DNA of 64,000 bases from Pseudomonas syringae CC1557. Its GTDB lineage: Bacteria > Pseudomonadota > Gammaproteobacteria > Pseudomonadales > Pseudomonadaceae. The DNA lies in assembly GCF_000452705.1 (NCBI RefSeq), contig NZ_CP007014.1:3597501-3661500 (forward strand). Direction: 5' to 3'. Numbering within the stretch: the stretch's first letter is position 1; the number at the start of each line of letters is the position of its first letter. The position numbers were made by a program, and so were the translations under genes. Positions 1-64,000 of this stretch are shown piece after piece. The notes below the pieces were generated by a model. It was not told the origin of the DNA. It did no database searches and saw nothing but the letters and a program-made list of their open reading frames with translations.

Positions 1-1
1 T

Positions 2-661
2 ATATACGGCGTTGCGTTGGGCAGCATGAATCTCCTCTTCTATATGTCCTTGCAGACCGTCCCCCTGGGTATTGCAGTAGCGCTCGAATTCACCGGCCCG
101 CTGACAGTCGCGCTGCTCTCATCACGCAAGCCCATCGACTTCCTGTGGGTAACACTCGCGGTAATCGGCCTTCTTCTGTTAATACCTCTGGGCAACTCCA
201 GCGCGTCGATCGACCTGCTCGGCGCGAGTTACGCGCTGGGTGCCGGTGTGTGCTGGGCCATCTACATCATGTTCGGACACAAGGCCGGGGCAGACAACGG
301 CGTTCAAACTGCGGCTCTGGGGGTAATCATTGCAGCAATCTTTATCGGACCTGTCGGCGTGGTTCACGCAGGCTGGGCGTTGCTGGACATTTCACTGATA
401 CCCGCCGCACTCGGTGTTGCCATCCTGTCGACTGCCCTCCCCTATAGTCTGGAGATGGTCGCTTTGACGCGTATGCCAGCGCGAACGTTCGGCACACTGG
501 CTAGCCTGGAGCCGGTCTTCGCAGCGCTATCAGGATTGATCTTTCTGCACGAAAACCTGTCATTGACCCAGTGGCTGGCAATCGGCGCGATCATCATCGC
601 TTCCATTGGCGCGACACTGAGCTCGGCACAAGAGAAACCTCAGTTGGTTCCGGCTGACTGA
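2..661 (+). CDS. EamA/RhtA-type amino-acid exporter (5' end outside window)
   Basis: Inner-membrane exporter of the drug/metabolite transporter superfamily. The reading frame is open to the left edge, so the N-terminal half is missing. An internal TTG at 17 is not a convincing start because the same frame reads IYGVALGSMN across it. The visible 219 residues hold about six hydrophobic segments and one EamA repeat. The text around VALEFTGPLTVALLSSRKP and the C-terminal LEPVFAALSGLIFLHE resemble RhtA, the threonine/homoserine exporter of E. coli. Substrate is inferred from family only; amino acids or their analogues are likely. The C-terminus is short and polar (QEKPQLVPAD). No obvious operon partner follows. 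Confidence 0.85.
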   Translation: MYGVALGSMNLLFYMSLQTVPLGIAVALEFTGPLTVALLSSRKPIDFLWVTLAVIGLLLLIPLGNSSASIDLLGASYALGAGVCWAIYIMFGHKAGADNGVQTAALGVIIAAIFIGPVGVVHAGWALLDISLIPAALGVAILSTALPYSLEMVALTRMPARTFGTLASLEPVFAALSGLIFLHENLSLTQWLAIGAIIIASIGATLSSAQEKPQLVPAD

Positions 662-826
662 ACGACGACTGGGGGCAAGAAACGACATGGCACTAGCATT
701 TGTCACGCGCTTGAGCCATGTTAAACACCTGATTGATCTGTTTAAGATTTTTGCGTTGGGGTCTCATCGGCTTGCGAGTCACCCTCGGAGGGGACCGCAA
801 CCCCTATTGACCGTCTAAGGACAGGA

Positions 827-1141
827 ATGAAATTCATTTTTATCGTATTGGCCATGCTTGTTATGGCCGGCTGTGCGGCGACATCCAAACCGGTCATGCA
901 AGGCAAGCGCGGTATTCATATCAATTGCTCGGGACTTTCATCGTCGTGGGCAAAATGCTACGAGTTGGCGACCAATGCCTGCACATCGAAGTCCTTCAAG
1001 GTCATCGCCAAATCCGGCGACGTCGTAGAAGAGCCCGAGGATTATCCGTTCGGGCTCAATCCGGCAGGCTACACCAGTCGCAGCATGATCATTGTCTGCA
1101 GAAAACGCGCGCCACTGGCTGATCCACTGCCGCAGGACTGA
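827..1141 (+). CDS. Small putative lipoprotein, unknown function
   Basis: A 104-residue protein with a short signal sequence ending in a lipobox (VMAGC, Cys about residue 16), so it should be lipid-anchored after cleavage by signal peptidase II. The mature part has four further cysteines (NCSGL, KCYEL, ACTSK, VCRKR), which could form two disulfides in the periplasm. The residue after the anchor Cys is Ala, which by the Lol rule favours outer-membrane sorting. The ATG is preceded by AAGGACAGGA, a good ribosome binding site. I do not recognise a characterised family. It stands alone, with a 165-bp gap upstream and a converging peptidase gene downstream. Confidence 0.75.
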   Translation: MKFIFIVLAMLVMAGCAATSKPVMQGKRGIHINCSGLSSSWAKCYELATNACTSKSFKVIAKSGDVVEEPEDYPFGLNPAGYTSRSMIIVCRKRAPLADPLPQD

Positions 1142-1167
1142 AGCTGCGGCAATGTCAAAAGCCTTTT

Positions 1168-2976
1168 CTAGACCGCTATGGTGCGCGCCTGCAGCCAGAG
1201 TAATGCAGCGCCCTGCAGAAGCGGGCTCAGTCTGGCCCTGACGTGAGCATGGTAACTGTTCAGCCAGTTGCGCTCCTCTTCGTTCAACAGTGATATCTCA
1301 ATGCAGCGTGTATCGATCGGGCACAAAGTCAGGGTTTCGAAGCGCAGAAACTCGCCGAACTCGGTGCTGCCTGCCGGTTGATTGATCACCAGGTTTTCAA
1401 TCCGTACACCCCAGCGACCCGGCCGATAGGTCCCAGGCTCTATGGACGTAATCATTCCCGGTAACATCGCTGTCTGAGGCGTCGCGGGTGCCTGATAGGC
1501 GATGACTTGCGGACCTTCGTGGACGTTCAGGAAATAGCCTACGCCGTGCCCGGTGCCATGCCCGTAATTGACGCCTTCCGTCCACATGGGAGCGCGCGCG
1601 ATCGCATCCAGCAACGGCGAAAGAATACCCTTCGGAAAATGCGTTCGAGACAAGGCAATTACGCCCTTGAGCACCCGCGCGCAATCCTGCTTCTGTTCAG
1701 CGCTTGGCGTTCCTATTGCGACCATGCGGGTGATATCGGTTGTGCCGCCCAGGTATTGCCCACCTGAATCGATCAGCAAAAGTCCATCACCCTCGATGCG
1801 CGCGTGCTCTGCCTCGGTCGCGCGATAATGCGGCATCGCCCCGTTGGCATTGAAGCCTGCGATGGTGGCAAAACTGGGTGATACGTAGCCCGGACGTCGC
1901 TCCCGCGCTTGCGTCAGCATTTCATCGATGGTCAGTTCGCTGACGGGCTGGCGACCCAGGGCACTGTCCAGCCAGGCGAAGAACTCGCACAGCGCCGCGC
2001 CGTCCTGTTCCATCGCCTCTCGGATATGAGCCGTGTCGGTTTCAGTCTTCTGCGCTTTCAGAAGTGTGCTCGGGTTCAGCCCTTCGACCAGCGTAACTTC
2101 ACTGTCCAGATAATCGAGCAGACCACAGGTGACTCGCGCCGGGTCGACCAACAGCCGGGCTTCTTTCGGCACCTTGCGCAGGGCTGAGCCTATCTGCGTG
2201 TACTCGGCGATGTTGACCCCGTCACGTTGCAGGCTGGAACGGACGACTTCCGGGACTTTCTTCGAATCGACGAACAACGTGACGCCGGTAGGCCCGATGA
2301 CAGCGAAGGATATGAACACGGGATTGTAGGAAACATCAGAGCCACGCAGATTGAACAGCCAGGCAATGTCATCCAGTGTGGCGATGAAGTGCCAGTCAGC
2401 ATTGCGTTCGGCCATGATCGTGCGCACCTGAGCGAGCTTTTCAACTCGCGCCAGGGAGGCCTGCGGCGGCAAGTGTTCATACACCGGAAGCGTCGGCAAC
2501 GCAGGACGATCCTGCCAGAGTTCGATCAGCAGATCGATGTCTGTACGCAGCCGCGCACCACGCTCATAAAGCTTGCTGGCCAGCGTGCGCGAAGAAGCGA
2601 CCGCCAGAACGGCGCCGTCAACAGCAACCACGCTTTCGGCCTGAGCCTGCTCAGCCAGCCATTCCAGAGGGCCTGGCTGACCGGGTAACAGCTTGACCAG
2701 CTCAATACCGCTGCCAGCCAGTTCCTTGGTGGCCTGCTCCCAGTAACGACTGTCAGCCCATACGCCTGCGAAGTCATGGGTGATGATCAGCGTACCGACC
2801 GAGCCGTGAAAGCCGGACAGCCATTGGCGACCCTGCCAGTAACCGGGCAGGTACTCGGAGAGATGAGGGTCCGCTGACGGTACCAGCCAGGCATCGATGT
2901 GCTCCCGCTTCATCAAGGCGCGGGTTTGCGCCAAACGTTCTGCCACGTCTGAACTGGCACTGGATTGCGTACTCAT
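1168..2976 (-). CDS. M24-family aminopeptidase P (Xaa-Pro aminopeptidase, long form)
   Basis: A 602-residue cytoplasmic metallopeptidase expected to remove N-terminal residues preceding proline. It has two creatinase-like N-terminal domains and a C-terminal pita-bread domain. Metal ligands are visible: Asp pair in LLIDSGGQYLGGTTDITR, His in YGHGTGHGVGYF, and Glu residues in SIEPGTYRPGRWGVRIEN. The length matches the roughly 600-residue three-domain forms (eukaryotic XPNPEP1-like), not the 440-residue E. coli PepP. The ATG at 2976 is chosen because AGGAG lies at the right spacing; an in-frame start at 3033 would run into the upstream gene without such a site. It lies 57 bp downstream of a cysteine desulfurase gene on the same strand, so co-transcription is likely. 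Confidence 0.9.
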   Translation of the reverse strand: MSTQSSASSDVAERLAQTRALMKREHIDAWLVPSADPHLSEYLPGYWQGRQWLSGFHGSVGTLIITHDFAGVWADSRYWEQATKELAGSGIELVKLLPGQPGPLEWLAEQAQAESVVAVDGAVLAVASSRTLASKLYERGARLRTDIDLLIELWQDRPALPTLPVYEHLPPQASLARVEKLAQVRTIMAERNADWHFIATLDDIAWLFNLRGSDVSYNPVFISFAVIGPTGVTLFVDSKKVPEVVRSSLQRDGVNIAEYTQIGSALRKVPKEARLLVDPARVTCGLLDYLDSEVTLVEGLNPSTLLKAQKTETDTAHIREAMEQDGAALCEFFAWLDSALGRQPVSELTIDEMLTQARERRPGYVSPSFATIAGFNANGAMPHYRATEAEHARIEGDGLLLIDSGGQYLGGTTDITRMVAIGTPSAEQKQDCARVLKGVIALSRTHFPKGILSPLLDAIARAPMWTEGVNYGHGTGHGVGYFLNVHEGPQVIAYQAPATPQTAMLPGMITSIEPGTYRPGRWGVRIENLVINQPAGSTEFGEFLRFETLTLCPIDTRCIEISLLNEEERNWLNSYHAHVRARLSPLLQGAALLWLQARTIAV

Positions 2977-3033
2977 TGAGTCTCCTGCTGAACCGGAAAT
3001 TGACGGCTGTCGTGGGTTCAGATAATGGAGCAC

Positions 3034-4227
3034 TCATCGAGCCTGAGCAACCGCCCAGAACGATGGCTGGGCAAGACAGTCCCGAACAGACTGGGCGGCA
3101 TGCTCTATATCCTGATCTCGCGTGAAGCGCCCAAGGCTCAGGCGAATGGTCTGACCCGCCTCCTGCGGGCTGAGTCCCAGAGCCAGGAGGACATGGGATG
3201 GTGCGTTTTTCGCCGAATTGCAGGCCGAGGTGGACGAAAACGCAAGCCTGTCGCCCAACGCCTTCACATCCAGATCACTGTTACCAAACGTGAGGCTGAG
3301 TATGTTGGCAATCCGCTGCGCGGGACTGCCGTTGATACACAATCCGGGGATATCAGCGAGGCGTTCGCATAAAAGCCGGTTCAGCCGTTTTGTTTCAAGA
3401 ATCTCCTCGTCAAGCGCATCGGCAGCCAGCGCAAAGGCTGCGCCCATTCCAGCAATCTGGTGCGTCGCCAGCGTGCCCGAACGCAGGCCGCATTCGTGCC
3501 CGCCGCCATGTATCTGAGCCAGCACACGTTGTTGAGCACGCGGCCCGACGTACAGAGCACCGATCCCCTTGGGCCCGTAGATCTTGTGTGCCGAGAACGA
3601 CATCAGGTCTACCGCAAGCTGGCTCACGTCGATCGGCAACTTGCCAGCACCCTGCGCTGCATCCACATGCAACAGCGCGCCGTGTTCACGTACCCGCTTA
3701 CCGGTCTCGACGATGTCGTTGACCGTGCCCAATTCGTTGTTGACCAACATCAATGAAACCAGAAATGTATCGTCACGCAATGCAGCACTGACAGCATCGG
3801 GGCTGATCAGACCTTCGCTGTCCGGGGCAAGCCAGGTGACGTCGATACCCTCCTCTTGCAATTGACGGGCAGTATCAAGTGTTGCCTTGTGCTCGATCTG
3901 GCTGGTGATGATATGACCGGTTACGCGTCCACCGCCTGCCGCAAGGCGCCTTGCGCGTTCGTGAGCCACGCCCTTGATTGCCAGATTGCTGGATTCGGTA
4001 GCGCCTGAGGTCCAGATAATCTGCGTAGCCTGCGCACCGACCAGGTTCGCAACCTGCTGGCGAGCCTGCTCTACCGCCAGGCGGGCTCTTTGTCCGAACG
4101 AATGAGAACTGGAAGCAGGGTTGCCGAAGTTGCCCGACATGCCCAGGCAATCAACCATCACCTTGATGACTCGCTCGTCCACCGGCGTGGTGGCCGCATA
4201 ATCAAAGTACAGCGCTGACTCTTTCAT
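3034..4227 (-). CDS. Cysteine desulfurase (class V PLP enzyme, IscS/NifS-like)
   Basis: A 397-residue PLP-dependent enzyme that converts L-cysteine to alanine plus enzyme-bound persulfide. The N-terminus YFDYAATTPVD is the family signature. The PLP lysine is in SFSAHKIYGPKGIG, and the His of the IHGGGHECGLRSGT block is present. The catalytic cysteine lies in STSACNSAKNAPSHVL, which differs somewhat from the IscS SACTSAS loop. There is no iscR, iscU or hscA nearby, so this is probably a second, dedicated sulfur donor rather than the housekeeping IscS. Start at 4227 is supported by AGAGGAAAT just upstream; the alternative start 21 bases earlier lacks this. The M24 peptidase gene follows after 57 bp. 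Confidence 0.9.
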   Translation of the reverse strand: MKESALYFDYAATTPVDERVIKVMVDCLGMSGNFGNPASSSHSFGQRARLAVEQARQQVANLVGAQATQIIWTSGATESSNLAIKGVAHERARRLAAGGGRVTGHIITSQIEHKATLDTARQLQEEGIDVTWLAPDSEGLISPDAVSAALRDDTFLVSLMLVNNELGTVNDIVETGKRVREHGALLHVDAAQGAGKLPIDVSQLAVDLMSFSAHKIYGPKGIGALYVGPRAQQRVLAQIHGGGHECGLRSGTLATHQIAGMGAAFALAADALDEEILETKRLNRLLCERLADIPGLCINGSPAQRIANILSLTFGNSDLDVKALGDRLAFSSTSACNSAKNAPSHVLLALGLSPQEAGQTIRLSLGRFTRDQDIEHAAQSVRDCLAQPSFWAVAQAR

Positions 4228-4490
4228 GAGATTTCCTCTGAATGGCACAGTATGGATGCCCTGCTCGCATCAATGGACATTGATCTGAGCGTGCGCAAAC
4301 GGCGCCTGGACGCAGTGCCATCACTAACGGACCATGAGCAGATAGTGCATCAGTCGACATAGAACTAAAAATTCTGATTTAGAATTTATATATATCATTA
4401 TCGAATATATGGACCAATCGAGAACAGGCCTGAAGAGTGTGTCCGATGTTCCCATCGCTACCGGCCAGGATCTGATAAAACAGCAATCGA

Positions 4491-4508
4491 CTGTTGCTAC
4501 AGCAACAG
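4491..4508. promoter_or_regulatory. Inverted repeat, candidate upstream activator site for ssuE
   Basis: CTGTTGCT AC AGCAACAG has perfect 8-bp arms and a 2-bp centre. It sits about 110 bp upstream of the -24 element of the ssuE promoter, where enhancer sites for sigma54 activators are usually found. Candidate binder: SfnR or another sulfur regulator; this is inference. Confidence 0.4.
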
Positions 4509-4615
4509 CCGTTCAACAGTTATCAGCTGGGGCATCAGTTATTTGGGTCATCAGAAGTTTGCTAGCACACACCTGGCGCCCGGAGCACCGGGCGATCTGG
4601 AAGGTTCTGTGAGGC

Positions 4616-4631
4616 TGGCACACTAGCTGCT
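4616..4631 (+). promoter_or_regulatory. Sigma54 (-24/-12) promoter of ssuE
   Basis: TGGCACACTAGCTGCT places GG (4617-4618) and GC (4629-4630) exactly 12 bases apart, as the sigma54 consensus TGGCAC-N5-TTGCW requires; one position of the -12 box deviates (CTGC). The implied start of transcription is near 4642, giving a leader of about 24 bases before the ssuE ATG. Confidence 0.6.
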
Positions 4632-4665
4632 TGGCAGGGTGACGCTTATCGCAAGGAATTCCCGC

Positions 4666-5247
4666 ATGCTCGTTGTTTCACTTTCCGGCAGTCCGTCCCT
4701 CAAATCCCGCTCGGGTGTTGTTCTCGCCCACGCCGCCAGTTGGTTGCAAAGCCACGGCGTTGCAGTAACCACATTGCGCATTCGCGACTTCAATGCCGAA
4801 GACCTGCTGTTCGCTCGCTTCGACAGCCCACAAGTGATGGAGTTTGTCGAAGCCGTCAGGCAGGCTGACGGTCTACTGATCGGGACGCCGGTGTACAAGG
4901 CATCATTCTCCGGCGCGCTGAAAACCCTGCTCGACCTGCTGCCGGAACGTGCCCTGCACGGCAAAGTGGTGTTGCCACTGGCAACCGGCGGCAGCATTGC
5001 TCACATGCTGGCGGTGGATTACGCGCTCAAACCGGTGCTTTCAACCCTCAAATCCCAGGAAGTGTTGCATGGCATCTTTGCTATCGATACGCAGATCAGC
5101 TACGGCGACAACGAAGAAGGCGGGACACTGGACGAGGTCCTGATCGAACGCTTGCACGAAGGGCTGGAACACTTCTATCACGGCCTGCAACGCCGATTGC
5201 AGGCGCGTCATAAACAGGCAGGCGGACATTTGCAATTGGCGCTATAG
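4666..5247 (+). CDS. ssuE: NADPH-dependent FMN reductase SsuE
   Basis: A 193-residue flavodoxin-like enzyme that reduces FMN with NAD(P)H and hands FMNH2 to a sulfonate monooxygenase. Family signatures are the flavin phosphate loop [13 protein letters not shown] at the N-terminus and the conserved stretches [20 protein letters not shown] and [18 protein letters not shown]. The ATG at 4666 is preceded by AAGGAA; an in-frame GTG at 4639 lacks this. Unlike the usual ssuEADCBF operon, no ssuA, D, C or B follows; the next gene is a converging LysE exporter. A sigma54-type promoter lies directly upstream. Its partner monooxygenase in this window is encoded 17.5 kb away (22258-23397). Confidence 0.93.
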
Positions 5248-5284
5248 CATCGGGCGGGCCTCTAAGGATCCGTTAATGCCAGAT

Positions 5285-5893
5285 TTAGTGCTCGACAAAC
5301 AAGGGATACAGCGATGCCACCAGCAATGCGGCCATCACACCGTTGAAAATCCTTAGACCGACGGGATCGCGCAATACGTTGCGCAGCAGACTGCCGAAAC
5401 CTGCCCATACGCCGACGCTGGGCAGGTTGATCAATGCGAATACCGCCGAGATCACCACCACGTTGTAGAAATAGCCCTGCATCGGCGTGTAGGTGCTGAT
5501 TGCCCCGATCGCCATGATCCATGCCTTGGGATTGACCCACTGAAAAAGTGCAGCGCTCATAAAGCTGAAAGGCTTGCCTTTGCTTTCAACGTTTTCGGCG
5601 GCAGGGCCTGACGTGGCGATCTTCCAGGCAAGGTACAGAAGATAGGCGGCGCCCACATAGCGCAGGACGGCGTAAAGCATCGGCCATGCCTTGAACACGC
5701 TGCCGAGCCCGAAGCCGACGGCCAGCACCAGAACAAAGAAACCGACGCTGATGCCCAGCATGTGCGGAAGGGTGCGACTGAAACCAAAATTGACGCCTGA
5801 CGCTAGCAGCATCATGTTGTTCGGACCTGGCGTGATCGAGGTCACGAAGGCGAACAGCGCGAACGCCAGCAGTAAATCAAATGAAAGCACCAT
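5285..5893 (-). CDS. LysE-family amino-acid exporter
   Basis: A 202-residue inner-membrane protein with about six transmembrane segments. The near-N-terminal TSITPGPNNMMLLASGVNFG motif is typical of the LysE/RhtB family, which exports amino acids and derivatives. A second conserved region, FQWVNPKAWIMAIGAISTY, is also family-typical. The ATG at 5893 gives the usual N-terminus (MVLSFDLLLAF); a GTG at 5923 would add ten residues, and neither has a strong ribosome binding site. Convergent with ssuE. Substrate cannot be told from sequence. Confidence 0.85.
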   Translation of the reverse strand: MVLSFDLLLAFALFAFVTSITPGPNNMMLLASGVNFGFSRTLPHMLGISVGFFVLVLAVGFGLGSVFKAWPMLYAVLRYVGAAYLLYLAWKIATSGPAAENVESKGKPFSFMSAALFQWVNPKAWIMAIGAISTYTPMQGYFYNVVVISAVFALINLPSVGVWAGFGSLLRNVLRDPVGLRIFNGVMAALLVASLYPLFVEH

Positions 5894-6016
5894 CAAGACT
5901 GTCCAGATCAATGAGTCAGGCACTCACCCTATCGAACGCTCGACAGGAAACACACGGACAGTTGGACGAAACTTCAAGCCATACAGTTCGGCGAAAAATG
6001 CAAATGACGCAGACTG

Positions 6017-6298
6017 TCAGCCTTGTGGCTGCAATGTTTGCGAACCCAGATCAACGCTGACTTCACCGTGCGCGTCGAACTCATGTGCCTGCTGAATCTG
6101 CGGATCTGCCAGCAGTTGCGCTTTGCGTGCCTGGTACTCATCAAACGAGAGACCACGACGGTTCAGGTCTTCGAGGGCCAGTTGATGGCTTTCCTGAGTA
6201 CTGAACGGGCGCTGCTCCGCTGCGTGATGGGTGGAACAGCCAGAGAGCAGCGCTACGCTGAATGTCAGGACGAGCGCAAAGGCGAACAACTGGTTCAT
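6017..6298 (-). CDS. Small putative lipoprotein
   Basis: A 93-residue protein with a signal sequence and lipobox (LLSGCSTHHA). The mature region is hydrophilic and helical (residues about 35-75, ALEDLNRRGLSFDEYQARKAQ) with a LADPQIQQAHEFDAHGEV segment. It resembles the short-C-terminal-domain type of helix seen in many secreted or envelope proteins, but I cannot assign a function. The start at 6298 is preceded by GGAGCC; a start 24 bases earlier would add an unlikely charged extension before the signal peptide. It is transcribed in the same direction as the LysR gene 88 bp upstream. Confidence 0.7.
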   Translation of the reverse strand: MNQLFAFALVLTFSVALLSGCSTHHAAEQRPFSTQESHQLALEDLNRRGLSFDEYQARKAQLLADPQIQQAHEFDAHGEVSVDLGSQTLQPQG

Positions 6299-6386
6299 GT
6301 GGGGGCTCCGGGCGGGCTTCATGTCGGGAATGAAGCAAGGTTACGCTCGCCCCTGCCGCAGCAAAAATCAACCGCCGTGATAGTGG

Positions 6387-7277
6387 CTATCGACTTGCCC
6401 GAGCATTTTCGATCAACACCTCACGCAACGCCTGCGCGGCTGCCGACAGCTTGTGATCGGCCAGCATCATCAAACCGATACGACGTTCAATGCGCGGTTC
6501 GACCAGCCCGATGCAACGCGCACCCAGCTCCTGCATCTGCCTGATGCACAGCGACGGCACGGCGCTGACGCCCAGACCGTTGGCGACCATGCGGCCCACC
6601 GTAGAAAGCTGATGACTTTCAAACGCCACCGAAAGCTTGCCATGCCGAGGCTCGATGGCCTGCTCCAGCAACAGGCGCACAGCGGAAGGTCGTTGCAGGG
6701 CAATGAAATCTTCGCATAGCAAATCCTCCCATGACACTTCACTGCGTTCGGCCAAGGGCGAATCCTGCGCAACCACAGCCACGAAGCGATCCATGTAAAA
6801 CGGCGTAAACAGCAAAGCACTGCTGGACTCGGGTTCGAAGCCGATCCCCAGTTCAACACGCCGATGACGCACCATCTCCAGCACCTGCTCGTTGACCACG
6901 TCATGCACCGCGACATTGACCCGTGGGTAACGTCCGCGAAAAACCTTCAGCGCTGCGGGCAGCAGGTTGCCTGCAAACGACGGCATCGCTGCGATGGAGA
7001 CCCGGCCCATTTGCAGGGTGAAGCGCTGGCGCAGCAGTTCCTCGGTGTTGTCCCAGTCCGCCAACAGCTGGCGCGCCAGGGGCAGCAGGGTTTCTCCTTC
7101 GGGCGTCAGGCCAACGTTGCGCGTCGTGCGTGTCAGCAACTGGCCACCCAAGTCTTCCTCCAGCGCCTTGATCGTCAGGCTCAGCGCCGGTTGCGACACA
7201 TTCAGCCGCTCGCCAGCCTGAGCAAAACTCAGGTACTGCGCGACAGCCAGAAAAGCCCGAAGCTGCTTGACGTTCAT
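6387..7277 (-). CDS. LysR-family regulator of the adjacent CoA-transferase genes
   Basis: A 296-residue LysR-type transcription factor. The N-terminal winged helix-turn-helix (residues 1-60, FLAVAQYLSFAQAGERLNVSQPALSLTIKALEEDLGG, split here by family spacing) is followed by a substrate-binding domain (about 90-290). It is divergent from the CoA-transferase genes, the standard layout for LysR control. In P. aeruginosa the same arrangement, a LysR gene (dhcR) divergent from dhcAB for carnitine breakdown, is known. This gene could be its orthologue or an acetoacetate-responsive relative; sequence alone does not decide. Confidence 0.88.
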   Translation of the reverse strand: MNVKQLRAFLAVAQYLSFAQAGERLNVSQPALSLTIKALEEDLGGQLLTRTTRNVGLTPEGETLLPLARQLLADWDNTEELLRQRFTLQMGRVSIAAMPSFAGNLLPAALKVFRGRYPRVNVAVHDVVNEQVLEMVRHRRVELGIGFEPESSSALLFTPFYMDRFVAVVAQDSPLAERSEVSWEDLLCEDFIALQRPSAVRLLLEQAIEPRHGKLSVAFESHQLSTVGRMVANGLGVSAVPSLCIRQMQELGARCIGLVEPRIERRIGLMMLADHKLSAAAQALREVLIENARASR

Positions 7278-7405
7278 ATATTCGTTTTTCTTATCAATTA
7301 TTCAGAAAAACAAAATTAACAAATCATTGATATCAAGAGAAGATGCAGCCGTACGATCCTTCGGCGATACGACTGCCGGTTAACAACTATAAAAGGCGGA
7401 TCATC
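7278..7405. promoter_or_regulatory. Divergent promoter region, LysR gene / CoA-transferase operon
   Basis: 128 bp between divergent starts, AT-rich, containing a perfect 10-bp palindrome TTGATATCAA (7327-7336) and several T-N11-A patterns as expected for LysR binding. No unique site can be chosen by eye. The CoA-transferase ATG at 7406 has AAAGGCGGA upstream. Confidence 0.45.
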
Positions 7406-8107
7406 ATGGCTGGCATCGACAAACGCGTAGCGACCTACGAAGAAGCCCTCGCCGGGCTCACTGACAACATGACCGTGCTTTGCGGCGGTTTTGGCTTGTG
7501 CGGTATTCCCGAGAATCTGATCGCGCAGATCAAACGCATGGGCATCAAGGGCCTGACCGTAGTTTCCAACAACTGCGGCGTCGACGGTTTCGGTCTGGGC
7601 ATCCTCCTCGAAGACCGACAGATCCGGAAAATGATTTCGTCCTATGTCGGCGAGAACGCTTTGTTCGAGCGGCAACTGCTCAGCGGCGAACTGGAAGTCG
7701 AACTCACCCCGCAAGGCACCCTTGCCGAAAAACTGCGCGCAGGCGGCGCAGGCATTCCAGCGTTCTATACCGCGACCGGTTACGGCACCCCCGTGGCAGA
7801 AGGCAAGGAAACCCGCCAGTTCAATGGCCGCAATGTGATTCTGGAAGAAGCCATTACCGGAGATTTCGCACTGATCAAGGGCTGGAAAGCCGATCATTTC
7901 GGTAACGTGATCTATCGTCATACAGCGCAGAACTTCAATCCAGTCGTCGCGACGGCGGGCAGAATCACAGTGGTCGAAGTCGAAGAAATCGTCGAGCCGG
8001 GCGTGCTGCTGCCGACCGAGATTCACACGCCGGGCATCTATGTGGACCGCGTGATTCAGGGCACCTTCGAGAAGCGCATCGAACAGCGCACCGTCAGAAA
8101 ATCGTGA
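7406..8107 (+). CDS. CoA-transferase subunit A (AtoD/ScoA/DhcA type)
   Basis: A 233-residue alpha subunit of a class I CoA-transferase, which moves CoA from succinyl-CoA or acetyl-CoA to a 3-oxoacid. The family block [13 protein letters not shown] is at residues about 26-38, followed by [14 protein letters not shown] and the C-terminal [21 protein letters not shown]. The start at 7406 is set by AAGGCGGA; an upstream in-frame ATG would add an unrelated 21-residue tail. Subunit B follows after 45 bp. Acetoacetate and 3-dehydrocarnitine are the two plausible substrates, given the AtoE-type transporter nearby and the similarity to the P. aeruginosa dhcAB locus. Confidence 0.9.
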
Positions 8108-8152
8108 TTGCGAAACCTCTTCTGACCTACAACAACAAAGAGATTTCAGACC

Positions 8153-8809
8153 ATGGCACTTTCCCGCGAACAAATGGCTCAACGCGTCGCTCGTGAACTC
8201 AAGGACGGCTATTACGTCAACCTCGGCATCGGCATTCCAACGCTGGTCGCCAACTACGTGCCGGACGATATCGACGTCATGCTGCAATCGGAAAATGGCC
8301 TGCTGGGCATGGGAGCGTTTCCGACCGAAGACACCATCGACGCCGACATGATCAACGCGGGCAAGCAAACGGTAACCGCACGTATCGGCGCATCGATTTT
8401 CTCATCGGCTGAATCCTTCGCCATGATCCGCGGCGGCCATGTCGATCTCACGGTACTGGGCGCTTTCGAGGTGGATGTCGAAGGCAATATCGCGTCGTGG
8501 ATGATCCCCGGCAAACTGGTCAAGGGGATGGGCGGCGCGATGGACCTGGTGGCGGGTGCCGACAACATCATCGTGACCATGACCCATGCGTCAAAGGACG
8601 GCGAATCCAAATTGCTGCCGCGCTGCACCCTGCCACTGACCGGCGCAGGCTGCATCCGCAAGGTGCTGACCGACCTGGCGTACCTGGAAATCGAAAACGG
8701 CGCCTTCATCCTCCGTGAACGCGCACCGGGTGTCAGCGTGGAAGAAATCGTCGCCAAAACCGCAGGCAAACTGATCGTGCCGGATGACGTGATCGAGATG
8801 AGTTTCTGA
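8153..8809 (+). CDS. CoA-transferase subunit B (AtoA/ScoB/DhcB type)
   Basis: A 218-residue beta subunit carrying the active site. The catalytic glutamate is in LQSENGLLGMG (about residues 44-54), the SENG signature of class I CoA-transferases; it forms the thioester intermediate. GGHVDLTVLGAFEVD and GKLVKGMGGAMDLV are further family blocks. It pairs with the product of the gene 45 bp upstream. The P. aeruginosa cluster has a thiolase (atoB) next; here it is absent and REP-like repeats occupy the gap. Confidence 0.92.
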   Translation: MALSREQMAQRVARELKDGYYVNLGIGIPTLVANYVPDDIDVMLQSENGLLGMGAFPTEDTIDADMINAGKQTVTARIGASIFSSAESFAMIRGGHVDLTVLGAFEVDVEGNIASWMIPGKLVKGMGGAMDLVAGADNIIVTMTHASKDGESKLLPRCTLPLTGAGCIRKVLTDLAYLEIENGAFILRERAPGVSVEEIVAKTAGKLIVPDDVIEMSF

Positions 8810-8846
8810 GGGGTTGCGCCTCTCGATCCTATGCCACCGCAGCGTT

Positions 8847-8939
8847 GTGACGCAGAGCGTCACCCAATGCGTTCCGACGCGGAGCGTCGGAACGAGAAAT
8901 GTATCTGAGTACGACTCTCGCTCCCACGCTCCAGCGTGG
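8847..8939. repeat. Cluster of three REP-like palindromes
   Basis: Three perfect hairpins in about 95 bp: GTGACGC-AGA-GCGTCAC (8847-8863), GTTCCGACGC-GGA-GCGTCGGAAC (8871-8893) and CCACGCT-CC-AGCGTGG (8924-8939). All share a GCAGAGC/GGAGC-type core. Such elements are common between Pseudomonas genes and can bind gyrase or IHF, or stabilise upstream mRNA. Related single hairpins occur at 16453-16469 and 25022-25038. Confidence 0.8.
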
Positions 8940-9044
8940 TAGCGCTGTTCCGGACGCTCTGCGCCCGATCTGCAGTGCACGGCTGCGTGTCAACACCGCT
9001 TTGTGATCTCCCCCACTAATAATTACAAAAAAGAGGTGCCTCTG

Positions 9045-10463
9045 ATGGCCGCCAACATCGAAGAAAGTCGTTCTGCCCGATTTGCCCTGCGCTGTGCCGC
9101 CTGGGCTGAGCGCTGGTTTCCTGATTCCTGGGTGTTCGCCGCACTGGCAGTTGTCATCGTCACGCTGGCAACGCTGGCCATCGGTGCACGTCCGGCCGAG
9201 GCTGCCAAGGCGTTCGGCGATGGTTTCTGGAGCCTGATTCCGTTCACCATGCAGATGGCGTTCGTGGTCATAGGCGGTTACGTGGTCGCCAGCTCGCCGC
9301 CTGCCGTGCGGCTGATTGACCGCCTGGCCAGGGTGCCACGCAACGGCCGCTCGGCAGTGGCCTGGGTGGCGCTGATTTCCATGCTCGCCTCGCTGTTCAA
9401 CTGGGGGCTGTCGCTGGTGTTCGGTGGTTTGCTGGTTCGCGCCCTCGCCCGCCGCACTGACCTGCGCATGGATTATCGCGCTGCCGGCGCCGCTGCCTAT
9501 CTCGGGCTGGGTGCTGTGTGGGCACTGGGGCTGTCATCTTCGGCAGCGCAGTTACAAGCCAATCCGGCCAGCCTGCCACCGTCGATCCTCTCGATCACTG
9601 GCGTGATCCCGTTCACTGAAACCATCTTTCTCTGGCAGTCCGGTGTCATGCTCGCGGCGCTGGTGGTCATTTCGCTGATCGTCGCTTACGCCACCGCACC
9701 CGGTCCCAACAGCGCCCGCGATGCGAAAGCCTGTGGCATTGACCCGGCGTTCAATCTACCGCCGCTACCAGCCCGTACCCGTCCCGGCGAATGGCTGGAA
9801 TACAGCCCGCTGCTGATTATCCTGATGGTCCTGCTGGGCGCCGGCTGGCTGTTCAGCGAGTTTTCCAGCAAGCCGGCGATCACGGCCATTTCCGGACTGA
9901 ACACCTACAACTTCCTGTTCATCATGCTCGGCGCACTCCTTCACTGGCGGCCACGCAGTTTTCTCGATGCCGTGGCGCGTGCCGTGCCGACCACTACCGG
10001 CGTGCTGATCCAGTTTCCGCTGTATGGCTCGATTGCCGCGTTGCTGACCACCGTCAAAGGTGGCGACGCGCATACCCTCGCGCATTACATCTCGACCTTC
10101 TTCACCAGCATTGCCTCCCACGACACCTACGCGATCCTGATGGGCGTCTACTCGGCTATTTTGGGTTTCTTCATTCCGTCAGGCGGCGGCAAGTGGATCA
10201 TCGAAGCGCCTTATGTCATGCAGGTGGCCAACGACCTGCAATATCACCTCGGTTGGGCCGTGCAGATCTACAACGCCGCCGAAGCCTTGCCGAACCTGAT
10301 CAACCCGTTCTACATGCTGCCACTGTTGGGCGTGTTGGGCCTGAAGGCCCGGGACCTGATCGGCTTTTCGTTCGTGCAATTACTGGTCCATGCACCGCTG
10401 GTGCTGTTTCTGCTGTGGGCGTTGGGCACGACGCTGACGTACACGCCACCGGTCATGCCCTGA
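9045..10463 (+). CDS. Short-chain fatty acid transporter, AtoE family
   Basis: A 472-residue polytopic inner-membrane protein with about 11-12 hydrophobic segments. The N-terminal RCAAWAERWFPDSWVFAAL and internal FNWGLSLVFGGLLVR blocks, plus GFFIPSGGGKWIIEAPYV near residue 390, are characteristic of the AtoE/short-chain fatty acid:H+ symporter family. The ATG at 9045 is preceded by AAGAGGTG. It probably imports the substrate (acetoacetate, butyrate or a related acid) used by the CoA-transferase encoded just upstream, though 235 bp of REP-like sequence separate them. Confidence 0.88.
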   Translation: MAANIEESRSARFALRCAAWAERWFPDSWVFAALAVVIVTLATLAIGARPAEAAKAFGDGFWSLIPFTMQMAFVVIGGYVVASSPPAVRLIDRLARVPRNGRSAVAWVALISMLASLFNWGLSLVFGGLLVRALARRTDLRMDYRAAGAAAYLGLGAVWALGLSSSAAQLQANPASLPPSILSITGVIPFTETIFLWQSGVMLAALVVISLIVAYATAPGPNSARDAKACGIDPAFNLPPLPARTRPGEWLEYSPLLIILMVLLGAGWLFSEFSSKPAITAISGLNTYNFLFIMLGALLHWRPRSFLDAVARAVPTTTGVLIQFPLYGSIAALLTTVKGGDAHTLAHYISTFFTSIASHDTYAILMGVYSAILGFFIPSGGGKWIIEAPYVMQVANDLQYHLGWAVQIYNAAEALPNLINPFYMLPLLGVLGLKARDLIGFSFVQLLVHAPLVLFLLWALGTTLTYTPPVMP

Positions 10464-10465
10464 CG

Positions 10466-10795
10466 TTAAAGCTGGCCGAACGAGTAGTCGCGTTCGACCT
10501 TGCAGACCCGCGTGGTAAACGCCTGATACCAGCGCACGCGGCCCTGTTCGCGGACCGTAGCGTGTTCGGCCTGCTGTTTCCAGGCCAGAATCGCGGCTTC
10601 GTCGGTCCAGTAAGACACAGTCACCCCCAGCCCGTCGTTGTCGCGCACCGACTCGACACCGAGAAAGCCGGGTTGCTGGCTGGCCAGCTCGACCATTTGC
10701 TGTGCAGCCTCGCCATACGCCTGGTAGTCATCAAGCGAGCGTAGCGAGGTGAACACTACTGCGAAGTAAGGCGTGGGAAAGCGTGCGGCGATCAC
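10466..10795 (-). CDS. Antibiotic-biosynthesis-monooxygenase (ABM) domain protein
   Basis: A 109-residue single-domain protein of the dimeric alpha+beta barrel fold (FAVVFTSLRSLDDYQAYG ... QQPGFLGVESVRDNDGLGVTVSYW ... REQGRVRWYQAFTTRVCKVERDY). Family members act as small cofactor-free oxygenases, heme-degrading enzymes or scavengers of reactive compounds. The start is taken as GTG at 10795 because its GTGA overlaps the stop codon of the upstream amidotransferase-like gene, a sign of translational coupling. The same frame stays open upstream through that gene, but the sequence there is only its shadow. Substrate unknown. Confidence 0.75.
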   Translation of the reverse strand: MIAARFPTPYFAVVFTSLRSLDDYQAYGEAAQQMVELASQQPGFLGVESVRDNDGLGVTVSYWTDEAAILAWKQQAEHATVREQGRVRWYQAFTTRVCKVERDYSFGQL

Positions 10796-11529
10796 GATTT
10801 GTCGCTCTGAACAGGCGAGATGCAAGCGCGCAGAAACGCCTTGACCACAGGCGGAATTATGCCCGACAGCGCAGCACGCTCCGGCTGGAACAGTGAGGCG
10901 ACAAAGAACGGGTGACCCTGTAATTCCATGCAGCGCACTTCGCCTTCCGGCCCACGCCCGCTGATTCTCAGTGCAGCACCGAACAGCGACGCTTCCAGCT
11001 CGCGGCGCAGGCCATAGCGACAGTGATAACGCTCTTCGATGTTCAACGTGCCATAAGCGCGAGCGATCAGCGTATCCGGCAATAAATGAATGGGCGCCAG
11101 CGCATCGACCAGCGAGCAACTGAGCGGCTCGATGATCACGTTGGCTGCGTCGGGGGCGGTTTCGCCATGCTCGGCGTCCGCCCAGCCCAGGCAATTTCGT
11201 GCGTACTCGACCAAGGCATGCTGAAAACCACCGCACGTCCCCAGAAACGGAACATGCTTTTCGCGGGCGAAACCAATGGCTGTCAACGCACCTTGCATGT
11301 CCAGATACGGACTGCCCGGAACGCACCACAAGCCGTCGAACTCGCCAAGACGCGCACCGTCGCCAATCTGAGCCGTCGGTAACCAGGTAACCTCAACCCG
11401 CGCCTGCAACGCGTCGGCGGCCATCTGCAATGCCAGCGGAATCGCCTGATGGGCTGGCACCTCAGCGATGAAATCCCCTACCAGCCCGATGTGCAACTGC
11501 TTTACCGCTACCTCTGCTACTGCGCCCAT
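10792..11529 (-). CDS. Class I glutamine-amidotransferase-like protein (CTP synthase C-terminal-like)
   Basis: A 245-residue protein resembling the glutaminase domain of CTP synthase, without the synthetase domain. The nucleophile elbow is FLGTCGGFQHA with Cys about residue 99, and the end of the domain reads QGHPFFVASLFQPE. In CTP synthase the corresponding stretch ends FHPE, where the His is catalytic; here it is Gln (FQPE). The Glu is kept. Loss of the catalytic His suggests it does not work as a normal glutaminase. Starts with ATG at 11529 after a GGGAGCAGGG-type site and overlaps the next gene by four bases. Confidence 0.8.
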   Translation of the reverse strand: MGAVAEVAVKQLHIGLVGDFIAEVPAHQAIPLALQMAADALQARVEVTWLPTAQIGDGARLGEFDGLWCVPGSPYLDMQGALTAIGFAREKHVPFLGTCGGFQHALVEYARNCLGWADAEHGETAPDAANVIIEPLSCSLVDALAPIHLLPDTLIARAYGTLNIEERYHCRYGLRRELEASLFGAALRISGRGPEGEVRCMELQGHPFFVASLFQPERAALSGIIPPVVKAFLRACISPVQSDKS

Positions 11530-11635
11530 GCCCTGCTCCCTGTCCGGTTTTTGTGAAATCCGACCGGACTATAAACAGGCAGAAACGCAATCAGAATGGG
11601 CGACCAGGCAAGTCATAGATGCAACGCCGCACTGT

Positions 11636-12568
11636 TTATTCGTTGACCGGCGTCAGTACCGGCTGCCCGGCAAAGAACGCCAGCAGGTTCTCGTTGACCA
11701 TTTGCACGCTGTCTCTCGACGCCTCGGGCGACAGACCTGCAACGTGCGGCGTAAGCACGACATTGTTCAGGGTCTTGAGCACGTCCGGCACGTTGGGCTC
11801 GTCGTCGAATACGTCCAGCGCCGCCCCGGCAATCTGCTGGTTCTCAAGCGCCCTGACCAACGCATGAGTATCCACGACGCTGGCGCGAGCGATGTTGACC
11901 AGAAAACCTTCCGGGCCCAACGCTTCGAGCACCTGTGCATCGACCAGATGTTGCGTGCTGTTGCCACCGGGCGTGGCGATCACCAGCACATCCGACTCGG
12001 CCGCCAGCGCCTGCGCCGTGGCATGCCAGGTGTAGCTGCAGTCGTTGCGTGGCTTGCGGTTGTGATAACCGATGACGATGTCGAACGCGGCCGCCCGTTT
12101 GGCGATGGCCAGCCCCACAGCACCCAGACCGATGATGCCGAGTCGCTTGCCTGCCAGTGACGGGCGCACGGCCTTGCGCCATTCGCCGCGCCGCACCGAT
12201 GCATCGGCCTGCGGAATATCGCGCACCAGGGACAGCAAAAGCGCCAACGCATGATCAGCCACTGTGGCGGCGTTGACCCCGGCGCCATTGGTGACCGTGA
12301 TGCCTCGCGCTCTGGCGGCAGACAGATCGACCTTCTCGTAACCCGCCCCGCTTACGCAGATGATGCGCAGATGCGGCAGAGCATCCATTTCCTCGGCAAA
12401 AAACCCCAACGGGCCCCGCGTGACAACCGCGCTGATGCCTTGACCATGAGTGGCAATAGCCTCGGCACGCTGCTCGGCCGTCGGCGCACGAATCAGCTGG
12501 AAACCGCTGCTTTCAAGAATTGGCAGATACGTGCCCAGGTTTTCAACCAGCACCAATACCGTTGTCAT
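11636..12568 (-). CDS. D-isomer-specific 2-hydroxyacid dehydrogenase (GhrB-like)
   Basis: A 310-residue NAD(P)-dependent reductase for 2-oxoacids such as hydroxypyruvate, glyoxylate or 2-ketogluconate. The Rossmann signature is GKRLGIIGLGAVGLAIAKRA (about residues 144-163). The catalytic Arg is in LVNIARASVVD, the Glu in DVFDDEPNVP and the His in LTPHVAGLSPEA. Start at 12568 is chosen for GGGAGCG five bases upstream; longer in-frame starts would add a poorly conserved tail. It is divergent from glpQ with about 260 bp between starts. Substrate choice within the family is not decided by sequence. Confidence 0.88.
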   Translation of the reverse strand: MTTVLVLVENLGTYLPILESSGFQLIRAPTAEQRAEAIATHGQGISAVVTRGPLGFFAEEMDALPHLRIICVSGAGYEKVDLSAARARGITVTNGAGVNAATVADHALALLLSLVRDIPQADASVRRGEWRKAVRPSLAGKRLGIIGLGAVGLAIAKRAAAFDIVIGYHNRKPRNDCSYTWHATAQALAAESDVLVIATPGGNSTQHLVDAQVLEALGPEGFLVNIARASVVDTHALVRALENQQIAGAALDVFDDEPNVPDVLKTLNNVVLTPHVAGLSPEASRDSVQMVNENLLAFFAGQPVLTPVNE

Positions 12569-12826
12569 GTACGCTCCCATTCGATCCGTAAAATACTGAC
12601 AGTAACGCGAGTCGACGCGCTTGTGCAGCGCCAATGGCGCTCGCTTTAAAAAAAGCCCCCACGATAAGGCCAGTCGTTCATAAAGTGGACGCATTTGCCG
12701 GACAGACTAAGACTCAAACGACCTCGACAACACAATAGTGCGTTATCGTTGCTCGCATCGACGCGACCAGTGGCACTCTCGGCTGGCGCAACCGAACGCA
12801 CTCTGCAAACAAGGAACCACCCGCCC

Positions 12827-13969
12827 ATGCAAGGATTTTCCACCACGCTGTTAAAACGCACGCTCTTGGCCGCAGCTGTCATGTCGAGCTTGATGTTGTC
12901 ATCGGGCATGGCATCGGCAGCGGAAGCGCCGGGCAAGCTGTTGAGCGAGAAATACGGCCTGCCATGGCCTGCCGTAATCGCCCATCGCGGCGCCTCGTTC
13001 GATGCCCCGGAAGAGACCATCCCGGCATACACCGTGGCGCGGGATCTGGGCGCGGACTATCTGGAAATGGACATCCAGCGCACCAGGGATGGCGTGCTGA
13101 TTGCGCTGCACGATGACGTGCTGGAGCGCACGACCAACATCGCTCAAGTGTTCCCGACACGGGTCAAGGACCCGGTCAGTTCCTTTACTCTGGCAGAGCT
13201 CAAGCAGCTGGACGCAGGCTCATGGTTCAACAAGGCCTACCCGGACCGGGCCCGCGCCAGCTACGCCGGGTTACAAATCCTCACGCTCGACGAAGTCATC
13301 GACATCGCTGAGGGCGGCGCCAACAAACCGGGGCTGTACATCGAAACCAAGGTGCCGAACAAGTTTCCGGGTGTCGAAGCCGACCTGAAGAAGGCACTGG
13401 CCAAGCGCGGCTGGCTGACCGAACGCCCAGCCGCCGCAGCGGGACACGTCAACGTCGCGCATATGCCCGGGCGTGTGGTCTTGCAGACCTTCGAGAAACA
13501 AAGCCTGGAACTGCTGCAGAAAGAAATGCCGAACGTGCCCAAGGTCATGCTGTTGTGGATTGGCGAAGGCTCGATCGAGCCCAAATCCAGCGTCGCGTTC
13601 AAGGATTCCGGCTTCAAGGATAAAGCCAGCTATTACGGGGCGCAGGAAGTCAAATCCCCGGAGGAATTCGCGCAGTGGATTGACTGGGCAAAAGCCCACG
13701 GGGCCATCGGCACCGGCCCTTCGTCAAAACTGGCGCAAGGCGGCGACCAGAGCTACATGGACCTGGTCAAGCCCTGGATGAACAACCTGACGCATGAAAA
13801 AGGCATGGTGATCCACCCTTATACCGTGGACGACGAAGCCGACTTCAAGCGGATCAGCAAAGACGGTGCCGACGGTTTCTTCACCAACCGTACCGCCGAA
13901 CTGTTGAAGTTCTACGGCCGGCCAGCCAAAGAAAGCATCGACGCGATTCTGAAGCGTAACGGCTACTGA
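12827..13969 (+). CDS. glpQ: Periplasmic glycerophosphodiester phosphodiesterase GlpQ
   Basis: A 380-residue secreted enzyme that hydrolyses glycerophosphodiesters to glycerol-3-phosphate and an alcohol. A signal peptide covers residues 1-32 (KRTLLAAAVMSSLMLSSG then ASA-AEA cleavage region). The GDPD domain starts at VIAHRGASFDAPEETIPAY with the catalytic His and Glu, followed by LEMDIQRTRDGVLIALHDD carrying the metal ligands and second His. The start at 12827 follows AAGGAAC; a longer in-frame start would place 44 residues before the signal peptide. A perfect hairpin between this gene and the converging receptor gene serves as terminator. Confidence 0.92.
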   Translation: MQGFSTTLLKRTLLAAAVMSSLMLSSGMASAAEAPGKLLSEKYGLPWPAVIAHRGASFDAPEETIPAYTVARDLGADYLEMDIQRTRDGVLIALHDDVLERTTNIAQVFPTRVKDPVSSFTLAELKQLDAGSWFNKAYPDRARASYAGLQILTLDEVIDIAEGGANKPGLYIETKVPNKFPGVEADLKKALAKRGWLTERPAAAAGHVNVAHMPGRVVLQTFEKQSLELLQKEMPNVPKVMLLWIGEGSIEPKSSVAFKDSGFKDKASYYGAQEVKSPEEFAQWIDWAKAHGAIGTGPSSKLAQGGDQSYMDLVKPWMNNLTHEKGMVIHPYTVDDEADFKRISKDGADGFFTNRTAELLKFYGRPAKESIDAILKRNGY

Positions 13970-13977
13970 CCGAATGA

Positions 13978-14003
13978 CAGGCCGCATCCCGCGATGCGGC
14001 CTG
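13978..14003. terminator. Bidirectional terminator between glpQ and the TonB receptor gene
   Basis: Perfect 11-bp stem CAGGCCGCATC / GATGCGGCCTG with a 4-base loop CCGC, lying 9 bp after the glpQ stop and 12 bp before the converging receptor stop. Short T runs flank it on the plus side (TGTTATC). Confidence 0.75.
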
Positions 14004-14014
14004 TTATCGATTCA

Positions 14015-16201
14015 TCAGAAATCGATGGTGCCCGACAGTTTCAAAGTGCGTGGCTCACCCTGAGTCAGGTAGCCGCCATTGGCTGATGCCCAGTAGTCCT
14101 TGTTCATCAGGTTCTCGACGTTGGCACGCAGGGTGACGTCCTTCTGCGCAACGTTGAAGGTGTACCGTGCGCCCAGATCGAAGCGGTTCCAGGTCGGAAT
14201 GCTCAACTCGTTGGCGGCGTCGACGTACTGCCCACCTGTACGCAGCATGCGCGCGCTGACCGCAGCGCCCGCGATGCCAGGCACGTCCCAATCGGCACCT
14301 GCGTTGAACTGGAAGGTCGGCACGCCGATGGCCCGGTTGCCGTCGTTGCTGCCGCCCGAGGTGCCGCTCACCTCGGTGTCCATCAGGGTCAAACCGGCCA
14401 GCAGGCGCAGGCCGCTGACAGGCTCGCCAAAGACGTTCATCTCCACGCCACGGTTACGCTGCTGACCATCGCGGACATAACGAGAATCGGTGCCTTCCAG
14501 CACCTGGTAGCCGTCAGCCGGTTGCTCGATGCGGTACACGCCCAGGCTCGCGCCAAACGTGCCCATGTCCAGCTTCACGCCCGCCTCTAGCTGCTTTGAA
14601 CGCGATGGAGGGAAAACCTCACCGGGGTTGACAGTCACTGTATCGGGAGCCGTCGGCCCTTGCGCCAGACCTTCGATGCGGTTGGCGTAGAACGACACAT
14701 GCTGCCAAGGCTTGAACACCACCCCATAGACCGGCGTCGTGATCGCCTCGTCATACAGGGCATTGCGCGGGCCACTGCCGTATTGATAACCCTGCACACG
14801 CAATTGCTGACGACGCAGGCCTGCGGTCAACAGCAGTCGATCATCGAAGAAACCCAGCGTGTCGGAAAACGCGACACTGCGCATACGGCTCTTGCCAACG
14901 ATGCCGGGGTCATTCAGGTCGCCTGCGGTGAAACTGTCGAGTGCCGGACGCTCCTGCGAAACAGGGTCGTAAAGGTTGTTGCTGGAGGTGCCGCCGAAGA
15001 GATACGCACTGCGCTGCTCGGTCCAGATCCCGGACAGCCCGAAGTTGACCTTGTGGCTGACCGCGCCAGTCTGCAACTTGCCATTGATACCGGCCATGGC
15101 CGTCTTGTTGTCTTCGCCGTGCGGGATGAAAGACGGTGCGGCCGTGGTGTTACCTGCGGCATCGTGGACGGTCGGCGAGCCATAAACGCCCACCTCGCGC
15201 GTGTGCTTCGCGCCCACTGCGGCATACAGCGTCCAGTCTTCGTTGAGGTCGTACTCGGCACGGCTCATGCCGAAGGTGTCTTCGGTTTCGGTCCAGGTCC
15301 AGTTCGGGGCGTAATTGGTATCCGAGTCCGGAGCGTGCGGCACGCTGGTCAGGGCGCTGTCGACAAACACCGTGTTGCGGCTCTGATTGATACGTTGTTT
15401 CTGGTAAGCGAAGTCGCCGGAGATGCGGAAGTTATCACCCCGATAATCAAGCCCCAGGGCGAACAGCTTGCTGCGATGCTCTTCGTCCTCGACCCCGGTT
15501 TCGCCTTCGCGCTGAGACAGGTTCAGCCGTGCGCCGAAACGGTTGTCTTCGCCGAAACGCTGACCGAGGTCCAGGTGCTCGCCGACCCGGCCGTCGCTGC
15601 TGATGTCGGTGCTGAAACGACGCGTCGGTGTGTCCTGGGCACGCTTGGGCTGCAGGTTGACGCCACCGCCGATGCCCGAGCCGGTTGGCGTTACGCCGTT
15701 GATGAACGCATTTGGCCCTTTGAACACCTCAACCCGTTCCAGCGCGTCGGTGGATATGAGCTGACGTGGCAGTACGCCGTACAGGCCGTTGTAGGAAATA
15801 TCATCGGTGGTCAGTTTGAAGCCGCGAATCACGAATACTTTCGAGGCGTTGGCATAACCGGATGACTGGCGCACCGATGAATCATTGAACAGTACATCGC
15901 CGACGTCTTCGGCCTGCTGATCTTCGATCAGTTGCTCGGTGTAGCTGGTCATGGTGAACGGCACGTCCATGATGTCGGCATTCCCCAGAACGCCGAGCTG
16001 TCCGCCACGTGCCACTTGCCCGCCTGCATAGACGGGTGGAAGGGCATGCGGGTCGGCCTTGTCGGCACTGATATCGGTCTCTCCCAGCACCATCGGGCCG
16101 TCCTGCTGGCTGGCAGCAGCGGTAGCGGCCCAGGCCGGAGAACCAATGGAACAGCAAAACGCGAGCAACGTGAGGCGCATCGGAAACGATGGGGTGTGCA
16201 T
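14015..16201 (-). CDS. TonB-dependent ferric-siderophore receptor
   Basis: A 728-residue outer-membrane receptor. A signal peptide covers about residues 1-25 (RLTLLAFCCSIGSPAWA-AT). The plug domain (about 75-185) includes VPFTMTSYTEQLIEDQQA and LERVEVFKGPNAFINGVTPTGSGIGG. The 22-strand barrel ends in LSGTIDF with the terminal Phe needed for BAM insertion. Overall pattern fits the FhuA/FcuA-type hydroxamate siderophore receptors, and no N-terminal secretin/TonB signalling domain is visible. There is no siderophore biosynthesis or ABC uptake gene nearby, so it likely takes up a siderophore made elsewhere or by other microbes. Start at 16201 follows AGGATCTC. A Fur-like site lies 95 bp upstream. 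Confidence 0.9.
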   Translation of the reverse strand: MHTPSFPMRLTLLAFCCSIGSPAWAATAAASQQDGPMVLGETDISADKADPHALPPVYAGGQVARGGQLGVLGNADIMDVPFTMTSYTEQLIEDQQAEDVGDVLFNDSSVRQSSGYANASKVFVIRGFKLTTDDISYNGLYGVLPRQLISTDALERVEVFKGPNAFINGVTPTGSGIGGGVNLQPKRAQDTPTRRFSTDISSDGRVGEHLDLGQRFGEDNRFGARLNLSQREGETGVEDEEHRSKLFALGLDYRGDNFRISGDFAYQKQRINQSRNTVFVDSALTSVPHAPDSDTNYAPNWTWTETEDTFGMSRAEYDLNEDWTLYAAVGAKHTREVGVYGSPTVHDAAGNTTAAPSFIPHGEDNKTAMAGINGKLQTGAVSHKVNFGLSGIWTEQRSAYLFGGTSSNNLYDPVSQERPALDSFTAGDLNDPGIVGKSRMRSVAFSDTLGFFDDRLLLTAGLRRQQLRVQGYQYGSGPRNALYDEAITTPVYGVVFKPWQHVSFYANRIEGLAQGPTAPDTVTVNPGEVFPPSRSKQLEAGVKLDMGTFGASLGVYRIEQPADGYQVLEGTDSRYVRDGQQRNRGVEMNVFGEPVSGLRLLAGLTLMDTEVSGTSGGSNDGNRAIGVPTFQFNAGADWDVPGIAGAAVSARMLRTGGQYVDAANELSIPTWNRFDLGARYTFNVAQKDVTLRANVENLMNKDYWASANGGYLTQGEPRTLKLSGTIDF

Positions 16202-16293
16202 GAAGAGATCCTGCTAACGGGGTAAGCGAGATCGGATGAGACCTTCCTGGAGATGACCGACTCAGTGGATGCGAAATGCTATCAGATGTTACT

Positions 16294-16312
16294 GGGAATG
16301 GTTATCGTTTAT
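16294..16312 (-). promoter_or_regulatory. Fur-box-like site upstream of the siderophore receptor
   Basis: The minus strand reads AAACGATAACCATTCCC; its core GATAACCATT matches nine of ten positions of the Fur core GATAATCATT, while the flanks match poorly. It is about 95 bp upstream of the receptor start, a normal place for iron repression. Confidence 0.5.
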
Positions 16313-16437
16313 TTTTCTGCGAGATGTTACAGCGTGGAACTTGCGACTATTCTCGCTCCCACGCTTTTACGGCCATAAGCCTGAGAACCCGATTTTTCGG
16401 GCTCTTCAAGACTTGTGTATAACGATGAGTGCTTTGC

Positions 16438-16790
16438 GTGGCGATGCATTTCGTGACGTTCCGCGTCACAGAGTTCTGCGATATCAGGGAGATTCAGGTT
16501 CGACTCAGGTCACCTTTTCGCCCCTCGGCGACTCACTTTGAAAGGGCCAAAGTGAGCAAAGCCCCTGGCTCCGTTTCCGGCCCGACTTCGTCGGGTTCCT
16601 TCGTCCTGCCCCTGATCCGGGGGTCGCCGCAACGGGCCATCCATGGCCCGGTGCGGCTAACTCGGCGTCCTTGCCGAGTTACCCCCGGATCAGGGTCAGG
16701 ACTCAGCCGTCACTTACGTCGCAATCGGTGTCGTCAGGGCTATCGCGATCGAAAAAGCAAATCTAAAGCACATCTAAAGCGCATCTAGAG
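16438..16790. repeat. Long structured intergenic repeat, copy A (uninterrupted)
   Basis: About 350 bp that recurs at 24498-25010. It contains a set of inverted repeats: CTCACTTTG/CAAAGTGAG (16532-16556), CCCGAC-TTC-GTCGGG (16581-16595), an outer 15-bp pair CCCTGATCCGGGGGT (16610-16624) with its complement (16681-16695), and inside that pair two hairpins, CGGGCCAT-CC-ATGGCCCG (16633-16650) and AACTCGGC/GCCGAGTT (16659-16680). The outer pair plus two inner hairpins make a three-way junction. Differences from copy B preserve base pairing. Confidence 0.85.
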
Positions 16791-17007
16791 CAGTGGCTTC
16801 AGGCGAAACATGACGTTTTGACGTGACGGGGATTTGGGAGGCGGAACGTCGTGCACTGCCTGTCGATGCACAGTGGCATGGGGGTTGAGCATTTGTTTGG
16901 CGCGATAAGCACCCACCCGGCAATGCTTTGAAACAGGTCGGCGACAGCCACCTGCCCCCTACTCTCGTGTAAGCTCACACGCTATTGGTTTTCCCATCGA
17001 GAGGCCT

Positions 17008-18351
17008 ATGCAGTCCACTTTCCGACGCTCGACCCTGGCAGCGCTTCGCGGTTTTGCCTTGCCGAGTGATGCTATCTCCATTGTTTCTTCCGCGGCCGAT
17101 TATCGGCGCTGTCTGCTGGAGAAGATTGCTTCGGCCACGCGCCGTATTTACATCACTGCGTTGTACCTGCAACAGGATGAGGCAGGCCAGGAGGTGCTCG
17201 ATGCCCTGTATGCCGCCAAAGCAGCTCGGCCAGAGCTGGATGTGGCGGTGCTGGTGGACTGGTTTCGTGCGCAGCGGGGCCTGATCGGGGCCGGACGGCA
17301 GCCGGGCAATTCGACCTGGTATCAGGCGCAAAACCTCGAATATGACGAAGAAGTGCCGATCTATGGTGTGCCCGTGCAGACCCGCGAGCTGTTCGGCGTA
17401 TTGCACCTCAAGGGCAGCGTGGTCGATGACTGCGTGCTTTACACTGGCGCGAGCATCAACAATGTCTATCTGCACAAACTCGATAAGTACCGCCTAGACC
17501 GTTATCACCTGATCGAAAGCGCACCGCTGGCCGACTCGTTTGTGAATCTGGTGCAGCAGGAAATTCTGCCGTCGCCAGCAGTGCATCGTCTGGACCTGCA
17601 ATCGCCACCGAGTTCGCGCAGCCTGCGTAGCGAGATTCGCGCGTTTCGCGGTGATCTGAAGCGCGCTGCCTATGACACCTCGGTGGGCGACAAGGAAAAC
17701 GGCGCGTTGCGAGTGATCCCGTTGCTGGGCGTCGGCCCACGCAACAAGCTCAATCGCGTTATCTGCGACCTGATCGCTTCCAGCAAGATTCAACTGACCA
17801 TCTGCACGCCGTATTTCAACCTGCCAGTGGCCGTGACTCGCGAGATCAACAGGGCACTGAAGCGTGGGGTACAGGTCGACATCATCATTGGCGACAAAAC
17901 CGCCAACGACTTTTTCATCGACCCGGACGAGCCGTTCAAGGTGATCTCGGCCCTGCCCTATCTGTATGAGATCAGCCTGCGACGCTTTGCGCAAAAACAC
18001 CAAAAGGCGATCGCCCAGCAGCGCCTGAACGTGCATTTGTGGAAGCACGGCGATAACACCTTCCACCTCAAGGGTATCTGGGCTGATCAGCGCTATACCT
18101 TGCTGACCGGCAACAACCTGAACCCGCGCGCGTTCAATCTTGACCTGGAAAACGGTCTGCTAGTCGATGACCCGCAGGGCCAGTGGACTGATCCCCGCGA
18201 GGCAGAGATCGCGCATTTGATGCGCAACACCCAGCGCGTCAACCAGTACGATGAACTCGACACTCTGGCCAACTATCCCGAAGGCGTGCGCAAGTTCCTG
18301 CGCAGGGTCAGTCGGGTCAGGGTCGAACGCCTGCTGTACCGGATTCTATAG
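17008..18351 (+). CDS. pssA: CDP-diacylglycerol-serine O-phosphatidyltransferase PssA
   Basis: A 447-residue enzyme of the phospholipase D superfamily that joins CDP-diacylglycerol and serine to give phosphatidylserine, the precursor of phosphatidylethanolamine. Two HKD motifs are present: HLKGSVVDD (about residue 132) and HLKGIWADQRYTLLTGNNLN (about residue 352). Length is close to E. coli PssA (451). There is no signal peptide or transmembrane segment, consistent with a peripheral, ribosome- or membrane-associated enzyme. The ATG at 17008 follows GAGAGGCCT. It stands alone; the converging ligD gene follows. Confidence 0.92.
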   Translation: MQSTFRRSTLAALRGFALPSDAISIVSSAADYRRCLLEKIASATRRIYITALYLQQDEAGQEVLDALYAAKAARPELDVAVLVDWFRAQRGLIGAGRQPGNSTWYQAQNLEYDEEVPIYGVPVQTRELFGVLHLKGSVVDDCVLYTGASINNVYLHKLDKYRLDRYHLIESAPLADSFVNLVQQEILPSPAVHRLDLQSPPSSRSLRSEIRAFRGDLKRAAYDTSVGDKENGALRVIPLLGVGPRNKLNRVICDLIASSKIQLTICTPYFNLPVAVTREINRALKRGVQVDIIIGDKTANDFFIDPDEPFKVISALPYLYEISLRRFAQKHQKAIAQQRLNVHLWKHGDNTFHLKGIWADQRYTLLTGNNLNPRAFNLDLENGLLVDDPQGQWTDPREAEIAHLMRNTQRVNQYDELDTLANYPEGVRKFLRRVSRVRVERLLYRIL

Positions 18352-18360
18352 GCGTTCACT

Positions 18361-18403
18361 TCAGCGGGTGCCCAGCTCTTCTTCAGACCTGAGCGCCCGC
18401 TGA
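18361..18403. terminator. Hairpin between converging pssA and ligD
   Basis: TCAGCGGGTGC pairs with GCGCCCGCTGA (one wobble) across a loop of about 21 bases, lying between the pssA and ligD stops. There is no clear T tract, so termination is inferred from position and stem strength. Confidence 0.45.
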
Positions 18404-18426
18404 CGGCACTGTTCACCAACCCGCCC

Positions 18427-21018
18427 TCAAGGCTGTTTGGCACCCAACTGCTTCCACATCTTTTGCGTGATTTTTCGGCGGTTGCTGTAGCCCGCCCAAG
18501 GGTCATCCTTGAGCGTGCTTAAACGCTGCTCAAGCGTGGTGATGTCCCACTGCGCCGACGACGTCAGACCCGCCAGCTCATCCAGTGCAATCGGCACCGA
18601 GACCGGTAAACCCGGCCGGGCGCGTACCGAATAGGCGGTGACTGTACTGCCGCCGCGACTGTTGCGCAGGTAATCGACAAAGATCTTCCCGACCCGGTTT
18701 TTCGGCCCCATGGTGGCCGTAAAGCGCTCGGGCAGTTGCCGACTGACAAACTCGGCAATCGCCTTGGAAAACGCCTTGACGGTGTCCCAGTCGGCCTGCC
18801 GCGCCAACGGCACGATGATGTGCATGCCCTTGCCGCCACTGGTCTTCAGAAAAGCTTCCAGGCCCAGCTCATCAAGCACGGCAAGTACCATCTGGGTGGC
18901 CTCGATCATGCTCCGCCAAGGCAGCGCCGGGTCCGGATCGAGGTCGAGTACCAGGTGATCAGGCGTCTCGATTTTGTCGCGGGTCGCGCCCCAGGTATGC
19001 AATTCGATGGCACCCATTTGCGTCGCACCGACCAGCGCCTGCACCGAGTCGATTTCCATCAGCGCGGCATGACCGGGGTCCAGTGCGCGATCAAGCTGCT
19101 TGATATTTGGAATGGCCAGATGCTCGGCGTGCTTCTGGAAAAACTGCTCGCCATCGATGCCTTCAGGACAGCGCAAGAGTGCCACCGGACGCTTGTTCAG
19201 ATAAGGCAGAATCCATTCGGCAATGGACGCGTAAAACTGCGCGAGTTCAATCTTCTGCGTACCGGTCTTGCTGTCGATGACCCGATCCGGATGGCTGATG
19301 CCAGTTCCTGATACGTCGACTTTGCCCTGAGCGGTTTTTTTACCCGTTTTGGGAGCGGCTGAAGCGACCTTGGTTTTGCTGACAGCCTTCGCCGGCTGGG
19401 CCTGTTCATGCACCACATCGCTTGCAGGCTTGTCAGTGCGCAAGCCGACGAATGCGGCCTGACGCAGAATACCCTCGCGGGTCCACTGGGCAAACTCTGC
19501 TTCGCAGACCAGCTGTGGCTCCAACCATTGCACACCTCGCGCCTGCGCTGCGCTCAGTTTTTTTGCCAGCGGCGAGGTCTCGCGCTGCAACGGCTGTAAC
19601 TGTTTGTGCAATTGCTTGAGTGTCGCTTCGTTGAAGCCAGTGCCGACCCGCCCGGCGTACACCAGGCCTTGCTTGGCGTCATTGACCGCCAGCAACAACG
19701 CGCCGAACGCCGAGCGGCTGCCCTGCGGCGCGGTATAGCCGACGATCACAAACTCCTGACGCAAACGGCATTTGAGCTTGATCCAGTCGGGATTGCGCTT
19801 GCTCACATAGGCGCTGCCGGCACGTTTGCCGATCACCCCTTCGAGGCCCATTGCAGCGGCGCTGGCAACAATGTCCTGATGCCCGGCCTGAAACGCATCG
19901 GAGTAGCGCAGCACGCGGCTGCGCTGGCTGCCGAGCACCTGTTTCAAGGCGTCACGACGCTGTTCCAGTGGCACTTCGCGCAAATCTTCGCCACTCAGAA
20001 ACGGCATGTCGAACAGGTAATACAGGATGTTCTTGCTTTGCCCCTCATCAAAGGCATTCTGCAGGCCCTGAAAGTCGGGCAACCCTTGTTCGTCGAGCAC
20101 CACCACTTCGCCGTCGAACCAGCTGTCCTGCAACTTCAAGCCTTTAAGGGCCTTGACCAGTTCAGGCAGTTGATCGGTCCAGTCATTGCCGTTACGGGTG
20201 AACAGACGCACTTCGTCATCCTGGATGCGCGTGAGCATGCGGTAGCCGTCGAACTTGATCTCGTACAGCCACTCACCTGCGGGCGGGGCATCCACCAGCG
20301 TTGCCAGTTGTGGCGACAACGCATCCGGGATCGCTGTTTTGGCTCTTTTCGGCTCGGCTTTTGATGCTGCAACTTTTGGCGTTGCAGCCTTGGCCTTACT
20401 GGTTGCATTGCCGGGCTTGGGCTTGGGCTTGGCAGACGCTGCACGCCCGGCCCCGACATGCGCGCCGCTGATCACGCTTTGTGGTTGTTCCTGGGTGATG
20501 TCGTACTCGTCGGCGGGTCGGGCAATCGAGTCCTTTTCCTTGATCAGCAGCCATTGTTCCTTACTGCCGCTGCCTTTGAGCCGCGTGCGTACCAGCGCCC
20601 ACTCGCCGCTGAGCTTCTCGCCGACCAGCGTGAACTTGAGCTTGCCTTCCTCGTAAGTCTTTTGCGGATCGCCATGGGGCTGCCAGATGCCCCGATCCCA
20701 GACAATTACGTCGCCTCCGCCGTATTGCCCTTGCGGAATGCTGCCCTCGAAACCGGCGTAATCCAGCGGATGATCCTCGACATGCACCGCCAGACGCTTT
20801 TGCTTCGGGTCCAGGCTTGGACCTTTAGGAACCGCCCAGCTCTTGAGCGTGCCATCCAGTTCCAGGCGGAAGTCGTAGTGCAGATTACGCGCATCGTGTT
20901 TTTGAATCACAAAGCTCAGCGCGCTGGACCGCGCCTTGCCTTTGCGTTTGCTCTCGGCAGGCTCTGAGGTGACATTAAAATTGCGCTTGCGTGTGTATTC
21001 ACTGGCTGGCTTGGCCAT
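18427..21018 (-). CDS. ligD: Multifunctional DNA ligase D for non-homologous end joining
   Basis: An 863-residue enzyme with three modules in the Pseudomonas order: 3'-phosphoesterase (about 1-190, with HDARNLHYDFRLELDG and GSIPQGQYGGGDV), ATP-dependent ligase (about 230-550, adenylated Lys in YEIKFDGYRML near residue 255), and polymerase/primase (about 585-850, metal-binding LVLDLDPDPALPW, plus TSGGKGMHIIVPL). The linker at 190-235 is rich in Lys, Ala and Pro. It repairs double-strand breaks together with Ku, encoded immediately upstream with only 36 bp between them. The start follows AAGGATAAAG-like and GGAG sequences in that gap. No defects seen in the motifs. Confidence 0.95.
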   Translation of the reverse strand: MAKPASEYTRKRNFNVTSEPAESKRKGKARSSALSFVIQKHDARNLHYDFRLELDGTLKSWAVPKGPSLDPKQKRLAVHVEDHPLDYAGFEGSIPQGQYGGGDVIVWDRGIWQPHGDPQKTYEEGKLKFTLVGEKLSGEWALVRTRLKGSGSKEQWLLIKEKDSIARPADEYDITQEQPQSVISGAHVGAGRAASAKPKPKPGNATSKAKAATPKVAASKAEPKRAKTAIPDALSPQLATLVDAPPAGEWLYEIKFDGYRMLTRIQDDEVRLFTRNGNDWTDQLPELVKALKGLKLQDSWFDGEVVVLDEQGLPDFQGLQNAFDEGQSKNILYYLFDMPFLSGEDLREVPLEQRRDALKQVLGSQRSRVLRYSDAFQAGHQDIVASAAAMGLEGVIGKRAGSAYVSKRNPDWIKLKCRLRQEFVIVGYTAPQGSRSAFGALLLAVNDAKQGLVYAGRVGTGFNEATLKQLHKQLQPLQRETSPLAKKLSAAQARGVQWLEPQLVCEAEFAQWTREGILRQAAFVGLRTDKPASDVVHEQAQPAKAVSKTKVASAAPKTGKKTAQGKVDVSGTGISHPDRVIDSKTGTQKIELAQFYASIAEWILPYLNKRPVALLRCPEGIDGEQFFQKHAEHLAIPNIKQLDRALDPGHAALMEIDSVQALVGATQMGAIELHTWGATRDKIETPDHLVLDLDPDPALPWRSMIEATQMVLAVLDELGLEAFLKTSGGKGMHIIVPLARQADWDTVKAFSKAIAEFVSRQLPERFTATMGPKNRVGKIFVDYLRNSRGGSTVTAYSVRARPGLPVSVPIALDELAGLTSSAQWDITTLEQRLSTLKDDPWAGYSNRRKITQKMWKQLGAKQP

Positions 21019-21054
21019 GGCCGGTTTCTCCAGAAGGATAAAGGGGCTTTTGGC

Positions 21055-21966
21055 TCAAGACGCTTTGCCGGTTTTCTTGCGCGGGGCGGGCCGCTTGGGT
21101 TTGCTCTCGTCCTTGGCCGCAGTCTTGCCAGCAGCTTTGCCAGCGGGTTTACTCGCCCTTGCCTTGCCAGCGCCGCCCTTGCCCGCCAGGCTGCGGCGCA
21201 GCAGATCGGTGAGGTCGATGACATCGGCACTTTTGCGTTCTTCCTCTCCCGGATCGGTCTCGACATCTTCGATCTTGCCTTCGCTGGCCTTGGTTGCGAC
21301 CAGTTTCATGATCTTCTCCTGGAAGGTATCGCGGTATTTTTCCGGCTCCCAGTCTGCGCTCATGTCCTTGACCAGCCGCTTGGCCATGTCGCGCTCGCTC
21401 TTGTTCAACTGCGCATCAGTCACTGCTTCACTCAGCTCCAGCGCATCGAGCTCGCGCACGTCGGCGGGCCAGCGCAGGATCACCATCACCAGCGCCGATT
21501 CCAGCGGCATGACCGCCGCCAGGTGCTCACGGGTGTGCAGCACAACGTTGGCCAACGCGACCTTTTTGGTTTCCATCAGGGTTTCGCGTAACAGCGCGTA
21601 GACTTTTTCACCACGCTTGTCAGGGGTCAGAAAATAAGGCGTGTCGATGTTCTGCAAGGGAATCTGCTGACTGTCGACGAAGGCGAATATGTCGATGGTC
21701 TGCGTCGACTTGGGGTGCGAAGAGCGTATTTCCTCTTCGCTGAGCACCACATAACGATCTTTCTCGTGCAGTACACCCTTGACGATATTTTCCTTGGTAA
21801 CTTCCTTGCCGGTGACCTTATTGATCCGCTTATAGCCGACCGGGTCCATGCTGCGTTTGTCGAGCCAGTCGAAATCCACGCTGTTCGACGTCGTCGCAGA
21901 CACCAGCGCGACGGGAATATGCACCAGTCCAAAGCTGATCGCGCCTTTCCAGATTGCCCTTGCCAT
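21055..21966 (-). CDS. ku: Ku protein for non-homologous end joining
   Basis: A 303-residue bacterial Ku, which forms a homodimeric ring on DNA ends and recruits LigD. The Ku core runs from MARAIWKGAISFGLVHIPV to about residue 255, with the family blocks DPVGYKRINKVTGKEV and YFLTPDKRGEKVYALLRE. The C-terminal tail is a long Lys/Ala/Pro-rich extension (from about 250), as in pseudomonad Ku proteins, and likely aids DNA binding. The ATG at 21966 is preceded by AGGAGTCAGACC. It is the first gene of the Ku-ligD operon; msuD is divergent with about 290 bp between starts. Confidence 0.95.
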   Translation of the reverse strand: MARAIWKGAISFGLVHIPVALVSATTSNSVDFDWLDKRSMDPVGYKRINKVTGKEVTKENIVKGVLHEKDRYVVLSEEEIRSSHPKSTQTIDIFAFVDSQQIPLQNIDTPYFLTPDKRGEKVYALLRETLMETKKVALANVVLHTREHLAAVMPLESALVMVILRWPADVRELDALELSEAVTDAQLNKSERDMAKRLVKDMSADWEPEKYRDTFQEKIMKLVATKASEGKIEDVETDPGEEERKSADVIDLTDLLRRSLAGKGGAGKARASKPAGKAAGKTAAKDESKPKRPAPRKKTGKAS

Positions 21967-22104
21967 GGTCTGACTCCTGTTGATCGTGAACAGGTGACCG
22001 GACAGGCCCGAGAAAAGTTTCGGCAGCCTGACGAGCGCTGCCAAACGCTTGCACCAGAAGGCTCTACACGCAATTACCGAGTGCCAGCCAAGCTGACATA
22101 TTCC

Positions 22105-22135
22105 TTAACGATCTAAAAATATGGTTTAACGATCT
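22105..22135. promoter_or_regulatory. Two direct repeats TTAACGATCT upstream of msuD
   Basis: TTAACGATCT occurs at 22105-22114 and again at 22126-22135, 21 bp apart, or two helical turns, so both lie on the same face of the helix. They are 50-80 bp upstream of the -24/-12 promoter at 22186, a suitable place for binding sites of the sigma54 activator SfnR. The repeat is not found upstream of ssuE. Confidence 0.5.
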
Positions 22136-22185
22136 TTTGCGGAATAAATCAGACGTTCTATAAATGGCCCCACCTCGAACGCTGT

Positions 22186-22201
22186 TGGCAGACTGTCTGC
22201 A
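22186..22201 (+). promoter_or_regulatory. Sigma54 (-24/-12) promoter of msuD-sfnR
   Basis: TGGCAGACTGTCTGCA has GG (22187-22188) and GC (22199-22200) exactly 12 bases apart. It resembles the ssuE promoter (TGGCA, ACT, TGC in the same places). The predicted transcript start near 22212 leaves a leader of about 46 bases. The promoter core is flanked by CTGTTGG and CCAACAG, a 7-bp inverted repeat. Confidence 0.6.
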
Positions 22202-22257
22202 CTCCAACAGTAGGTCCCGTCAGCTCTGACCGAGCTGATCACTCCCAAGGATTTGTC

Positions 22258-23397
22258 ATGAACGTTTTCTGGTTTCTTCCGACTCACGGCGACGGCCACT
22301 ATCTGGGCACCACCAAGGGCGCGCGCCCGGTCACCCTGAATTACCTGAAGCAGGTGGCGCAGGCTGCCGACGATCTGGGCTACTACGGGGTGCTGATTCC
22401 TACGGGCCGCTCCTGTGAAGACTCATGGGTGATCGCTTCGGCACTGGTGCCGCTGACCGAGCGTTTGAAGTATCTGGTAGCGATCCGTCCGGGGATCATC
22501 TCGCCAACTGTTTCGGCGCGTATGGCCGCCACGCTGGATCGTTTGTCGGGTGGCCGCCTGCTGATCAACGTGGTGACCGGTGGCGATCCGGACGAAAACC
22601 GGGGTGACGGCAGCTTTCTTGATCACAGCGAGCGCTATGAAGTCACCGACGAGTTCCTGCAGATCTGGCGTCGCGTATTGCAAGGCGAAGCAGTCGACTT
22701 CGAAGGCAAGCACTTGCGCGTAAAAAACGCCAAGGCGCTGTACCCGCCGATCCAGAAACCTTACCCGCCGCTGTATTTCGGCGGTTCTTCGGATGCAGCA
22801 CATGATCTGGCCGCTGACCAGGTGGATGTCTACCTGACCTGGGGCGAGCCGCCAGCAGCCGTCGCGCAGAAGCTGGCCGATGTGCGGGAACGTGCAGCAC
22901 GCAAGGGCCGTACCGTGAAGTTCGGCATTCGTTTGCATGTGATCGTCCGGGAAACCAGCGAAGAAGCCTGGAAAGCCGCCAGCACGCTGATCGAGCACAT
23001 CAGCGACGAAACCATTCAGGCGGCGCAGAAGTCCTTCTCGCGCTTTGACTCGGAAGGCCAGCGACGCATGGCGGCACTGCACGACGGGCGCCGCGACAAT
23101 CTGGAAATCGCCCCTAATCTGTGGGCGGGTGTGGGCCTGGTTCGTGGCGGCGCGGGCACAGCGTTGGTCGGCAACCCGCAGGAAGTGGCGGAACGCATCA
23201 AGGAATACGCGAACCTGGGCATCGAAAGCTTCATCTTTTCCGGCTACCCGCACCTCGAAGAAGCCTACCGTTTCGCCGAACTGGTGTTCCCGCTGCTGCC
23301 TGAGCCTTACGCCAGCCTGGCCGGGCGTGGCATCACTAATCTGACGGGGCCGTTTGGCGAAATGATCGCCAACGATCTGCCCCCGCAGGCCAAGTGA
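22258..23397 (+). CDS. msuD: FMNH2-dependent alkanesulfonate monooxygenase (MsuD/SsuD)
   Basis: A 379-residue bacterial-luciferase-like enzyme that uses FMNH2 and oxygen to split alkanesulfonates (methanesulfonate and longer) into aldehyde and sulfite. Sequence matches the SsuD/MsuD family almost throughout: [14 protein letters not shown] at the start, [60 protein letters not shown] and [19 protein letters not shown]. It needs an FMN reductase; the nearest is ssuE at 4666. No reductase gene is in this operon. It overlaps sfnR by one to four bases, so the pair is translationally coupled. A sigma54-type promoter lies upstream. Confidence 0.9.
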
Positions 23398-24503
23398 TGT
23401 CAGGGCAACTGCTGACCTTACCGCACTCGCCTGCGCTGGCGACCTCGATCAGGGCCACTGCGCAGGTGTTCGAAGACCCGAAGTCGAGGGCCCTGCTCGC
23501 CCACGTACGCCAGGTTGCACCAAGCGATGCCAGCGTGCTGATTATTGGTGAGACCGGCACCGGCAAGGAGCTGGTCGCAAGGCATGTCCATGAGCTGAGC
23601 GCCCGGCGTGACAAGCCGTTTGTGGCCGTTAACTGCGGGGCCTTTTCCGAGAACCTGATCGAAGCCGAGCTGTTCGGCCACGACAAAGGGGCTTTTACCG
23701 GCGCAATCAGCGCCAAGGCCGGCTGGTTTGAAGAGGCCAACGGCGGCACGCTGTTTCTTGACGAGATTGGCGACTTGCCCATGACCCTTCAGGTCAAGCT
23801 GCTGCGTGTGCTTCAGGAACGCGAAGTGGTGCGGCTGGGCTCGCGCAAAAGCATTCCGATTGATGTGCGCGTGCTGGCGGCCACCAATGTACAACTGGAA
23901 AAGGCCATCAACGCAGGACATTTTCGCGAGGATCTGTATTACCGGCTGGACGTGGTCAACCTGGAATTGAGCCCGTTGCGCGAGCGGCCCGGCGATATTC
24001 TGCCGCTGGCCCGACACTTCATCGAGGTCTACAGCCAGCGCCTGCGGCATGGCCCGGTACGGATAAGTCCCGAGGCCGAACACAAGCTCAAGACCTACAG
24101 CTGGCCGGGTAACATTCGTGAGCTGGAAAACGTTATTCATCACACCTTGCTGGTCTGCCGTGACGGCATCATCCAGCGTGATGATCTGCGCATGTCCAAC
24201 CTCAGAATCGAGCGTCAGGACGAATACAGCCAAGCTGACGAATCCGCCGAGCAGTTGCTCAATCGCGCGTTCCAGAAGCTGTTCGAGGAACAGGCAGGCG
24301 CCTTGCACGAGAAGGTCGAGGACACGCTGCTGCGAACGGCCTATCGCTTCTGCCATCACAACCAGGTGCACACCGCCAGTTTGCTGGGCCTGACGCGGAA
24401 CGTGACGCGCACGCGTCTGATCAAGATCGGTGAACTGGCGGTCAACAAGCGCAGGCCGGGTGAGAATGTGCAGGGTGACCGGATGCTGCATGTGTCGGTG
24501 TGA
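23397..24503 (+). CDS. sfnR: Sigma54-dependent activator SfnR
   Basis: An enhancer-binding protein of 368 residues (369 if the GTG at 23394 is used) that activates sulfur-scavenging genes with RNA polymerase-sigma54. The AAA+ domain (about 25-260) shows Walker A GETGTGKE, the sigma54 contact motif GAFTGA, Walker [14 protein letters not shown] and the sensor [11 protein letters not shown] region. A C-terminal helix-turn-helix (about 315-350, [23 protein letters not shown]) binds DNA. There is no N-terminal receiver or ligand domain, as in P. putida SfnR, so activity is probably set by its level. The start overlaps the msuD stop (TGATG). Confidence 0.9.
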
Positions 24504-25010
24504 GCGTGGGAATGCAGTTCTTAACGCTCAGCGTCACACAGAGGTTTTGCGAGGTCGGTTAGATATGTTTTCGACTCAAGGCACCTTTTCGCCCCTCGGC
24601 GACCTACTTTGATGGGGCCAAAGTAGGCAAACCCCCAGGCTCCGTTTCCGGCCCGACTTCGTCGGGTTCCTTCGCCCTGTCACTGATCCGGGGGTCGCCG
24701 CAACGGGCCATCCATGGCCCAGACTGTGTAAAAACGATTTTCGGCGAGATAGGCATCTAAAAACGACCTGAAAATCGCGTCCCTGCGCAAAATCTGTATC
24801 TGCTCACATACCGACAAATTTCAGATTTAACGTAGAAGCGCGCACTTCAGTTTTGGCACAGCGTTTTTACGCAGTCTGGGCCCGGTGCGGCTTGCTCGGC
24901 GTCCTGCCGAGCATCCCCCGGATCAGTGTCAGGGCTCAGCCGTCACTTACGTCGCAATCGGCGTCGTCAGTGCCATCGTGGTTGAAAAGCACATCTAAAG
25001 CTAAAGCATT
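24498..25010. repeat. Long structured intergenic repeat, copy B (interrupted by a MITE-like insertion)
   Basis: Second copy of the element at 16438-16790. Helices: CCTACTTTG/CAAAGTAGG (24603-24627), CCCGAC-TTC-GTCGGG (24652-24666), outer pair CACTGATCCGGGGG (24681-24694) with its complement (24915-24928) and GCTCGGC/GCCGAGC (24894-24912). Where copy A has the continuous CGGGCCAT-CC-ATGGCCCG hairpin, copy B is split by a 159-bp insertion at ATGGCC. Confidence 0.85.
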
Positions 25011-25104
25011 ATCACGGATATGTGACGCAGAGCGTTACAACGGGCATTTACATGCTGAAGCGTGAGCAACGAGAGGTGTCTGGAAGAACACTTATCATGA
25101 CTCT
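24504..25104. other. 600-bp intergenic region downstream of sfnR
   Basis: Filled by the long repeat copy B, its internal 159-bp insertion and a REP-like hairpin GTGACGC-AGA-GCGTTAC (25022-25038). I see no gene here. Both flanking genes converge on it. Confidence 0.75.
24720..24878. mobile_element. 159-bp MITE-like insertion with 17-bp terminal inverted repeats
   Basis: Left end CAGACTGTGTAAAAACG (24720-24736) and right end, read inward, CAGACTGCGTAAAAACG (24862-24878) match at 16 of 17 positions. GGCC flanks both sides (24716-24719 and 24879-24882) as a 4-bp target duplication; removing the insert and one GGCC restores the sequence of repeat copy A. The interior is more AT-rich than the surroundings and has no coding capacity, as expected for a non-autonomous element mobilised by a transposase encoded elsewhere. 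The parent IS family is not identified. Confidence 0.85.
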
Positions 25105-26517
25105 TCAGGTCAGGGAAGCCAGGCGCATTGCCAGCGCTTTGGCCTGAATCGCTACGTCGGTGACTGCAGTGCTTTCCCACCACATGCCGCGCAATGGCGG
25201 GCCCATGGCGAACAGGCGGGAGGCGTACCGACCTTGTTCATTGAGCACCGCGCCACCTGCGTCGGCGGCGATGCCCAGTGCCAGTGGGCCGGGTTGAATC
25301 AGTCCTCGTGCCAGCAACTGGCGAGGCAACGGACGGTCCACGCGACGCCAGTCGTATTCGATGCCGGTGGAGTTTATCAGCGCATCACCTGATAGCTGCG
25401 AAGGCTTACTCTCACCCCGATAGCGGACGTTGATCTGTACCTGCCCGGAAGGCAGAGTTGCAACTGCCTGCAACGATGCGGCCTCAATGCTCAGCCTTCC
25501 CTGCCTGACCAGCCTGGCCAGCAGCGCGGCACTCGGCGGCGGCGAGCGATGGTGGTGGCTTTCCCACCACGGCCGCACGTGGCGTACGAACTGTCGACGC
25601 TGCCTGTCGGTTGCCTGGTTCCAAAGCCGACCGACGTTCGCGCGCACGGTATCCAGCGGGGCCTGCCAATCGATCCCGCTCTCGATGGCCAGTTCGCATT
25701 GTTCACGCACTTTGCGCAACAACTGTCGAGTCGTCCGGATACTGGTGTCCTGGGCCAGAAAGTCGGGCCACTCCGGCGGCTGGCGGCGCACGTGAGGCAG
25801 CAGACCGTGGCGCGAAAAAACCTGAATCGGGCCGCGATGCCCGGCTTTTTCAAGCGACACCACCGCGTCAACCATGGTCAGCCCGGAGCCGATGATCATG
25901 ACCTTCGCCTGCGGATCAAGCTGGCGCATGGCAGCCACATCCCAAGGGTCCAGACCCGCTGTATTCAGCCCGTTCGACTCGCGCAACGGGGTACGTGAAG
26001 CGGCATACATGCCGGTGGCCAGCACTGCACGACTGCCACTAAGCACAGAGCCGTCCGCCAATGTAATACTGACACCGGTATCGTCAAGCTGCAGATCGAC
26101 CGCTTCAGCTTGCACATGCTCCACCGTCGAGCCATGCACCGCTCCGACGGCCTTGGCCTCACGCAAGCGCTGCTGAACGTAGAGACCGAAAACACCACGC
26201 GGCGGAAACAGCTCGGCCACCGGTACTTTCTGCTCTACGGATTCGGGCCAGCCGCCCTCGGCCAGATACCCGGACAGCCATTCGGTGAGGTCATCGGGGT
26301 TATCCGGATCAACGCTCATGCGCGCCGCATTGCCATTGAGCGTGTGCCCCGGCTCGGTCGCGCTGTAGGCCTCGCCACGACCCAGCTCGCGGCGGGTCTC
26401 TATGATCAGGACCCGGCGCTGACCCGGTCGGCGTAATAGCTGCACAGCCAGCATGCTGCCGCTCAAGCCGCCACCGATGATCAGAATATCGGCCGTTTGG
26501 TAGTGCTCATCGCTCAT
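25105..26517 (-). CDS. FAD/NAD(P)-binding oxidoreductase (NAD_binding_9 type)
   Basis: A 470-residue flavoprotein. The N-terminal dinucleotide fold ADILIIGGGLSGSMLAVQLL binds FAD; a second nucleotide motif KVMIIGSGLTMVDAVVSLEKAG lies near residue 205. RAVLATGMY and the C-terminal NSTGIEYDW are typical of the family of lysine/ornithine N-monooxygenase-like FAD-NAD(P) proteins. The reaction is unknown; members often stand next to regulators or transporters, as here (XRE-cupin gene 70 bp upstream on the same strand). Downstream lies repeat sequence. The start at 26517 gives a normal N-terminus, with GAGGCGCTGTTCG upstream as a moderate site. Confidence 0.78.
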   Translation of the reverse strand: MSDEHYQTADILIIGGGLSGSMLAVQLLRRPGQRRVLIIETRRELGRGEAYSATEPGHTLNGNAARMSVDPDNPDDLTEWLSGYLAEGGWPESVEQKVPVAELFPPRGVFGLYVQQRLREAKAVGAVHGSTVEHVQAEAVDLQLDDTGVSITLADGSVLSGSRAVLATGMYAASRTPLRESNGLNTAGLDPWDVAAMRQLDPQAKVMIIGSGLTMVDAVVSLEKAGHRGPIQVFSRHGLLPHVRRQPPEWPDFLAQDTSIRTTRQLLRKVREQCELAIESGIDWQAPLDTVRANVGRLWNQATDRQRRQFVRHVRPWWESHHHRSPPPSAALLARLVRQGRLSIEAASLQAVATLPSGQVQINVRYRGESKPSQLSGDALINSTGIEYDWRRVDRPLPRQLLARGLIQPGPLALGIAADAGGAVLNEQGRYASRLFAMGPPLRGMWWESTAVTDVAIQAKALAMRLASLT

Positions 26518-26585
26518 CGAACAGCGCCTCGGTCGGGTTGTAATAAAGTCGGATTACTCGTCGGGTGTGCTGAAGGGAAAGCGCG

Positions 26586-27155
26586 CTACAGCACCACGTT
26601 GCGCACAAAGCGCAGTCGCACCGCGCCTTCATTGCAGTAACGGTGCGGCTGATTGCTGGGAAACATGAAGAATTCACCCGGCCCGATATGTTGCGCGGCC
26701 CCCTGCTCGGCCAGACGCAACGTCAGGTGCCCTTCTACCACATACACCTGCTCGCTCCAGCCGTCGGGGTCGGCTTCCGATGCGTAAGCGTCTCCGGGTT
26801 CAAGACAGAACTCCCAGAGTTCGACTTCGCGCCGGGCAATCGCCTTGGCCAGCAACACTGCTTTGCTGCCAGCAATCGTACCCTCCCAGGCCAGTTCGTT
26901 GATACGACTGTGATCACGGCTGTCAGGGGCCTGAATCAGATCACTGAATGCAACTCCGAGCGCTTCAGCGACACGGTCCAGCGTCGCCAGACTGACGTTC
27001 TTCTCTCCGGCCTCGATGGCCACCAGCATGCGTCGGCTGACACCGGATTTATCTGCCAGAGCGGTCTGGCTGAGGTCTGCCGCATTGCGCAGACGCCGAA
27101 CGTTCTGGCTGACATGTTGCAGCACAGGCGCGCGTCGAGGGTTTTCTTTGTGCAT
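26586..27155 (-). CDS. XRE-family regulator with C-terminal cupin
   Basis: A 189-residue regulator. An N-terminal helix-turn-helix (about residues 12-66, RLRNAADLSQTALADKSG then RRMLVAIEAGEKNVSLATLDR) is followed by a cupin barrel (about 100-180, ending GPGEFFMFPSNQPHRYCNEG) that senses a small molecule. The ATG at 27155 is preferred; a GTG at 27167 would add four residues. It is divergent from an EamA exporter gene with about 110 bp between starts, so it likely controls that exporter and possibly the flavoprotein gene downstream. Related XRE-cupin proteins regulate amino-acid or polyamine functions; the ligand here is unknown. Confidence 0.85.
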   Translation of the reverse strand: MHKENPRRAPVLQHVSQNVRRLRNAADLSQTALADKSGVSRRMLVAIEAGEKNVSLATLDRVAEALGVAFSDLIQAPDSRDHSRINELAWEGTIAGSKAVLLAKAIARREVELWEFCLEPGDAYASEADPDGWSEQVYVVEGHLTLRLAEQGAAQHIGPGEFFMFPSNQPHRYCNEGAVRLRFVRNVVL

Positions 27156-27266
27156 GGAAGTGCTCACGTGAAACCGCTGCGCAGTATACTGCCCACTTTA
27201 AGGAGACTGTCAAAGCGTCCCGTCTCTCATCATACCCAACGCAATGAACAGGAATCCGGAACTGAC

Positions 27267-28190
27267 ATGAAGTCTATCAGCCGCTTGCCCCGTATCAGTA
27301 AAGCAGAAGCTGTATTGATTCTGATCACTATGCTCTGGGGCGGCACGTTCCTGCTGGTGCAGCACGCGATGACGGTCAGCGGCCCGATGTTTTTCGTCGG
27401 CCTGCGCTTCGCCGCTGCGGCAGTGATCGTCGCGCTATTCTCGATGAACGTACTGCGCGGGCTGACATTGCTGGAGCTCAAGGCAGGCGTACTGATCGGC
27501 ACGTCGATCATGCTGGGCTACGGCCTGCAAACCATCGGCTTGCAGACCATCCCCAGCAGCCAGTCGGCCTTCATCACCGCTCTTTATGTGCCCTGCGTGC
27601 CGTTGCTGCAATGGCTGGTGCTGGGGCGGCGGCCCGGGCTGATGCCGACCCTGGGAATTGTTCTGGCCTTCATCGGCCTGATGCTGGTTTCAGGCCCACA
27701 AGGCTCGTCCATGAACCTGAGCTCAGGTGAAATCGTGACGATGATCAGCACAGTCGCCATTGCTGCTGAAATCATCATGATCAGTGCCTATGCAGGCAAG
27801 GTCGATGTGCGTCGGGTGACGGTGGTGCAGCTGGCAACCGCTTCGGTGCTGGCGTTTCTGATGATCGTGCCAACGCAGGAAAGTCTGCCGGGGTTTTCCT
27901 GGTTGCTGGTGCTCAGCGCGGTGGGCCTGGGGGCGATGAGCGCTGCGATTCAAATTGCCATGAACTGGGCGCAACGTAGCGTCTCGCCGACCCGCGCGAC
28001 CGTGATCTACGCGGGTGAACCGGTCTGGGCCGGGATTGTCGGAAGACTGGCCGGTGAGCGCCTGCCGGGAATTGCCCTGCTCGGCGCGGCGCTGATCGTG
28101 GCGGGAGTGATTGTCAGCGAGATGAAACGACGCTCACCCGCCACGGAAATCGCCGACACCGAGCAGAATCGTGTACGAGAAACTCACTGA
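27267..28190 (+). CDS. EamA/DMT-family exporter
   Basis: A 307-residue inner-membrane protein with ten predicted transmembrane segments arranged as two EamA repeats (about 15-145 and 160-290). LITMLWGGTFLLVQHAM and VIYAGEPVWAGIVGRLAGE are typical of each repeat. The ATG at 27267 follows GGAATCCGGA; the frame stays open far upstream across the regulator gene, but that part is shadow. Divergent from the XRE-cupin regulator, its likely controller. Substrate unknown; amino acids or metabolites are the usual choice. Confidence 0.85.
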   Translation: MKSISRLPRISKAEAVLILITMLWGGTFLLVQHAMTVSGPMFFVGLRFAAAAVIVALFSMNVLRGLTLLELKAGVLIGTSIMLGYGLQTIGLQTIPSSQSAFITALYVPCVPLLQWLVLGRRPGLMPTLGIVLAFIGLMLVSGPQGSSMNLSSGEIVTMISTVAIAAEIIMISAYAGKVDVRRVTVVQLATASVLAFLMIVPTQESLPGFSWLLVLSAVGLGAMSAAIQIAMNWAQRSVSPTRATVIYAGEPVWAGIVGRLAGERLPGIALLGAALIVAGVIVSEMKRRSPATEIADTEQNRVRETH

Positions 28191-28310
28191 TGAGGACTTG
28201 TCCGTTGGTGAAAAATGATTGTTTAGCGCAACCTGGATGTACTGATGTAAAAATTTTCAGACACTTTTTGTAGGAAATTTCGAAACGTGTTCGTTTGGTA
28301 TTGAGTTCTC

Positions 28311-28326
28311 TGGCACGTATGATGCT
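28311..28326 (+). promoter_or_regulatory. Sigma54-like promoter upstream of the Mrp operon
   Basis: TGGCACGTATGATGCT has GG and GC 12 bases apart and fits the -24 consensus TGGCACG perfectly; the -12 half has one mismatch (ATGC for TTGC). The predicted transcript start would be about 16 bases before the operon's first ATG (28354), which is short but workable. Confidence 0.4.
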
Positions 28327-28353
28327 TGACATTCTCCTGCAGATTAGAAGCCT

Positions 28354-31272
28354 ATGTCCCTGATAGTTCTACTGCTTCTGCCTTTTATCGGCAGCTGTCT
28401 GGCGGCCTTTTTGCCGCACAACGCGCGTAACGCTGAATCCTTTCTGGCGGGTCTGGTTGCCTTGGTCGGCGCAATCCAGATGGCGTTGTGGTTCCCGCAG
28501 ATTGCCGATGGCGGCGTGATTCGGGAGGAATATTTCTGGCTGCCCAGCCTGGGAATGAATTTTGTCCTGCGCATCGACGGCTTTGCCTGGATGTTCTCGA
28601 TGCTGGTGCTGGGCATCGGGGCGCTGGTCTCGCTGTACGCCCGTTACTACATGTCGCCGGACGATCCGGTGCCACGCTTCTTTGCATTTTTCCTCGCATT
28701 CATGGGCGCCATGCTGGGCCTGGTGATGTCCGGCAACCTGATCCAGATCGTGTTTTTCTGGGAACTGACCAGCCTGTTTTCCTTCCTGTTGATCGGCTAC
28801 TGGCATCACCGCGCCGATGCCAGGCGCGGTGCCTACATGGCACTGATGGTGACCGGTGCTGGCGGTCTGGCTTTGCTGGCGGGCATGATGATCCTCGGGC
28901 ATGTGGCTGGCAGCTACGATTTGGACCGCGTACTGGCATCCGGTGACATGATCCGTGCCCACGCCCTGTACCCGGTGTTGCTGAGCCTGATTCTGATCGG
29001 CGCACTGAGCAAAAGCGCCCAGTTCCCGTTCCACTTCTGGCTACCCCACGCGATGGCGGCGCCGACACCGGTGTCGGCGTATCTGCATTCGGCAACCATG
29101 GTCAAAGCCGGTGTGTTTCTCATGGCCCGTATGTGGCCCTCGTTGTCAGGCACCGAACAATGGTTCTGGATGGTCAGCGGCGCAGGTGCCTGCACGCTCA
29201 TTCTTGGCGCCTACGCAGCCATTTTCCAGAATGATCTGAAGGGGCTGCTGGCGTACTCGACCATCAGCCATTTAGGCCTGATCACACTGTTGCTCGGCCT
29301 GAACAGCCCGCTGGCGGCCGTCGCCGCCGTGTTCCACATCCTCAACCACGCCACGTTCAAAGCCTCGCTGTTCATGGCCGCCGGGATCATTGACCACGAA
29401 AGTGGGACGCGGGATATCCGGCGGCTCAGCGGGCTCGTCAAACTGCTGCCCTACACCGCGACGCTGGCGATGGTGGCCAGCGCGTCAATGGCAGGCGTGC
29501 CGCTGCTCAACGGTTTCCTGTCCAAGGAAATGTTCTTTGCCGAAACCGTCTTCATCTCGGCCACGGCGTGGGTCGAAATGGCACTGCCGGTGGTCGCGAC
29601 CATCGCTGGCGTATTCAGCGTTGCCTATTCGTTGCGATTCACCGTCGATGTGTTTTTCGGCCCGGCCGCCAAAGACCTCCCGCGCCTGCCCCATGAGCCA
29701 CCGCGCTGGATGCGTGCGCCGGTCGAGTTTCTGGTCCTGACCTGCGTAGTGGTCGGTATTTTCCCGGCACAATCGGTTGCGCCACTGCTGGCAGCGGCCG
29801 CCCGGCCGGTGGTGGGTGGCACGCTGCCCGAGTACAGCCTGGCCATCTGGCATGGCTGGAACGCGCCGATCATCATGAGTCTTGTGGCCATGGCGGGCGG
29901 CATCATCCTGTATCTGTTTTTGCGCAAACCGCTCAAGCAGGAACGTATCACCGCCCCGCCACTGGTGGGCAGACTCAACGGCAAGCGCGTGTTCGAGCGC
30001 AGCCTGGTGGTGGTGATGCACTGGGCACGCCGTTTCGAGCGCAAGGTCAGCACCCGTCGCTTGCAGCCGCAGTTGTTTCTGCTGGTGCTGGCTGCTGTGC
30101 TGGGCGGTTTCATTCCGATGTATTTCAGCGGCCTGACCTGGGGTGACCGACCCAAGATTCCGGGCTCAGGGGTGTTTGTCACGCTGTGGCTGATCGCGAT
30201 CGCCTGCGCGCTGGGCGCCGCATGGCAGGGCAAATATCACCGTCTGGCGGCGCTGGTCATGGTCAGTGTGTGCGGGTTGATGACCTGCATCACTTTCGTC
30301 TGGTTCTCGGCCCCTGACCTGGCCCTGACGCAGTTGGTGGTGGAAGTGGTGACCACGGTGCTGATCCTGCTTGGCTTGCGCTGGCTGCCGCGACGCAACG
30401 AAGACGTCGCCCCGCTCAGCGCCCGCCTGCGCGCTCGCACCCGGCGTATTCGCGACTTCGGCCTGGCGGTTCTGGTCGGCCTGGGGATGGCGACATTGTC
30501 CTACGCCATGTTGACCCGCCAGACGCCCAACGCCATCTCGTCGTTCTACCTGAGCCGTGCGCTGCCGCAAGGCGGCGGCACCAACGTGGTCAACGTGATG
30601 CTGGTGGATTTCCGTGGTTTCGACACGTTTGGCGAAATCACCGTACTGGCAGCCGTGGCGCTGACCGTGTTTGCCCTGTTGCGGCGCTTCCGCCCGCCCA
30701 AGGAAAGCATCCTGTTGCCTGCGCAGCAGCGCTTGCTGGCGCGCGACGTGGTGACGGACCTGATCAACCCGCGTGGAGCCAGTGACACGGCGCTCGGTTT
30801 CATGATGGTCCCGGCGGCGCTGGTCAGGTTGCTGCTACCGATCGCTTTCATTATTTCGATGTACCTGTTCGTGCGCGGCCACAATCAGCCTGGCGGCGGA
30901 TTCGTTGCCGGGCTGGTGATGTCGGTGGCGTTCATTCTGCAGTACATGGTTGCCGGTACTCAGTGGGTGGAAGCGCAAATGAGCCTGCGGCCGCTGCGCT
31001 GGATGGGCACCGGCCTGCTGTGCGCGGTCCTGACCGGCGCCGGCTCCATGGCGCTGGGTTATCCGTTCATGACGACCCATACCGCGCATGTCGATTTACC
31101 GATTCTGGGTGACATCCATATCGCCAGCGCACTGTTTTTCGACGTCGGCGTGTATGCCGTAGTGGTCGGTTCGACCCTGTTGATTCTCACCGCGCTGGCT
31201 CACCAGTCGGTGCGCAGTCATCGCCCGACCCAACTGCCCAAGCCTGTTGCCAATCCGCAAGGAATTCTCTGA
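28354..31272 (+). CDS. mrpA: Mrp-type Na+(K+)/H+ antiporter, fused subunits A and B
   Basis: A 972-residue membrane protein, first and largest part of a six-gene antiporter complex related to NADH dehydrogenase subunits. The N-terminal two thirds are NuoL-like, with conserved charged motifs such as LLAYSTISHLGLITLLLGL, the functional Lys in ALSKSAQFPFHFWLPHAMAAPTPVSAYLHSA (read as two blocks) and a MrpA C-terminal domain. The last 150 residues (from about 815, LLLPIAFIISMYLFVRGHNQPGGGFVAGL) are the MrpB homologue, fused as in other proteobacteria. The complex exports Na+ or K+ in exchange for H+ and supports salt and alkali tolerance. The stop overlaps the next start by one base. Confidence 0.93.
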   Translation: MSLIVLLLLPFIGSCLAAFLPHNARNAESFLAGLVALVGAIQMALWFPQIADGGVIREEYFWLPSLGMNFVLRIDGFAWMFSMLVLGIGALVSLYARYYMSPDDPVPRFFAFFLAFMGAMLGLVMSGNLIQIVFFWELTSLFSFLLIGYWHHRADARRGAYMALMVTGAGGLALLAGMMILGHVAGSYDLDRVLASGDMIRAHALYPVLLSLILIGALSKSAQFPFHFWLPHAMAAPTPVSAYLHSATMVKAGVFLMARMWPSLSGTEQWFWMVSGAGACTLILGAYAAIFQNDLKGLLAYSTISHLGLITLLLGLNSPLAAVAAVFHILNHATFKASLFMAAGIIDHESGTRDIRRLSGLVKLLPYTATLAMVASASMAGVPLLNGFLSKEMFFAETVFISATAWVEMALPVVATIAGVFSVAYSLRFTVDVFFGPAAKDLPRLPHEPPRWMRAPVEFLVLTCVVVGIFPAQSVAPLLAAAARPVVGGTLPEYSLAIWHGWNAPIIMSLVAMAGGIILYLFLRKPLKQERITAPPLVGRLNGKRVFERSLVVVMHWARRFERKVSTRRLQPQLFLLVLAAVLGGFIPMYFSGLTWGDRPKIPGSGVFVTLWLIAIACALGAAWQGKYHRLAALVMVSVCGLMTCITFVWFSAPDLALTQLVVEVVTTVLILLGLRWLPRRNEDVAPLSARLRARTRRIRDFGLAVLVGLGMATLSYAMLTRQTPNAISSFYLSRALPQGGGTNVVNVMLVDFRGFDTFGEITVLAAVALTVFALLRRFRPPKESILLPAQQRLLARDVVTDLINPRGASDTALGFMMVPAALVRLLLPIAFIISMYLFVRGHNQPGGGFVAGLVMSVAFILQYMVAGTQWVEAQMSLRPLRWMGTGLLCAVLTGAGSMALGYPFMTTHTAHVDLPILGDIHIASALFFDVGVYAVVVGSTLLILTALAHQSVRSHRPTQLPKPVANPQGIL

Positions 31273-31616
31273 TGGAAGAAGTTATCGCAGTCGCCATCGG
31301 TGTTCTCGCCGCGTCGGGAGTCTGGCTGATCCTGCGTCCGCGAACCTTCCAGGTAGTCATGGGCCTGTGTCTGCTGTCGTACGGGGTCAATCTGTTCATT
31401 TTCAGCATGGGCAGCCTGTTCATCGGCAAAGAGCCAATCATCAAGGACGGCATTCCGCAGGACCTGCTCAATTACACTGACCCGCTGCCGCAGGCACTGG
31501 TGCTCACCGCCATCGTCATCAGCTTCGCCATGACCGCCCTGTTTCTGGTGGTGCTGCTCGCCTCCCGAGGCCTGACCGGCACCGACCACGTCGATGGCCG
31601 GGAGCCCAAGGCATGA
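31272..31616 (+). CDS. mrpC: Mrp antiporter subunit C
   Basis: A 114-residue protein with three transmembrane segments, homologous to NuoK. The C-terminal block YTDPLPQALVLTAIVISFAMTA is the family signature, including the intramembrane Thr/Asp pattern. ATG overlaps the mrpA stop (TGATG), and its own stop overlaps the start of subunit D by four bases. Confidence 0.93.
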   Translation: MEEVIAVAIGVLAASGVWLILRPRTFQVVMGLCLLSYGVNLFIFSMGSLFIGKEPIIKDGIPQDLLNYTDPLPQALVLTAIVISFAMTALFLVVLLASRGLTGTDHVDGREPKA

Positions 31617-33298
31617 ACGGGATGACGCAACTGATCATCGCGCCGATCCTGCTGCCATTGCTGACCGCCGGGCTGATGCTCTGGCTGGGTGAAAAGCACC
31701 GCCCGCTCAAAGGGCGTATCAACCTGCTCTCAAGCATCCTCGGGCTGGGCATCTCCGTGGTGCTGATGCTCTGGGTGCAGCACACCGGCAACAGCGGATC
31801 GATTGGTGTCTATCTGCCGGGCAACTGGGGCGTACCGTTCGGTATCGTGCTGGTCGTCGATCATCTGTCGGCATTGATGATGGTGCTGACCGGCATCGTC
31901 GGTGTCTGCGCGCTGCTGTTTGCCCTGGCGCGCTGGGATCGCGCCGGTGCAAGCTTCCACGCCTTGTTCCAGATCCAGCTCATGGGCCTGTACGGCGCGT
32001 TTCTGACTGCTGACCTGTTCAACCTTTTCGTATTTTTCGAAGTGCTGCTGGCAGCCTCCTATGGCCTGATGCTGCACGGCTCCGGACGGGCACGCGTGTC
32101 GGCAGGCCTGCATTACATTTCGATCAACCTGCTGGCCTCGTCGCTTTTTCTGATCGGCGCAGCCTTGATCTACGGCGTGACCGGCACACTTAACTTCGCA
32201 GATCTGGCGATCAAGATTCCTCAGGTATCAGAAGCTGATCTGGGTCTGCTGCATGCCGGTGCGGCGATTCTGGCAACGGCGTTTCTGGCCAAGGCCGGTA
32301 TGTGGCCGCTGAATTTCTGGCTGGTTCCGGCCTATTCCTCCGCCAGCGCGCCAGTTGCAGCAATGTTTGCGATCATGACCAAGGTAGGCATCTACACCTT
32401 GCTGCGCCTATGGACGCTGCTGTTTTCAGGGCAGGCCGGCGCCTCTGCCTTCTTCGGCGGCGAATGGCTGATCTTTGGTGGCATGGCAACCATCTTCACT
32501 GCGGCGATAGCAATCATCGCCGCCCAGCGTCTGGAGCGCCTGGCCAGCCTGAGCATTCTCGTATCGGCAGGCATCCTGCTGTCGGCGATCGGCTTCGCAC
32601 AGCCCAGCCTGACGTCGGGCGCACTGTTCTATCTGGTCAGCTCGACGCTGGCATTGAGTGCGATGTTCCTGTTGGGCGAATTGATCGAGCGCTCGCGATC
32701 AGCCAACGAAATCCCTTTGGAAGAAGACGCGGACCAGTTGCCGCGTGCCATGGAGTCACTGCATCCGCCGCCCGGCACCAATCTGGACGACGAACAAAAA
32801 GTCGTGGTCGGCCAGGTGATTCCCATGACCGTGGCCTTTCTGGGCTTGAGCTTTATCATCTGCGCGCTGCTGATCATCGGCATGCCGCCGCTTTCCGGGT
32901 TCATTGGCAAGCTGACGCTGCTGAGTGCCCTGCTCAATCCGCTGGGGCTGGATGTCGCCCAGGACGAAGCATTGCTGACGCGCTCCTGGATGCTGATCGG
33001 TCTGCTGATCTTTTCCGGACTGGCATCGCTGATCGCTTTTTCCAGACTGGGCACCCAGCGCTTCTGGACACCCCACGAGCGCCCCTCGCCGCTGTTGCGG
33101 CGCAACGAGTGCCTACCGATCATTATCCTGCTGGGCCTGTGCATAGCGTTGACCTTCAAGGCAGAGTCGCTGCTGCGCTATACACAAGACACCGCCGCAG
33201 CGCTGCATGAGCCCAAGCAATATGTGCAATCGGTGCTCGCCACACGCCCCATACCCGGCCCGACCAGTCATGAAGTCAATCCGGAGGGGCAACCATGA
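31613..33298 (+). CDS. mrpD: Mrp antiporter subunit D
   Basis: A 561-residue NuoM/N-like proton-translocating subunit with about 14 transmembrane segments. The proton-path Lys is in FLAKAGMWPLNFWLVPAYSSAS, and the loop motif LFNLFVFFEVLLAASYGL carries the conserved Glu. A hydrophilic stretch near residues 365-395 (EEDADQLPRAMESLHPPPGT) faces the cytoplasm. ATGA overlaps on both sides mark translational coupling. Confidence 0.93.
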   Translation: MNGMTQLIIAPILLPLLTAGLMLWLGEKHRPLKGRINLLSSILGLGISVVLMLWVQHTGNSGSIGVYLPGNWGVPFGIVLVVDHLSALMMVLTGIVGVCALLFALARWDRAGASFHALFQIQLMGLYGAFLTADLFNLFVFFEVLLAASYGLMLHGSGRARVSAGLHYISINLLASSLFLIGAALIYGVTGTLNFADLAIKIPQVSEADLGLLHAGAAILATAFLAKAGMWPLNFWLVPAYSSASAPVAAMFAIMTKVGIYTLLRLWTLLFSGQAGASAFFGGEWLIFGGMATIFTAAIAIIAAQRLERLASLSILVSAGILLSAIGFAQPSLTSGALFYLVSSTLALSAMFLLGELIERSRSANEIPLEEDADQLPRAMESLHPPPGTNLDDEQKVVVGQVIPMTVAFLGLSFIICALLIIGMPPLSGFIGKLTLLSALLNPLGLDVAQDEALLTRSWMLIGLLIFSGLASLIAFSRLGTQRFWTPHERPSPLLRRNECLPIIILLGLCIALTFKAESLLRYTQDTAAALHEPKQYVQSVLATRPIPGPTSHEVNPEGQP

Positions 33299-33783
33299 AA
33301 CGTGTGTTTCCGGCACCCTTGCTCTCTATGGCGCTGTGGGCGCTGTGGCTGGTACTGAACCTTTCTGTCAGCCCCGGCCACCTGTTGCTGGGCGCCTTGC
33401 TGGGCTTTCTGGCACCGCTGCTGATGGCGCCCTTACGTCCGCTGCCGGTACGCATTCGCAAACCAGGGACGATCCTCAAGTTCTTCTGGCTGGTAGGGCG
33501 TGATGTGGTGGTTTCCAACCTCCAGGTCGGTCTGAGCATCTGGCGGCTAAAGCGTCGACCACCCCGCTCGGCCTTCGTGCGAATCCCGCTGGACCTGCAC
33601 AATGCCCACGGCTTGGCGGCACTGGCAATCGTGACCACTGTAGTGCCCGGCACGGTCTGGTCAGAACTGGCGCTGGATCGCAGCGTGCTGTTGATGCATG
33701 TCTTCGATCTGGAGAACGAGGCGCAATTCATCGAGCACTTCAAGACTACCTATGAGCGTCCATTGATGGAGATCTTTCAATGA
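33295..33783 (+). CDS. mrpE: Mrp antiporter subunit E
   Basis: A 162-residue membrane protein, the Mrp-specific subunit E with no Complex I counterpart. Two or three hydrophobic segments sit in the first 70 residues, then a cytoplasmic domain with VVVSNLQVGLSIWR, the family block HGLAALAIVTTVVPGTVWSE (20 residues) and LMHVFDLENEAQFIEHFK. Overlaps the neighbours by four bases each. Confidence 0.92.
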   Translation: MKRVFPAPLLSMALWALWLVLNLSVSPGHLLLGALLGFLAPLLMAPLRPLPVRIRKPGTILKFFWLVGRDVVVSNLQVGLSIWRLKRRPPRSAFVRIPLDLHNAHGLAALAIVTTVVPGTVWSELALDRSVLLMHVFDLENEAQFIEHFKTTYERPLMEIFQ

Positions 33784-34058
33784 GTAATCTGCTCGACAAC
33801 GCCATTCTGATCAGCCTGCTGATCTTTGCCCTGGCCATGGTGATCACCTTGCTACGCCTGATCAAAGGCCCTTCTGCGCAGGACCGGGTACTGGCGCTGG
33901 ATTACCTGTACATCATCGCCATGCTGATGATGCTGGTGCTGGGCATCCGCTACGCCAGCGACACCTATTTCGAGGCAGCCATGCTGATCGCCCTGTTCGG
34001 CTTCGTCGGCTCATTCGCACTGGCCAAATTCCTGCTGCGCGGAGAAGTGATCGAATGA
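33780..34058 (+). CDS. mrpF: Mrp antiporter subunit F
   Basis: A 92-residue protein with three transmembrane segments. The signature ITLLRLIKGPSAQDRVLALD, with conserved Arg and Asp between the first two segments, identifies MrpF. Overlaps subunits E and G by four bases. Confidence 0.92.
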   Translation: MSNLLDNAILISLLIFALAMVITLLRLIKGPSAQDRVLALDYLYIIAMLMMLVLGIRYASDTYFEAAMLIALFGFVGSFALAKFLLRGEVIE

Positions 34059-34435
34059 ACGAATTACCGGTTTCCGTACCTTTCTGGGCTGAAATACTGA
34101 CGGCCGGGCTGCTGATCGCCAGCAGCCTGTTCGCCCTGACCGGGGCGCTGGGCCTGTTGCGTCTGAAAGACTTCTTTCAACGCATGCATCCACCGGCACT
34201 GGCTTCGACACTGGGTGCCTGGTGCGTGGCACTGGCATCGATCATCTACTTCTCGGCACTGAAATCCGAACCGGTCATCCATGCCTGGCTGATTCCGGTG
34301 TTACTGGCGATAACGGTGCCTGTGACCACCCTGCTGCTCGCGCGCACTGCGCTGTTCCGCAAACGCATGGCCGGTGAAGATGTGCCAGCCGAGGTCAGCA
34401 GTGGCCGTGTCGATGGTGAGTCGAACGCAGGTTGA
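34055..34435 (+). CDS. mrpG: Mrp antiporter subunit G
   Basis: A 126-residue protein with three transmembrane segments. The signature GALGLLRLKDFFQRMHPPAL with ASTLGAWCV following is the MrpG/PhaG family block. The C-terminus is a polar tail (from about residue 103) longer than in many homologues. Last gene of the operon; the converging hypothetical gene ends 19 bp later. Confidence 0.92.
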   Translation: MNELPVSVPFWAEILTAGLLIASSLFALTGALGLLRLKDFFQRMHPPALASTLGAWCVALASIIYFSALKSEPVIHAWLIPVLLAITVPVTTLLLARTALFRKRMAGEDVPAEVSSGRVDGESNAG

Positions 34436-34453
34436 AGACGGTGTGCGCGAGCG

Positions 34454-34921
34454 TTATTCGCTGGCTTTGAAGGTCAGTTCGCCCTTGCGCCATTTCGCGG
34501 CTTTGCCAACCGCAGTTTTCAGGACCTTGCTCATACCGGTCAGCAGTTGTTCTTTTGCGGCAAAGACCATGACCACACCATGCCCTTCCTTGAACACGAT
34601 TCCGTGGCCTTCGGGCGTATCGACAAAAGCATATTCACCCAATCCGTAAACGGTGACCTTCACCTCACGGAATTTCAATTCAAGCTTTCCACCTTCACGA
34701 CTCGGCAGCACAGCCGCGCGAAAATGGTCGCCGACCTTGAGTTCCAGACGCGGCTTGTCATCGACCACCAAGGCAGTCTCGGTGTCAATTTCAGCGATGT
34801 AGATGCCTTCGGCTGATTGCTCGGTGATGTAGACAAAACGGGATTGAAATTGCTTGACCAACTGTGCGCGAAGATCGCCGAGCACGAACAAAGCATGGGT
34901 ATCCAGGTTACTTACAGCCAA
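34454..34921 (-). CDS. Conserved hypothetical protein, TTG start
   Basis: A 155-residue soluble protein with no signal peptide or membrane segment. The pattern is beta-rich (FVYITEQSAEGIYIAEID ... LELKVGDHFRAAVLPSR ... FREVKVTVYGLGEYAFVD), ending in a basic helix (KAAKWRKGELTFKASE). The start is taken as TTG at 34921 because GAGGG lies nine bases upstream and no in-frame ATG is near; the same frame runs further upstream without any further start signal. I do not recognise the family. A GC-rich hairpin (34951-34969) lies between this gene and its likely promoter. Confidence 0.6.
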   Translation of the reverse strand: MAVSNLDTHALFVLGDLRAQLVKQFQSRFVYITEQSAEGIYIAEIDTETALVVDDKPRLELKVGDHFRAAVLPSREGGKLELKFREVKVTVYGLGEYAFVDTPEGHGIVFKEGHGVVMVFAAKEQLLTGMSKVLKTAVGKAAKWRKGELTFKASE

Positions 34922-35381
34922 AGTACAAACCCTCAAACATGAAAAATGAGGCTGCCTGATGTTCAGGCAGTCAATAAGTGACTCATTCACAGGCCGAACG
35001 GCACGGCCAGATACCTGCTGACGCGCTGCACGCGGGAACGATGAATCGGCTACCGCTGAACTGTGCAGGCTGGAGGCGGATTCTACCGGCTCATTGCCTT
35101 CACGGGATATATTCCTTTTGTACACATCAATGTCACAAGGAGGACACGGCAAGGGCACTGGCGCCTGCTCGACACATGAATCAGGGACTGTCCAGAGGCT
35201 CTGGGTGCGCTCCAGGCCGCGGTCGCACTGACATCTGGCACCGTGGAAACATAGCATTAACCTAAGGAGCAAAAAAGATTGCCGTTTGCAGACCGGTAAA
35301 TGCATCGAACTCTTGCAGACAGCTGTCACTCCCATAGAGAACTGATGACAACACGGGGATCCCCCTCGTCTAGGAGATGAC
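34922..35381. other. 460-bp intergenic region with a hairpin and possible small-RNA or leader
   Basis: No protein gene is supported. On the minus strand a sigma70-like arrangement, GTGACA then AT-rich ATATAT about 18 bases later, lies near 35108-35137. About 150 bases downstream comes CTGCCTGA-ACA-TCAGGCAG followed by CCTCATTTTT, resembling a terminator. This could be the leader of the TTG-start gene or a separate small RNA. On the plus side a GTCTAGGAGATGAC ribosome binding site precedes the DUF2789 gene. Confidence 0.4.
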
Positions 35382-35618
35382 ATGGAACCGACCACAACCA
35401 CCCTGAATGACCTTTTCGCTCAACTCGGCCTTGAGTCCGACGATGACAGCATTGAAGCATTCATCGCCAGCCATCAGTTGGCTGACGATGTGAAGCTGAT
35501 CGACGCCGAATTCTGGAGTGAAAGACAAGCTGACTTCCTTCACGAGCAGTTGCATGAGGATGCCGAGTGGGCGCCCGTGGTCGACGACCTTAATGCCCGC
35601 TTGCATAAAAAGCCTTGA
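35382..35618 (+). CDS. DUF2789 family protein
   Basis: A 78-residue acidic cytoplasmic protein matching the DUF2789 family, which is common in gammaproteobacteria and has no known role. Recognisable features are LNDLFAQLGLESDDDSIEAF at the start and an FWSERQADFLHEQLHEDAEW stretch, which predict four helices. The ATG follows TAGGAGATGAC. Its stop is only three bases from the converging stop of the Tle1-like gene. Confidence 0.85.
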   Translation: MEPTTTTLNDLFAQLGLESDDDSIEAFIASHQLADDVKLIDAEFWSERQADFLHEQLHEDAEWAPVVDDLNARLHKKP

Positions 35619-35621
35619 GAC

Positions 35622-37121
35622 TCACTGCGGGTAGCCGGGCTGCACGACATTGGGGTGCAGTATCCGGCCACCCGGCGCTGGAGCGTGAACGAATACCGCA
35701 TCACTGAGGCTGCCCGTTCGGCCGAGTGCCGCGCTCCAGTGCGCAGACTGATGAATGTAGCGCCAGCGCAGGATCTGCTCTTCCTCGCCCGTCAACGTAT
35801 AAGAGCCACCTCGCGCATAGTCGATCAGCTTGCGCGCAATCACCTCCAGTTCGGGAGGAAGCTGTAAGTGAGGCGCATGCGGAACGGGACCGAACGGCAC
35901 GCCCTCATCACAGGCCAGCGTATGCATGATCTGCAACGAAACCCGTGAAAGATGGCCAAAAACCTGCCGATGCATGCACACCGCAGCCACGATAACACCA
36001 GCACTGGAGAGCGTTTTTTTGCAGATATTGCGGCTGCTTGCGCATGACCGGACCTGCAACGACGCCTGACTGTCGAGCGGATCGATCCATTGACTGAAAT
36101 CCATTTTGGCCAACTCCACCTGCGCTTCCTGCCAGCAAGTCGCCGTTTCCGGAGGACTGCCACGCCGCACAGCGCTCATACGCGGGCGAGTCATTAATAC
36201 GTTTTCCTCCATCTGTGGCGGGTAACCACCACCGATATCGGAATGGGCCCCCGGCAAGGTTATTTCCTCAGGCCAGCCGGGCGTAATGCTATTGAGCGCA
36301 AAATTGCGTCGATTTTCATCACGCGCCACCAGATGCAGCACTTGCTGGGCGCATCCTGGCGGCAGATACAGGTTGACGCGTCGATTGCAGGCGTCACTCG
36401 TGTTGCCCAGATCCTTGACACTCCCGATGGCCGCAACGGTATCGAACAGCCCGATGACCTTGAGCACCACACTGTCGTTGCTCCAGATAAAGTTTTCGCT
36501 CAACCGCACTTTACGGCTACGGAGTATCGGCTCAAGCATGCCGATATCACGTTTGAGGATTTCGTTGACGAAATGTCTCGCCGACGCCGCACCACGGCTG
36601 AAGCCGAACACGTCAAATTCCAGCGCCCCCAGCACGCAATCCGGATTATCCCCGGGGAAGGTCTTGAGTAGCGCACCCAGCTTTCCAAACGCGTTTTCCA
36701 CCTTGGAAACCACACCCGTGACGCCACGACCAAAGCTCTGCCCCGGCCATACAGAATCACGCTCACCGGATGTCGTACCGGCACCGCTTATATAAATCGG
36801 GTAATAGATTCTCAAACCCTGCCCGTCATTGGCGGCGACCGGTTGATGACGATAAAGCGCCACCAGCAAGGCGATGTTACTTAGCTCATTGCTGTAACTA
36901 CTGCCCGGATCAGCATGTCGCCCGGCGCACTCCTTGATGTGCCTGCCTTCGTTGACTTCCAGCAATGCCCGGCAATCGGCGCCGATCTGACTGTTGACCC
37001 GATTATTACCGGTGCCGTCAAAAAATACGCCTATACGCGCGGTAACCTGCAAAGCTGCCACGCCCGAAAACGCGGCAGACTGTTTGACACTCCGTGTACT
37101 GTCCATAACTCTTCCGTCCAT
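35622..37121 (-). CDS. Tle1-like (DUF2235) phospholipase, putative type VI secretion effector
   Basis: A 499-residue alpha/beta hydrolase of the DUF2235/Tle1 family, T6SS antibacterial lipases that cleave membrane phospholipids. The opening block RIGVFFDGTGNN is family-typical. The catalytic triad can be placed: Ser175 in VFGFSRGAAS (GxSxG), Asp227 in IGLFDTVAAIG and His293 in GAHSDIGGGY. No signal peptide, as expected for a T6SS cargo. No vgrG, hcp, PAAR or recognisable immunity lipoprotein (Tli1, DUF3304) lies next to it. Start at 37121 (AAGGGCG upstream); a second ATG 15 bases downstream is possible. The upstream 240 bp are AT-rich. Confidence 0.82.
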   Translation of the reverse strand: MDGRVMDSTRSVKQSAAFSGVAALQVTARIGVFFDGTGNNRVNSQIGADCRALLEVNEGRHIKECAGRHADPGSSYSNELSNIALLVALYRHQPVAANDGQGLRIYYPIYISGAGTTSGERDSVWPGQSFGRGVTGVVSKVENAFGKLGALLKTFPGDNPDCVLGALEFDVFGFSRGAASARHFVNEILKRDIGMLEPILRSRKVRLSENFIWSNDSVVLKVIGLFDTVAAIGSVKDLGNTSDACNRRVNLYLPPGCAQQVLHLVARDENRRNFALNSITPGWPEEITLPGAHSDIGGGYPPQMEENVLMTRPRMSAVRRGSPPETATCWQEAQVELAKMDFSQWIDPLDSQASLQVRSCASSRNICKKTLSSAGVIVAAVCMHRQVFGHLSRVSLQIMHTLACDEGVPFGPVPHAPHLQLPPELEVIARKLIDYARGGSYTLTGEEEQILRWRYIHQSAHWSAALGRTGSLSDAVFVHAPAPGGRILHPNVVQPGYPQ

Positions 37122-37364
37122 TGAGGCGCCCTTGGCAAGGTCGCACTTAAATCAAAAATCAATACCAATGATTTAAGAGATTGCTCAACGTAAACAAACA
37201 GTCAAGTCATGCACAGTTATTCAGATTATTCCTACACACTACGCAGCACTATTTAAAATATTATATAAATAAATACCTACACACCATTGCGTATTTAACG
37301 TAAAGAAGATTGACTGTCCAAACACAACCAATCTTTCCGTTGTATGACAAATGCACTATTAAAA
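37122..37364. other. AT-rich gap between Tle1-like gene and chemoreceptor gene
   Basis: 243 bp, clearly richer in A and T than the rest of the window (long stretches such as AATATTATATAAATAAATAC). I find no gene. It must hold the promoter of the Tle1-like gene and the 3' end of the chemoreceptor transcript. The composition may mark transferred DNA or a site silenced by H-NS-like MvaT proteins. Confidence 0.5.
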
Positions 37365-38978
37365 CTAGTGGCTCGAACTGCCTTGAGGTTTGTAACCCAG
37401 GCGCAGACCACCCCAATGACGCCCCTTGACGATAATGGGCACTGACAGGTCATGCATCAGCTCTCCCGTGTCCCGCGTATAGGTCTGCAGCAGTACCGGT
37501 TGCTGATGGCTGCCGCAGCGAATACCGGTCCGGTCATCAAACTTGCGCTTGCTGCGATTGCGCGCATTGTCCACCGCTGCGTCCCCGGTCAGCGGCTGAT
37601 TGAACGCGCTGTTATGCGTAGGTACGTAACCTTGCTGGGTGCAGGCGATGGCAAACACCAGGCCTTCATGCCGTGCGAGCAACGGTTCTTGCAACGCCGG
37701 GAGTACCTGATCGGTGTAACGATCAAAGCGCGTGGTGAATCGGGTCGGTGAGGTATTCGCGACCGGTTTGTAATTGCGGTCGAACAGGTCATCCAGACTG
37801 ACGCGCCCCTGTTCGATATCGGCTTCGAACTTTTCGCCAATCAGCCGCGCACCTTCACGGGCCAGATCGTAAATCCGCTGATGGTAGTCATCCAGACCCA
37901 CCTCAGCCAGACGCTGACTGATAGTCTCGGCCTGCCCTTCCATCTGCACCGCAGCGCTGGCCAGTTGTCGGGTTTGCTCGTCGCTGACGGCCAGGTCGCT
38001 GCGCATGTGTTCGACGGCCTCGAACAGGCTCGCCAACTGGTCCTGATTGCTCTTGGCACCTTGGGATATTTCGCTGACCTGGCTCTCGACCTCGACCGCA
38101 AGGCGGGCAATGTTGCCGAGGTGCTCCCCGGTCAATTCGACCTGCTCGACACCAATGTCCAGGTCGGCAGACAACTGGCGGATCTGCTCAACGACCTGCA
38201 CAGTGCGCTGCTGGATATCGGCCACCATCTGCCCGACTTCCCCGGTAGCACTCGCGGTCCGGCCGGCAAGCCCGCGCACTTCATCAGCCACCACGGCAAA
38301 ACCACGCCCGTGTTCGCCGGCGCGGGCAGCCTCGATGGCTGCGTTGAGCGCCAGCAGGTTGGTCTGACTGGCAATCGACTGGATCACCATGGTCACCCGC
38401 TGGATCTCCTCACTGCGCTGGCTGAGCGCCTCGATCAGCTCCCGACTGGTGACTGCCCGATTACTCAACTGGTGCATCCGCTCGATGGACTCATTCAATG
38501 CGCCACTGCCCGCCTCGCTACGCGCCCTCGCCTCGCTGGCGGCCACCAGCGCCTGCTGGCTGAGCTGGGCGGTCTGCTGCTCGGTAGTGATCATCAGCTC
38601 GGCGCTGCTGACCACCTGCTCGGCAGCACCGAGCTGCGATTGCACACGGCCTGCCAGCTGACGCACAGAAAACGCTACCTGGGCGGCCGACAGCGCGTTG
38701 TGGCTGGTGGTGCGGGAGAGGTCACGGGTGAGACGGGTTATGTCGGCGTCTACCGACTCGGCCGACACTGCCGCAGGGCCAGGGAGCAACCATCGCGGCA
38801 GCCAGATCAACAGCAATGTGCAAGGCACAACAACATAGAGGGATATCCCGCTGACCGTCATCGCGGCCAGTAACAGGCACAACGCAACACTTTGTACCGC
38901 TGGCACCCACCACTTCAATGCGGTACCTGGCGCACTGGCCAGCGGCAATCCAGCTGCCATGGAAAGGTTCTCGGCCAT
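37365..38978 (-). CDS. Methyl-accepting chemotaxis protein with C-terminal sensor domain
   Basis: A 537-residue chemoreceptor of unusual layout. Two adjacent hydrophobic segments (about residues 20-70) leave almost no periplasmic loop. The cytoplasmic signalling domain follows (about 85-360), with the hairpin tip [32 protein letters not shown] (seen as two blocks). After it comes a separate domain of about 160 residues (375-537, [21 protein letters not shown] ... [12 protein letters not shown]) that looks like a cytoplasmic Cache-like sensor. The signal would be sensed inside the cell. GGYNP-type or NWETF-like CheR tethers are absent. Signal unknown. Confidence 0.82.
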
Positions 38979-39161
38979 GTTGCGTTACCCCGTCTGTATT
39001 TATCGTTATTGCACCTATTAAACGTCAGATAACGGCGATGTGCCATGCGCTAATGGTATTAGCGATCAGCGTTGCTGATTTCGATAAATCTCAGGCACAA
39101 CAAAACCGGGAGGCAATTACTCGCCTCCCGGTCTGGTCACTCAGCCCCTGTTGCCTGGAAA

Positions 39162-39566
39162 TCAGGCCTGGCGCTGGTGCTTGTCGATCTGCTCGTGGCG
39201 CTCTTGCGCTTCGATGCAGTACTTGGTGGTCGGGCTGATCAGCAGGCGTTTCAGGCCGATTGGCTCACCACTGTCATCACACCAGCCAAACGTATCATCG
39301 GCAATGCGCGACAGGGCCATTTCCAGTTGAGGCAGCATACGCTGATCGCGATCGATCACGTTCACCAACCAGTGACGCTCTTCTTCAACCGACGCAGCGT
39401 CGGCCGGATCGGCAGGCGTGTCCAGGCTTTCGATAGCAATGCGGCTTTGCTCGATTCGCTCGTGGATCTCGACCTTCATGCCCTGCAACAGCTCGACGAA
39501 GAAAGCTTGCTGCTCGGCGTTCATGTAGTCATCGGCCGGCATGGCCAGCAACTTTTCCTTTGTCAT
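39162..39566 (-). CDS. DksA-family protein without zinc finger (DksA2-like)
   Basis: A 134-residue RNA-polymerase secondary-channel factor of the DksA/TraR family. The coiled-coil tip DPADAAS (residues about 53-59) keeps the two Asp and Ala needed for activity. The globular end would normally have four zinc Cys; here the positions are Cys96, Ser99, Cys117 and Ala120 (WCDDSG and YCIEAQ), so only two remain and a zinc site is unlikely. P. aeruginosa DksA2 is a known zinc-independent paralogue that replaces DksA in zinc starvation under Zur control. This gene probably plays the same part. Start at 39566 has AGAGAAATAA upstream. Confidence 0.85.
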   Translation of the reverse strand: MTKEKLLAMPADDYMNAEQQAFFVELLQGMKVEIHERIEQSRIAIESLDTPADPADAASVEEERHWLVNVIDRDQRMLPQLEMALSRIADDTFGWCDDSGEPIGLKRLLISPTTKYCIEAQERHEQIDKHQRQA

Positions 39567-39796
39567 TTATTTCTCTATAAAAAAACGTGCATTGAGGAGC
39601 GGCTTGACGTTGTCGTAAAGCCAATAATCTCCAAGCGCCACCTGGCACTCAATTTACGAGGGGCGGCAGTCTAAGGCCGGCTTGCAGGCTCGGCAACACA
39701 AATTGAAGGGTTTTCGTACAACAATCACAGTAAAACCCCTTGGAACGCGGTTATAAAACCCACTCACGTGCGGCGTGATGAGGGTCTGACCGATGT

Positions 39797-39812
39797 GGAA
39801 CCGATCGGTTCC
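39797..39812. promoter_or_regulatory. Perfect 16-bp palindrome, candidate operator
   Basis: GGAACCGATCGGTTCC is its own reverse complement. It is 230 bp upstream of the DksA-like start and just downstream of the transporter terminator. Which protein binds it, if any, is unknown. Confidence 0.35.
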
Positions 39813-39840
39813 TGCAAGTTTCCCGCAATATGAAACGCAC

Positions 39841-39860
39841 AAAAGGGCCTTATAAGGCCC
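39841..39860 (-). terminator. Rho-independent terminator of the inositol transporter operon
   Basis: Minus strand GGGCCTTATAAGGCCC followed directly by TTTT, 20 bp after the permease stop codon. Confidence 0.75.
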
Positions 39861-39880
39861 CTTGTGTCACGTGTATCGAC

Positions 39881-40906
39881 TCAGCGCTTGGTCTTGCGCT
39901 TGTTGCGATATTGATCGATTACCACTGCAACTACAATGATCAAGCCCTTGATGATGTCCTGCACATAGGCATCCACCCCGATAAAGGTAAAACCGCTGGC
40001 CATCACCCCAAGGATCAGCGCACCGATCACCGTGCCGGTGATTCGTCCTACACCACCCGCAAGGCTGGTGCCGCCAATCACTGCAGCAGCGATGGCGTCC
40101 AGTTCATAGGACATGCCCATCCCGGCCTGACCGGTGGCGGCGCGTGCCGAAGCGACCACCCCTGCCAGCCCGGCGAGCAGCCCGGCAATGCTGTAGACAA
40201 TGACCAGATGGCGCTTGACGTTGATCCCCGAGGTGCGTGCAGCCTGCATGTTGCCGCCGATGGCGTAAGTGTATTTGCCATATTTGGTGTAGCGCAGGGC
40301 AATGTGAAAGATAACCGCCACCACGAGAAAGATGATCACCGGCATCGCACCCTGACCAATTGCGGTGTAAGAATCAGAAAGCATGCTGACCGGCTGGCCT
40401 TCGGTGTAGAAGCGTGCCAGGCCGCGCGCAGACACCATCATGCCCAGCGTCGCGATGAATGGCGGGATGCCGGTGATGGCGATGATGCTGCCGTTGATAG
40501 CGCCGGCCAGCAGCCCGACGCCCAGCCCCACCACCACCGGAATCCATACGGGCAGATCGGTCAGTGAAGGGAACACGGCACGGGAATAGTCCGAGGTTTG
40601 CGCCAGGCTGGCAGCGATCATGGCCGACAACGCCAGAACCGAACCTGATGACAGGTCAATGCCCGTCGTGATGATCACCTGAGTCACGCCGATGGCCAAC
40701 ATCCCGATGATCGACACCTGAAGGATCATCAGCACCAGACGCTGCGAATTAAGCAGAAAACTCTGATCGCGCATGACCCAGCCCAACAGCTCAAACACCA
40801 GGCCGATGCCGATCAGCACCAGAAAAATGCTCAGCTCGGTGGGCAGCCGCCGTTTGCTTCTGGTCGGCGCAAGTGCCGGTTTGTTTTGCAAAATCGCGTT
40901 GCTCAT
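39881..40906 (-). CDS. Inositol/sugar ABC transporter permease (RbsC family)
   Basis: A 341-residue inner-membrane permease with eight to ten transmembrane segments. Family blocks are VTQVIITTGIDLSSGSVLAL (periplasmic end of TM2-3), GIPPFIATLGMM and YAIGGNMQAARTSGINVKRH, the last containing the EAA-like loop that contacts the ATPase. It belongs to the CUT2 class, which uses one permease gene and a fused two-domain ATPase, as found here. Last gene of the transporter operon; a terminator follows. Confidence 0.88.
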   Translation of the reverse strand: MSNAILQNKPALAPTRSKRRLPTELSIFLVLIGIGLVFELLGWVMRDQSFLLNSQRLVLMILQVSIIGMLAIGVTQVIITTGIDLSSGSVLALSAMIAASLAQTSDYSRAVFPSLTDLPVWIPVVVGLGVGLLAGAINGSIIAITGIPPFIATLGMMVSARGLARFYTEGQPVSMLSDSYTAIGQGAMPVIIFLVVAVIFHIALRYTKYGKYTYAIGGNMQAARTSGINVKRHLVIVYSIAGLLAGLAGVVASARAATGQAGMGMSYELDAIAAAVIGGTSLAGGVGRITGTVIGALILGVMASGFTFIGVDAYVQDIIKGLIIVVAVVIDQYRNKRKTKR

Positions 40907-40966
40907 GTTCGTAACCCTCTTGTTCTTTTTTTACGAGTTCCATTTACCGAACTGCGTGCTGCGCAC

Positions 40967-42514
40967 TCAATGAACCCGGTGACCGGAGGCAAGGTGCATG
41001 ACTTTTTCCTGGGTCGCCTCGCTGCGGTCGAGGATGCCCATCATTTCGCCTTCGTGCATAACCATGACCCGGTCGCTCATGCCGAGCACTTCGGGCAGTT
41101 CCGAAGAGATCATGATGACGGCCATGCCTTCGCTGGCCAGCAGCGAGATCAACCGATAGATTTCTACCTTGGCACCCACGTCGATGCCGCGCGTGGGCTC
41201 GTCGAGAATCAGCACCCGCGGGTTGGTCATCAGCCAGCGCGCCAGCAGGGCTTTTTGCTGATTGCCGCCCGACAGCGTGTCGATGCACTGCTCCAGTGAC
41301 GGCGTCTTGACCCGGAGTTTCTTGCACATGTCTTCGCACAGGGCGCGCAGGGCCTTCTGTTGCACGAAGCCATTCCCCGCGTAGTTGGCCAGCACCGCCA
41401 TTTCCATGTTTTCCATCACCGACAGACACGGAAACAGGCCAGTCAGCTTGCGGTCTTCGGTGAGCAATGCAAACCCCAGCTCGATGGCCTGGTGCGGATC
41501 GCCGATGCGTACCGGCTTGCCGTCGAAGTGAATCTCGCCGCTGTCACTGGGCGTGATGCCGAACAAAGTCTCGGCGACGTTGGTACGGCCTGACCCCATC
41601 AGGCCGGCAATGCCCAGAACTTCCCCGGCGCGCAGGTCGAACGACACGTCCTTGAAAATACCGCGCAGACTCAGATCGCGAACTGACAGCAGCACATCAC
41701 CCGCCGGTTTGTCGCGCTGCGGAAACAACTGGGTCAGCTCGCGGCCGACCATCATTGAAATAAGGCTGTCGCCGTCCAGACTGTCAGCGCGCTGCAAGCC
41801 GATGTAAGCGCCATCGCGAAACACTGCCACTTCATCGGCGATCTCGAAGACTTCGTTCATCTTGTGGGTGATGTAGATGATGCCTTTACCCTGAGCACGC
41901 AGGTCCCCAATGATCGAAAACAGGTGTGCGACCTCGGTTTCGGTAATCGCCGAGGTCGGCTCATCCATGATCAGCACATCGGAATCGTAGGAAACGGCCT
42001 TGGCGATCTCCACCATCTGCCGCTCGGCGATGCTCAGGTTGCCGACCAGCTCTTCGGGATCAAGCCTGATGCGCAAGCGCTCCAACAGCTCGGCTGTACA
42101 GCGGTGCATTTCCCGATGATCAACCATGTGCAGTCCATTGAGCTGCTCGCGGCCGATCCAGATGTTCTCGGCAATGCTCATGAACGGCATCAGGTTCAGC
42201 TCCTGATGAATCATGGCAATACCGGCCTGCAAGGCTGAAAGCGGTGTTTCAAAGCGCACCGGCTTGCCGCGCAAACGAATTTCACCCGCGTCGGGCTGAT
42301 AAATGCCTGCGATGATTTTCATTAACGTCGACTTCCCGGCCCCGTTCTCGCCCATCAGCGCCAGTACGCTGCCCGGACGCACACGAAGCTGAACATCATC
42401 GAGCGCGACCACGCCCGGAAAACCTTTGCTGATATGGCTGATTTCCAGCAAATAAGGAGACTGGGTATCTACATCACGTTGTGCGGGCGGGTGGGCAGTG
42501 GCAGAAGCGGACAT
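40967..42514 (-). CDS. Inositol/sugar ABC transporter ATP-binding protein (RbsA/CUT2 type)
   Basis: A 515-residue protein with two tandem ATPase domains. Domain 1 has Walker [10 protein letters not shown], signature [16 protein letters not shown] and Walker [12 protein letters not shown]. Domain 2 has a degenerate Walker A (GLMGSGRTN), signature [17 protein letters not shown] and Walker [15 protein letters not shown]. The degenerate second Walker A is normal for CUT2 ATPases. The ATG at 42514 is preferred because GAGGAG lies nine bases upstream; GTG at 42520 is possible. It lies 60 bp upstream of the permease gene. Confidence 0.9.
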
Positions 42515-42582
42515 GATCACAAACTCCTCAAGCGGCAGGCATGGGGAAGATCGCGGGATCCTCCCTGGCCTGTCGACTGTTG

Positions 42583-43512
42583 TTATTTGAACGTGGCGAC
42601 ATTTTCAGGTGTGATCAGGCGGTAAGGGATGACGATTGCCTGAGGCTCGACCTTCTCTTTCTTGGCCAGCTTCACAGCTGCATCGATCGCCCCGTCGGCC
42701 TGCCCCTTGGCATCCTGATAAACCGATACGGCCAGTTCGCCTTTGGTGACCGCGTTGAGGCCATCGGGTGTACCGTCTACACCGGCAACAAATACCGTGC
42801 CTTTATCAACACCGGCCTGCTTGAGCGCCATCGCGGCGCCGATGGCCATTTCGTCGTTGTTAGCGAGAACCGCATTGAATTTTCGACCTTGAGTCAGCCA
42901 GTCGTTGGTCAGGTCCATGCCTTTCTGGCGCAGCCATGTGCCGGTCTGCTCCTGATCGATCTTGATGCCAGGGTACTTGGCCAACACCTCTTTGACGCCC
43001 TTGGTGCGGTTTTGCGTGGAGTTGTTGGCCAGGTCACCCAACAGGATCATGACGCTGCCCTTGCCGCCCATCTTGTCGGCGATGTACTGCGCCTGCATCC
43101 GGCCTGCCTCAGTATCGTCCGAGGTCACGGTGGCAACGCCTTCAGGCAGTTTCGCTTCATCCGGGCGGCGGTTGACGTAAACCAGCGGGATACCGGCGGC
43201 AACGGCCTCCTTGGTGATCCGGGCGGTGGCAGCAGTGTCCACCGGATTGACGATGAGAGCGTCGACTTTCTTGTTGATGAGCTCCTTGACCTGATCGATC
43301 TGTTTATTGACGTCGGCCCGGGCGTCTACAAACTGCAGCGTCACGCCGTCAGGCATGCCCTTGGCCTTCGCTCCCATGTCCTGACGCAGGTAGGTCAACC
43401 AGGTGTCATCGAACTGCGACATGGCCACGCCGATCTTGATATCGGCCAACGCGGCACCGCTGCCCAGCATCAGCGCCATGGCCAGTGAGGTCAAAACAGT
43501 CTTGGTCTTCAT
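42583..43512 (-). CDS. Inositol/sugar ABC transporter periplasmic binding protein
   Basis: A 309-residue periplasmic protein of the Peripla_BP_4 class. Signal peptide: residues 1-23 ([22 protein letters not shown]). The mature protein begins [20 protein letters not shown] and includes [38 protein letters not shown] and [13 protein letters not shown], matching myo-inositol binding proteins of the IbpA type as well as ribose-type proteins. Inositol is inferred from the neighbouring catabolic operon. Start follows TTGGAGACAGATCCTC. A small open frame and a 20-bp palindrome lie upstream. Confidence 0.88.
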
Positions 43513-43575
43513 GAGGATCTGTCTCCAAATTCTTGTTGTTGTTCGGATTGGGTAAAGACGTGGCGATCAGGTGGA

Positions 43576-43746
43576 TCATTGGTGCAGGCGAATCCCGGTG
43601 GCGCCGGGAATGCAGAACAGTTGCGCGTCCTTGTGGCGCACGCACATACCGTAAGCGACGACGGTAAGAAATCGCTCCATGAGCCGGATCCAGAATGACG
43701 GGGTGACAGAATGCTTGGCGGTCAGGCCAGAGGTAGGGGTTTTCAT
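43576..43746 (-). CDS. Possible 56-residue small protein at the head of the transporter operon
   Basis: Open frame of 57 codons on the same strand as the transporter genes, ending 63 bp before the binding-protein start. It begins MKTPTSGLTAKHSVTPSFW, contains a hydrophobic stretch RFLTVVAYGMCV, and ends GATGIRLHQ. AGGTAC lies about eight bases before the ATG, and codons mostly end in G or C like the neighbours. It lies downstream of the 43852 palindrome, so the same transcript should carry it. I do not recognise a family; it could be a leader peptide or chance. Confidence 0.4.
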   Translation of the reverse strand: MKTPTSGLTAKHSVTPSFWIRLMERFLTVVAYGMCVRHKDAQLFCIPGATGIRLHQ

Positions 43747-43851
43747 CGACAGTACCTATCTTTTGTTTTGTTTTTGTTGGCTTGCTTCCCGTGGCCTGAA
43801 AATGATTTCAACGCCCGGTGATTCGATAGTCGGTAACCTGAAAACGACTCT

Positions 43852-43871
43852 ATTGGAAAATATTTTCCAAT
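43852..43871. promoter_or_regulatory. 20-bp perfect palindrome, candidate inositol-regulator operator
   Basis: ATTGGAAAATATTTTCCAAT is exactly self-complementary. Its core GGAA-N6-TTCC resembles GGAA-N6-TTCT between iolC and the RpiR gene (55288-55301). RpiR-family repressors bind such dyads, so this is a good candidate operator for the transporter. Confidence 0.6.
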
Positions 43872-43929
43872 TCAACTCATTTTAGAATTTTATTCCATTT
43901 CATTTTTTGTCGTTTGCAGAGATGCAGAA

Positions 43930-43954
43930 GCCCGACGCTTGCGAGGCGTTGGGC
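43930..43954 (-). terminator. Terminator-like hairpin after the inositol catabolic operon
   Basis: GCCCAACGC / GCGTCGGGC on the minus strand (one wobble pair, 7-base loop), 40 bp after the last catabolic stop codon. The T tract is weak. Confidence 0.5.
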
Positions 43955-43993
43955 CGTGATGGATAGGTGTACCGCCTCGGGTCAAATATGCAT

Positions 43994-45013
43994 CTACATC
44001 ACCACAACCCGCCCTTCCTTTGCGCTCAGGCGCGCAGCGTCCATGACCTGCGCTGACGCTATCGCCTCGTGAGGGTTGACCGGGTTGGTGCCCTGCTCGT
44101 CCACGGCACATTGCAGTTGCCGGTAGAATTCAAGCCAGCAGCCGCGCTCCGAAGGCACTCGCTCACGGTGGTCGCCGTGCTCGAACCAGCCCCAGCGCCG
44201 GTGCTCTTCGACGCCCCAGCGTTCGCCCTCGGAGCGTGGCGTGAGGCCCGCAAATGCCGCTTCTTCCTGACCGTCGAGGCCGTCGACGCTGTAACAGCCT
44301 TGCGAGCCACTGACCCGGAAGCGCGGTCTGGGGGTGTTTTGCAGACAACTGCCGGACAGGTGCGAAACCACGCCATTGGCATGGGTCAACGCGACGAAAA
44401 ACGTGTGATCCAGCTCGTCGTCCCGGGTGGCGAAGCGCAATTCGGCATACACCCGCTCGACCGGCCCGAACAGCACCAGCGCCTGATCAACCAGATGGCT
44501 GCCCAGATCACGCAGCATTCCCCCACCGCTGGCCTTGCCGACGGACCGGGGCGAGTAGCGTTCGATGCTCGACTCGAAGCGGCTGACGTCACCCAATACC
44601 TGGTTATCGATCAGCTTGCGCAACGTCAGGAAGTCGGAATCCCAGCGCCGATTCTGATAAACACTGAGCAGTACGCCGCGTCTCTCGGCCGCTTCTACCA
44701 GCTCACGCGCGTGCGCAGCGTCACTGGCGAAGGGCTTGTCGCTGACCACTCCGACGCCCAGCTCAATGGCCTCCAGAATCAGCGCCCGCCGAGAAGCCAG
44801 CGGAGTGGAAATGACCACCACATCGACCCCTGCGGCAACCAGTTCAGCCAGCGTGTCGAAGGTCGGCAGGCCAGGAAGATCTTTGGCCACTTCCTGCTTG
44901 CGCTCAGGTGAGCGGGTCACCACACCGACAAATGTAGCACCGGGCAAACTTGAAATAAGCGTCGCATGAAAGTAACGCCCCCCTTTGCCATAGCCCACCA
45001 GCCCTGCTCGCAT
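43994..45013 (-). CDS. Gfo/Idh/MocA-family oxidoreductase
   Basis: A 339-residue NAD(P)-dependent dehydrogenase. The Rossmann start GLVGYGKGGRYFHATLI is followed by the family motif VVSDKPFA (the EKP-type catalytic Lys, here DKP) and GGGMLRDLGSHLVDQALVLFG with the active-site Asp and His. It is the last gene of the inositol catabolic operon and a second dehydrogenase beside iolG. It may oxidise another isomer (scyllo- or D-chiro-inositol) or a derived keto compound. Start at 45013 follows AGGAGATAGAC. It lies 58 bp after a TIM-barrel gene. Confidence 0.85.
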   Translation of the reverse strand: MRAGLVGYGKGGRYFHATLISSLPGATFVGVVTRSPERKQEVAKDLPGLPTFDTLAELVAAGVDVVVISTPLASRRALILEAIELGVGVVSDKPFASDAAHARELVEAAERRGVLLSVYQNRRWDSDFLTLRKLIDNQVLGDVSRFESSIERYSPRSVGKASGGGMLRDLGSHLVDQALVLFGPVERVYAELRFATRDDELDHTFFVALTHANGVVSHLSGSCLQNTPRPRFRVSGSQGCYSVDGLDGQEEAAFAGLTPRSEGERWGVEEHRRWGWFEHGDHRERVPSERGCWLEFYRQLQCAVDEQGTNPVNPHEAIASAQVMDAARLSAKEGRVVVM

Positions 45014-45071
45014 GTCTATCTCCTGTGGTCCATGAGCCTCGGCCGCCATGCAGCCGCTTGATACCACTGTA

Positions 45072-45932
45072 TCAGCGCAGCAACTCGCTTTTCACGCGCT
45101 CCAGCATGAACCGGCTTGACGCGTCGGCGCGCTCTTCCCAGGCGAAAACCGCCACGGTGGCTATGCCGTCGAACTTGATGTCCCTGAGCGTCGAGAAAAA
45201 CGCGTCCCAATTGACCTCACCCTGGCCGATGTCCAGATGCTGGTGCACCGTCGCCGTCACGCCGGGTGGGTTGACGATATAACGCAGGTTGGAGGACGCA
45301 CGATGATTGTAGGTATCGGCGATGATCAGGTGAGTGAGCTTGTCACCGGCATACCTGAGCATGGAAGCAATATCTCCCACGCCGTCATCGTAGAAAAAAG
45401 TGTGCGGCGCGGCGTACAGGTAGTTGATCCAGTCGCGGTCAAGCCCACGAATGATGTCTACCGACTCGTTATTGCGCTCGCAGAAGTCATAGGGGTGTGC
45501 CTGGATATCGAGCTTTATACCTTCGCGCTCGAAATGCGGCATCAATTCGTCCATGGACTTCATGAACTGATTTTCACAGACCAGTGCGTGATCGGACTGC
45601 CCGCTGAACTCAGTGTTCATCAGATCGCAGTCCATCTCCACGGCCACTTGAATGGCTCGCTTCCAGTTGCGAACCGCTGCAATACGCAGGTCTTCGTCCG
45701 GCGCCGCCCAGTGGTACAACGGCAGCAACGAAGAGAGTTTCACACCCGCATCACTCAGGGCTTTGCGAAACTCCCTGATCCGCGCCCTGTCCACGCGCGG
45801 GTATTTGTAAAACGGCATGAAGTCTTCACGCGGCGACAGTTCTATATAGTCGTAACCCAGCTCCGCGGTTTTATCGACCATCGCCCGCAGGGGGAGATGG
45901 CGGTACATGTAAGGGTCCAGTGCAATTCGCAT
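45072..45932 (-). CDS. TIM-barrel sugar isomerase/epimerase, IolH-like
   Basis: A 286-residue AP-endonuclease-2-type barrel protein. The start [20 protein letters not shown] and block [18 protein letters not shown] agree with the IolH proteins found in inositol clusters. Candidate metal ligands are in [28 protein letters not shown] and the [14 protein letters not shown] block. Its exact reaction in inositol breakdown is not established. It is encoded between iolG (52 bp upstream) and a second dehydrogenase. Confidence 0.75.
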
Positions 45933-45984
45933 GATGCCTCCCTTTTATTCTTGTCGAGAGATGTCTCTATTGGCGGAAAAACTG

Positions 45985-48995
<3,011 letters not shown>

Positions 48996-49039
48996 GTTCG
49001 CACCTTGTTCTTGTTTGAGGTGGTCTGGATCAGCTGAAT

Positions 49040-49870
49040 TCAGGGGCGGTGAGCAACCGCGCGGGACACATGTGCCATGCTCGCCGAGATCGCCGGAGCG
49101 ATATCGTCCAGCGCATGGACACTTTCGGCAAACGGCTCAAAAGACAGGTGTCCGTGATAGCCGCCGTCCAGCAAGCGCTCGATCTGCGCGGCATTGCCCA
49201 GGATGTCAGCGTCCCCCACCAGCACGCGATGACCGTCGCGAATGCTGTTGAGCGGAGCCTGTGCATCCTCGACCCCGGAAATATGCACCAGCCCGGTCAG
49301 TTCCGGGAACAGCTCGACTTCGCCGGCCAGATGATGATGGAAGGTGTCATGCACCAAGCGGTAGACATCCAGCCCGCCGACGGCCCTGATCGCGTCTACC
49401 GCCTGACGCTTGAAGCGCAACGCGCACTCCTCGAAGCCCAGCGGTTCGACGAAGCCGAGAATGCCGTGATCCCGGAGGATCGGGGCCAATGCGGTCAACG
49501 CCGTGCGTAACCCCGAAGCGCGCTGCGCAGCGTTACGCGGATCGGAACGGTCATTGAGCGGGCACAGCACCAGCCCACGCGCGCCGCAATCACGAGCGTA
49601 TTGCGCCAGCTTTATTGCCTGGGCACTGCGTTCGTCATCCCAGACATCAAACGGGTACAGCGCATTGATGGACAGAACCTGCACGCCTTTGCGCGCACAT
49701 GACTCGCGTACAGTCTCAGGTGAGGTACCGTCCTCAATCTCGATGCCGTTGAGGTCGTTGCGAATCTCGATGGCGTCGGCACCGAGGCTGACGGTCATGT
49801 CTAAAAAGGCCTCCAGCGAAAGGCGCGGTGCAACCATTCGGTTCAGGGCGAAGCGCAGGGGTTGATTCAT
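49040..49870 (-). CDS. iolI: 2-Keto-myo-inositol isomerase IolI
   Basis: A 276-residue TIM-barrel isomerase that interconverts 2-keto-myo-inositol and 1-keto-D-chiro-inositol, linking the isomers. Typical blocks: [59 protein letters not shown] (metal Glu), [12 protein letters not shown] (Asp and His ligands) and [10 protein letters not shown] (Glu). The ATG at 49870 gives the standard N-terminus; a much longer frame upstream is the shadow of mmsA. Start is 52 bp after the mmsA stop, and 44 bp separate it from iolD. Confidence 0.88.
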
Positions 49871-49922
49871 TATTTTTGTTCTCCGCAACATTCCATTGAT
49901 AAAAACCACCCGTTGGTAAACG

Positions 49923-51425
49923 CTACTTGGCAGTAGGCATACTGAATTCCGGCCCTTTGGCAATACTGTCCGGCCAGCGCTGCATGACGCTCTTGTAGCG
50001 GCTATAAAAGCGCAGGCCTTCTTCGCCATAGGCATGGTGATCACCGAACAGTGAACGCTTCCAGCCACCAAACGAATGCCAGGCCATGGGCACCGGAATC
50101 GGCACGTTGATACCGACCATGCCCACTTTGATGCTGCGGGCGAACGCACGGGCCACGCCGCCATCGCTGGTGAAGCACGACACACCGTTGCCGAACTCGT
50201 GGGCATTGATCAGCTCGACCGCGCTGGCGAAATCCGCCACGTGCACAATGCCCAGCACCGGGCCAAAGATTTCTTCCTTGTAGATCTGCATCTGCGGCGT
50301 AACGTTATCGAACAGCGTCGCCCCGACGAAGAAGCCCTGCTCGGCACCAGGCACACTGAAATTACGGCCATCGACAATCAGCTTCGCACCCTCTTTTACG
50401 CCCTGATCGATGAAACCCTCGACCTTGGCCTTGTGTACGGCAGTCACCAGCGGCCCCATGTCCGAATCGGCCTGCATGCCATTGCCGACCTTGAGCTGCT
50501 CGATGCGCGGCAGCAGCTTGTCGATCAATTGCTGGCCCACGTCACCCACCACCACGGCAATGGAGATGGCCATGCAACGCTCGCCGGCCGAACCATAAGC
50601 CGCGCCGATCAAGGCGTCGGCGGCCTGATCCAGGTCCGCATCGGGCATCACGATCATGTGATTCTTGGCCCCGCCCAGCGCCTGCACGCGCTTGCCGTGG
50701 GCGGTACCCTGCTGATGGATGTACTCGGCAATCGGGGTCGAGCCGACAAACGAAATCGCTTCGATGTCAGGATGCTGCAGCAAGGCATCGACCGCCACCT
50801 TGTCGCCCTGTACCACGTTGAATACACCGTCAGGCAACCCGGCCTCTTTCAACAGCCGCGCCATCAAAAGGCTGGCGGATGGATCACGTTCGGACGGTTT
50901 GAGAATGAAGCAGTTACCGGTTACCAGCGCCATGGGGATCATCCACAGCGGCACCATGACCGGGAAGTTGAACGGCGTGACCCCAGCGCAGACGCCCAGC
51001 GGCTGACGCAGGTTCCAGTTATCGATACCACCACCAATGTTGTCACTGAAATCACTTTTCAGCAGGCTCGGGGCACCGCAGGCAAACTCGACAATCTCGA
51101 TGCCGCGTACCACTTCGCCACGTGCATCGGACAGCACTTTGCCGTGCTCGCGACAGACGATTTGCGCCAGTTCATCGTGGTGCCGGTCCAGCAATTCCTT
51201 GAACTTGAACATCACCCGCGCCCGGCGCAGTGAAGACTGATCGGCCCAACCTGGAAAGGCCGCTTTAGCCGCTGCAACCGCGTCGTCCACCGTCTGGACG
51301 CTGGCCAGCGCTACTCGTGCCTGAACCGTGCCGATAGCCGGGTTGAAAACCTCGCTGTAGCGCTGCCCATCGCCGTCGTTCAGGTGCCCGTTGATGTAAT
51401 GGCCAATCACCGGTGACTCGCTCAT
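49923..51425 (-). CDS. mmsA: Methylmalonate/malonate-semialdehyde dehydrogenase (MmsA/IolA)
   Basis: A 500-residue CoA-acylating aldehyde dehydrogenase that converts malonate semialdehyde, the end product of inositol breakdown, to acetyl-CoA (also methylmalonate semialdehyde to propionyl-CoA). Catalytic Cys in [15 protein letters not shown] (about residue 284). Family block [20 protein letters not shown]. Unlike ordinary aldehyde dehydrogenases, the family lacks the general-base Glu, which fits here. ATG at 51425 chosen because GGAG lies eight bases upstream; an ATG six bases earlier is too close to it. It lies 27 bp after iolB. Confidence 0.92.
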
Positions 51426-51452
51426 GTGCATGACTCCGAAGCAAAAAGAGGA

Positions 51453-52262
51453 TTAAAGATCCAGCAGCCAACTGTGCTGCGGATCGTTATTGAACTGCCA
51501 GGCGCGCGTGGGGCCAGCCATGACGTTCAAGTAATAGGATTCGTAACCATAAGGGACGGAAACAGGGTGATAGCCCTTGGGCACGGTCACCAGATCGTTG
51601 TTTTCCACGGCCATCGCCTGATCGATGCTGCGATCGTCGGTGTAGACACGCTGGAAAACGAAACCCTGAGGCGGGTTGACCATGTGGTAATAGGTTTCTT
51701 CGAGAAAGCTCTCGTGCGGCAGATTGTCCCTGTCGTGTTTGTGCGGCGGGTAGCTGGAAGAATGCCCGGAAGGCGTTCGCACCTCGACAACCAGCAGCGA
51801 ATGCGCCGGTTCGGTATCCGGCAGAATGTCGCACACGTAGCGGGTGTTAGCGCCTTTGCCACGTACGCTGCGCTTCATGCTGCCGGGCAGGATCAAGCGT
51901 GCCGGGAGCTGTTTGCCCGCATCACCCGGAGCGCGGCACACCCCCAGATGCACGGGCCCGCGAGCAACCACCTCAACCTGACTGTGCGGTGGCAGGTAAA
52001 CCGCAAACGGTGACTTTTCTTCAAACACAGACTCTCGGTCGCCGATGTTTTCCCAACTGAACGCGCCCTGCCCAGGTGCCTCGCCACTGACACTGACGTG
52101 ACCGCCGAGCAGCACCACGCACAGCTCGTTTTCTTCGGCGCTCAGAGATAAGCGCTCGCCACCCTCCAGCCGATAGGCAGCAAAGCCCACGTATTCAAGG
52201 GCGCCTGGTGCAAGCGCCACGATGTCGCGGCCCTGGGGTTTGCTTTTGGTCAGCAGACTCAT
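51453..52262 (-). CDS. iolB: 5-Deoxy-glucuronate isomerase IolB
   Basis: A 269-residue bicupin that isomerises 5-deoxy-D-glucuronate to 2-deoxy-5-keto-D-gluconate. Cupin metal ligands are in SSYPPHKHDRDNLPHESFLEE (read HxH then E) and the later GYHPVSVPYGYESYYLNVMAG. The start GRDIVALAPGALEYVGFAAYRL is family-typical. Overlap-free, 13 bp after iolE and 27 bp before mmsA, so co-translated region of one operon. TTAAGGAGGATTGAATC-type site precedes the ATG. Confidence 0.93.
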   Translation of the reverse strand: MSLLTKSKPQGRDIVALAPGALEYVGFAAYRLEGGERLSLSAEENELCVVLLGGHVSVSGEAPGQGAFSWENIGDRESVFEEKSPFAVYLPPHSQVEVVARGPVHLGVCRAPGDAGKQLPARLILPGSMKRSVRGKGANTRYVCDILPDTEPAHSLLVVEVRTPSGHSSSYPPHKHDRDNLPHESFLEETYYHMVNPPQGFVFQRVYTDDRSIDQAMAVENNDLVTVPKGYHPVSVPYGYESYYLNVMAGPTRAWQFNNDPQHSWLLDL

Positions 52263-52275
52263 GATTCAATCCTCC

Positions 52276-53181
52276 TTATCGCGCATCCGCCAGCAACTGG
52301 CGCAGGGTGTCATAGCCTTTTTTGGCGTACACATAGCTGGGCGCTACTGCCGGGTCCTGCTCGGCCTCGACCACCAGCCAGCCGCTGTAGTCCGCCTGAA
52401 GCAGCACCTTGAGCAGCGCCGAAAAATCGATGTCGCCGTCGCCCGGCACGGTGAAAGTGCCGTTGATGATGCAGTCCGGAAAGCTCCACAGATTGTTGCG
52501 TGCCAGTTGCACCACCGGCTTGCGCACGTCCTTGAAATGCACGTGACAGACGCGCTCGATATGTTTGCTCAACACCTGCAAGGGCTCACCGCCGCCCATG
52601 TAGCAATGCCCGGAATCGAACAGCAGCCCGACTTCAGTGCCGGTCAGCGCCATCAGTTTGTCGATGTCCTGGGGCGATTCGATGTAGGCGCCCATGTGGT
52701 GGTGATACGCCAGACGCACCCCGTGCGACAGCGTGAAACGCGCCAGCTCGGTGAGTTTTTCAGCGTACTCGCGCCAGGCTTGATCGCTGTGAAAACGCGG
52801 TCGTTCGACCAAGGGAATACGCTGGCCCTGAATCGAATCGGCCACTTCGCCATACACCAGCACCGACGCGCCGTTTTCGGCGAGCAACTGCACATGCGGA
52901 GTAATGGCTTCGATTTCTTCGGCCACCGAACGCCGCGCAAGACGGCTTGAATACCAGCCCGACACCAGCGCCAGGTCGTAGGGCCGCAGCACATCGCCGA
53001 CGCCCTTGGCGTCCTTGGGAAACTTGCCGTTGAGCTCGAAACCTTCATAACCGATGGCTTTGCCTTCACTCAGCGCGGTGCTTAAAGGCGTCTCTCCGCC
53101 GAGGGCCGGCAAGTCGTCGTTGCTCCAGGAGATCGGATTGATGCCGATACGGATCTTGGGTGTGGAAGCTGAAACAGGCAT
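52276..53181 (-). CDS. iolE: Inosose (2-keto-myo-inositol) dehydratase IolE
   Basis: A 301-residue TIM-barrel dehydratase that removes water from scyllo-inosose to give the dione used by IolD. Signature RIGINPISWSNDDLPALGG at the start; metal/active residues in LAYHHHMGAYIE, GLLFDSGHCYMGGG, HVHFKDVRKPV and WLVVEAEQDPA. Start at 53181 follows AAAAAAGGTGCAGCC. It lies 46 bp after iolC and precedes iolB by 13 bp. Confidence 0.93.
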   Translation of the reverse strand: MPVSASTPKIRIGINPISWSNDDLPALGGETPLSTALSEGKAIGYEGFELNGKFPKDAKGVGDVLRPYDLALVSGWYSSRLARRSVAEEIEAITPHVQLLAENGASVLVYGEVADSIQGQRIPLVERPRFHSDQAWREYAEKLTELARFTLSHGVRLAYHHHMGAYIESPQDIDKLMALTGTEVGLLFDSGHCYMGGGEPLQVLSKHIERVCHVHFKDVRKPVVQLARNNLWSFPDCIINGTFTVPGDGDIDFSALLKVLLQADYSGWLVVEAEQDPAVAPSYVYAKKGYDTLRQLLADAR

Positions 53182-53227
53182 GGCTGCACCTTTTTTGTTG
53201 TTATCGCAACATCAGTTCGAGAAAGGG

Positions 53228-55165
53228 TCAGGCGCGGCTTTCGCGCCATGACTCGATCAGCCAGTTGAACGTGCCTTGTACACGGCTGACCAACGCTGCA
53301 TCGTCGATTTCTCCGGCCATCCAGGCCCGGCTGGGCTCACGAAAAATTGTCCGGCCCACAGCAAAACCCTTGCAGGTATGGCTGTTGCGAGCCTGTGCAA
53401 ACCCTTCTGCGAGTTCTTCAACCGGTGCGTTGAGCCCCAGCAGCACCACGCCACGGCAATACGGATCGCGCTGTTGGATCAGTTCGTCCAGTTGCTGCCA
53501 GACCTCGGCACTCTGCGCCTCGATCTTCCACCATGCGGGGTAGATACCCAGGTTGTAGAGGCGCTTCACGGCACGAACCATTACATCCGGATAGGGCGAC
53601 GGATGATCCTTGGGCGGGATGATCTCCAGCAGCAACTCATGGCCGCTGACTTTCGAGGCGTCGTACAGCGCCTTGATCTGCGCTTCCTGTTCCAGACGCA
53701 GCATCGGTTCGTCGTCAGGGTGATATTGCACCAGGCACTTGATGATCTGCTCCTGCGGCCAATTGATCAGATTGCTGCCGATGGAGCGCCCATGCTCGAA
53801 GGCCAGCGGTCTTGAACCCTGCACTTCCACAGGCCGCGCGATCCACCAGCCTCGCCCGGTAGCAGCGTTGAGTGCATCCTGGCCGAAGCGTTGATCAGCA
53901 AGCACGCCCACGTCAGCTTCGATACCCCGTTTGTGCAAGTCGGCTTCCACTCGCTCAACCGCTTGTACAAACAGTTTTTTGAGCTGGCTGATGCTGTTCA
54001 GATCACGTCCGGCCTGCTGCGCCAGTTCGACCAGCTGGCCGCGGTGATCGAACGCGAATATGAACAGTTGCTTCCATTGTTTGCGCGCCACGCTGACCTG
54101 ATGCAGGCGTTGCAAGGCGACATCCTGATCCGGACGGGTAATCGGCTCGGGGCTGTTGAACAGGTAATCGAGTTCGGCAGGCGTTGGCATTGCAGGCGCA
54201 CACGCATGGCGTGAGACCACCAGCCCGCCGCAAGCATTGGCCAGTTGGCAGCAACGCTCATCACTTGCATCGTTGAGCCAGCCACTGAGAAAACCGGACA
54301 TGAACGCATCGCCAGCGCCCAGTACGTTAAGTACTTCAACCCGAACCCCCGGGTAGATAGCACCGTCTTCAAGCCGCGCAGGAATGGCGCCGTGAAGCAC
54401 CGTGCAACCTTGCGGACCGAGCTTGACCACCAGCGTCGCGGCGGTGAATTCACGCACGGTGCGCAAGGCAGTGAGCAGGTCGTTGGCACCGCCGGCGATC
54501 AAAAATTCTTCTTCGGTGCCGACGATCAGGTCGAAGCGCGGCAGGATGCGCTGCACATGCTGGCTGACGTGCTGATCGGCGACAAAACGCGTCTCGCCAT
54601 CGGCCTTGCCTGCCAGCCCCCAGAGCACCGGACGATAGTCGATATCCAGAACGCGTTTGACGTTGTGTTTTTCCGCGTAATCCAGCGCTTGACTACTGGC
54701 CTTGAACACCTGCTCAGTGGAGAAATGTGTGCCGGTGATCAGCAATGCCTTGCTGGAGGCGATCTGTTGCTCATCGATGTCTTCTGCGCGCAGGGCCATG
54801 TCGGCGCAGTTCTCGCGGTAGAACACCAAAGGGAACGTTTCACGGTCTTTCAGACCCAGCAGTACCATAGCGGTCAGACGTTCGGGATCTCGTTTTATAG
54901 CACTGACATCACAGCCTTCACGCGCCAGCGACTCGATCAGAAAGCGCCCCATGTGGTCGTCGCCCACCCGGCTGAGCATGGCTGTTTTCAAACCCAGCCT
55001 GGCCGTGCCGAAGGCGATGTTGGCGGATGAGCCGCCGAGGTACTTTGCGAAGCTGGACACATCTTCGAGTGGTGCGCCTACTTGCTGCGCGTAGAGATCG
55101 ACGCCCAGGCGTCCGAGGCAAATCAGATCCAACTGACGCCCAGTGGCAAAGCGAGTCTGGCCCAT
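53228..55165 (-). CDS. iolC: IolC kinase fused to a DUF2090 aldolase-like domain
   Basis: A 645-residue two-domain protein, first gene of the catabolic operon. Residues 1-330 are a PfkB/ribokinase-type 5-dehydro-2-deoxygluconokinase: DLICLGRLGVDLYAQQVGAP, YLGGSSANIAFGTARLGL and the catalytic Asp in NVLGAGDAFMSGFLSGW. Residues 335-645 are DUF2090, starting near QLFIFAFDHRGQLVELAQQA. In pseudomonads this fusion is annotated as kinase plus 2-deoxy-5-keto-gluconate-6-phosphate aldolase. No separate iolJ exists here, which supports an aldolase role for the second domain, though that is inferred. ATG follows CAGGAGCCACC. Confidence 0.92.
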   Translation of the reverse strand: MGQTRFATGRQLDLICLGRLGVDLYAQQVGAPLEDVSSFAKYLGGSSANIAFGTARLGLKTAMLSRVGDDHMGRFLIESLAREGCDVSAIKRDPERLTAMVLLGLKDRETFPLVFYRENCADMALRAEDIDEQQIASSKALLITGTHFSTEQVFKASSQALDYAEKHNVKRVLDIDYRPVLWGLAGKADGETRFVADQHVSQHVQRILPRFDLIVGTEEEFLIAGGANDLLTALRTVREFTAATLVVKLGPQGCTVLHGAIPARLEDGAIYPGVRVEVLNVLGAGDAFMSGFLSGWLNDASDERCCQLANACGGLVVSRHACAPAMPTPAELDYLFNSPEPITRPDQDVALQRLHQVSVARKQWKQLFIFAFDHRGQLVELAQQAGRDLNSISQLKKLFVQAVERVEADLHKRGIEADVGVLADQRFGQDALNAATGRGWWIARPVEVQGSRPLAFEHGRSIGSNLINWPQEQIIKCLVQYHPDDEPMLRLEQEAQIKALYDASKVSGHELLLEIIPPKDHPSPYPDVMVRAVKRLYNLGIYPAWWKIEAQSAEVWQQLDELIQQRDPYCRGVVLLGLNAPVEELAEGFAQARNSHTCKGFAVGRTIFREPSRAWMAGEIDDAALVSRVQGTFNWLIESWRESRA

Positions 55166-55287
55166 GGTGGCTCCTGTTATTTTTATCAGCCTGGAGCGCG
55201 CACATCAGGTGCACGCGCTGCCGTTGTGAATGCAGCCTAAAACGTCGCGAAGCATCAATCAATATTTATTCTATAATTATTTTTAGT

Positions 55288-55301
55288 GGAATATTTTTTC
55301 T
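55288..55301. promoter_or_regulatory. GGAA-N6-TTCT site in the iolC/RpiR divergent promoter
   Basis: GGAATATTTTTTCT between divergent iolC (start 55165) and the RpiR gene (start 55436). It shares the GGAA-N6-TTCY pattern with the perfect palindrome ahead of the transporter genes (43852). The surrounding 60 bp are very AT-rich. Candidate operator for the RpiR protein. Confidence 0.45.
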
Positions 55302-55435
55302 ACATCAAAGGTCATGCGCTGTCACAATCTGCCAGCAGGTGAGATATAGTCGCCAGTGCTGCTGAAAACAGCCTCTATCAGCAGGGACATGAACCGATGC
55401 GTGCCCCGAAAAGAACAAGCAGAAAGGATTTGAAT

Positions 55436-56344
55436 ATGACCAGCGCCGATCCGCCTACTCTTGCCGAGGCGAGTGTCGACATGCCGCCCAGCAGTGCCGA
55501 AGGTCTGCTACGGTTGATCACCGACGAGTACGAAAGCCTGCCCCGCCAGCTCAAACGCATCGCCAGTTACATGAGCCAGCAGAGCGACCGGATCATGGTC
55601 GACCGGATCAGCGATATCGCCCGTGAATGCGAGGTTCATCCGTCGGCTATCGTGCGCTTTTCGCAGCGCTTCGGGTTCAGTGGCTTCAGCGAAATGCAGA
55701 CGCTGTTTCGTGAGGCTTATACGCACAAGACCACGCCGGTACAGAATTACCAGCAGCGCATCCGCAGCATGATCGCCAACAAGTCGCAAAAAGCCAGCGC
55801 AGGCGATCTGGCCCGCGAATGTGTGGATGCGACCCTGTCCGGGCTGGAACGCCTGAGCGCCGAACTGGATGACATCGAGTTTGAAAAGGCCGTGGATCTG
55901 GTGGTCAACGCCGACAATATCTATGTGGTGGGTGTCCGGCGCTCGTTCGCGGTGGCGGACTATCTGGTTTACAACCTGCAACACACCAACAAACGCATCC
56001 ACCTGATTTCAGGGCTGGGCGGCAGTTATCGCGAGCAGATGCGCAGCGTGCGTGCCAATGATCTGGTGATTGCGATCAGCTTTACGCCCTACGGCAAGGA
56101 AACCCAGCACTGTCTGCGCATTGCCCAGCACCATCAGGCCAAGACCCTGATCATTACCGACAGCAACCTGTCGCCACTGGCCAAACGCGCCAACTCGGTA
56201 TTGCTGGTCAACGAAGGCAGCTCATTTGCCTTCCGCTCACTGAGCGCGACACTGTGCCTGTGCCAGGCGCTGTTCATTGCCGTGGCGTATCGCCTGGAAC
56301 TGAAAGTTGACGAGATACATGAGCAGGTGGGGTTTGATGATTGA
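55436..56344 (+). CDS. RpiR-family regulator of the inositol genes (IolR-like)
   Basis: A 302-residue MurR/RpiR-type repressor. N-terminal helix-turn-helix (about 25-95, LPRQLKRIASYMSQQSDRIM, ISDIARECEVHPSAIVRFSQ) and a SIS sugar-phosphate-binding domain (about 130-265, ADNIYVVGVRRSFAVADYLV, ANDLVIAISFTPYGKET). The effector is probably a phosphorylated inositol intermediate such as 2-deoxy-5-keto-gluconate-6-phosphate. It is divergent from the iolC operon. ATG at 55436 is preferred because AAAGGA lies seven bases upstream; an ATG at 55397 would add 13 residues. An inverted repeat follows the gene. Confidence 0.88.
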   Translation: MTSADPPTLAEASVDMPPSSAEGLLRLITDEYESLPRQLKRIASYMSQQSDRIMVDRISDIARECEVHPSAIVRFSQRFGFSGFSEMQTLFREAYTHKTTPVQNYQQRIRSMIANKSQKASAGDLARECVDATLSGLERLSAELDDIEFEKAVDLVVNADNIYVVGVRRSFAVADYLVYNLQHTNKRIHLISGLGGSYREQMRSVRANDLVIAISFTPYGKETQHCLRIAQHHQAKTLIITDSNLSPLAKRANSVLLVNEGSSFAFRSLSATLCLCQALFIAVAYRLELKVDEIHEQVGFDD

Positions 56345-56390
56345 AGGCAGGGATCAGTCTTAATGATCGGTTAGTCCGCCTTCGCGAGCA

Positions 56391-56433
56391 AACTCCCACA
56401 AGCAGCCGTGTGTAACCGGCACTTGTGGGAGTT
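56391..56433. repeat. Inverted repeat after the RpiR gene
   Basis: AACTCCCACAAG (56391-56402) and CTTGTGGGAGTT (56422-56433) form a perfect 12-bp stem around a 19-base loop. With the preceding CTTCGCGAGCAAACTCCCACA it matches the REP-type repeats of pseudomonads and may also terminate both converging transcripts. Confidence 0.7.
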
Positions 56434-56469
56434 CCACATTGTTTACGAAGCAGCAGCTGCACCCTGCAC

Positions 56470-57468
56470 TCAGGACTTCGCTTCTTCACCCATCCGCTGC
56501 TGGTTCTTCTCGCCCATTTTCTTCGCGCGCTTTTCCAACACCAGGTACACCACCAGCGCCAGCAACAATGGCAGCAGGAAGTAGATGGCGCGGTAGCCGA
56601 TCAGCGCAGCCAGCAGGCTGCCTTTTGAAAACTGATGCGAGAGCAAGGTGATGAACACTGTTTCCAGCACCCCTAGCCCGGCCGGGATATGGGTGATGAC
56701 ACCGGCGATGCTGCTGATCAACAGCACGCCCAGAATCGCCGGGTAAAACGCGCTGTCCGGCAACAGGGTGTAAATTACTGCTGCCATCAGTGACCAGTTC
56801 AGGGCACCCAGGCTTGCCTGCATCAACGCCTGTTTCATCGACGGCAGATTGAATTCCTGATCACGAATCGTCCATGAACGCTTTTTGGAAAACCGGCACG
56901 CCAGCAGGTAGGCGAAACACACCGCCAGCAGCCCGAAACCAATCAGTTGCAGGGTCGTGGTGCCAATCGACCATTCCTCGGGCAACTCCAGAAAGCGCAT
57001 CGAAAACACAAAACCGGCCAGCAGCATGTAGCCCAGCCAGTTGGTGATCAGGCTCAGGCTGAGAATCCGGGTGATGGTCGAGACGTCGAGCCCCAGCCGC
57101 GAATACAGCCGATAGCGCAAGGCAATTCCGCCCACCCACGAACTGAGATTGAGGTTGAACGCATAACAGACGAACGTCACCGGCACGATCTGCTTGATCG
57201 ATAATGTGTGGCGCGTGTAATAGCGCGCCAGGATGTCGAACCCGCAATAGGTCGCATAGCTGGCAAATGCGACAAAAGCGGCAATGGCCAGGGTGCTGGC
57301 CTTGTAGGATGCCAGTGCCTTCTTGACCTCCTGCCAGTCGAGGTTCTTGACCAGCAGAAACAGCAAGACCGGGACGGCAATGAAGAAAAACACATTGAAG
57401 ACCCGCTTCGCCCATTTCCATTTGGCTCCGTGCGCACCTTTGGGCGCGCCGCTCGCGGCTTGGGTCAT
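56470..57468 (-). CDS. YbhN/UPF0104 family membrane protein (LPG-synthase transmembrane-like)
   Basis: A 332-residue inner-membrane protein with eight or so transmembrane segments, similar to E. coli YbhN and to the flippase domain of lysylphosphatidylglycerol synthase. Conserved blocks: VCYAFNLNLSSWVGGIALRYRLY, and IAGVITHIPAGLGVLETVFI. The tail is basic (LEKRAKKMGEKNQQRMGEEAKS). Third gene of the ybhP-clsB-ybhN operon; its ATG overlaps the clsB stop (ATGA). Linkage to cardiolipin synthase suggests a role in phospholipid movement. Confidence 0.85.
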   Translation of the reverse strand: MTQAASGAPKGAHGAKWKWAKRVFNVFFFIAVPVLLFLLVKNLDWQEVKKALASYKASTLAIAAFVAFASYATYCGFDILARYYTRHTLSIKQIVPVTFVCYAFNLNLSSWVGGIALRYRLYSRLGLDVSTITRILSLSLITNWLGYMLLAGFVFSMRFLELPEEWSIGTTTLQLIGFGLLAVCFAYLLACRFSKKRSWTIRDQEFNLPSMKQALMQASLGALNWSLMAAVIYTLLPDSAFYPAILGVLLISSIAGVITHIPAGLGVLETVFITLLSHQFSKGSLLAALIGYRAIYFLLPLLLALVVYLVLEKRAKKMGEKNQQRMGEEAKS

Positions 57469-58712
57469 AAGGTTTTCTCCTGGTCCATCGGATGATTGTT
57501 CTGCTGCTCGATCACTTTCGCCTCCGGCACCACATCACCCGCCCGCAGCGGTTTGAGACGCACGCCATGGACTGGAAACAACCCGGCAATCGCCGGAAAA
57601 CGGCGCAGAAAAAAGAAACTCAACACGATCATCGGCGCACGCCACCATTGACCGCGTGCCGCCCCTTTCAGACTCATCTGGGTGCTGTGCGCAGCCGCAA
57701 GCTCCATCAGATGGTCTTGAAGATGCTGATTGAGGTCTGGATCACGGATGAACAGATTGGCTTCCAGGTTCAACGCCAGGCTCAGCGGATCAAGGTTGCT
57801 GGAGCCCACCGTGGACCAGTCCCGATCAATCAACGCGACCTTGCCATGCAGCGCGCGCTGTTTGTATTCGTGAATGACCACGCCGTCCCGTAGCAGGTAG
57901 GTGTAGGTCAGGCGCGAGCAGACTCGCACGAACGGCATGTCTGGCTGGCCTTGCAGGATCAGCGTGACCTTCACGCCACGGCGCGAGGCATTGCGCAATT
58001 CCCGCAGAAAACGGTAGCTGGGGAAGAAGTAGGCATTGGCCAGGGTAATCCGCTCGGTCGCGCCACGAATCGCCTCAAGGTATTGCTCTTCAATGTCATT
58101 GGTATGCTCACCATTGTCACGCTCGGCGAGCAGCATGCTGGCGTTTCCGGCACGATCAAGCTTGAGCGGGATCGGCGTCAGCTTCGAGCGGACCGCGTCG
58201 CTGAGCATGCCCATCGCACTCTTGTGGATGTCGCCGACAATAGGGCCGCGCACGAGTACCGCGTAATCCTGCTTGGCGGTCAGGCCAGTGTCGGTCATAT
58301 GATCGACGCTGTAATTGATGCCGCCGATAAAACCCAGCTCGCCATCGATCACCACCACCTTGCGGTGCAGGCGGCGGAACAGGTTAGTGCGCATGCCCAT
58401 CAGCCGAGGCCGTGGATCGAACAGTTGGATATGCACGCCAGCGTCGATCATGGTTCTGACAAACGTCGAACTCAAGTCAGAAGTACCGTAATCATCCACC
58501 GTGATGACGACGTTCGCACCATTATTGGCGGCCTCTATCACCGCCTGTTGCAGGCCTTCGCCGATCCGGTCTTCAAAGATAATGAAGGTCTCGATCAGTA
58601 CTTCTTTACGCGCGGCGCGTATGCGCTCGAACACGCTAGTGAAGAAGTCTTCGCCATTGATCAGCAGCTCTACCGAGTTGCCATCGCGCCACTGCCCTGT
58701 CGTATTGTTCAT
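57465..58712 (-). CDS. clsB: Cardiolipin synthase ClsB
   Basis: A 415-residue PLD-superfamily enzyme that makes cardiolipin from phosphatidylglycerol. HKD motifs: [20 protein letters not shown] (about residue 117) and [20 protein letters not shown] (about residue 297). Lacks the N-terminal membrane helices of ClsA, as expected for ClsB (YbhO). The ATG at 58712 follows GGAGTTGACCTT and overlaps the stop of the nuclease-like gene upstream by four bases. The C-terminal part has one hydrophobic stretch ([18 protein letters not shown]). Confidence 0.9.
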
Positions 58713-59494
58713 AAGGTCAACTCCACCGCCAGGGGTGCATGATCGGAAAGGTGAGACCACGGTCGACTCGACAACACTTTCGGTCTGTGGGAAGTCGCGT
58801 TACGTACGTAGATCCGGTCCAGCCGAAGCAACGGCCAACGCGCCGGAAAGCTTCTGGCAGGTGCCCCGAAGCGCTCCACAAAAACCTCGCGCAGTCCGGT
58901 GCCCTGTAACAAGCCATCGGCGCGCTGACGCCAGTCGTTGAAGTCACCGGCGACGATTACCGGTTCACCCTCGGGAAGCCGTTCCATGAGCTCGCCGAGC
59001 AACTTCAATTGCTGACGCCGATGACTCTCAAACAGCCCCAGGTGCACGCACACCGCATGTACCCGGCCAGCGTGCGGTACATCAAGGATGCAGTGCAGCA
59101 AGCCGCGCTGCTCGGTGCCATCGATGGAAATGTCGAGGTTCTCGTGCTGGATGATCGGGTATTTGGACAGCAGCGCGTTACCGTGATCGCCCTCCGGATA
59201 CACCGCATTGCGGCCATAGGCGAAGTCGCTCCACATGGCGTCGGCCAGAAACTCGTACTGCGAAATCGTCGGCCAGCCCTTGACGCTGCGGGCGTGGCTC
59301 AGGTGTTCACCGTGCACCTCCTGAAGAAACACGATATCCGCCGATACACTGCGCACGGCTTCCCGCAACTCTGGAAGAATGAAGCGGCGATTGAAAATGC
59401 CAAAGCCCATGTGCATATTCATGGTCAGTACATTCAATGAAACGTTGGCAGATACCGGCGTTACCGGGCCGGCAGGCGGGTTGGCACTGGTCAA
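58709..59494 (-). CDS. Endonuclease/exonuclease/phosphatase-family protein (YbhP-like)
   Basis: A 261-residue enzyme of the EEP superfamily (DNase I, sphingomyelinase, Mg-dependent phosphodiesterases). Conserved motifs: [20 protein letters not shown] (metal Glu), [25 protein letters not shown] (catalytic Asp and Asn), and [11 protein letters not shown] (catalytic His). E. coli YbhP is its homologue, next to the same two genes. The start is TTG at 59494, backed by AGGAG six bases upstream. It probably acts on a lipid head group or nucleic acid; not decided. Confidence 0.88.
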
Positions 59495-59698
59495 GACGCG
59501 CTCCTGGGTGAATATTCACGTTATATGAAGCCACCCATGCACACAGGTTCCATTCTGTGCCAATCCTGCTGCCAATCAGCCATATTCAGCGCTGGCGGTA
59601 GCGACCCTGAAAAAAATTCGGCCTAAATGAAACCCATCCCTGCGGCCGAGGGCCTAAACTGCTAACCGAGCCTGCAAAAAGCCACAAGGAATAAAACC

Positions 59699-60238
59699 GT
59701 GGATACACTGACTTCTCAACGCTACAGTTCCCGCGCCCGCTGGCTGCACTGGATCATGGCGATTCTGATTGTACTGGCGTACACGCTGATTCTGAGCCGC
59801 AGCCAATTCAGCAAGGGCTCCGACTACCGCACGCTGGTCGTGCAGAGCCATTTCTGGGTGGGCATTCTGATTCTGGTGATGGCGTTCTTTCGCGTTGCCG
59901 AGCGTCGACGTCACTGCCCGCCCGGCATTACCCCGCCGCTGGGAGGTGTGCTGCGCGCAGCAGCCACCCTGTCGCATTACGCCCTGTATGCGTTTCTGTT
60001 CGCACAGCCCATACTCGGCCTGCTGACGGTGATGGTGGAAAAAGGCGCGTTGCCGATTCCACTCACCGACCTGCAAATACCCTGGCCGCTCCCTACGTCG
60101 GACCATACAGCCGAGTACTTCGAAGACCTGCACAAGTTGCTGGGCAAGATTTTCTACTACGTGATCGGCCTGCATGTGATCGCCGCGCTCTGGCACCATC
60201 TCGTGCGCAAGGACAACACCCTCAAACGCATGCTGTAG
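59699..60238 (+). CDS. Cytochrome b561 family protein
   Basis: A 179-residue inner-membrane diheme cytochrome of the bacterial b561 type. Four transmembrane segments with heme His in RARWLHWIMAILIVL, VVQSHFWVGILILVM, and the C-terminal YVIGLHVIAALWHHLV. It moves electrons between the quinone pool and an acceptor, often superoxide in CybB-like proteins. The start is GTG at 59699, with AAGGAATAAAACC upstream. Convergent with the MTIP gene, with one base between stop codons. Confidence 0.88.
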   Translation: MDTLTSQRYSSRARWLHWIMAILIVLAYTLILSRSQFSKGSDYRTLVVQSHFWVGILILVMAFFRVAERRRHCPPGITPPLGGVLRAAATLSHYALYAFLFAQPILGLLTVMVEKGALPIPLTDLQIPWPLPTSDHTAEYFEDLHKLLGKIFYYVIGLHVIAALWHHLVRKDNTLKRML

Positions 60239-60239
60239 C

Positions 60240-60989
<750 letters not shown>

Positions 60990-62000
60990 TTAATCGATCA
61001 GTTGGGCGGCGCGCAACGCCTGTAGCGCGGCCAGCCAGCGTGGATGTTGCCGATATTCAGTGCCGAAAGTTGCCTGACCCTGCATGCGGGCGATACGGGG
61101 CGAAGGTTTGACCTTCATGCGTTGCGCCGCACTGAGCGCCAGCTCTGCGGCTGCGCGGTCGTTGCACACCAGCCCCATGTCACAGCCAGCAGTCAGCGCA
61201 GCTTCGATCCGGCTGGCGGCATCACCCACCACATGGGCACCGGCCATAGAAAGATCATCACTGAAGATAACACCGTCGAATTTCAGTTCATCGCGCAGGA
61301 TGTCCTGCAGCCAGCGCCTTGAAAAACCCGCAGGCTGTGAATCGACTTTCGGGTAGATGACATGGGCGGGCATCACTGCCGCCAGTTGCTGGCTCAGGCG
61401 TGCAAACGGCACCAGGTCATTGGCGCGTAACTGTTCCAGACTGCGCTCATCATTGGGGATGGCCACATGAGAGTCGGCCTCAGCCCAACCATGCCCTGGG
61501 AAATGCTTGCCGGTGGCGGCCATGCCCGCCGCGTTCATGCCACGAATAAAGGCACCTGCCAACAAGGCAGCCCGCTCGGGATCACCCTCGAACGAGCGCG
61601 TCCCGACGACCGCGCTGCGCTGGTAGTCCAGATCCAGCACCGGAGCAAAACTCAGGTCCAGCCCGACTGCCAGTACTTCAGCTGCCATCACCCAGCCGCA
61701 CTGTTCGGCCAGCGACTCTGCATCAGGCTTGTCGGCAATTGCGCGCATTGGCGGCAGACGCACGAAACCCTGTCGCAGGCGCTGCACCCGACCGCCCTCC
61801 TGGTCCACGGCCAGTAGCAGGTCCGGCCGAATGGCACGAATCGACGCGCTCAGCTCACGCACCTGACGCGGATGCTCGATATTACGGGCGAAGATAATCA
61901 AGCCGCCCACTTCGGGCTGGCGCAGAAACTGACGGTCTTCGCTGGTCAACCATGTACCGGCGACGTCGACCATCAGGGAGCCTTGAAGGCCAGAACTCAT
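60990..62000 (-). CDS. nagZ: Beta-N-acetylglucosaminidase NagZ
   Basis: A 336-residue cytoplasmic GH3 enzyme that removes N-acetylglucosamine from anhydro-muropeptides in cell-wall recycling, and so influences ampC-type control. Signatures: GGLIIFARNIEHPRQV, LLLAVDQEGGRVQRLR, KHFPGHGWAEADSH (the GHGxxxxDSH motif with catalytic His) and VIFSDDLSMAGA with the nucleophile Asp. The ATG at 62000 follows AAGGGTTTTTCT; an in-frame start 18 bases earlier lacks support. About 95 bp after psrA. Confidence 0.93.
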   Translation of the reverse strand: MSSGLQGSLMVDVAGTWLTSEDRQFLRQPEVGGLIIFARNIEHPRQVRELSASIRAIRPDLLLAVDQEGGRVQRLRQGFVRLPPMRAIADKPDAESLAEQCGWVMAAEVLAVGLDLSFAPVLDLDYQRSAVVGTRSFEGDPERAALLAGAFIRGMNAAGMAATGKHFPGHGWAEADSHVAIPNDERSLEQLRANDLVPFARLSQQLAAVMPAHVIYPKVDSQPAGFSRRWLQDILRDELKFDGVIFSDDLSMAGAHVVGDAASRIEAALTAGCDMGLVCNDRAAAELALSAAQRMKVKPSPRIARMQGQATFGTEYRQHPRWLAALQALRAAQLID

Positions 62001-62095
62001 AGAAAAACCCTTACACACCAGTGCCTATGTCCAATCCGGGCATGGTGCTTGATCCTGAAGCGCGACGCAATGCGAGGGGGTACGCCGCCAGGCCC

Positions 62096-62812
62096 TCAGG
62101 CCTTGGCGACCGCAGGTGTGCCGGAGCTGCTTTTGGTCCGCGGCCTGAGCTGGGCGGCGATCATGCCAGGATCGGTGACGCCGGTGTCGGCACGCATGCC
62201 GGCAGCCAGAAACGGGACCATCAGGCGCATAACCTGTTCGATCGAGGTGTTGACGCCAAAGTCGGTCTCGGCAATCGCTCGCAAGGCCTTGATGCCAGAC
62301 ATGCTGAACGCTGCCGCGCCGAGCATGAAATGCACACGCCAGAACAGCTCGATGGGCGGGATACGAGGGGCGGCTTCGTTGACCAGCGTCATGTAGCGAC
62401 GAAACACCTTGCCGTACATGTCTTCCAGATAGCGACGCAAGTGCCCCTGGCTCTGGCTGAATGCCAGTCCCAGCAAACGCATAAAAATCGACAGATCATT
62501 GTTGCTGCGCGGCTGCACAACCAGCGCCTGCTCGACAAGGATTTCCAGCAGCTCTTCGAGACTCGGCTTGTGCTCGGGCCTGGCCTGACGACGCTCCAGC
62601 TCGCGGTCGAGGCTGATGCAGAACGGACCGAGAAAGCGTGAGAAAACCGCCTGGATGAGCGCCTTTTTCGAGCCGAAGTGATAATTCACCGCAGCCAGAT
62701 TGACCGAAGCCTTGCTGGTGATGAGACGCAAGGAAGTTTCAGCGAAACCTTTCTCTGCGAACAGCTGTTCTGCAGCATCAAGAATGCGTTCAACGGTTTC
62801 CGACTGGGCCAT
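62096..62812 (-). CDS. psrA: TetR-family regulator PsrA
   Basis: A 238-residue TetR-type regulator that responds to long-chain fatty acids, activates rpoS and represses fatty-acid oxidation genes and itself in pseudomonads. Helix-turn-helix in the first 50 residues (ETVERILDAAEQLFAEKGF, SVNLAAVNYHFGSKKALIQA). The C-terminal ligand domain is alpha-helical. Position between lexA and nagZ is the same as in P. aeruginosa. An autoregulatory operator lies 15 bp upstream of the start. Confidence 0.93.
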   Translation of the reverse strand: MAQSETVERILDAAEQLFAEKGFAETSLRLITSKASVNLAAVNYHFGSKKALIQAVFSRFLGPFCISLDRELERRQARPEHKPSLEELLEILVEQALVVQPRSNNDLSIFMRLLGLAFSQSQGHLRRYLEDMYGKVFRRYMTLVNEAAPRIPPIELFWRVHFMLGAAAFSMSGIKALRAIAETDFGVNTSIEQVMRLMVPFLAAGMRADTGVTDPGMIAAQLRPRTKSSSGTPAVAKA

Positions 62813-62826
62813 GGCTCTCTGCCTAA

Positions 62827-62840
62827 CAAACGAACGTTTG
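62827..62840. promoter_or_regulatory. PsrA operator
   Basis: CAAACGAACGTTTG, a perfect dyad that fits the published PsrA box pattern (G/C)AAAC-N2-4-GTTT(G/C). A weaker half site GAAACATACGTATC overlaps to the right (62840-62853). Fits autorepression of psrA. Confidence 0.75.
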
Positions 62841-63024
62841 AAACATACGTATCAGGCAGCCCGCTTGTCAAGCAGGCCCGTTCATTTTATGGCTGAACAG
62901 TCACAAACACAGGTGTTGAATGATGGAATGCAACTGAAAGCAGCTTCCTTATACGCACTTTGGCGCACGCATCTGCAACCACTCGGCGGTGAAACTGAAA
63001 TGGATGATTGCCAATGGGCTTTCA

Positions 63025-63040
63025 CTGTATATAATCCCAG
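63025..63040 (+). promoter_or_regulatory. LexA (SOS) box 1
   Basis: CTGTATATAATCCCAG fits CTG-N10-CAG; it lies 31 bp upstream of the lexA start. With box 2 it gives tight autoregulation. Confidence 0.85.
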
Positions 63041-63043
63041 TCA

Positions 63044-63059
63044 CTGTATAAAAAGCCAG
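63044..63059 (+). promoter_or_regulatory. LexA (SOS) box 2
   Basis: CTGTATAAAAAGCCAG fits CTG-N10-CAG and is 4 bp from box 1. Tandem boxes ahead of lexA are usual in enteric bacteria and pseudomonads. Confidence 0.85.
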
Positions 63060-63070
63060 AGCGCCCCCTC

Positions 63071-63679
63071 ATGATCAAACTGACGCCACGCCAGGCTGAA
63101 ATCCTGGGTTTCATCAAACGCTGCCTCGAAGACAACGGCTTCCCGCCGACACGCGCGGAAATTGCTCAGGAACTGGGGTTCAAATCACCCAACGCAGCGG
63201 AAGAACACCTCAAGGCACTGGCTCGCAAGGGCGCCATCGAAATGACCCCAGGGGCCTCACGCGGTATCCGCATCCCTGGCTTCGAAGCCCGTGCCGACGA
63301 AAGCAGCCTGCCGGTCATCGGCCGTGTCGCTGCCGGTGCGCCGATTCTGGCTCAGCAGCACATAGAAGAGTCCTGCAACATCAACCCGGCCTTCTTTCAC
63401 CCAAGCGCCAACTACCTGCTGCGCGTTCACGGCATGAGCATGAAGGACGTCGGTATTCTGGATGGCGACCTGCTGGCCGTGCACACCACCCGTGAGGCAC
63501 GCAACGGCCAGATTGTAGTGGCCCGCATTGGTGACGAAGTGACCGTCAAGCGCTTCAAACGGGAAGGCAGCAAGGTCTGGCTGCTGGCTGAAAACCCTGA
63601 TTTCGCACCCATCGAGGTGGATCTCAAGGATCAGGAACTGGTGATCGAAGGTTTGAGCGTCGGCGTCATTCGCCGCTAA
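63071..63679 (+). CDS. lexA: SOS repressor LexA
   Basis: A 202-residue repressor of the DNA damage response. N-terminal winged helix (1-70, [38 protein letters not shown]). The self-cleavage site is Ala-Gly in [11 protein letters not shown] (about residue 85); catalytic Ser in [15 protein letters not shown] and Lys in [25 protein letters not shown] (serine-lysine dyad). RecA-stimulated autocleavage relieves repression. Two SOS boxes precede it, and sulA follows after 10 bp, likely in the same transcript. Confidence 0.96.
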
Positions 63680-63689
63680 AGGAGACGTT

Positions 63690-64000
63690 ATGCAGTTCCA
63701 TCAAGCACCGCATTCGCAATTGCCATTATTCGAGGCGTTTATGGCTCAGCCCATCGCCCCGATGCTTGCAGACGCAGTCGAAACACCCTGGAGCAACGAG
63801 CCAGAAGTTTTCAGTGAGCTGTCTTTGCGCGGTGCAGCCGGGAACTGCCTCAATCTTCTGGCGCCCATCCTCAGAGATTTGAGTGAAGAGACAGACGCTC
63901 GCTGGCTGACCCTGATCGCGCCGCCCTCAAGCCTCACACAGACCTGGCTGCGTGATGCAGGGCTGAACCGGGAGCGAATCCTGCTGCTTCAGCCGCGTGG
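63690..64000 (+). CDS. sulA: SOS cell-division inhibitor SulA (3' end outside window)
   Basis: The frame opens with ATG at 63690 (GGAG upstream) and runs off the right edge after 103 codons. Visible sequence: MQFHQAPHSQLPLFEAFMAQ at the start and later FSELSLRGAAGNCLNLLAPI, LTLIAPPSSLTQTWLRDAGL and RERILLLQPRG, matching Pseudomonas SulA and its position after lexA. SulA blocks FtsZ assembly during SOS. The conserved C-terminal end is outside the window, so integrity cannot be judged. Confidence 0.88.
   Translation, partial: MQFHQAPHSQLPLFEAFMAQPIAPMLADAVETPWSNEPEVFSELSLRGAAGNCLNLLAPILRDLSEETDARWLTLIAPPSSLTQTWLRDAGLNRERILLLQPR

Follow-up and report, generated by a model that had tools for sequence, protein, structure and literature searches.

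A dispersed Pseudomonas repeat with covarying helices and conserved GGA loops may carry an RsmA-binding RNA module

Two copies of a long intergenic repeat in Pseudomonas syringae CC1557, here called copy A and copy B, belong to a dispersed family that folds into several covarying helices and displays a nearly invariant GGA in each of two hairpin loops. Both copies lie in the window, the whole stretch of 64,000 nucleotides that was analyzed (NZ_CP007014.1, positions 3,597,501 to 3,661,500). A tentative interpretation, on which our judgment is close to evenly divided, is that the family is a mobile dispersed palindromic repeat carrying a TwoAYGGAY module that would tie up RsmA or mark the transcript in which it is embedded.

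Copies A and B were found where a preliminary description of the window had placed them. The repeat proper, spanning approximately positions 16503 to 16756 in copy A and 24573 to 24990 in copy B, lies inside the range given there, but that range overshoots and takes in, on one side of copy A, a palindrome that we take to be a REP (Table 1). The informative strand of the repeat is the minus strand, a point absent from that description. Copy B is split within the stem of its second hairpin by a 159-bp insert whose ends form an inverted repeat (CAGACTG...CAGTCTG) and which is flanked by a 4-base target duplication (GGCC); this insert had been missed, and the RNA family, the GGA loops, the paired palindromes, and the insertion sequence target had not been named.

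Table 1. Features of repeat copies A and B, in window coordinates
Feature	Position	Strand	Remarks
Copy A of repeat	16503-16756	- (RNA strand)	From alignment of own-genome copies; ends approximate
Rfam TwoAYGGAY match (RF01731) in copy A	16596-16709	-	58.4 bits; gathering cut-off 43
Copy A hairpin 1	16658-16681	-	Loop 16667-16672, AAGGAC on RNA strand
Copy A hairpin 2	16626-16657	-	Loop 16639-16644, AUGGAU on RNA strand
Copy A long outer stem, 5' arm (RNA)	16682-16701	-	
Copy A long outer stem, 3' arm (RNA)	16604-16623	-	
Copy A hairpin H3	16532-16556	-	Plus strand CTCACTTTG...CAAAGTGAG; varies genus-wide with pairing kept
Copy A hairpin H4	16519-16530	-	Counterpart hairpin GCCGTAAGGGC is an ISPpu8-family target in other genomes
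REP-type palindrome adjoining copy A	16453-16469	None	On 3' side of RNA
Copy B RNA 3' part	24573-24719	-	H4, H3 (24603-24627), outer 3' arm, and half of hairpin 2; end approximate
MITE-like insert in copy B hairpin 2	24720-24878	None	159 bp; target duplication GGCC at 24716-24719 and 24879-24882
Copy B RNA 5' part	24879-24990	-	Rest of hairpin 2, hairpin 1, and outer 5' arm; end approximate
Copy B hairpin 1	24893-24913	-	Loop AGGAC on RNA strand, 1 base shorter than in copy A

All five paired substitutions described earlier between the copies are present: the CTCACTTTG/CCTACTTTG stem and the CTCGGC stem contain two each, and the outer stem contains one. A sixth both-sided change was found in the lowest part of the outer stem. 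In a fold derived from the same two sequences, which leans toward them for that reason, and in an alignment that leaves out the 159-base insert of copy B, 80 of the 88 pairs are unchanged, 6 have changed on both sides and 2 on one side with pairing retained, and none is broken. Random placement of the 14 substituted paired columns gave a mean of 0.52 both-sided pairs and never reached 6 in 20,000 trials. Larger alignments, which are independent of that fold, support the earlier reading that a folded RNA or hairpin DNA is under selection, and the covariance-model analysis proposed with that reading proved clearly positive. Among 38 copies in a sequence-only alignment, 24 of 41 pairs had changed on both sides, with 240 cells against 20 to 33 in slid controls; among 85 copies aligned to the model, and thus leaning toward it, the corresponding values were 30 of 36 pairs and 520 cells against 32 to 79. 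Double changes on the same branch of a tree numbered 54, compared with a null mean of 11.9 and a null maximum of 23 among 2,000, and a second tree test gave 100 compared with 12.5 and a maximum of 37 among 5,000. The same pattern bears on the presence of a 119-codon open frame on the plus strand of copy A (positions 16429 to 16788), which would make the element a protein-coding repeat. Its product has no Pfam match, the substitutions track pairing, and the loops of hairpin 1 differ by one base between the copies (AGGAC and AAGGAC), so that any frame would be shifted; a coding origin is very hard to credit and was rejected on the Pfam result and the one-base loop differences.

The minus strand of copy A matches the RNA family TwoAYGGAY (RF01731) above the curated cut-off, whereas copy B, in which hairpin 2 is interrupted by the insert, gave no match to this family. 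RF01731 belongs to Rfam clan CL00106 together with RsmZ. The CC1557 genome contains 27 model matches, in agreement with the earlier view of a dispersed repeat, and another genome contains as many as 133. The family was found in 73 of 119 Pseudomonas genomes, including that of CC1557, which also encodes four matches to PF02599 (RsmA/CsrA). Since CsrA is present in all 119 of these genomes, a correlation of presence between CsrA and RF01731 is uninformative. A blastn search with the copy A element returned one plasmid record, which is actually a 4.9-Mb Aeromonas record, and one phage record, both partial; spread by plasmids or phages was set aside because the copy A subtype was unseen on plasmids at the blastn sensitivity used.

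In each of the two hairpin loops, 82 of 83 rows retain GGA, and the numbers of changes per column over these 83 rows are 0, 9, 0, 1, 0, and 8 for A, N, G, G, A, and Y of loop 1 and 0, 10, 1, 0, 0, and 2 for A, N, G, G, A, and U of loop 2, in comparison with an average of 5.4 changes for stem columns. The full A-N-GGA motif is present in both loops of copy A and in 82 of 83 rows for loop 2. For loop 1, it is present in 60 of 83 rows, with 1 row lacking GGA and 22 lacking the N; these 22 have a loop that is one base shorter (AGGAC or AGGAU) and include the kind seen in copy B. Loop 2 of copy A fits the AYGGAY consensus, whereas loop 1 contains GGA but no strict AYGGAY. ANGGA was not in excess over dinucleotide shuffles in either copy (copy A, 4 versus 2.0, P = 0.14; copy B, 3 versus 1.9, P = 0.28). 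With more than one GGA per molecule, each in a hairpin loop, the repeat resembles both CsrA/RsmA binding sites and the RNAs that sequester these proteins. Binding of CsrA has been predicted for TwoAYGGAY in Clostridia, in an excerpt of one study (PMC4333381).

The pairs also indicate which strand is folded. On the minus strand of the window, G-U cells outnumber A-C cells by 67 to 8, 34 to 1 (with 22 of the 34 coming from one pair), and 123 to 6 in three data sets, so that one strand is favored as the folded one, most simply as RNA. Some DNA transposases also read a single strand, and the strand argument is therefore not absolute; the folded molecule may be RNA or DNA. If it is RNA, transcription of a neighboring gene would read through the repeat in the suitable direction, and the RNA of the minus strand would fold into a long outer stem enclosing the two GGA-loop hairpins, both of which would be clamped by dimeric RsmA/CsrA. 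The likely effect would be to tie up RsmA, with each read-through transcript adding slightly to the pool sequestered by RsmX, RsmY, and RsmZ; alternatively, RsmA would mark the transcript that carries the repeat.

The arrangement of the copies points toward a different explanation. Neighboring copies no more than 1.5 kb apart (255 copies typed) formed divergent inverted pairs in 47 of 50 cases, with 3 in tandem and none convergent, and in one genome, G518, all 25 were divergent inverted pairs. REP-like motifs of more than one type and in both orientations were present in 12 of 12 examined spacers between pairs, a count that has no background control, the motifs having been chosen after these spacers were viewed, and 17 of 20 copies in the CC1557 genome have a REP-type palindrome on their 3' side. 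The company of these palindromes is the one hint to how the repeat spreads. The arrangement would suit a passive mobile DNA palindrome that must fold as a single strand for a transposase, such as RAYT acting on REP palindromes, or for replication, with GGA being read as DNA or inherited from a founder. This is a serious possibility, although we incline against it. The excess of G-U over A-C on one strand only does not fit it well, and neither does the near invariance of GGA in both loops, given that changes do occur in the stems and at the nucleotide preceding GGA; GGA loops also recur in RF01731 matches from other families of Gammaproteobacteria, where the search itself selects for them.

The position of the copies relative to genes was also considered. 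Gaps between convergent genes contain 12 of 25 copies in the CC1557 genome and 12 of 22 others, which would place the RNA in 3' ends. This would suit a local cis-acting element, in which RsmA bound to 3' or 5' untranslated RNA would alter the stability, termination, or translation of the neighboring gene only, as would the Rfam type of RF01731 (Cis-reg) and the location of copy A upstream of, and on the same strand as, a TonB receptor gene (positions 14015 to 16201). The convergent excess is modest, however, since 4 of the 11 gene pairs in the window with a gap of more than 250 bp are convergent anyway, and between genes in the same direction the RNA strand had no preference (12 with and 8 against). 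An exclusively local role appears improbable. Visual inspection of the sequence upstream of the copies in the CC1557 genome showed no conservation and no shared promoter.

Insertion sequences of the ISPpu8 family are often inserted in the H4 hairpin of the repeat scaffold. These relatives are 1,417 to 1,421 bp long, with 18-bp ends and 11-bp duplications, and resemble ISPpu8 itself, listed in Table 2 of PMC3056050 as an IS4 family element of 1,419 bp with 18-bp ends and an 11-bp duplication. Nineteen loci were examined; the IS ends are located within H4, and all 16 copies having both exact ends are flanked by identical 11-bp duplications. The repeat serves the insertion sequence for landing, the two being distinct elements, and the repeat does not fit a MITE of ISPpu8 because the terminal repeats lie within H4 and do not bound it. 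In a pulldown from P. putida KT2440, RNA adjoining ISPpu8 was bound to RsmA, RsmE, and RsmI (PMC7937890). In genome G518, where the transposase is 96% identical to P0009, there were no model matches, but the same scaffold occurs in 53 copies among the matches listed, and in the 20 aligned copies of this putida-like subtype, loops of three bases replace the GGA hairpins. Fold and spread therefore do not need the GGA loops, a point in favor of the passive DNA palindrome. The KT2440 pulldown may concern the subtype without GGA hairpins; the support that it gives to RsmA binding is accordingly indirect, and the ISPpu8 link was dropped as proof of binding by GGA loops. Repeats flanking insertion sequences match the model weakly at 13 of 18 loci (27 to 43 bits). 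Together with the 22 rows that lack the loop 1 N, this lowered our grading of the RsmA-binding module and of its broader form below, and raised that of the DNA palindrome.

A broader form of the RsmA-binding proposal, which we consider unlikely, is that the repeats act as a genome-wide RsmA sponge. Divergent arms would give one sense copy with two GGA loops from read-through on either side, free RsmA would be set by read-through and not only by GacA, the dose in each lineage would follow copy number, and insertion sequences of the ISPpu8 family would land in the same repeats. The Csr/Rsm system governs lifestyle switches across the Gammaproteobacteria, in Pseudomonas a few GacA-driven small RNAs are thought to set it, and RsmX, RsmY, RsmZ, CsrB, and CsrC are familiar as single genes with promoters of their own. 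Tens of copies with such hairpins would, if they bind RsmA, add an unseen and lineage-variable term to the Rsm balance and tie repeat load to regulation. Under either form of the proposal, what seemed junk DNA may be a scattered RsmA/CsrA sink, TwoAYGGAY, a described family without proven function, would gain a tractable home in convenient laboratory strains, and the RNAs flanking ISPpu8 in the P. putida pulldown would have a possible explanation. In open-license PMC literature, mostly as listings, no paper was found that unites TwoAYGGAY, dispersed Pseudomonas repeats, and RsmA. A text search with the printed loop sequences gave 21 papers, and none of the 20 listed deals with this repeat, judged by title. 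Nor is the repeat the subject of the available parts of work on the phz leader of P. chlororaphis, the 1448A rsm genes, and RsmQ.

Among known systems, TwoAYGGAY is closest in structure, since the repeat likewise has two hairpins with AYGGAY-type loops within one outer stem and helices that covary. The table of the 2010 study lists TwoAYGGAY from human gut, Gammaproteobacteria, and Clostridiales (Weinberg 2010, PMC2864571); unlike the family as tabled, the repeat is dispersed in high copy number, contains H3 and H4, keeps the company of REP-like palindromes, and forms inverted pairs. RsmX, RsmY, RsmZ, CsrB, and CsrC share the GGA-bearing hairpin loops, and RsmZ shares the Rfam clan, but each of these RNAs comes from a single gene that has its own promoter (PMC7937890), whereas the repeat is multicopy and no conserved promoter was seen. 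REPINs and REP palindromes, as far as an excerpt of PMC3116915 describes them, are also intergenic, multicopy, and found as inverted pairs. The arms of the repeat are much longer, approximately 250 bp or more, with a covarying multihelix fold, and the REP-like pair is a separate piece between or beside them; the repeat does not match a REPIN, in which two short inverted REP palindromes make up the whole unit. The repeat probably belongs to an already described class of dispersed repeats in Pseudomonas; in size, copy number, and intergenic location, it resembles R200 of P. fluorescens, which, according to an excerpt of Silby 2009 (PMC2718517), is approximately 320 bp long and intergenic, with 47 copies in SBW25.

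The minus strand of copy A matched the Rfam family TwoAYGGAY (RF01731) at 58.4 bits (E value, 4.5e-07). Rfam places this family in clan CL00106 together with the family of the RsmZ gene of the CC1557 genome, which encodes an RNA that sequesters RsmA. The TwoAYGGAY family and its grouping with RsmZ are already known, CsrA binding has been predicted for it in Clostridia (PMC4333381), and we infer that the repeat itself has probably been counted before as an intergenic repeat; in the literature searched, we found no identification of such dispersed repeats as TwoAYGGAY. A blast search of CC1557 with copy A yielded 58 matches, which all fall on the large contig; 20 span 250 bases or more. When 38 Pseudomonas copies were used to train a covariance model, the model gave 27 matches in the same genome. 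Of 119 Pseudomonas genomes (CC1557 included), 73 had a match to RF01731, which exceeded the cutoff in 63; matches also occurred in 18 of 274 genomes of a class-wide sample (CC1557 included) and in none of 14 control genomes. The covariance model found 1 to 76 copies in 24 of 30 genomes of the same Pseudomonas sample, several of which had only weak best scores, and up to 133 copies in 11 of 12 genomes that were chosen nonrandomly (9 for ISPpu8-family copies, 2 for many matches, and CC1557 itself). RF01731 copies are also numerous per genome in other gammaproteobacterial families (loci L061, L064, and L065, at which loop 2 lacks GGA, and relatives), and the coordinates in genomes G387 and G276 place some of the copies from other families in divergent pairs.

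Copies A and B lie where the preliminary description had placed them. The minus-strand fold consists of a long outer stem around two hairpins (hairpins 1 and 2, with GGA loops), followed by a short hairpin, H3, and a small H4. The two copies differ by 27 substitutions in 267 aligned bases, and the compensating changes described earlier were recovered: 6 of the 88 pairs of the common fold changed on both sides with pairing kept, 80 are unchanged, 2 changed on one side with pairing kept, and none is broken. A 159-bp insert splits copy B; its relatives occur in 11 plasmid records from Pseudomonas, Rahnella, Erwinia, Klebsiella, and Kosakonia, with coverage of at least 80% in 3.

Features of the repeat and its surroundings (window positions unless a contig or locus is named)
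Feature	Position	Remarks
Copy A	about 16503-16756 (-)	
Copy B	about 24573-24990 (-)	
H3		CTCACTTTG stem of the preliminary description
159-bp MITE-like insert	24720-24878	in hairpin 2 stem of copy B; inverted ends CAGACTGTGTAAAAACG / CGTTTTTACGCAGTCTG; GGCC duplication
RsmZ gene, CC1557	C1:4173959-4174091	clan CL00106 in Rfam
Head-to-tail clusters, CC1557	G000:C1:1561065-1562399, 4070440-4071451	four copies each, some partial
Cobalamin riboswitches, L127	506-716, 3364-3585	flank an ISPpu8-bearing repeat

The proposal that the helices are maintained by covariation held in larger alignments. Among 38 copies (37 distinct) aligned by sequence only, 24 of 41 pairs had both-sided, pairing-keeping changes, pairing was kept in 92% of cells, and 240 cells were both-sided, compared to 20 to 33 when the partner was slid by 1 to 3 columns. 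On a tree of these 38 rows, both partners changed on the same branch 54 times (null mean, 11.9; maximum, 23; 2,000 re-pairings). A model-guided alignment of 85 copies, itself fitted to the structure, had both-sided changes in 30 of 36 pairs (520 cells versus 32 to 79), and the corresponding tree, with two short rows dropped, had 100 same-branch changes (null, 12.5; maximum, 37; 5,000 re-pairings); both tree nulls are simple parsimony re-pairings rather than R-scape tests. H3 and H4 also vary, with 500 Watson-Crick, 34 G-U, 1 A-C, and 4 other cells in 36 copies.

Since G-U and A-C numbers swap on the opposite strand, the minus-strand G-U to A-C ratios of 67 to 8, 34 to 1, and 123 to 6 in three alignments identify the minus strand as the wobble-tolerant one, with the proviso that related sequences are counted several times and that 22 of the 34 G-U cells in H3 and H4 come from one pair. 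This sequence pattern favors a folded minus strand that is RNA. The main rival, which we regard as possible but somewhat improbable, is that folding matters at the DNA level only; the G-U excess supports RNA but falls short of proof because of that recounting and because G-T is tolerable in single-stranded DNA.

The loops bear on what such an RNA might do. GGA is intact in 82 of 83 rows in loop 1 and likewise in loop 2. Changes by column numbered 0, 9, 0, 1, 0, and 8 in loop 1 and 0, 10, 1, 0, 0, and 2 in loop 2, compared to a mean of 5.4 in stem columns of the same rows. A-N-GGA occurs in 82 of 83 rows in loop 2 and in 60 of 83 in loop 1, where 22 rows lack the N (AGGAC or AGGAU, as in copy B). 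In the RsmE-hcnA structure, the free N is reportedly a base that the protein does not read. CsrA/RsmA sites share the arrangement of these loops, with A, GG, and A fixed and the N free; their consensus in hairpin loops is RUACARGGAUGU (PMC7937890). ANGGA motifs were not significantly more numerous in copies A and B than in shuffles, and the argument is therefore one of conservation and placement, not count. A loop-level test of GGA hairpins in such repeats was not found in the literature searched. Our preferred reading, held tentatively and at close to even confidence, is that the repeat is a mobile palindrome with a predicted RsmA-binding RNA module: read-through transcription across it would yield RNA carrying the module, which might then act as a small, distributed sink for RsmA or as a tag.

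That the repeat is coding is highly improbable. According to a homemade codon-usage gene finder, 24 of 25 copies in CC1557 lie outside predicted genes (L023 overlaps a predicted frame), and no copy was within a gene in the other genomes. Flanking genes in CC1557 are convergent for 12 copies, same-direction for 12 (RNA with the genes in 7 and against them in 5), and divergent for copy A, some copies occupying one common gap. In other genomes, 22 copies comprised 12 convergent, 8 same-direction (5 with and 3 against the RNA), and 2 divergent, with 7 more too close to an edge for typing. The convergent excess is modest, since 10 of 52 neighboring gene pairs in the window, and 4 of 11 with gaps above 250 bp, are convergent. 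A local cis effect on neighboring genes is unlikely; the RNA had no strand preference relative to neighboring genes among the typed copies of CC1557 and the other genomes. No conserved promoter was apparent by eye upstream of the CC1557 copies.

Among the matches listed (best 150 per list; 255 copies typed), 50 neighbors lay within 1.5 kb, of which 47 were divergent inverted pairs (- then +), 3 were tandem, and none was convergent; convergent pairs were seen outside that set at L054 and, with an insertion sequence (IS) in between, at L183. In contrast to the divergent pairs of other species, CC1557 has two clusters of head-to-tail copies. REP-like palindromes accompany the repeat: a REP-type palindrome lies 3' of 17 of 20 CC1557 copies, and motifs that we take to be REP occur in both orientations in 12 inspected spacers, having been picked from those same spacers and counted without background. 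The repeat may be moved by RAYT enzymes.

A Pseudomonas scan for IS4-family transposases, with the flanks of 30 searched using the covariance model, singled out one subgroup (4 loci). The repeat adjoins the IS in 18 of 19 subgroup loci (none at L133), scoring strongly in 5 and weakly (27-43 bits) in 13, and the junction lies within H4. Sixteen IS copies have both exact 18-bp ends; they measure 1417-1421 bp, and in each of them the two 11-bp duplicates, GCCGTAAGGGC or a variant, are identical. A wider set of 30 loci, which repeats some copies of the earlier set, had the end pair in 30, identical duplications in 25, and a model match in 21; the model also matched in 11 of 33 named loci, many of which are truncated by contig ends. 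The association is thus common, not universal. The GCCGTAAGGGC hairpin is a frequent insertion site of ISPpu8-family IS4 elements (L120-L138, L172-L201), a site-specific landing habit. A Pseudomonas putida protein designated "ISPpu8 family transposase" (P0009) shares 89% identity with the transposase, and the elements agree with ISPpu8 in size, ends, and duplication (PMC3056050). Shared flanks of ISPpu8 were already noted in PMC7937890; neither H4 as the target of these elements nor divergent pairing of repeats around REP-like motifs was found in the literature searched. At L127, two cobalamin riboswitches flank an ISPpu8-bearing repeat.

In P. putida KT2440, the targets of RsmA, RsmE, and RsmI include intergenic RNAs beside ISPpu8 or its putative sites, among them a "long palindromic region" (PMC7937890), and a divergent inverted repeat pair is a palindrome of that kind. 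The closest transposase (96%) comes from genome G518, where the repeat beside it shares the outer parts, H3, and H4 with the main repeat, and the GGA hairpins are replaced by three-base loops in 20 aligned copies; the covariance model gave no match to this repeat. With the GGA hairpins missing from this putida-like subtype, RsmA, RsmE, and RsmI in the published study may have bound GGA motifs elsewhere in it. That subtype (L240-L259) has three hairpins whose three-base loops vary in the middle base, and among the matches listed, 53 copies were typed from 60 matches, with all 25 near-neighbor pairs divergent. Copies in two other genomes, G084 and G111, form a third subtype that matches the model weakly.
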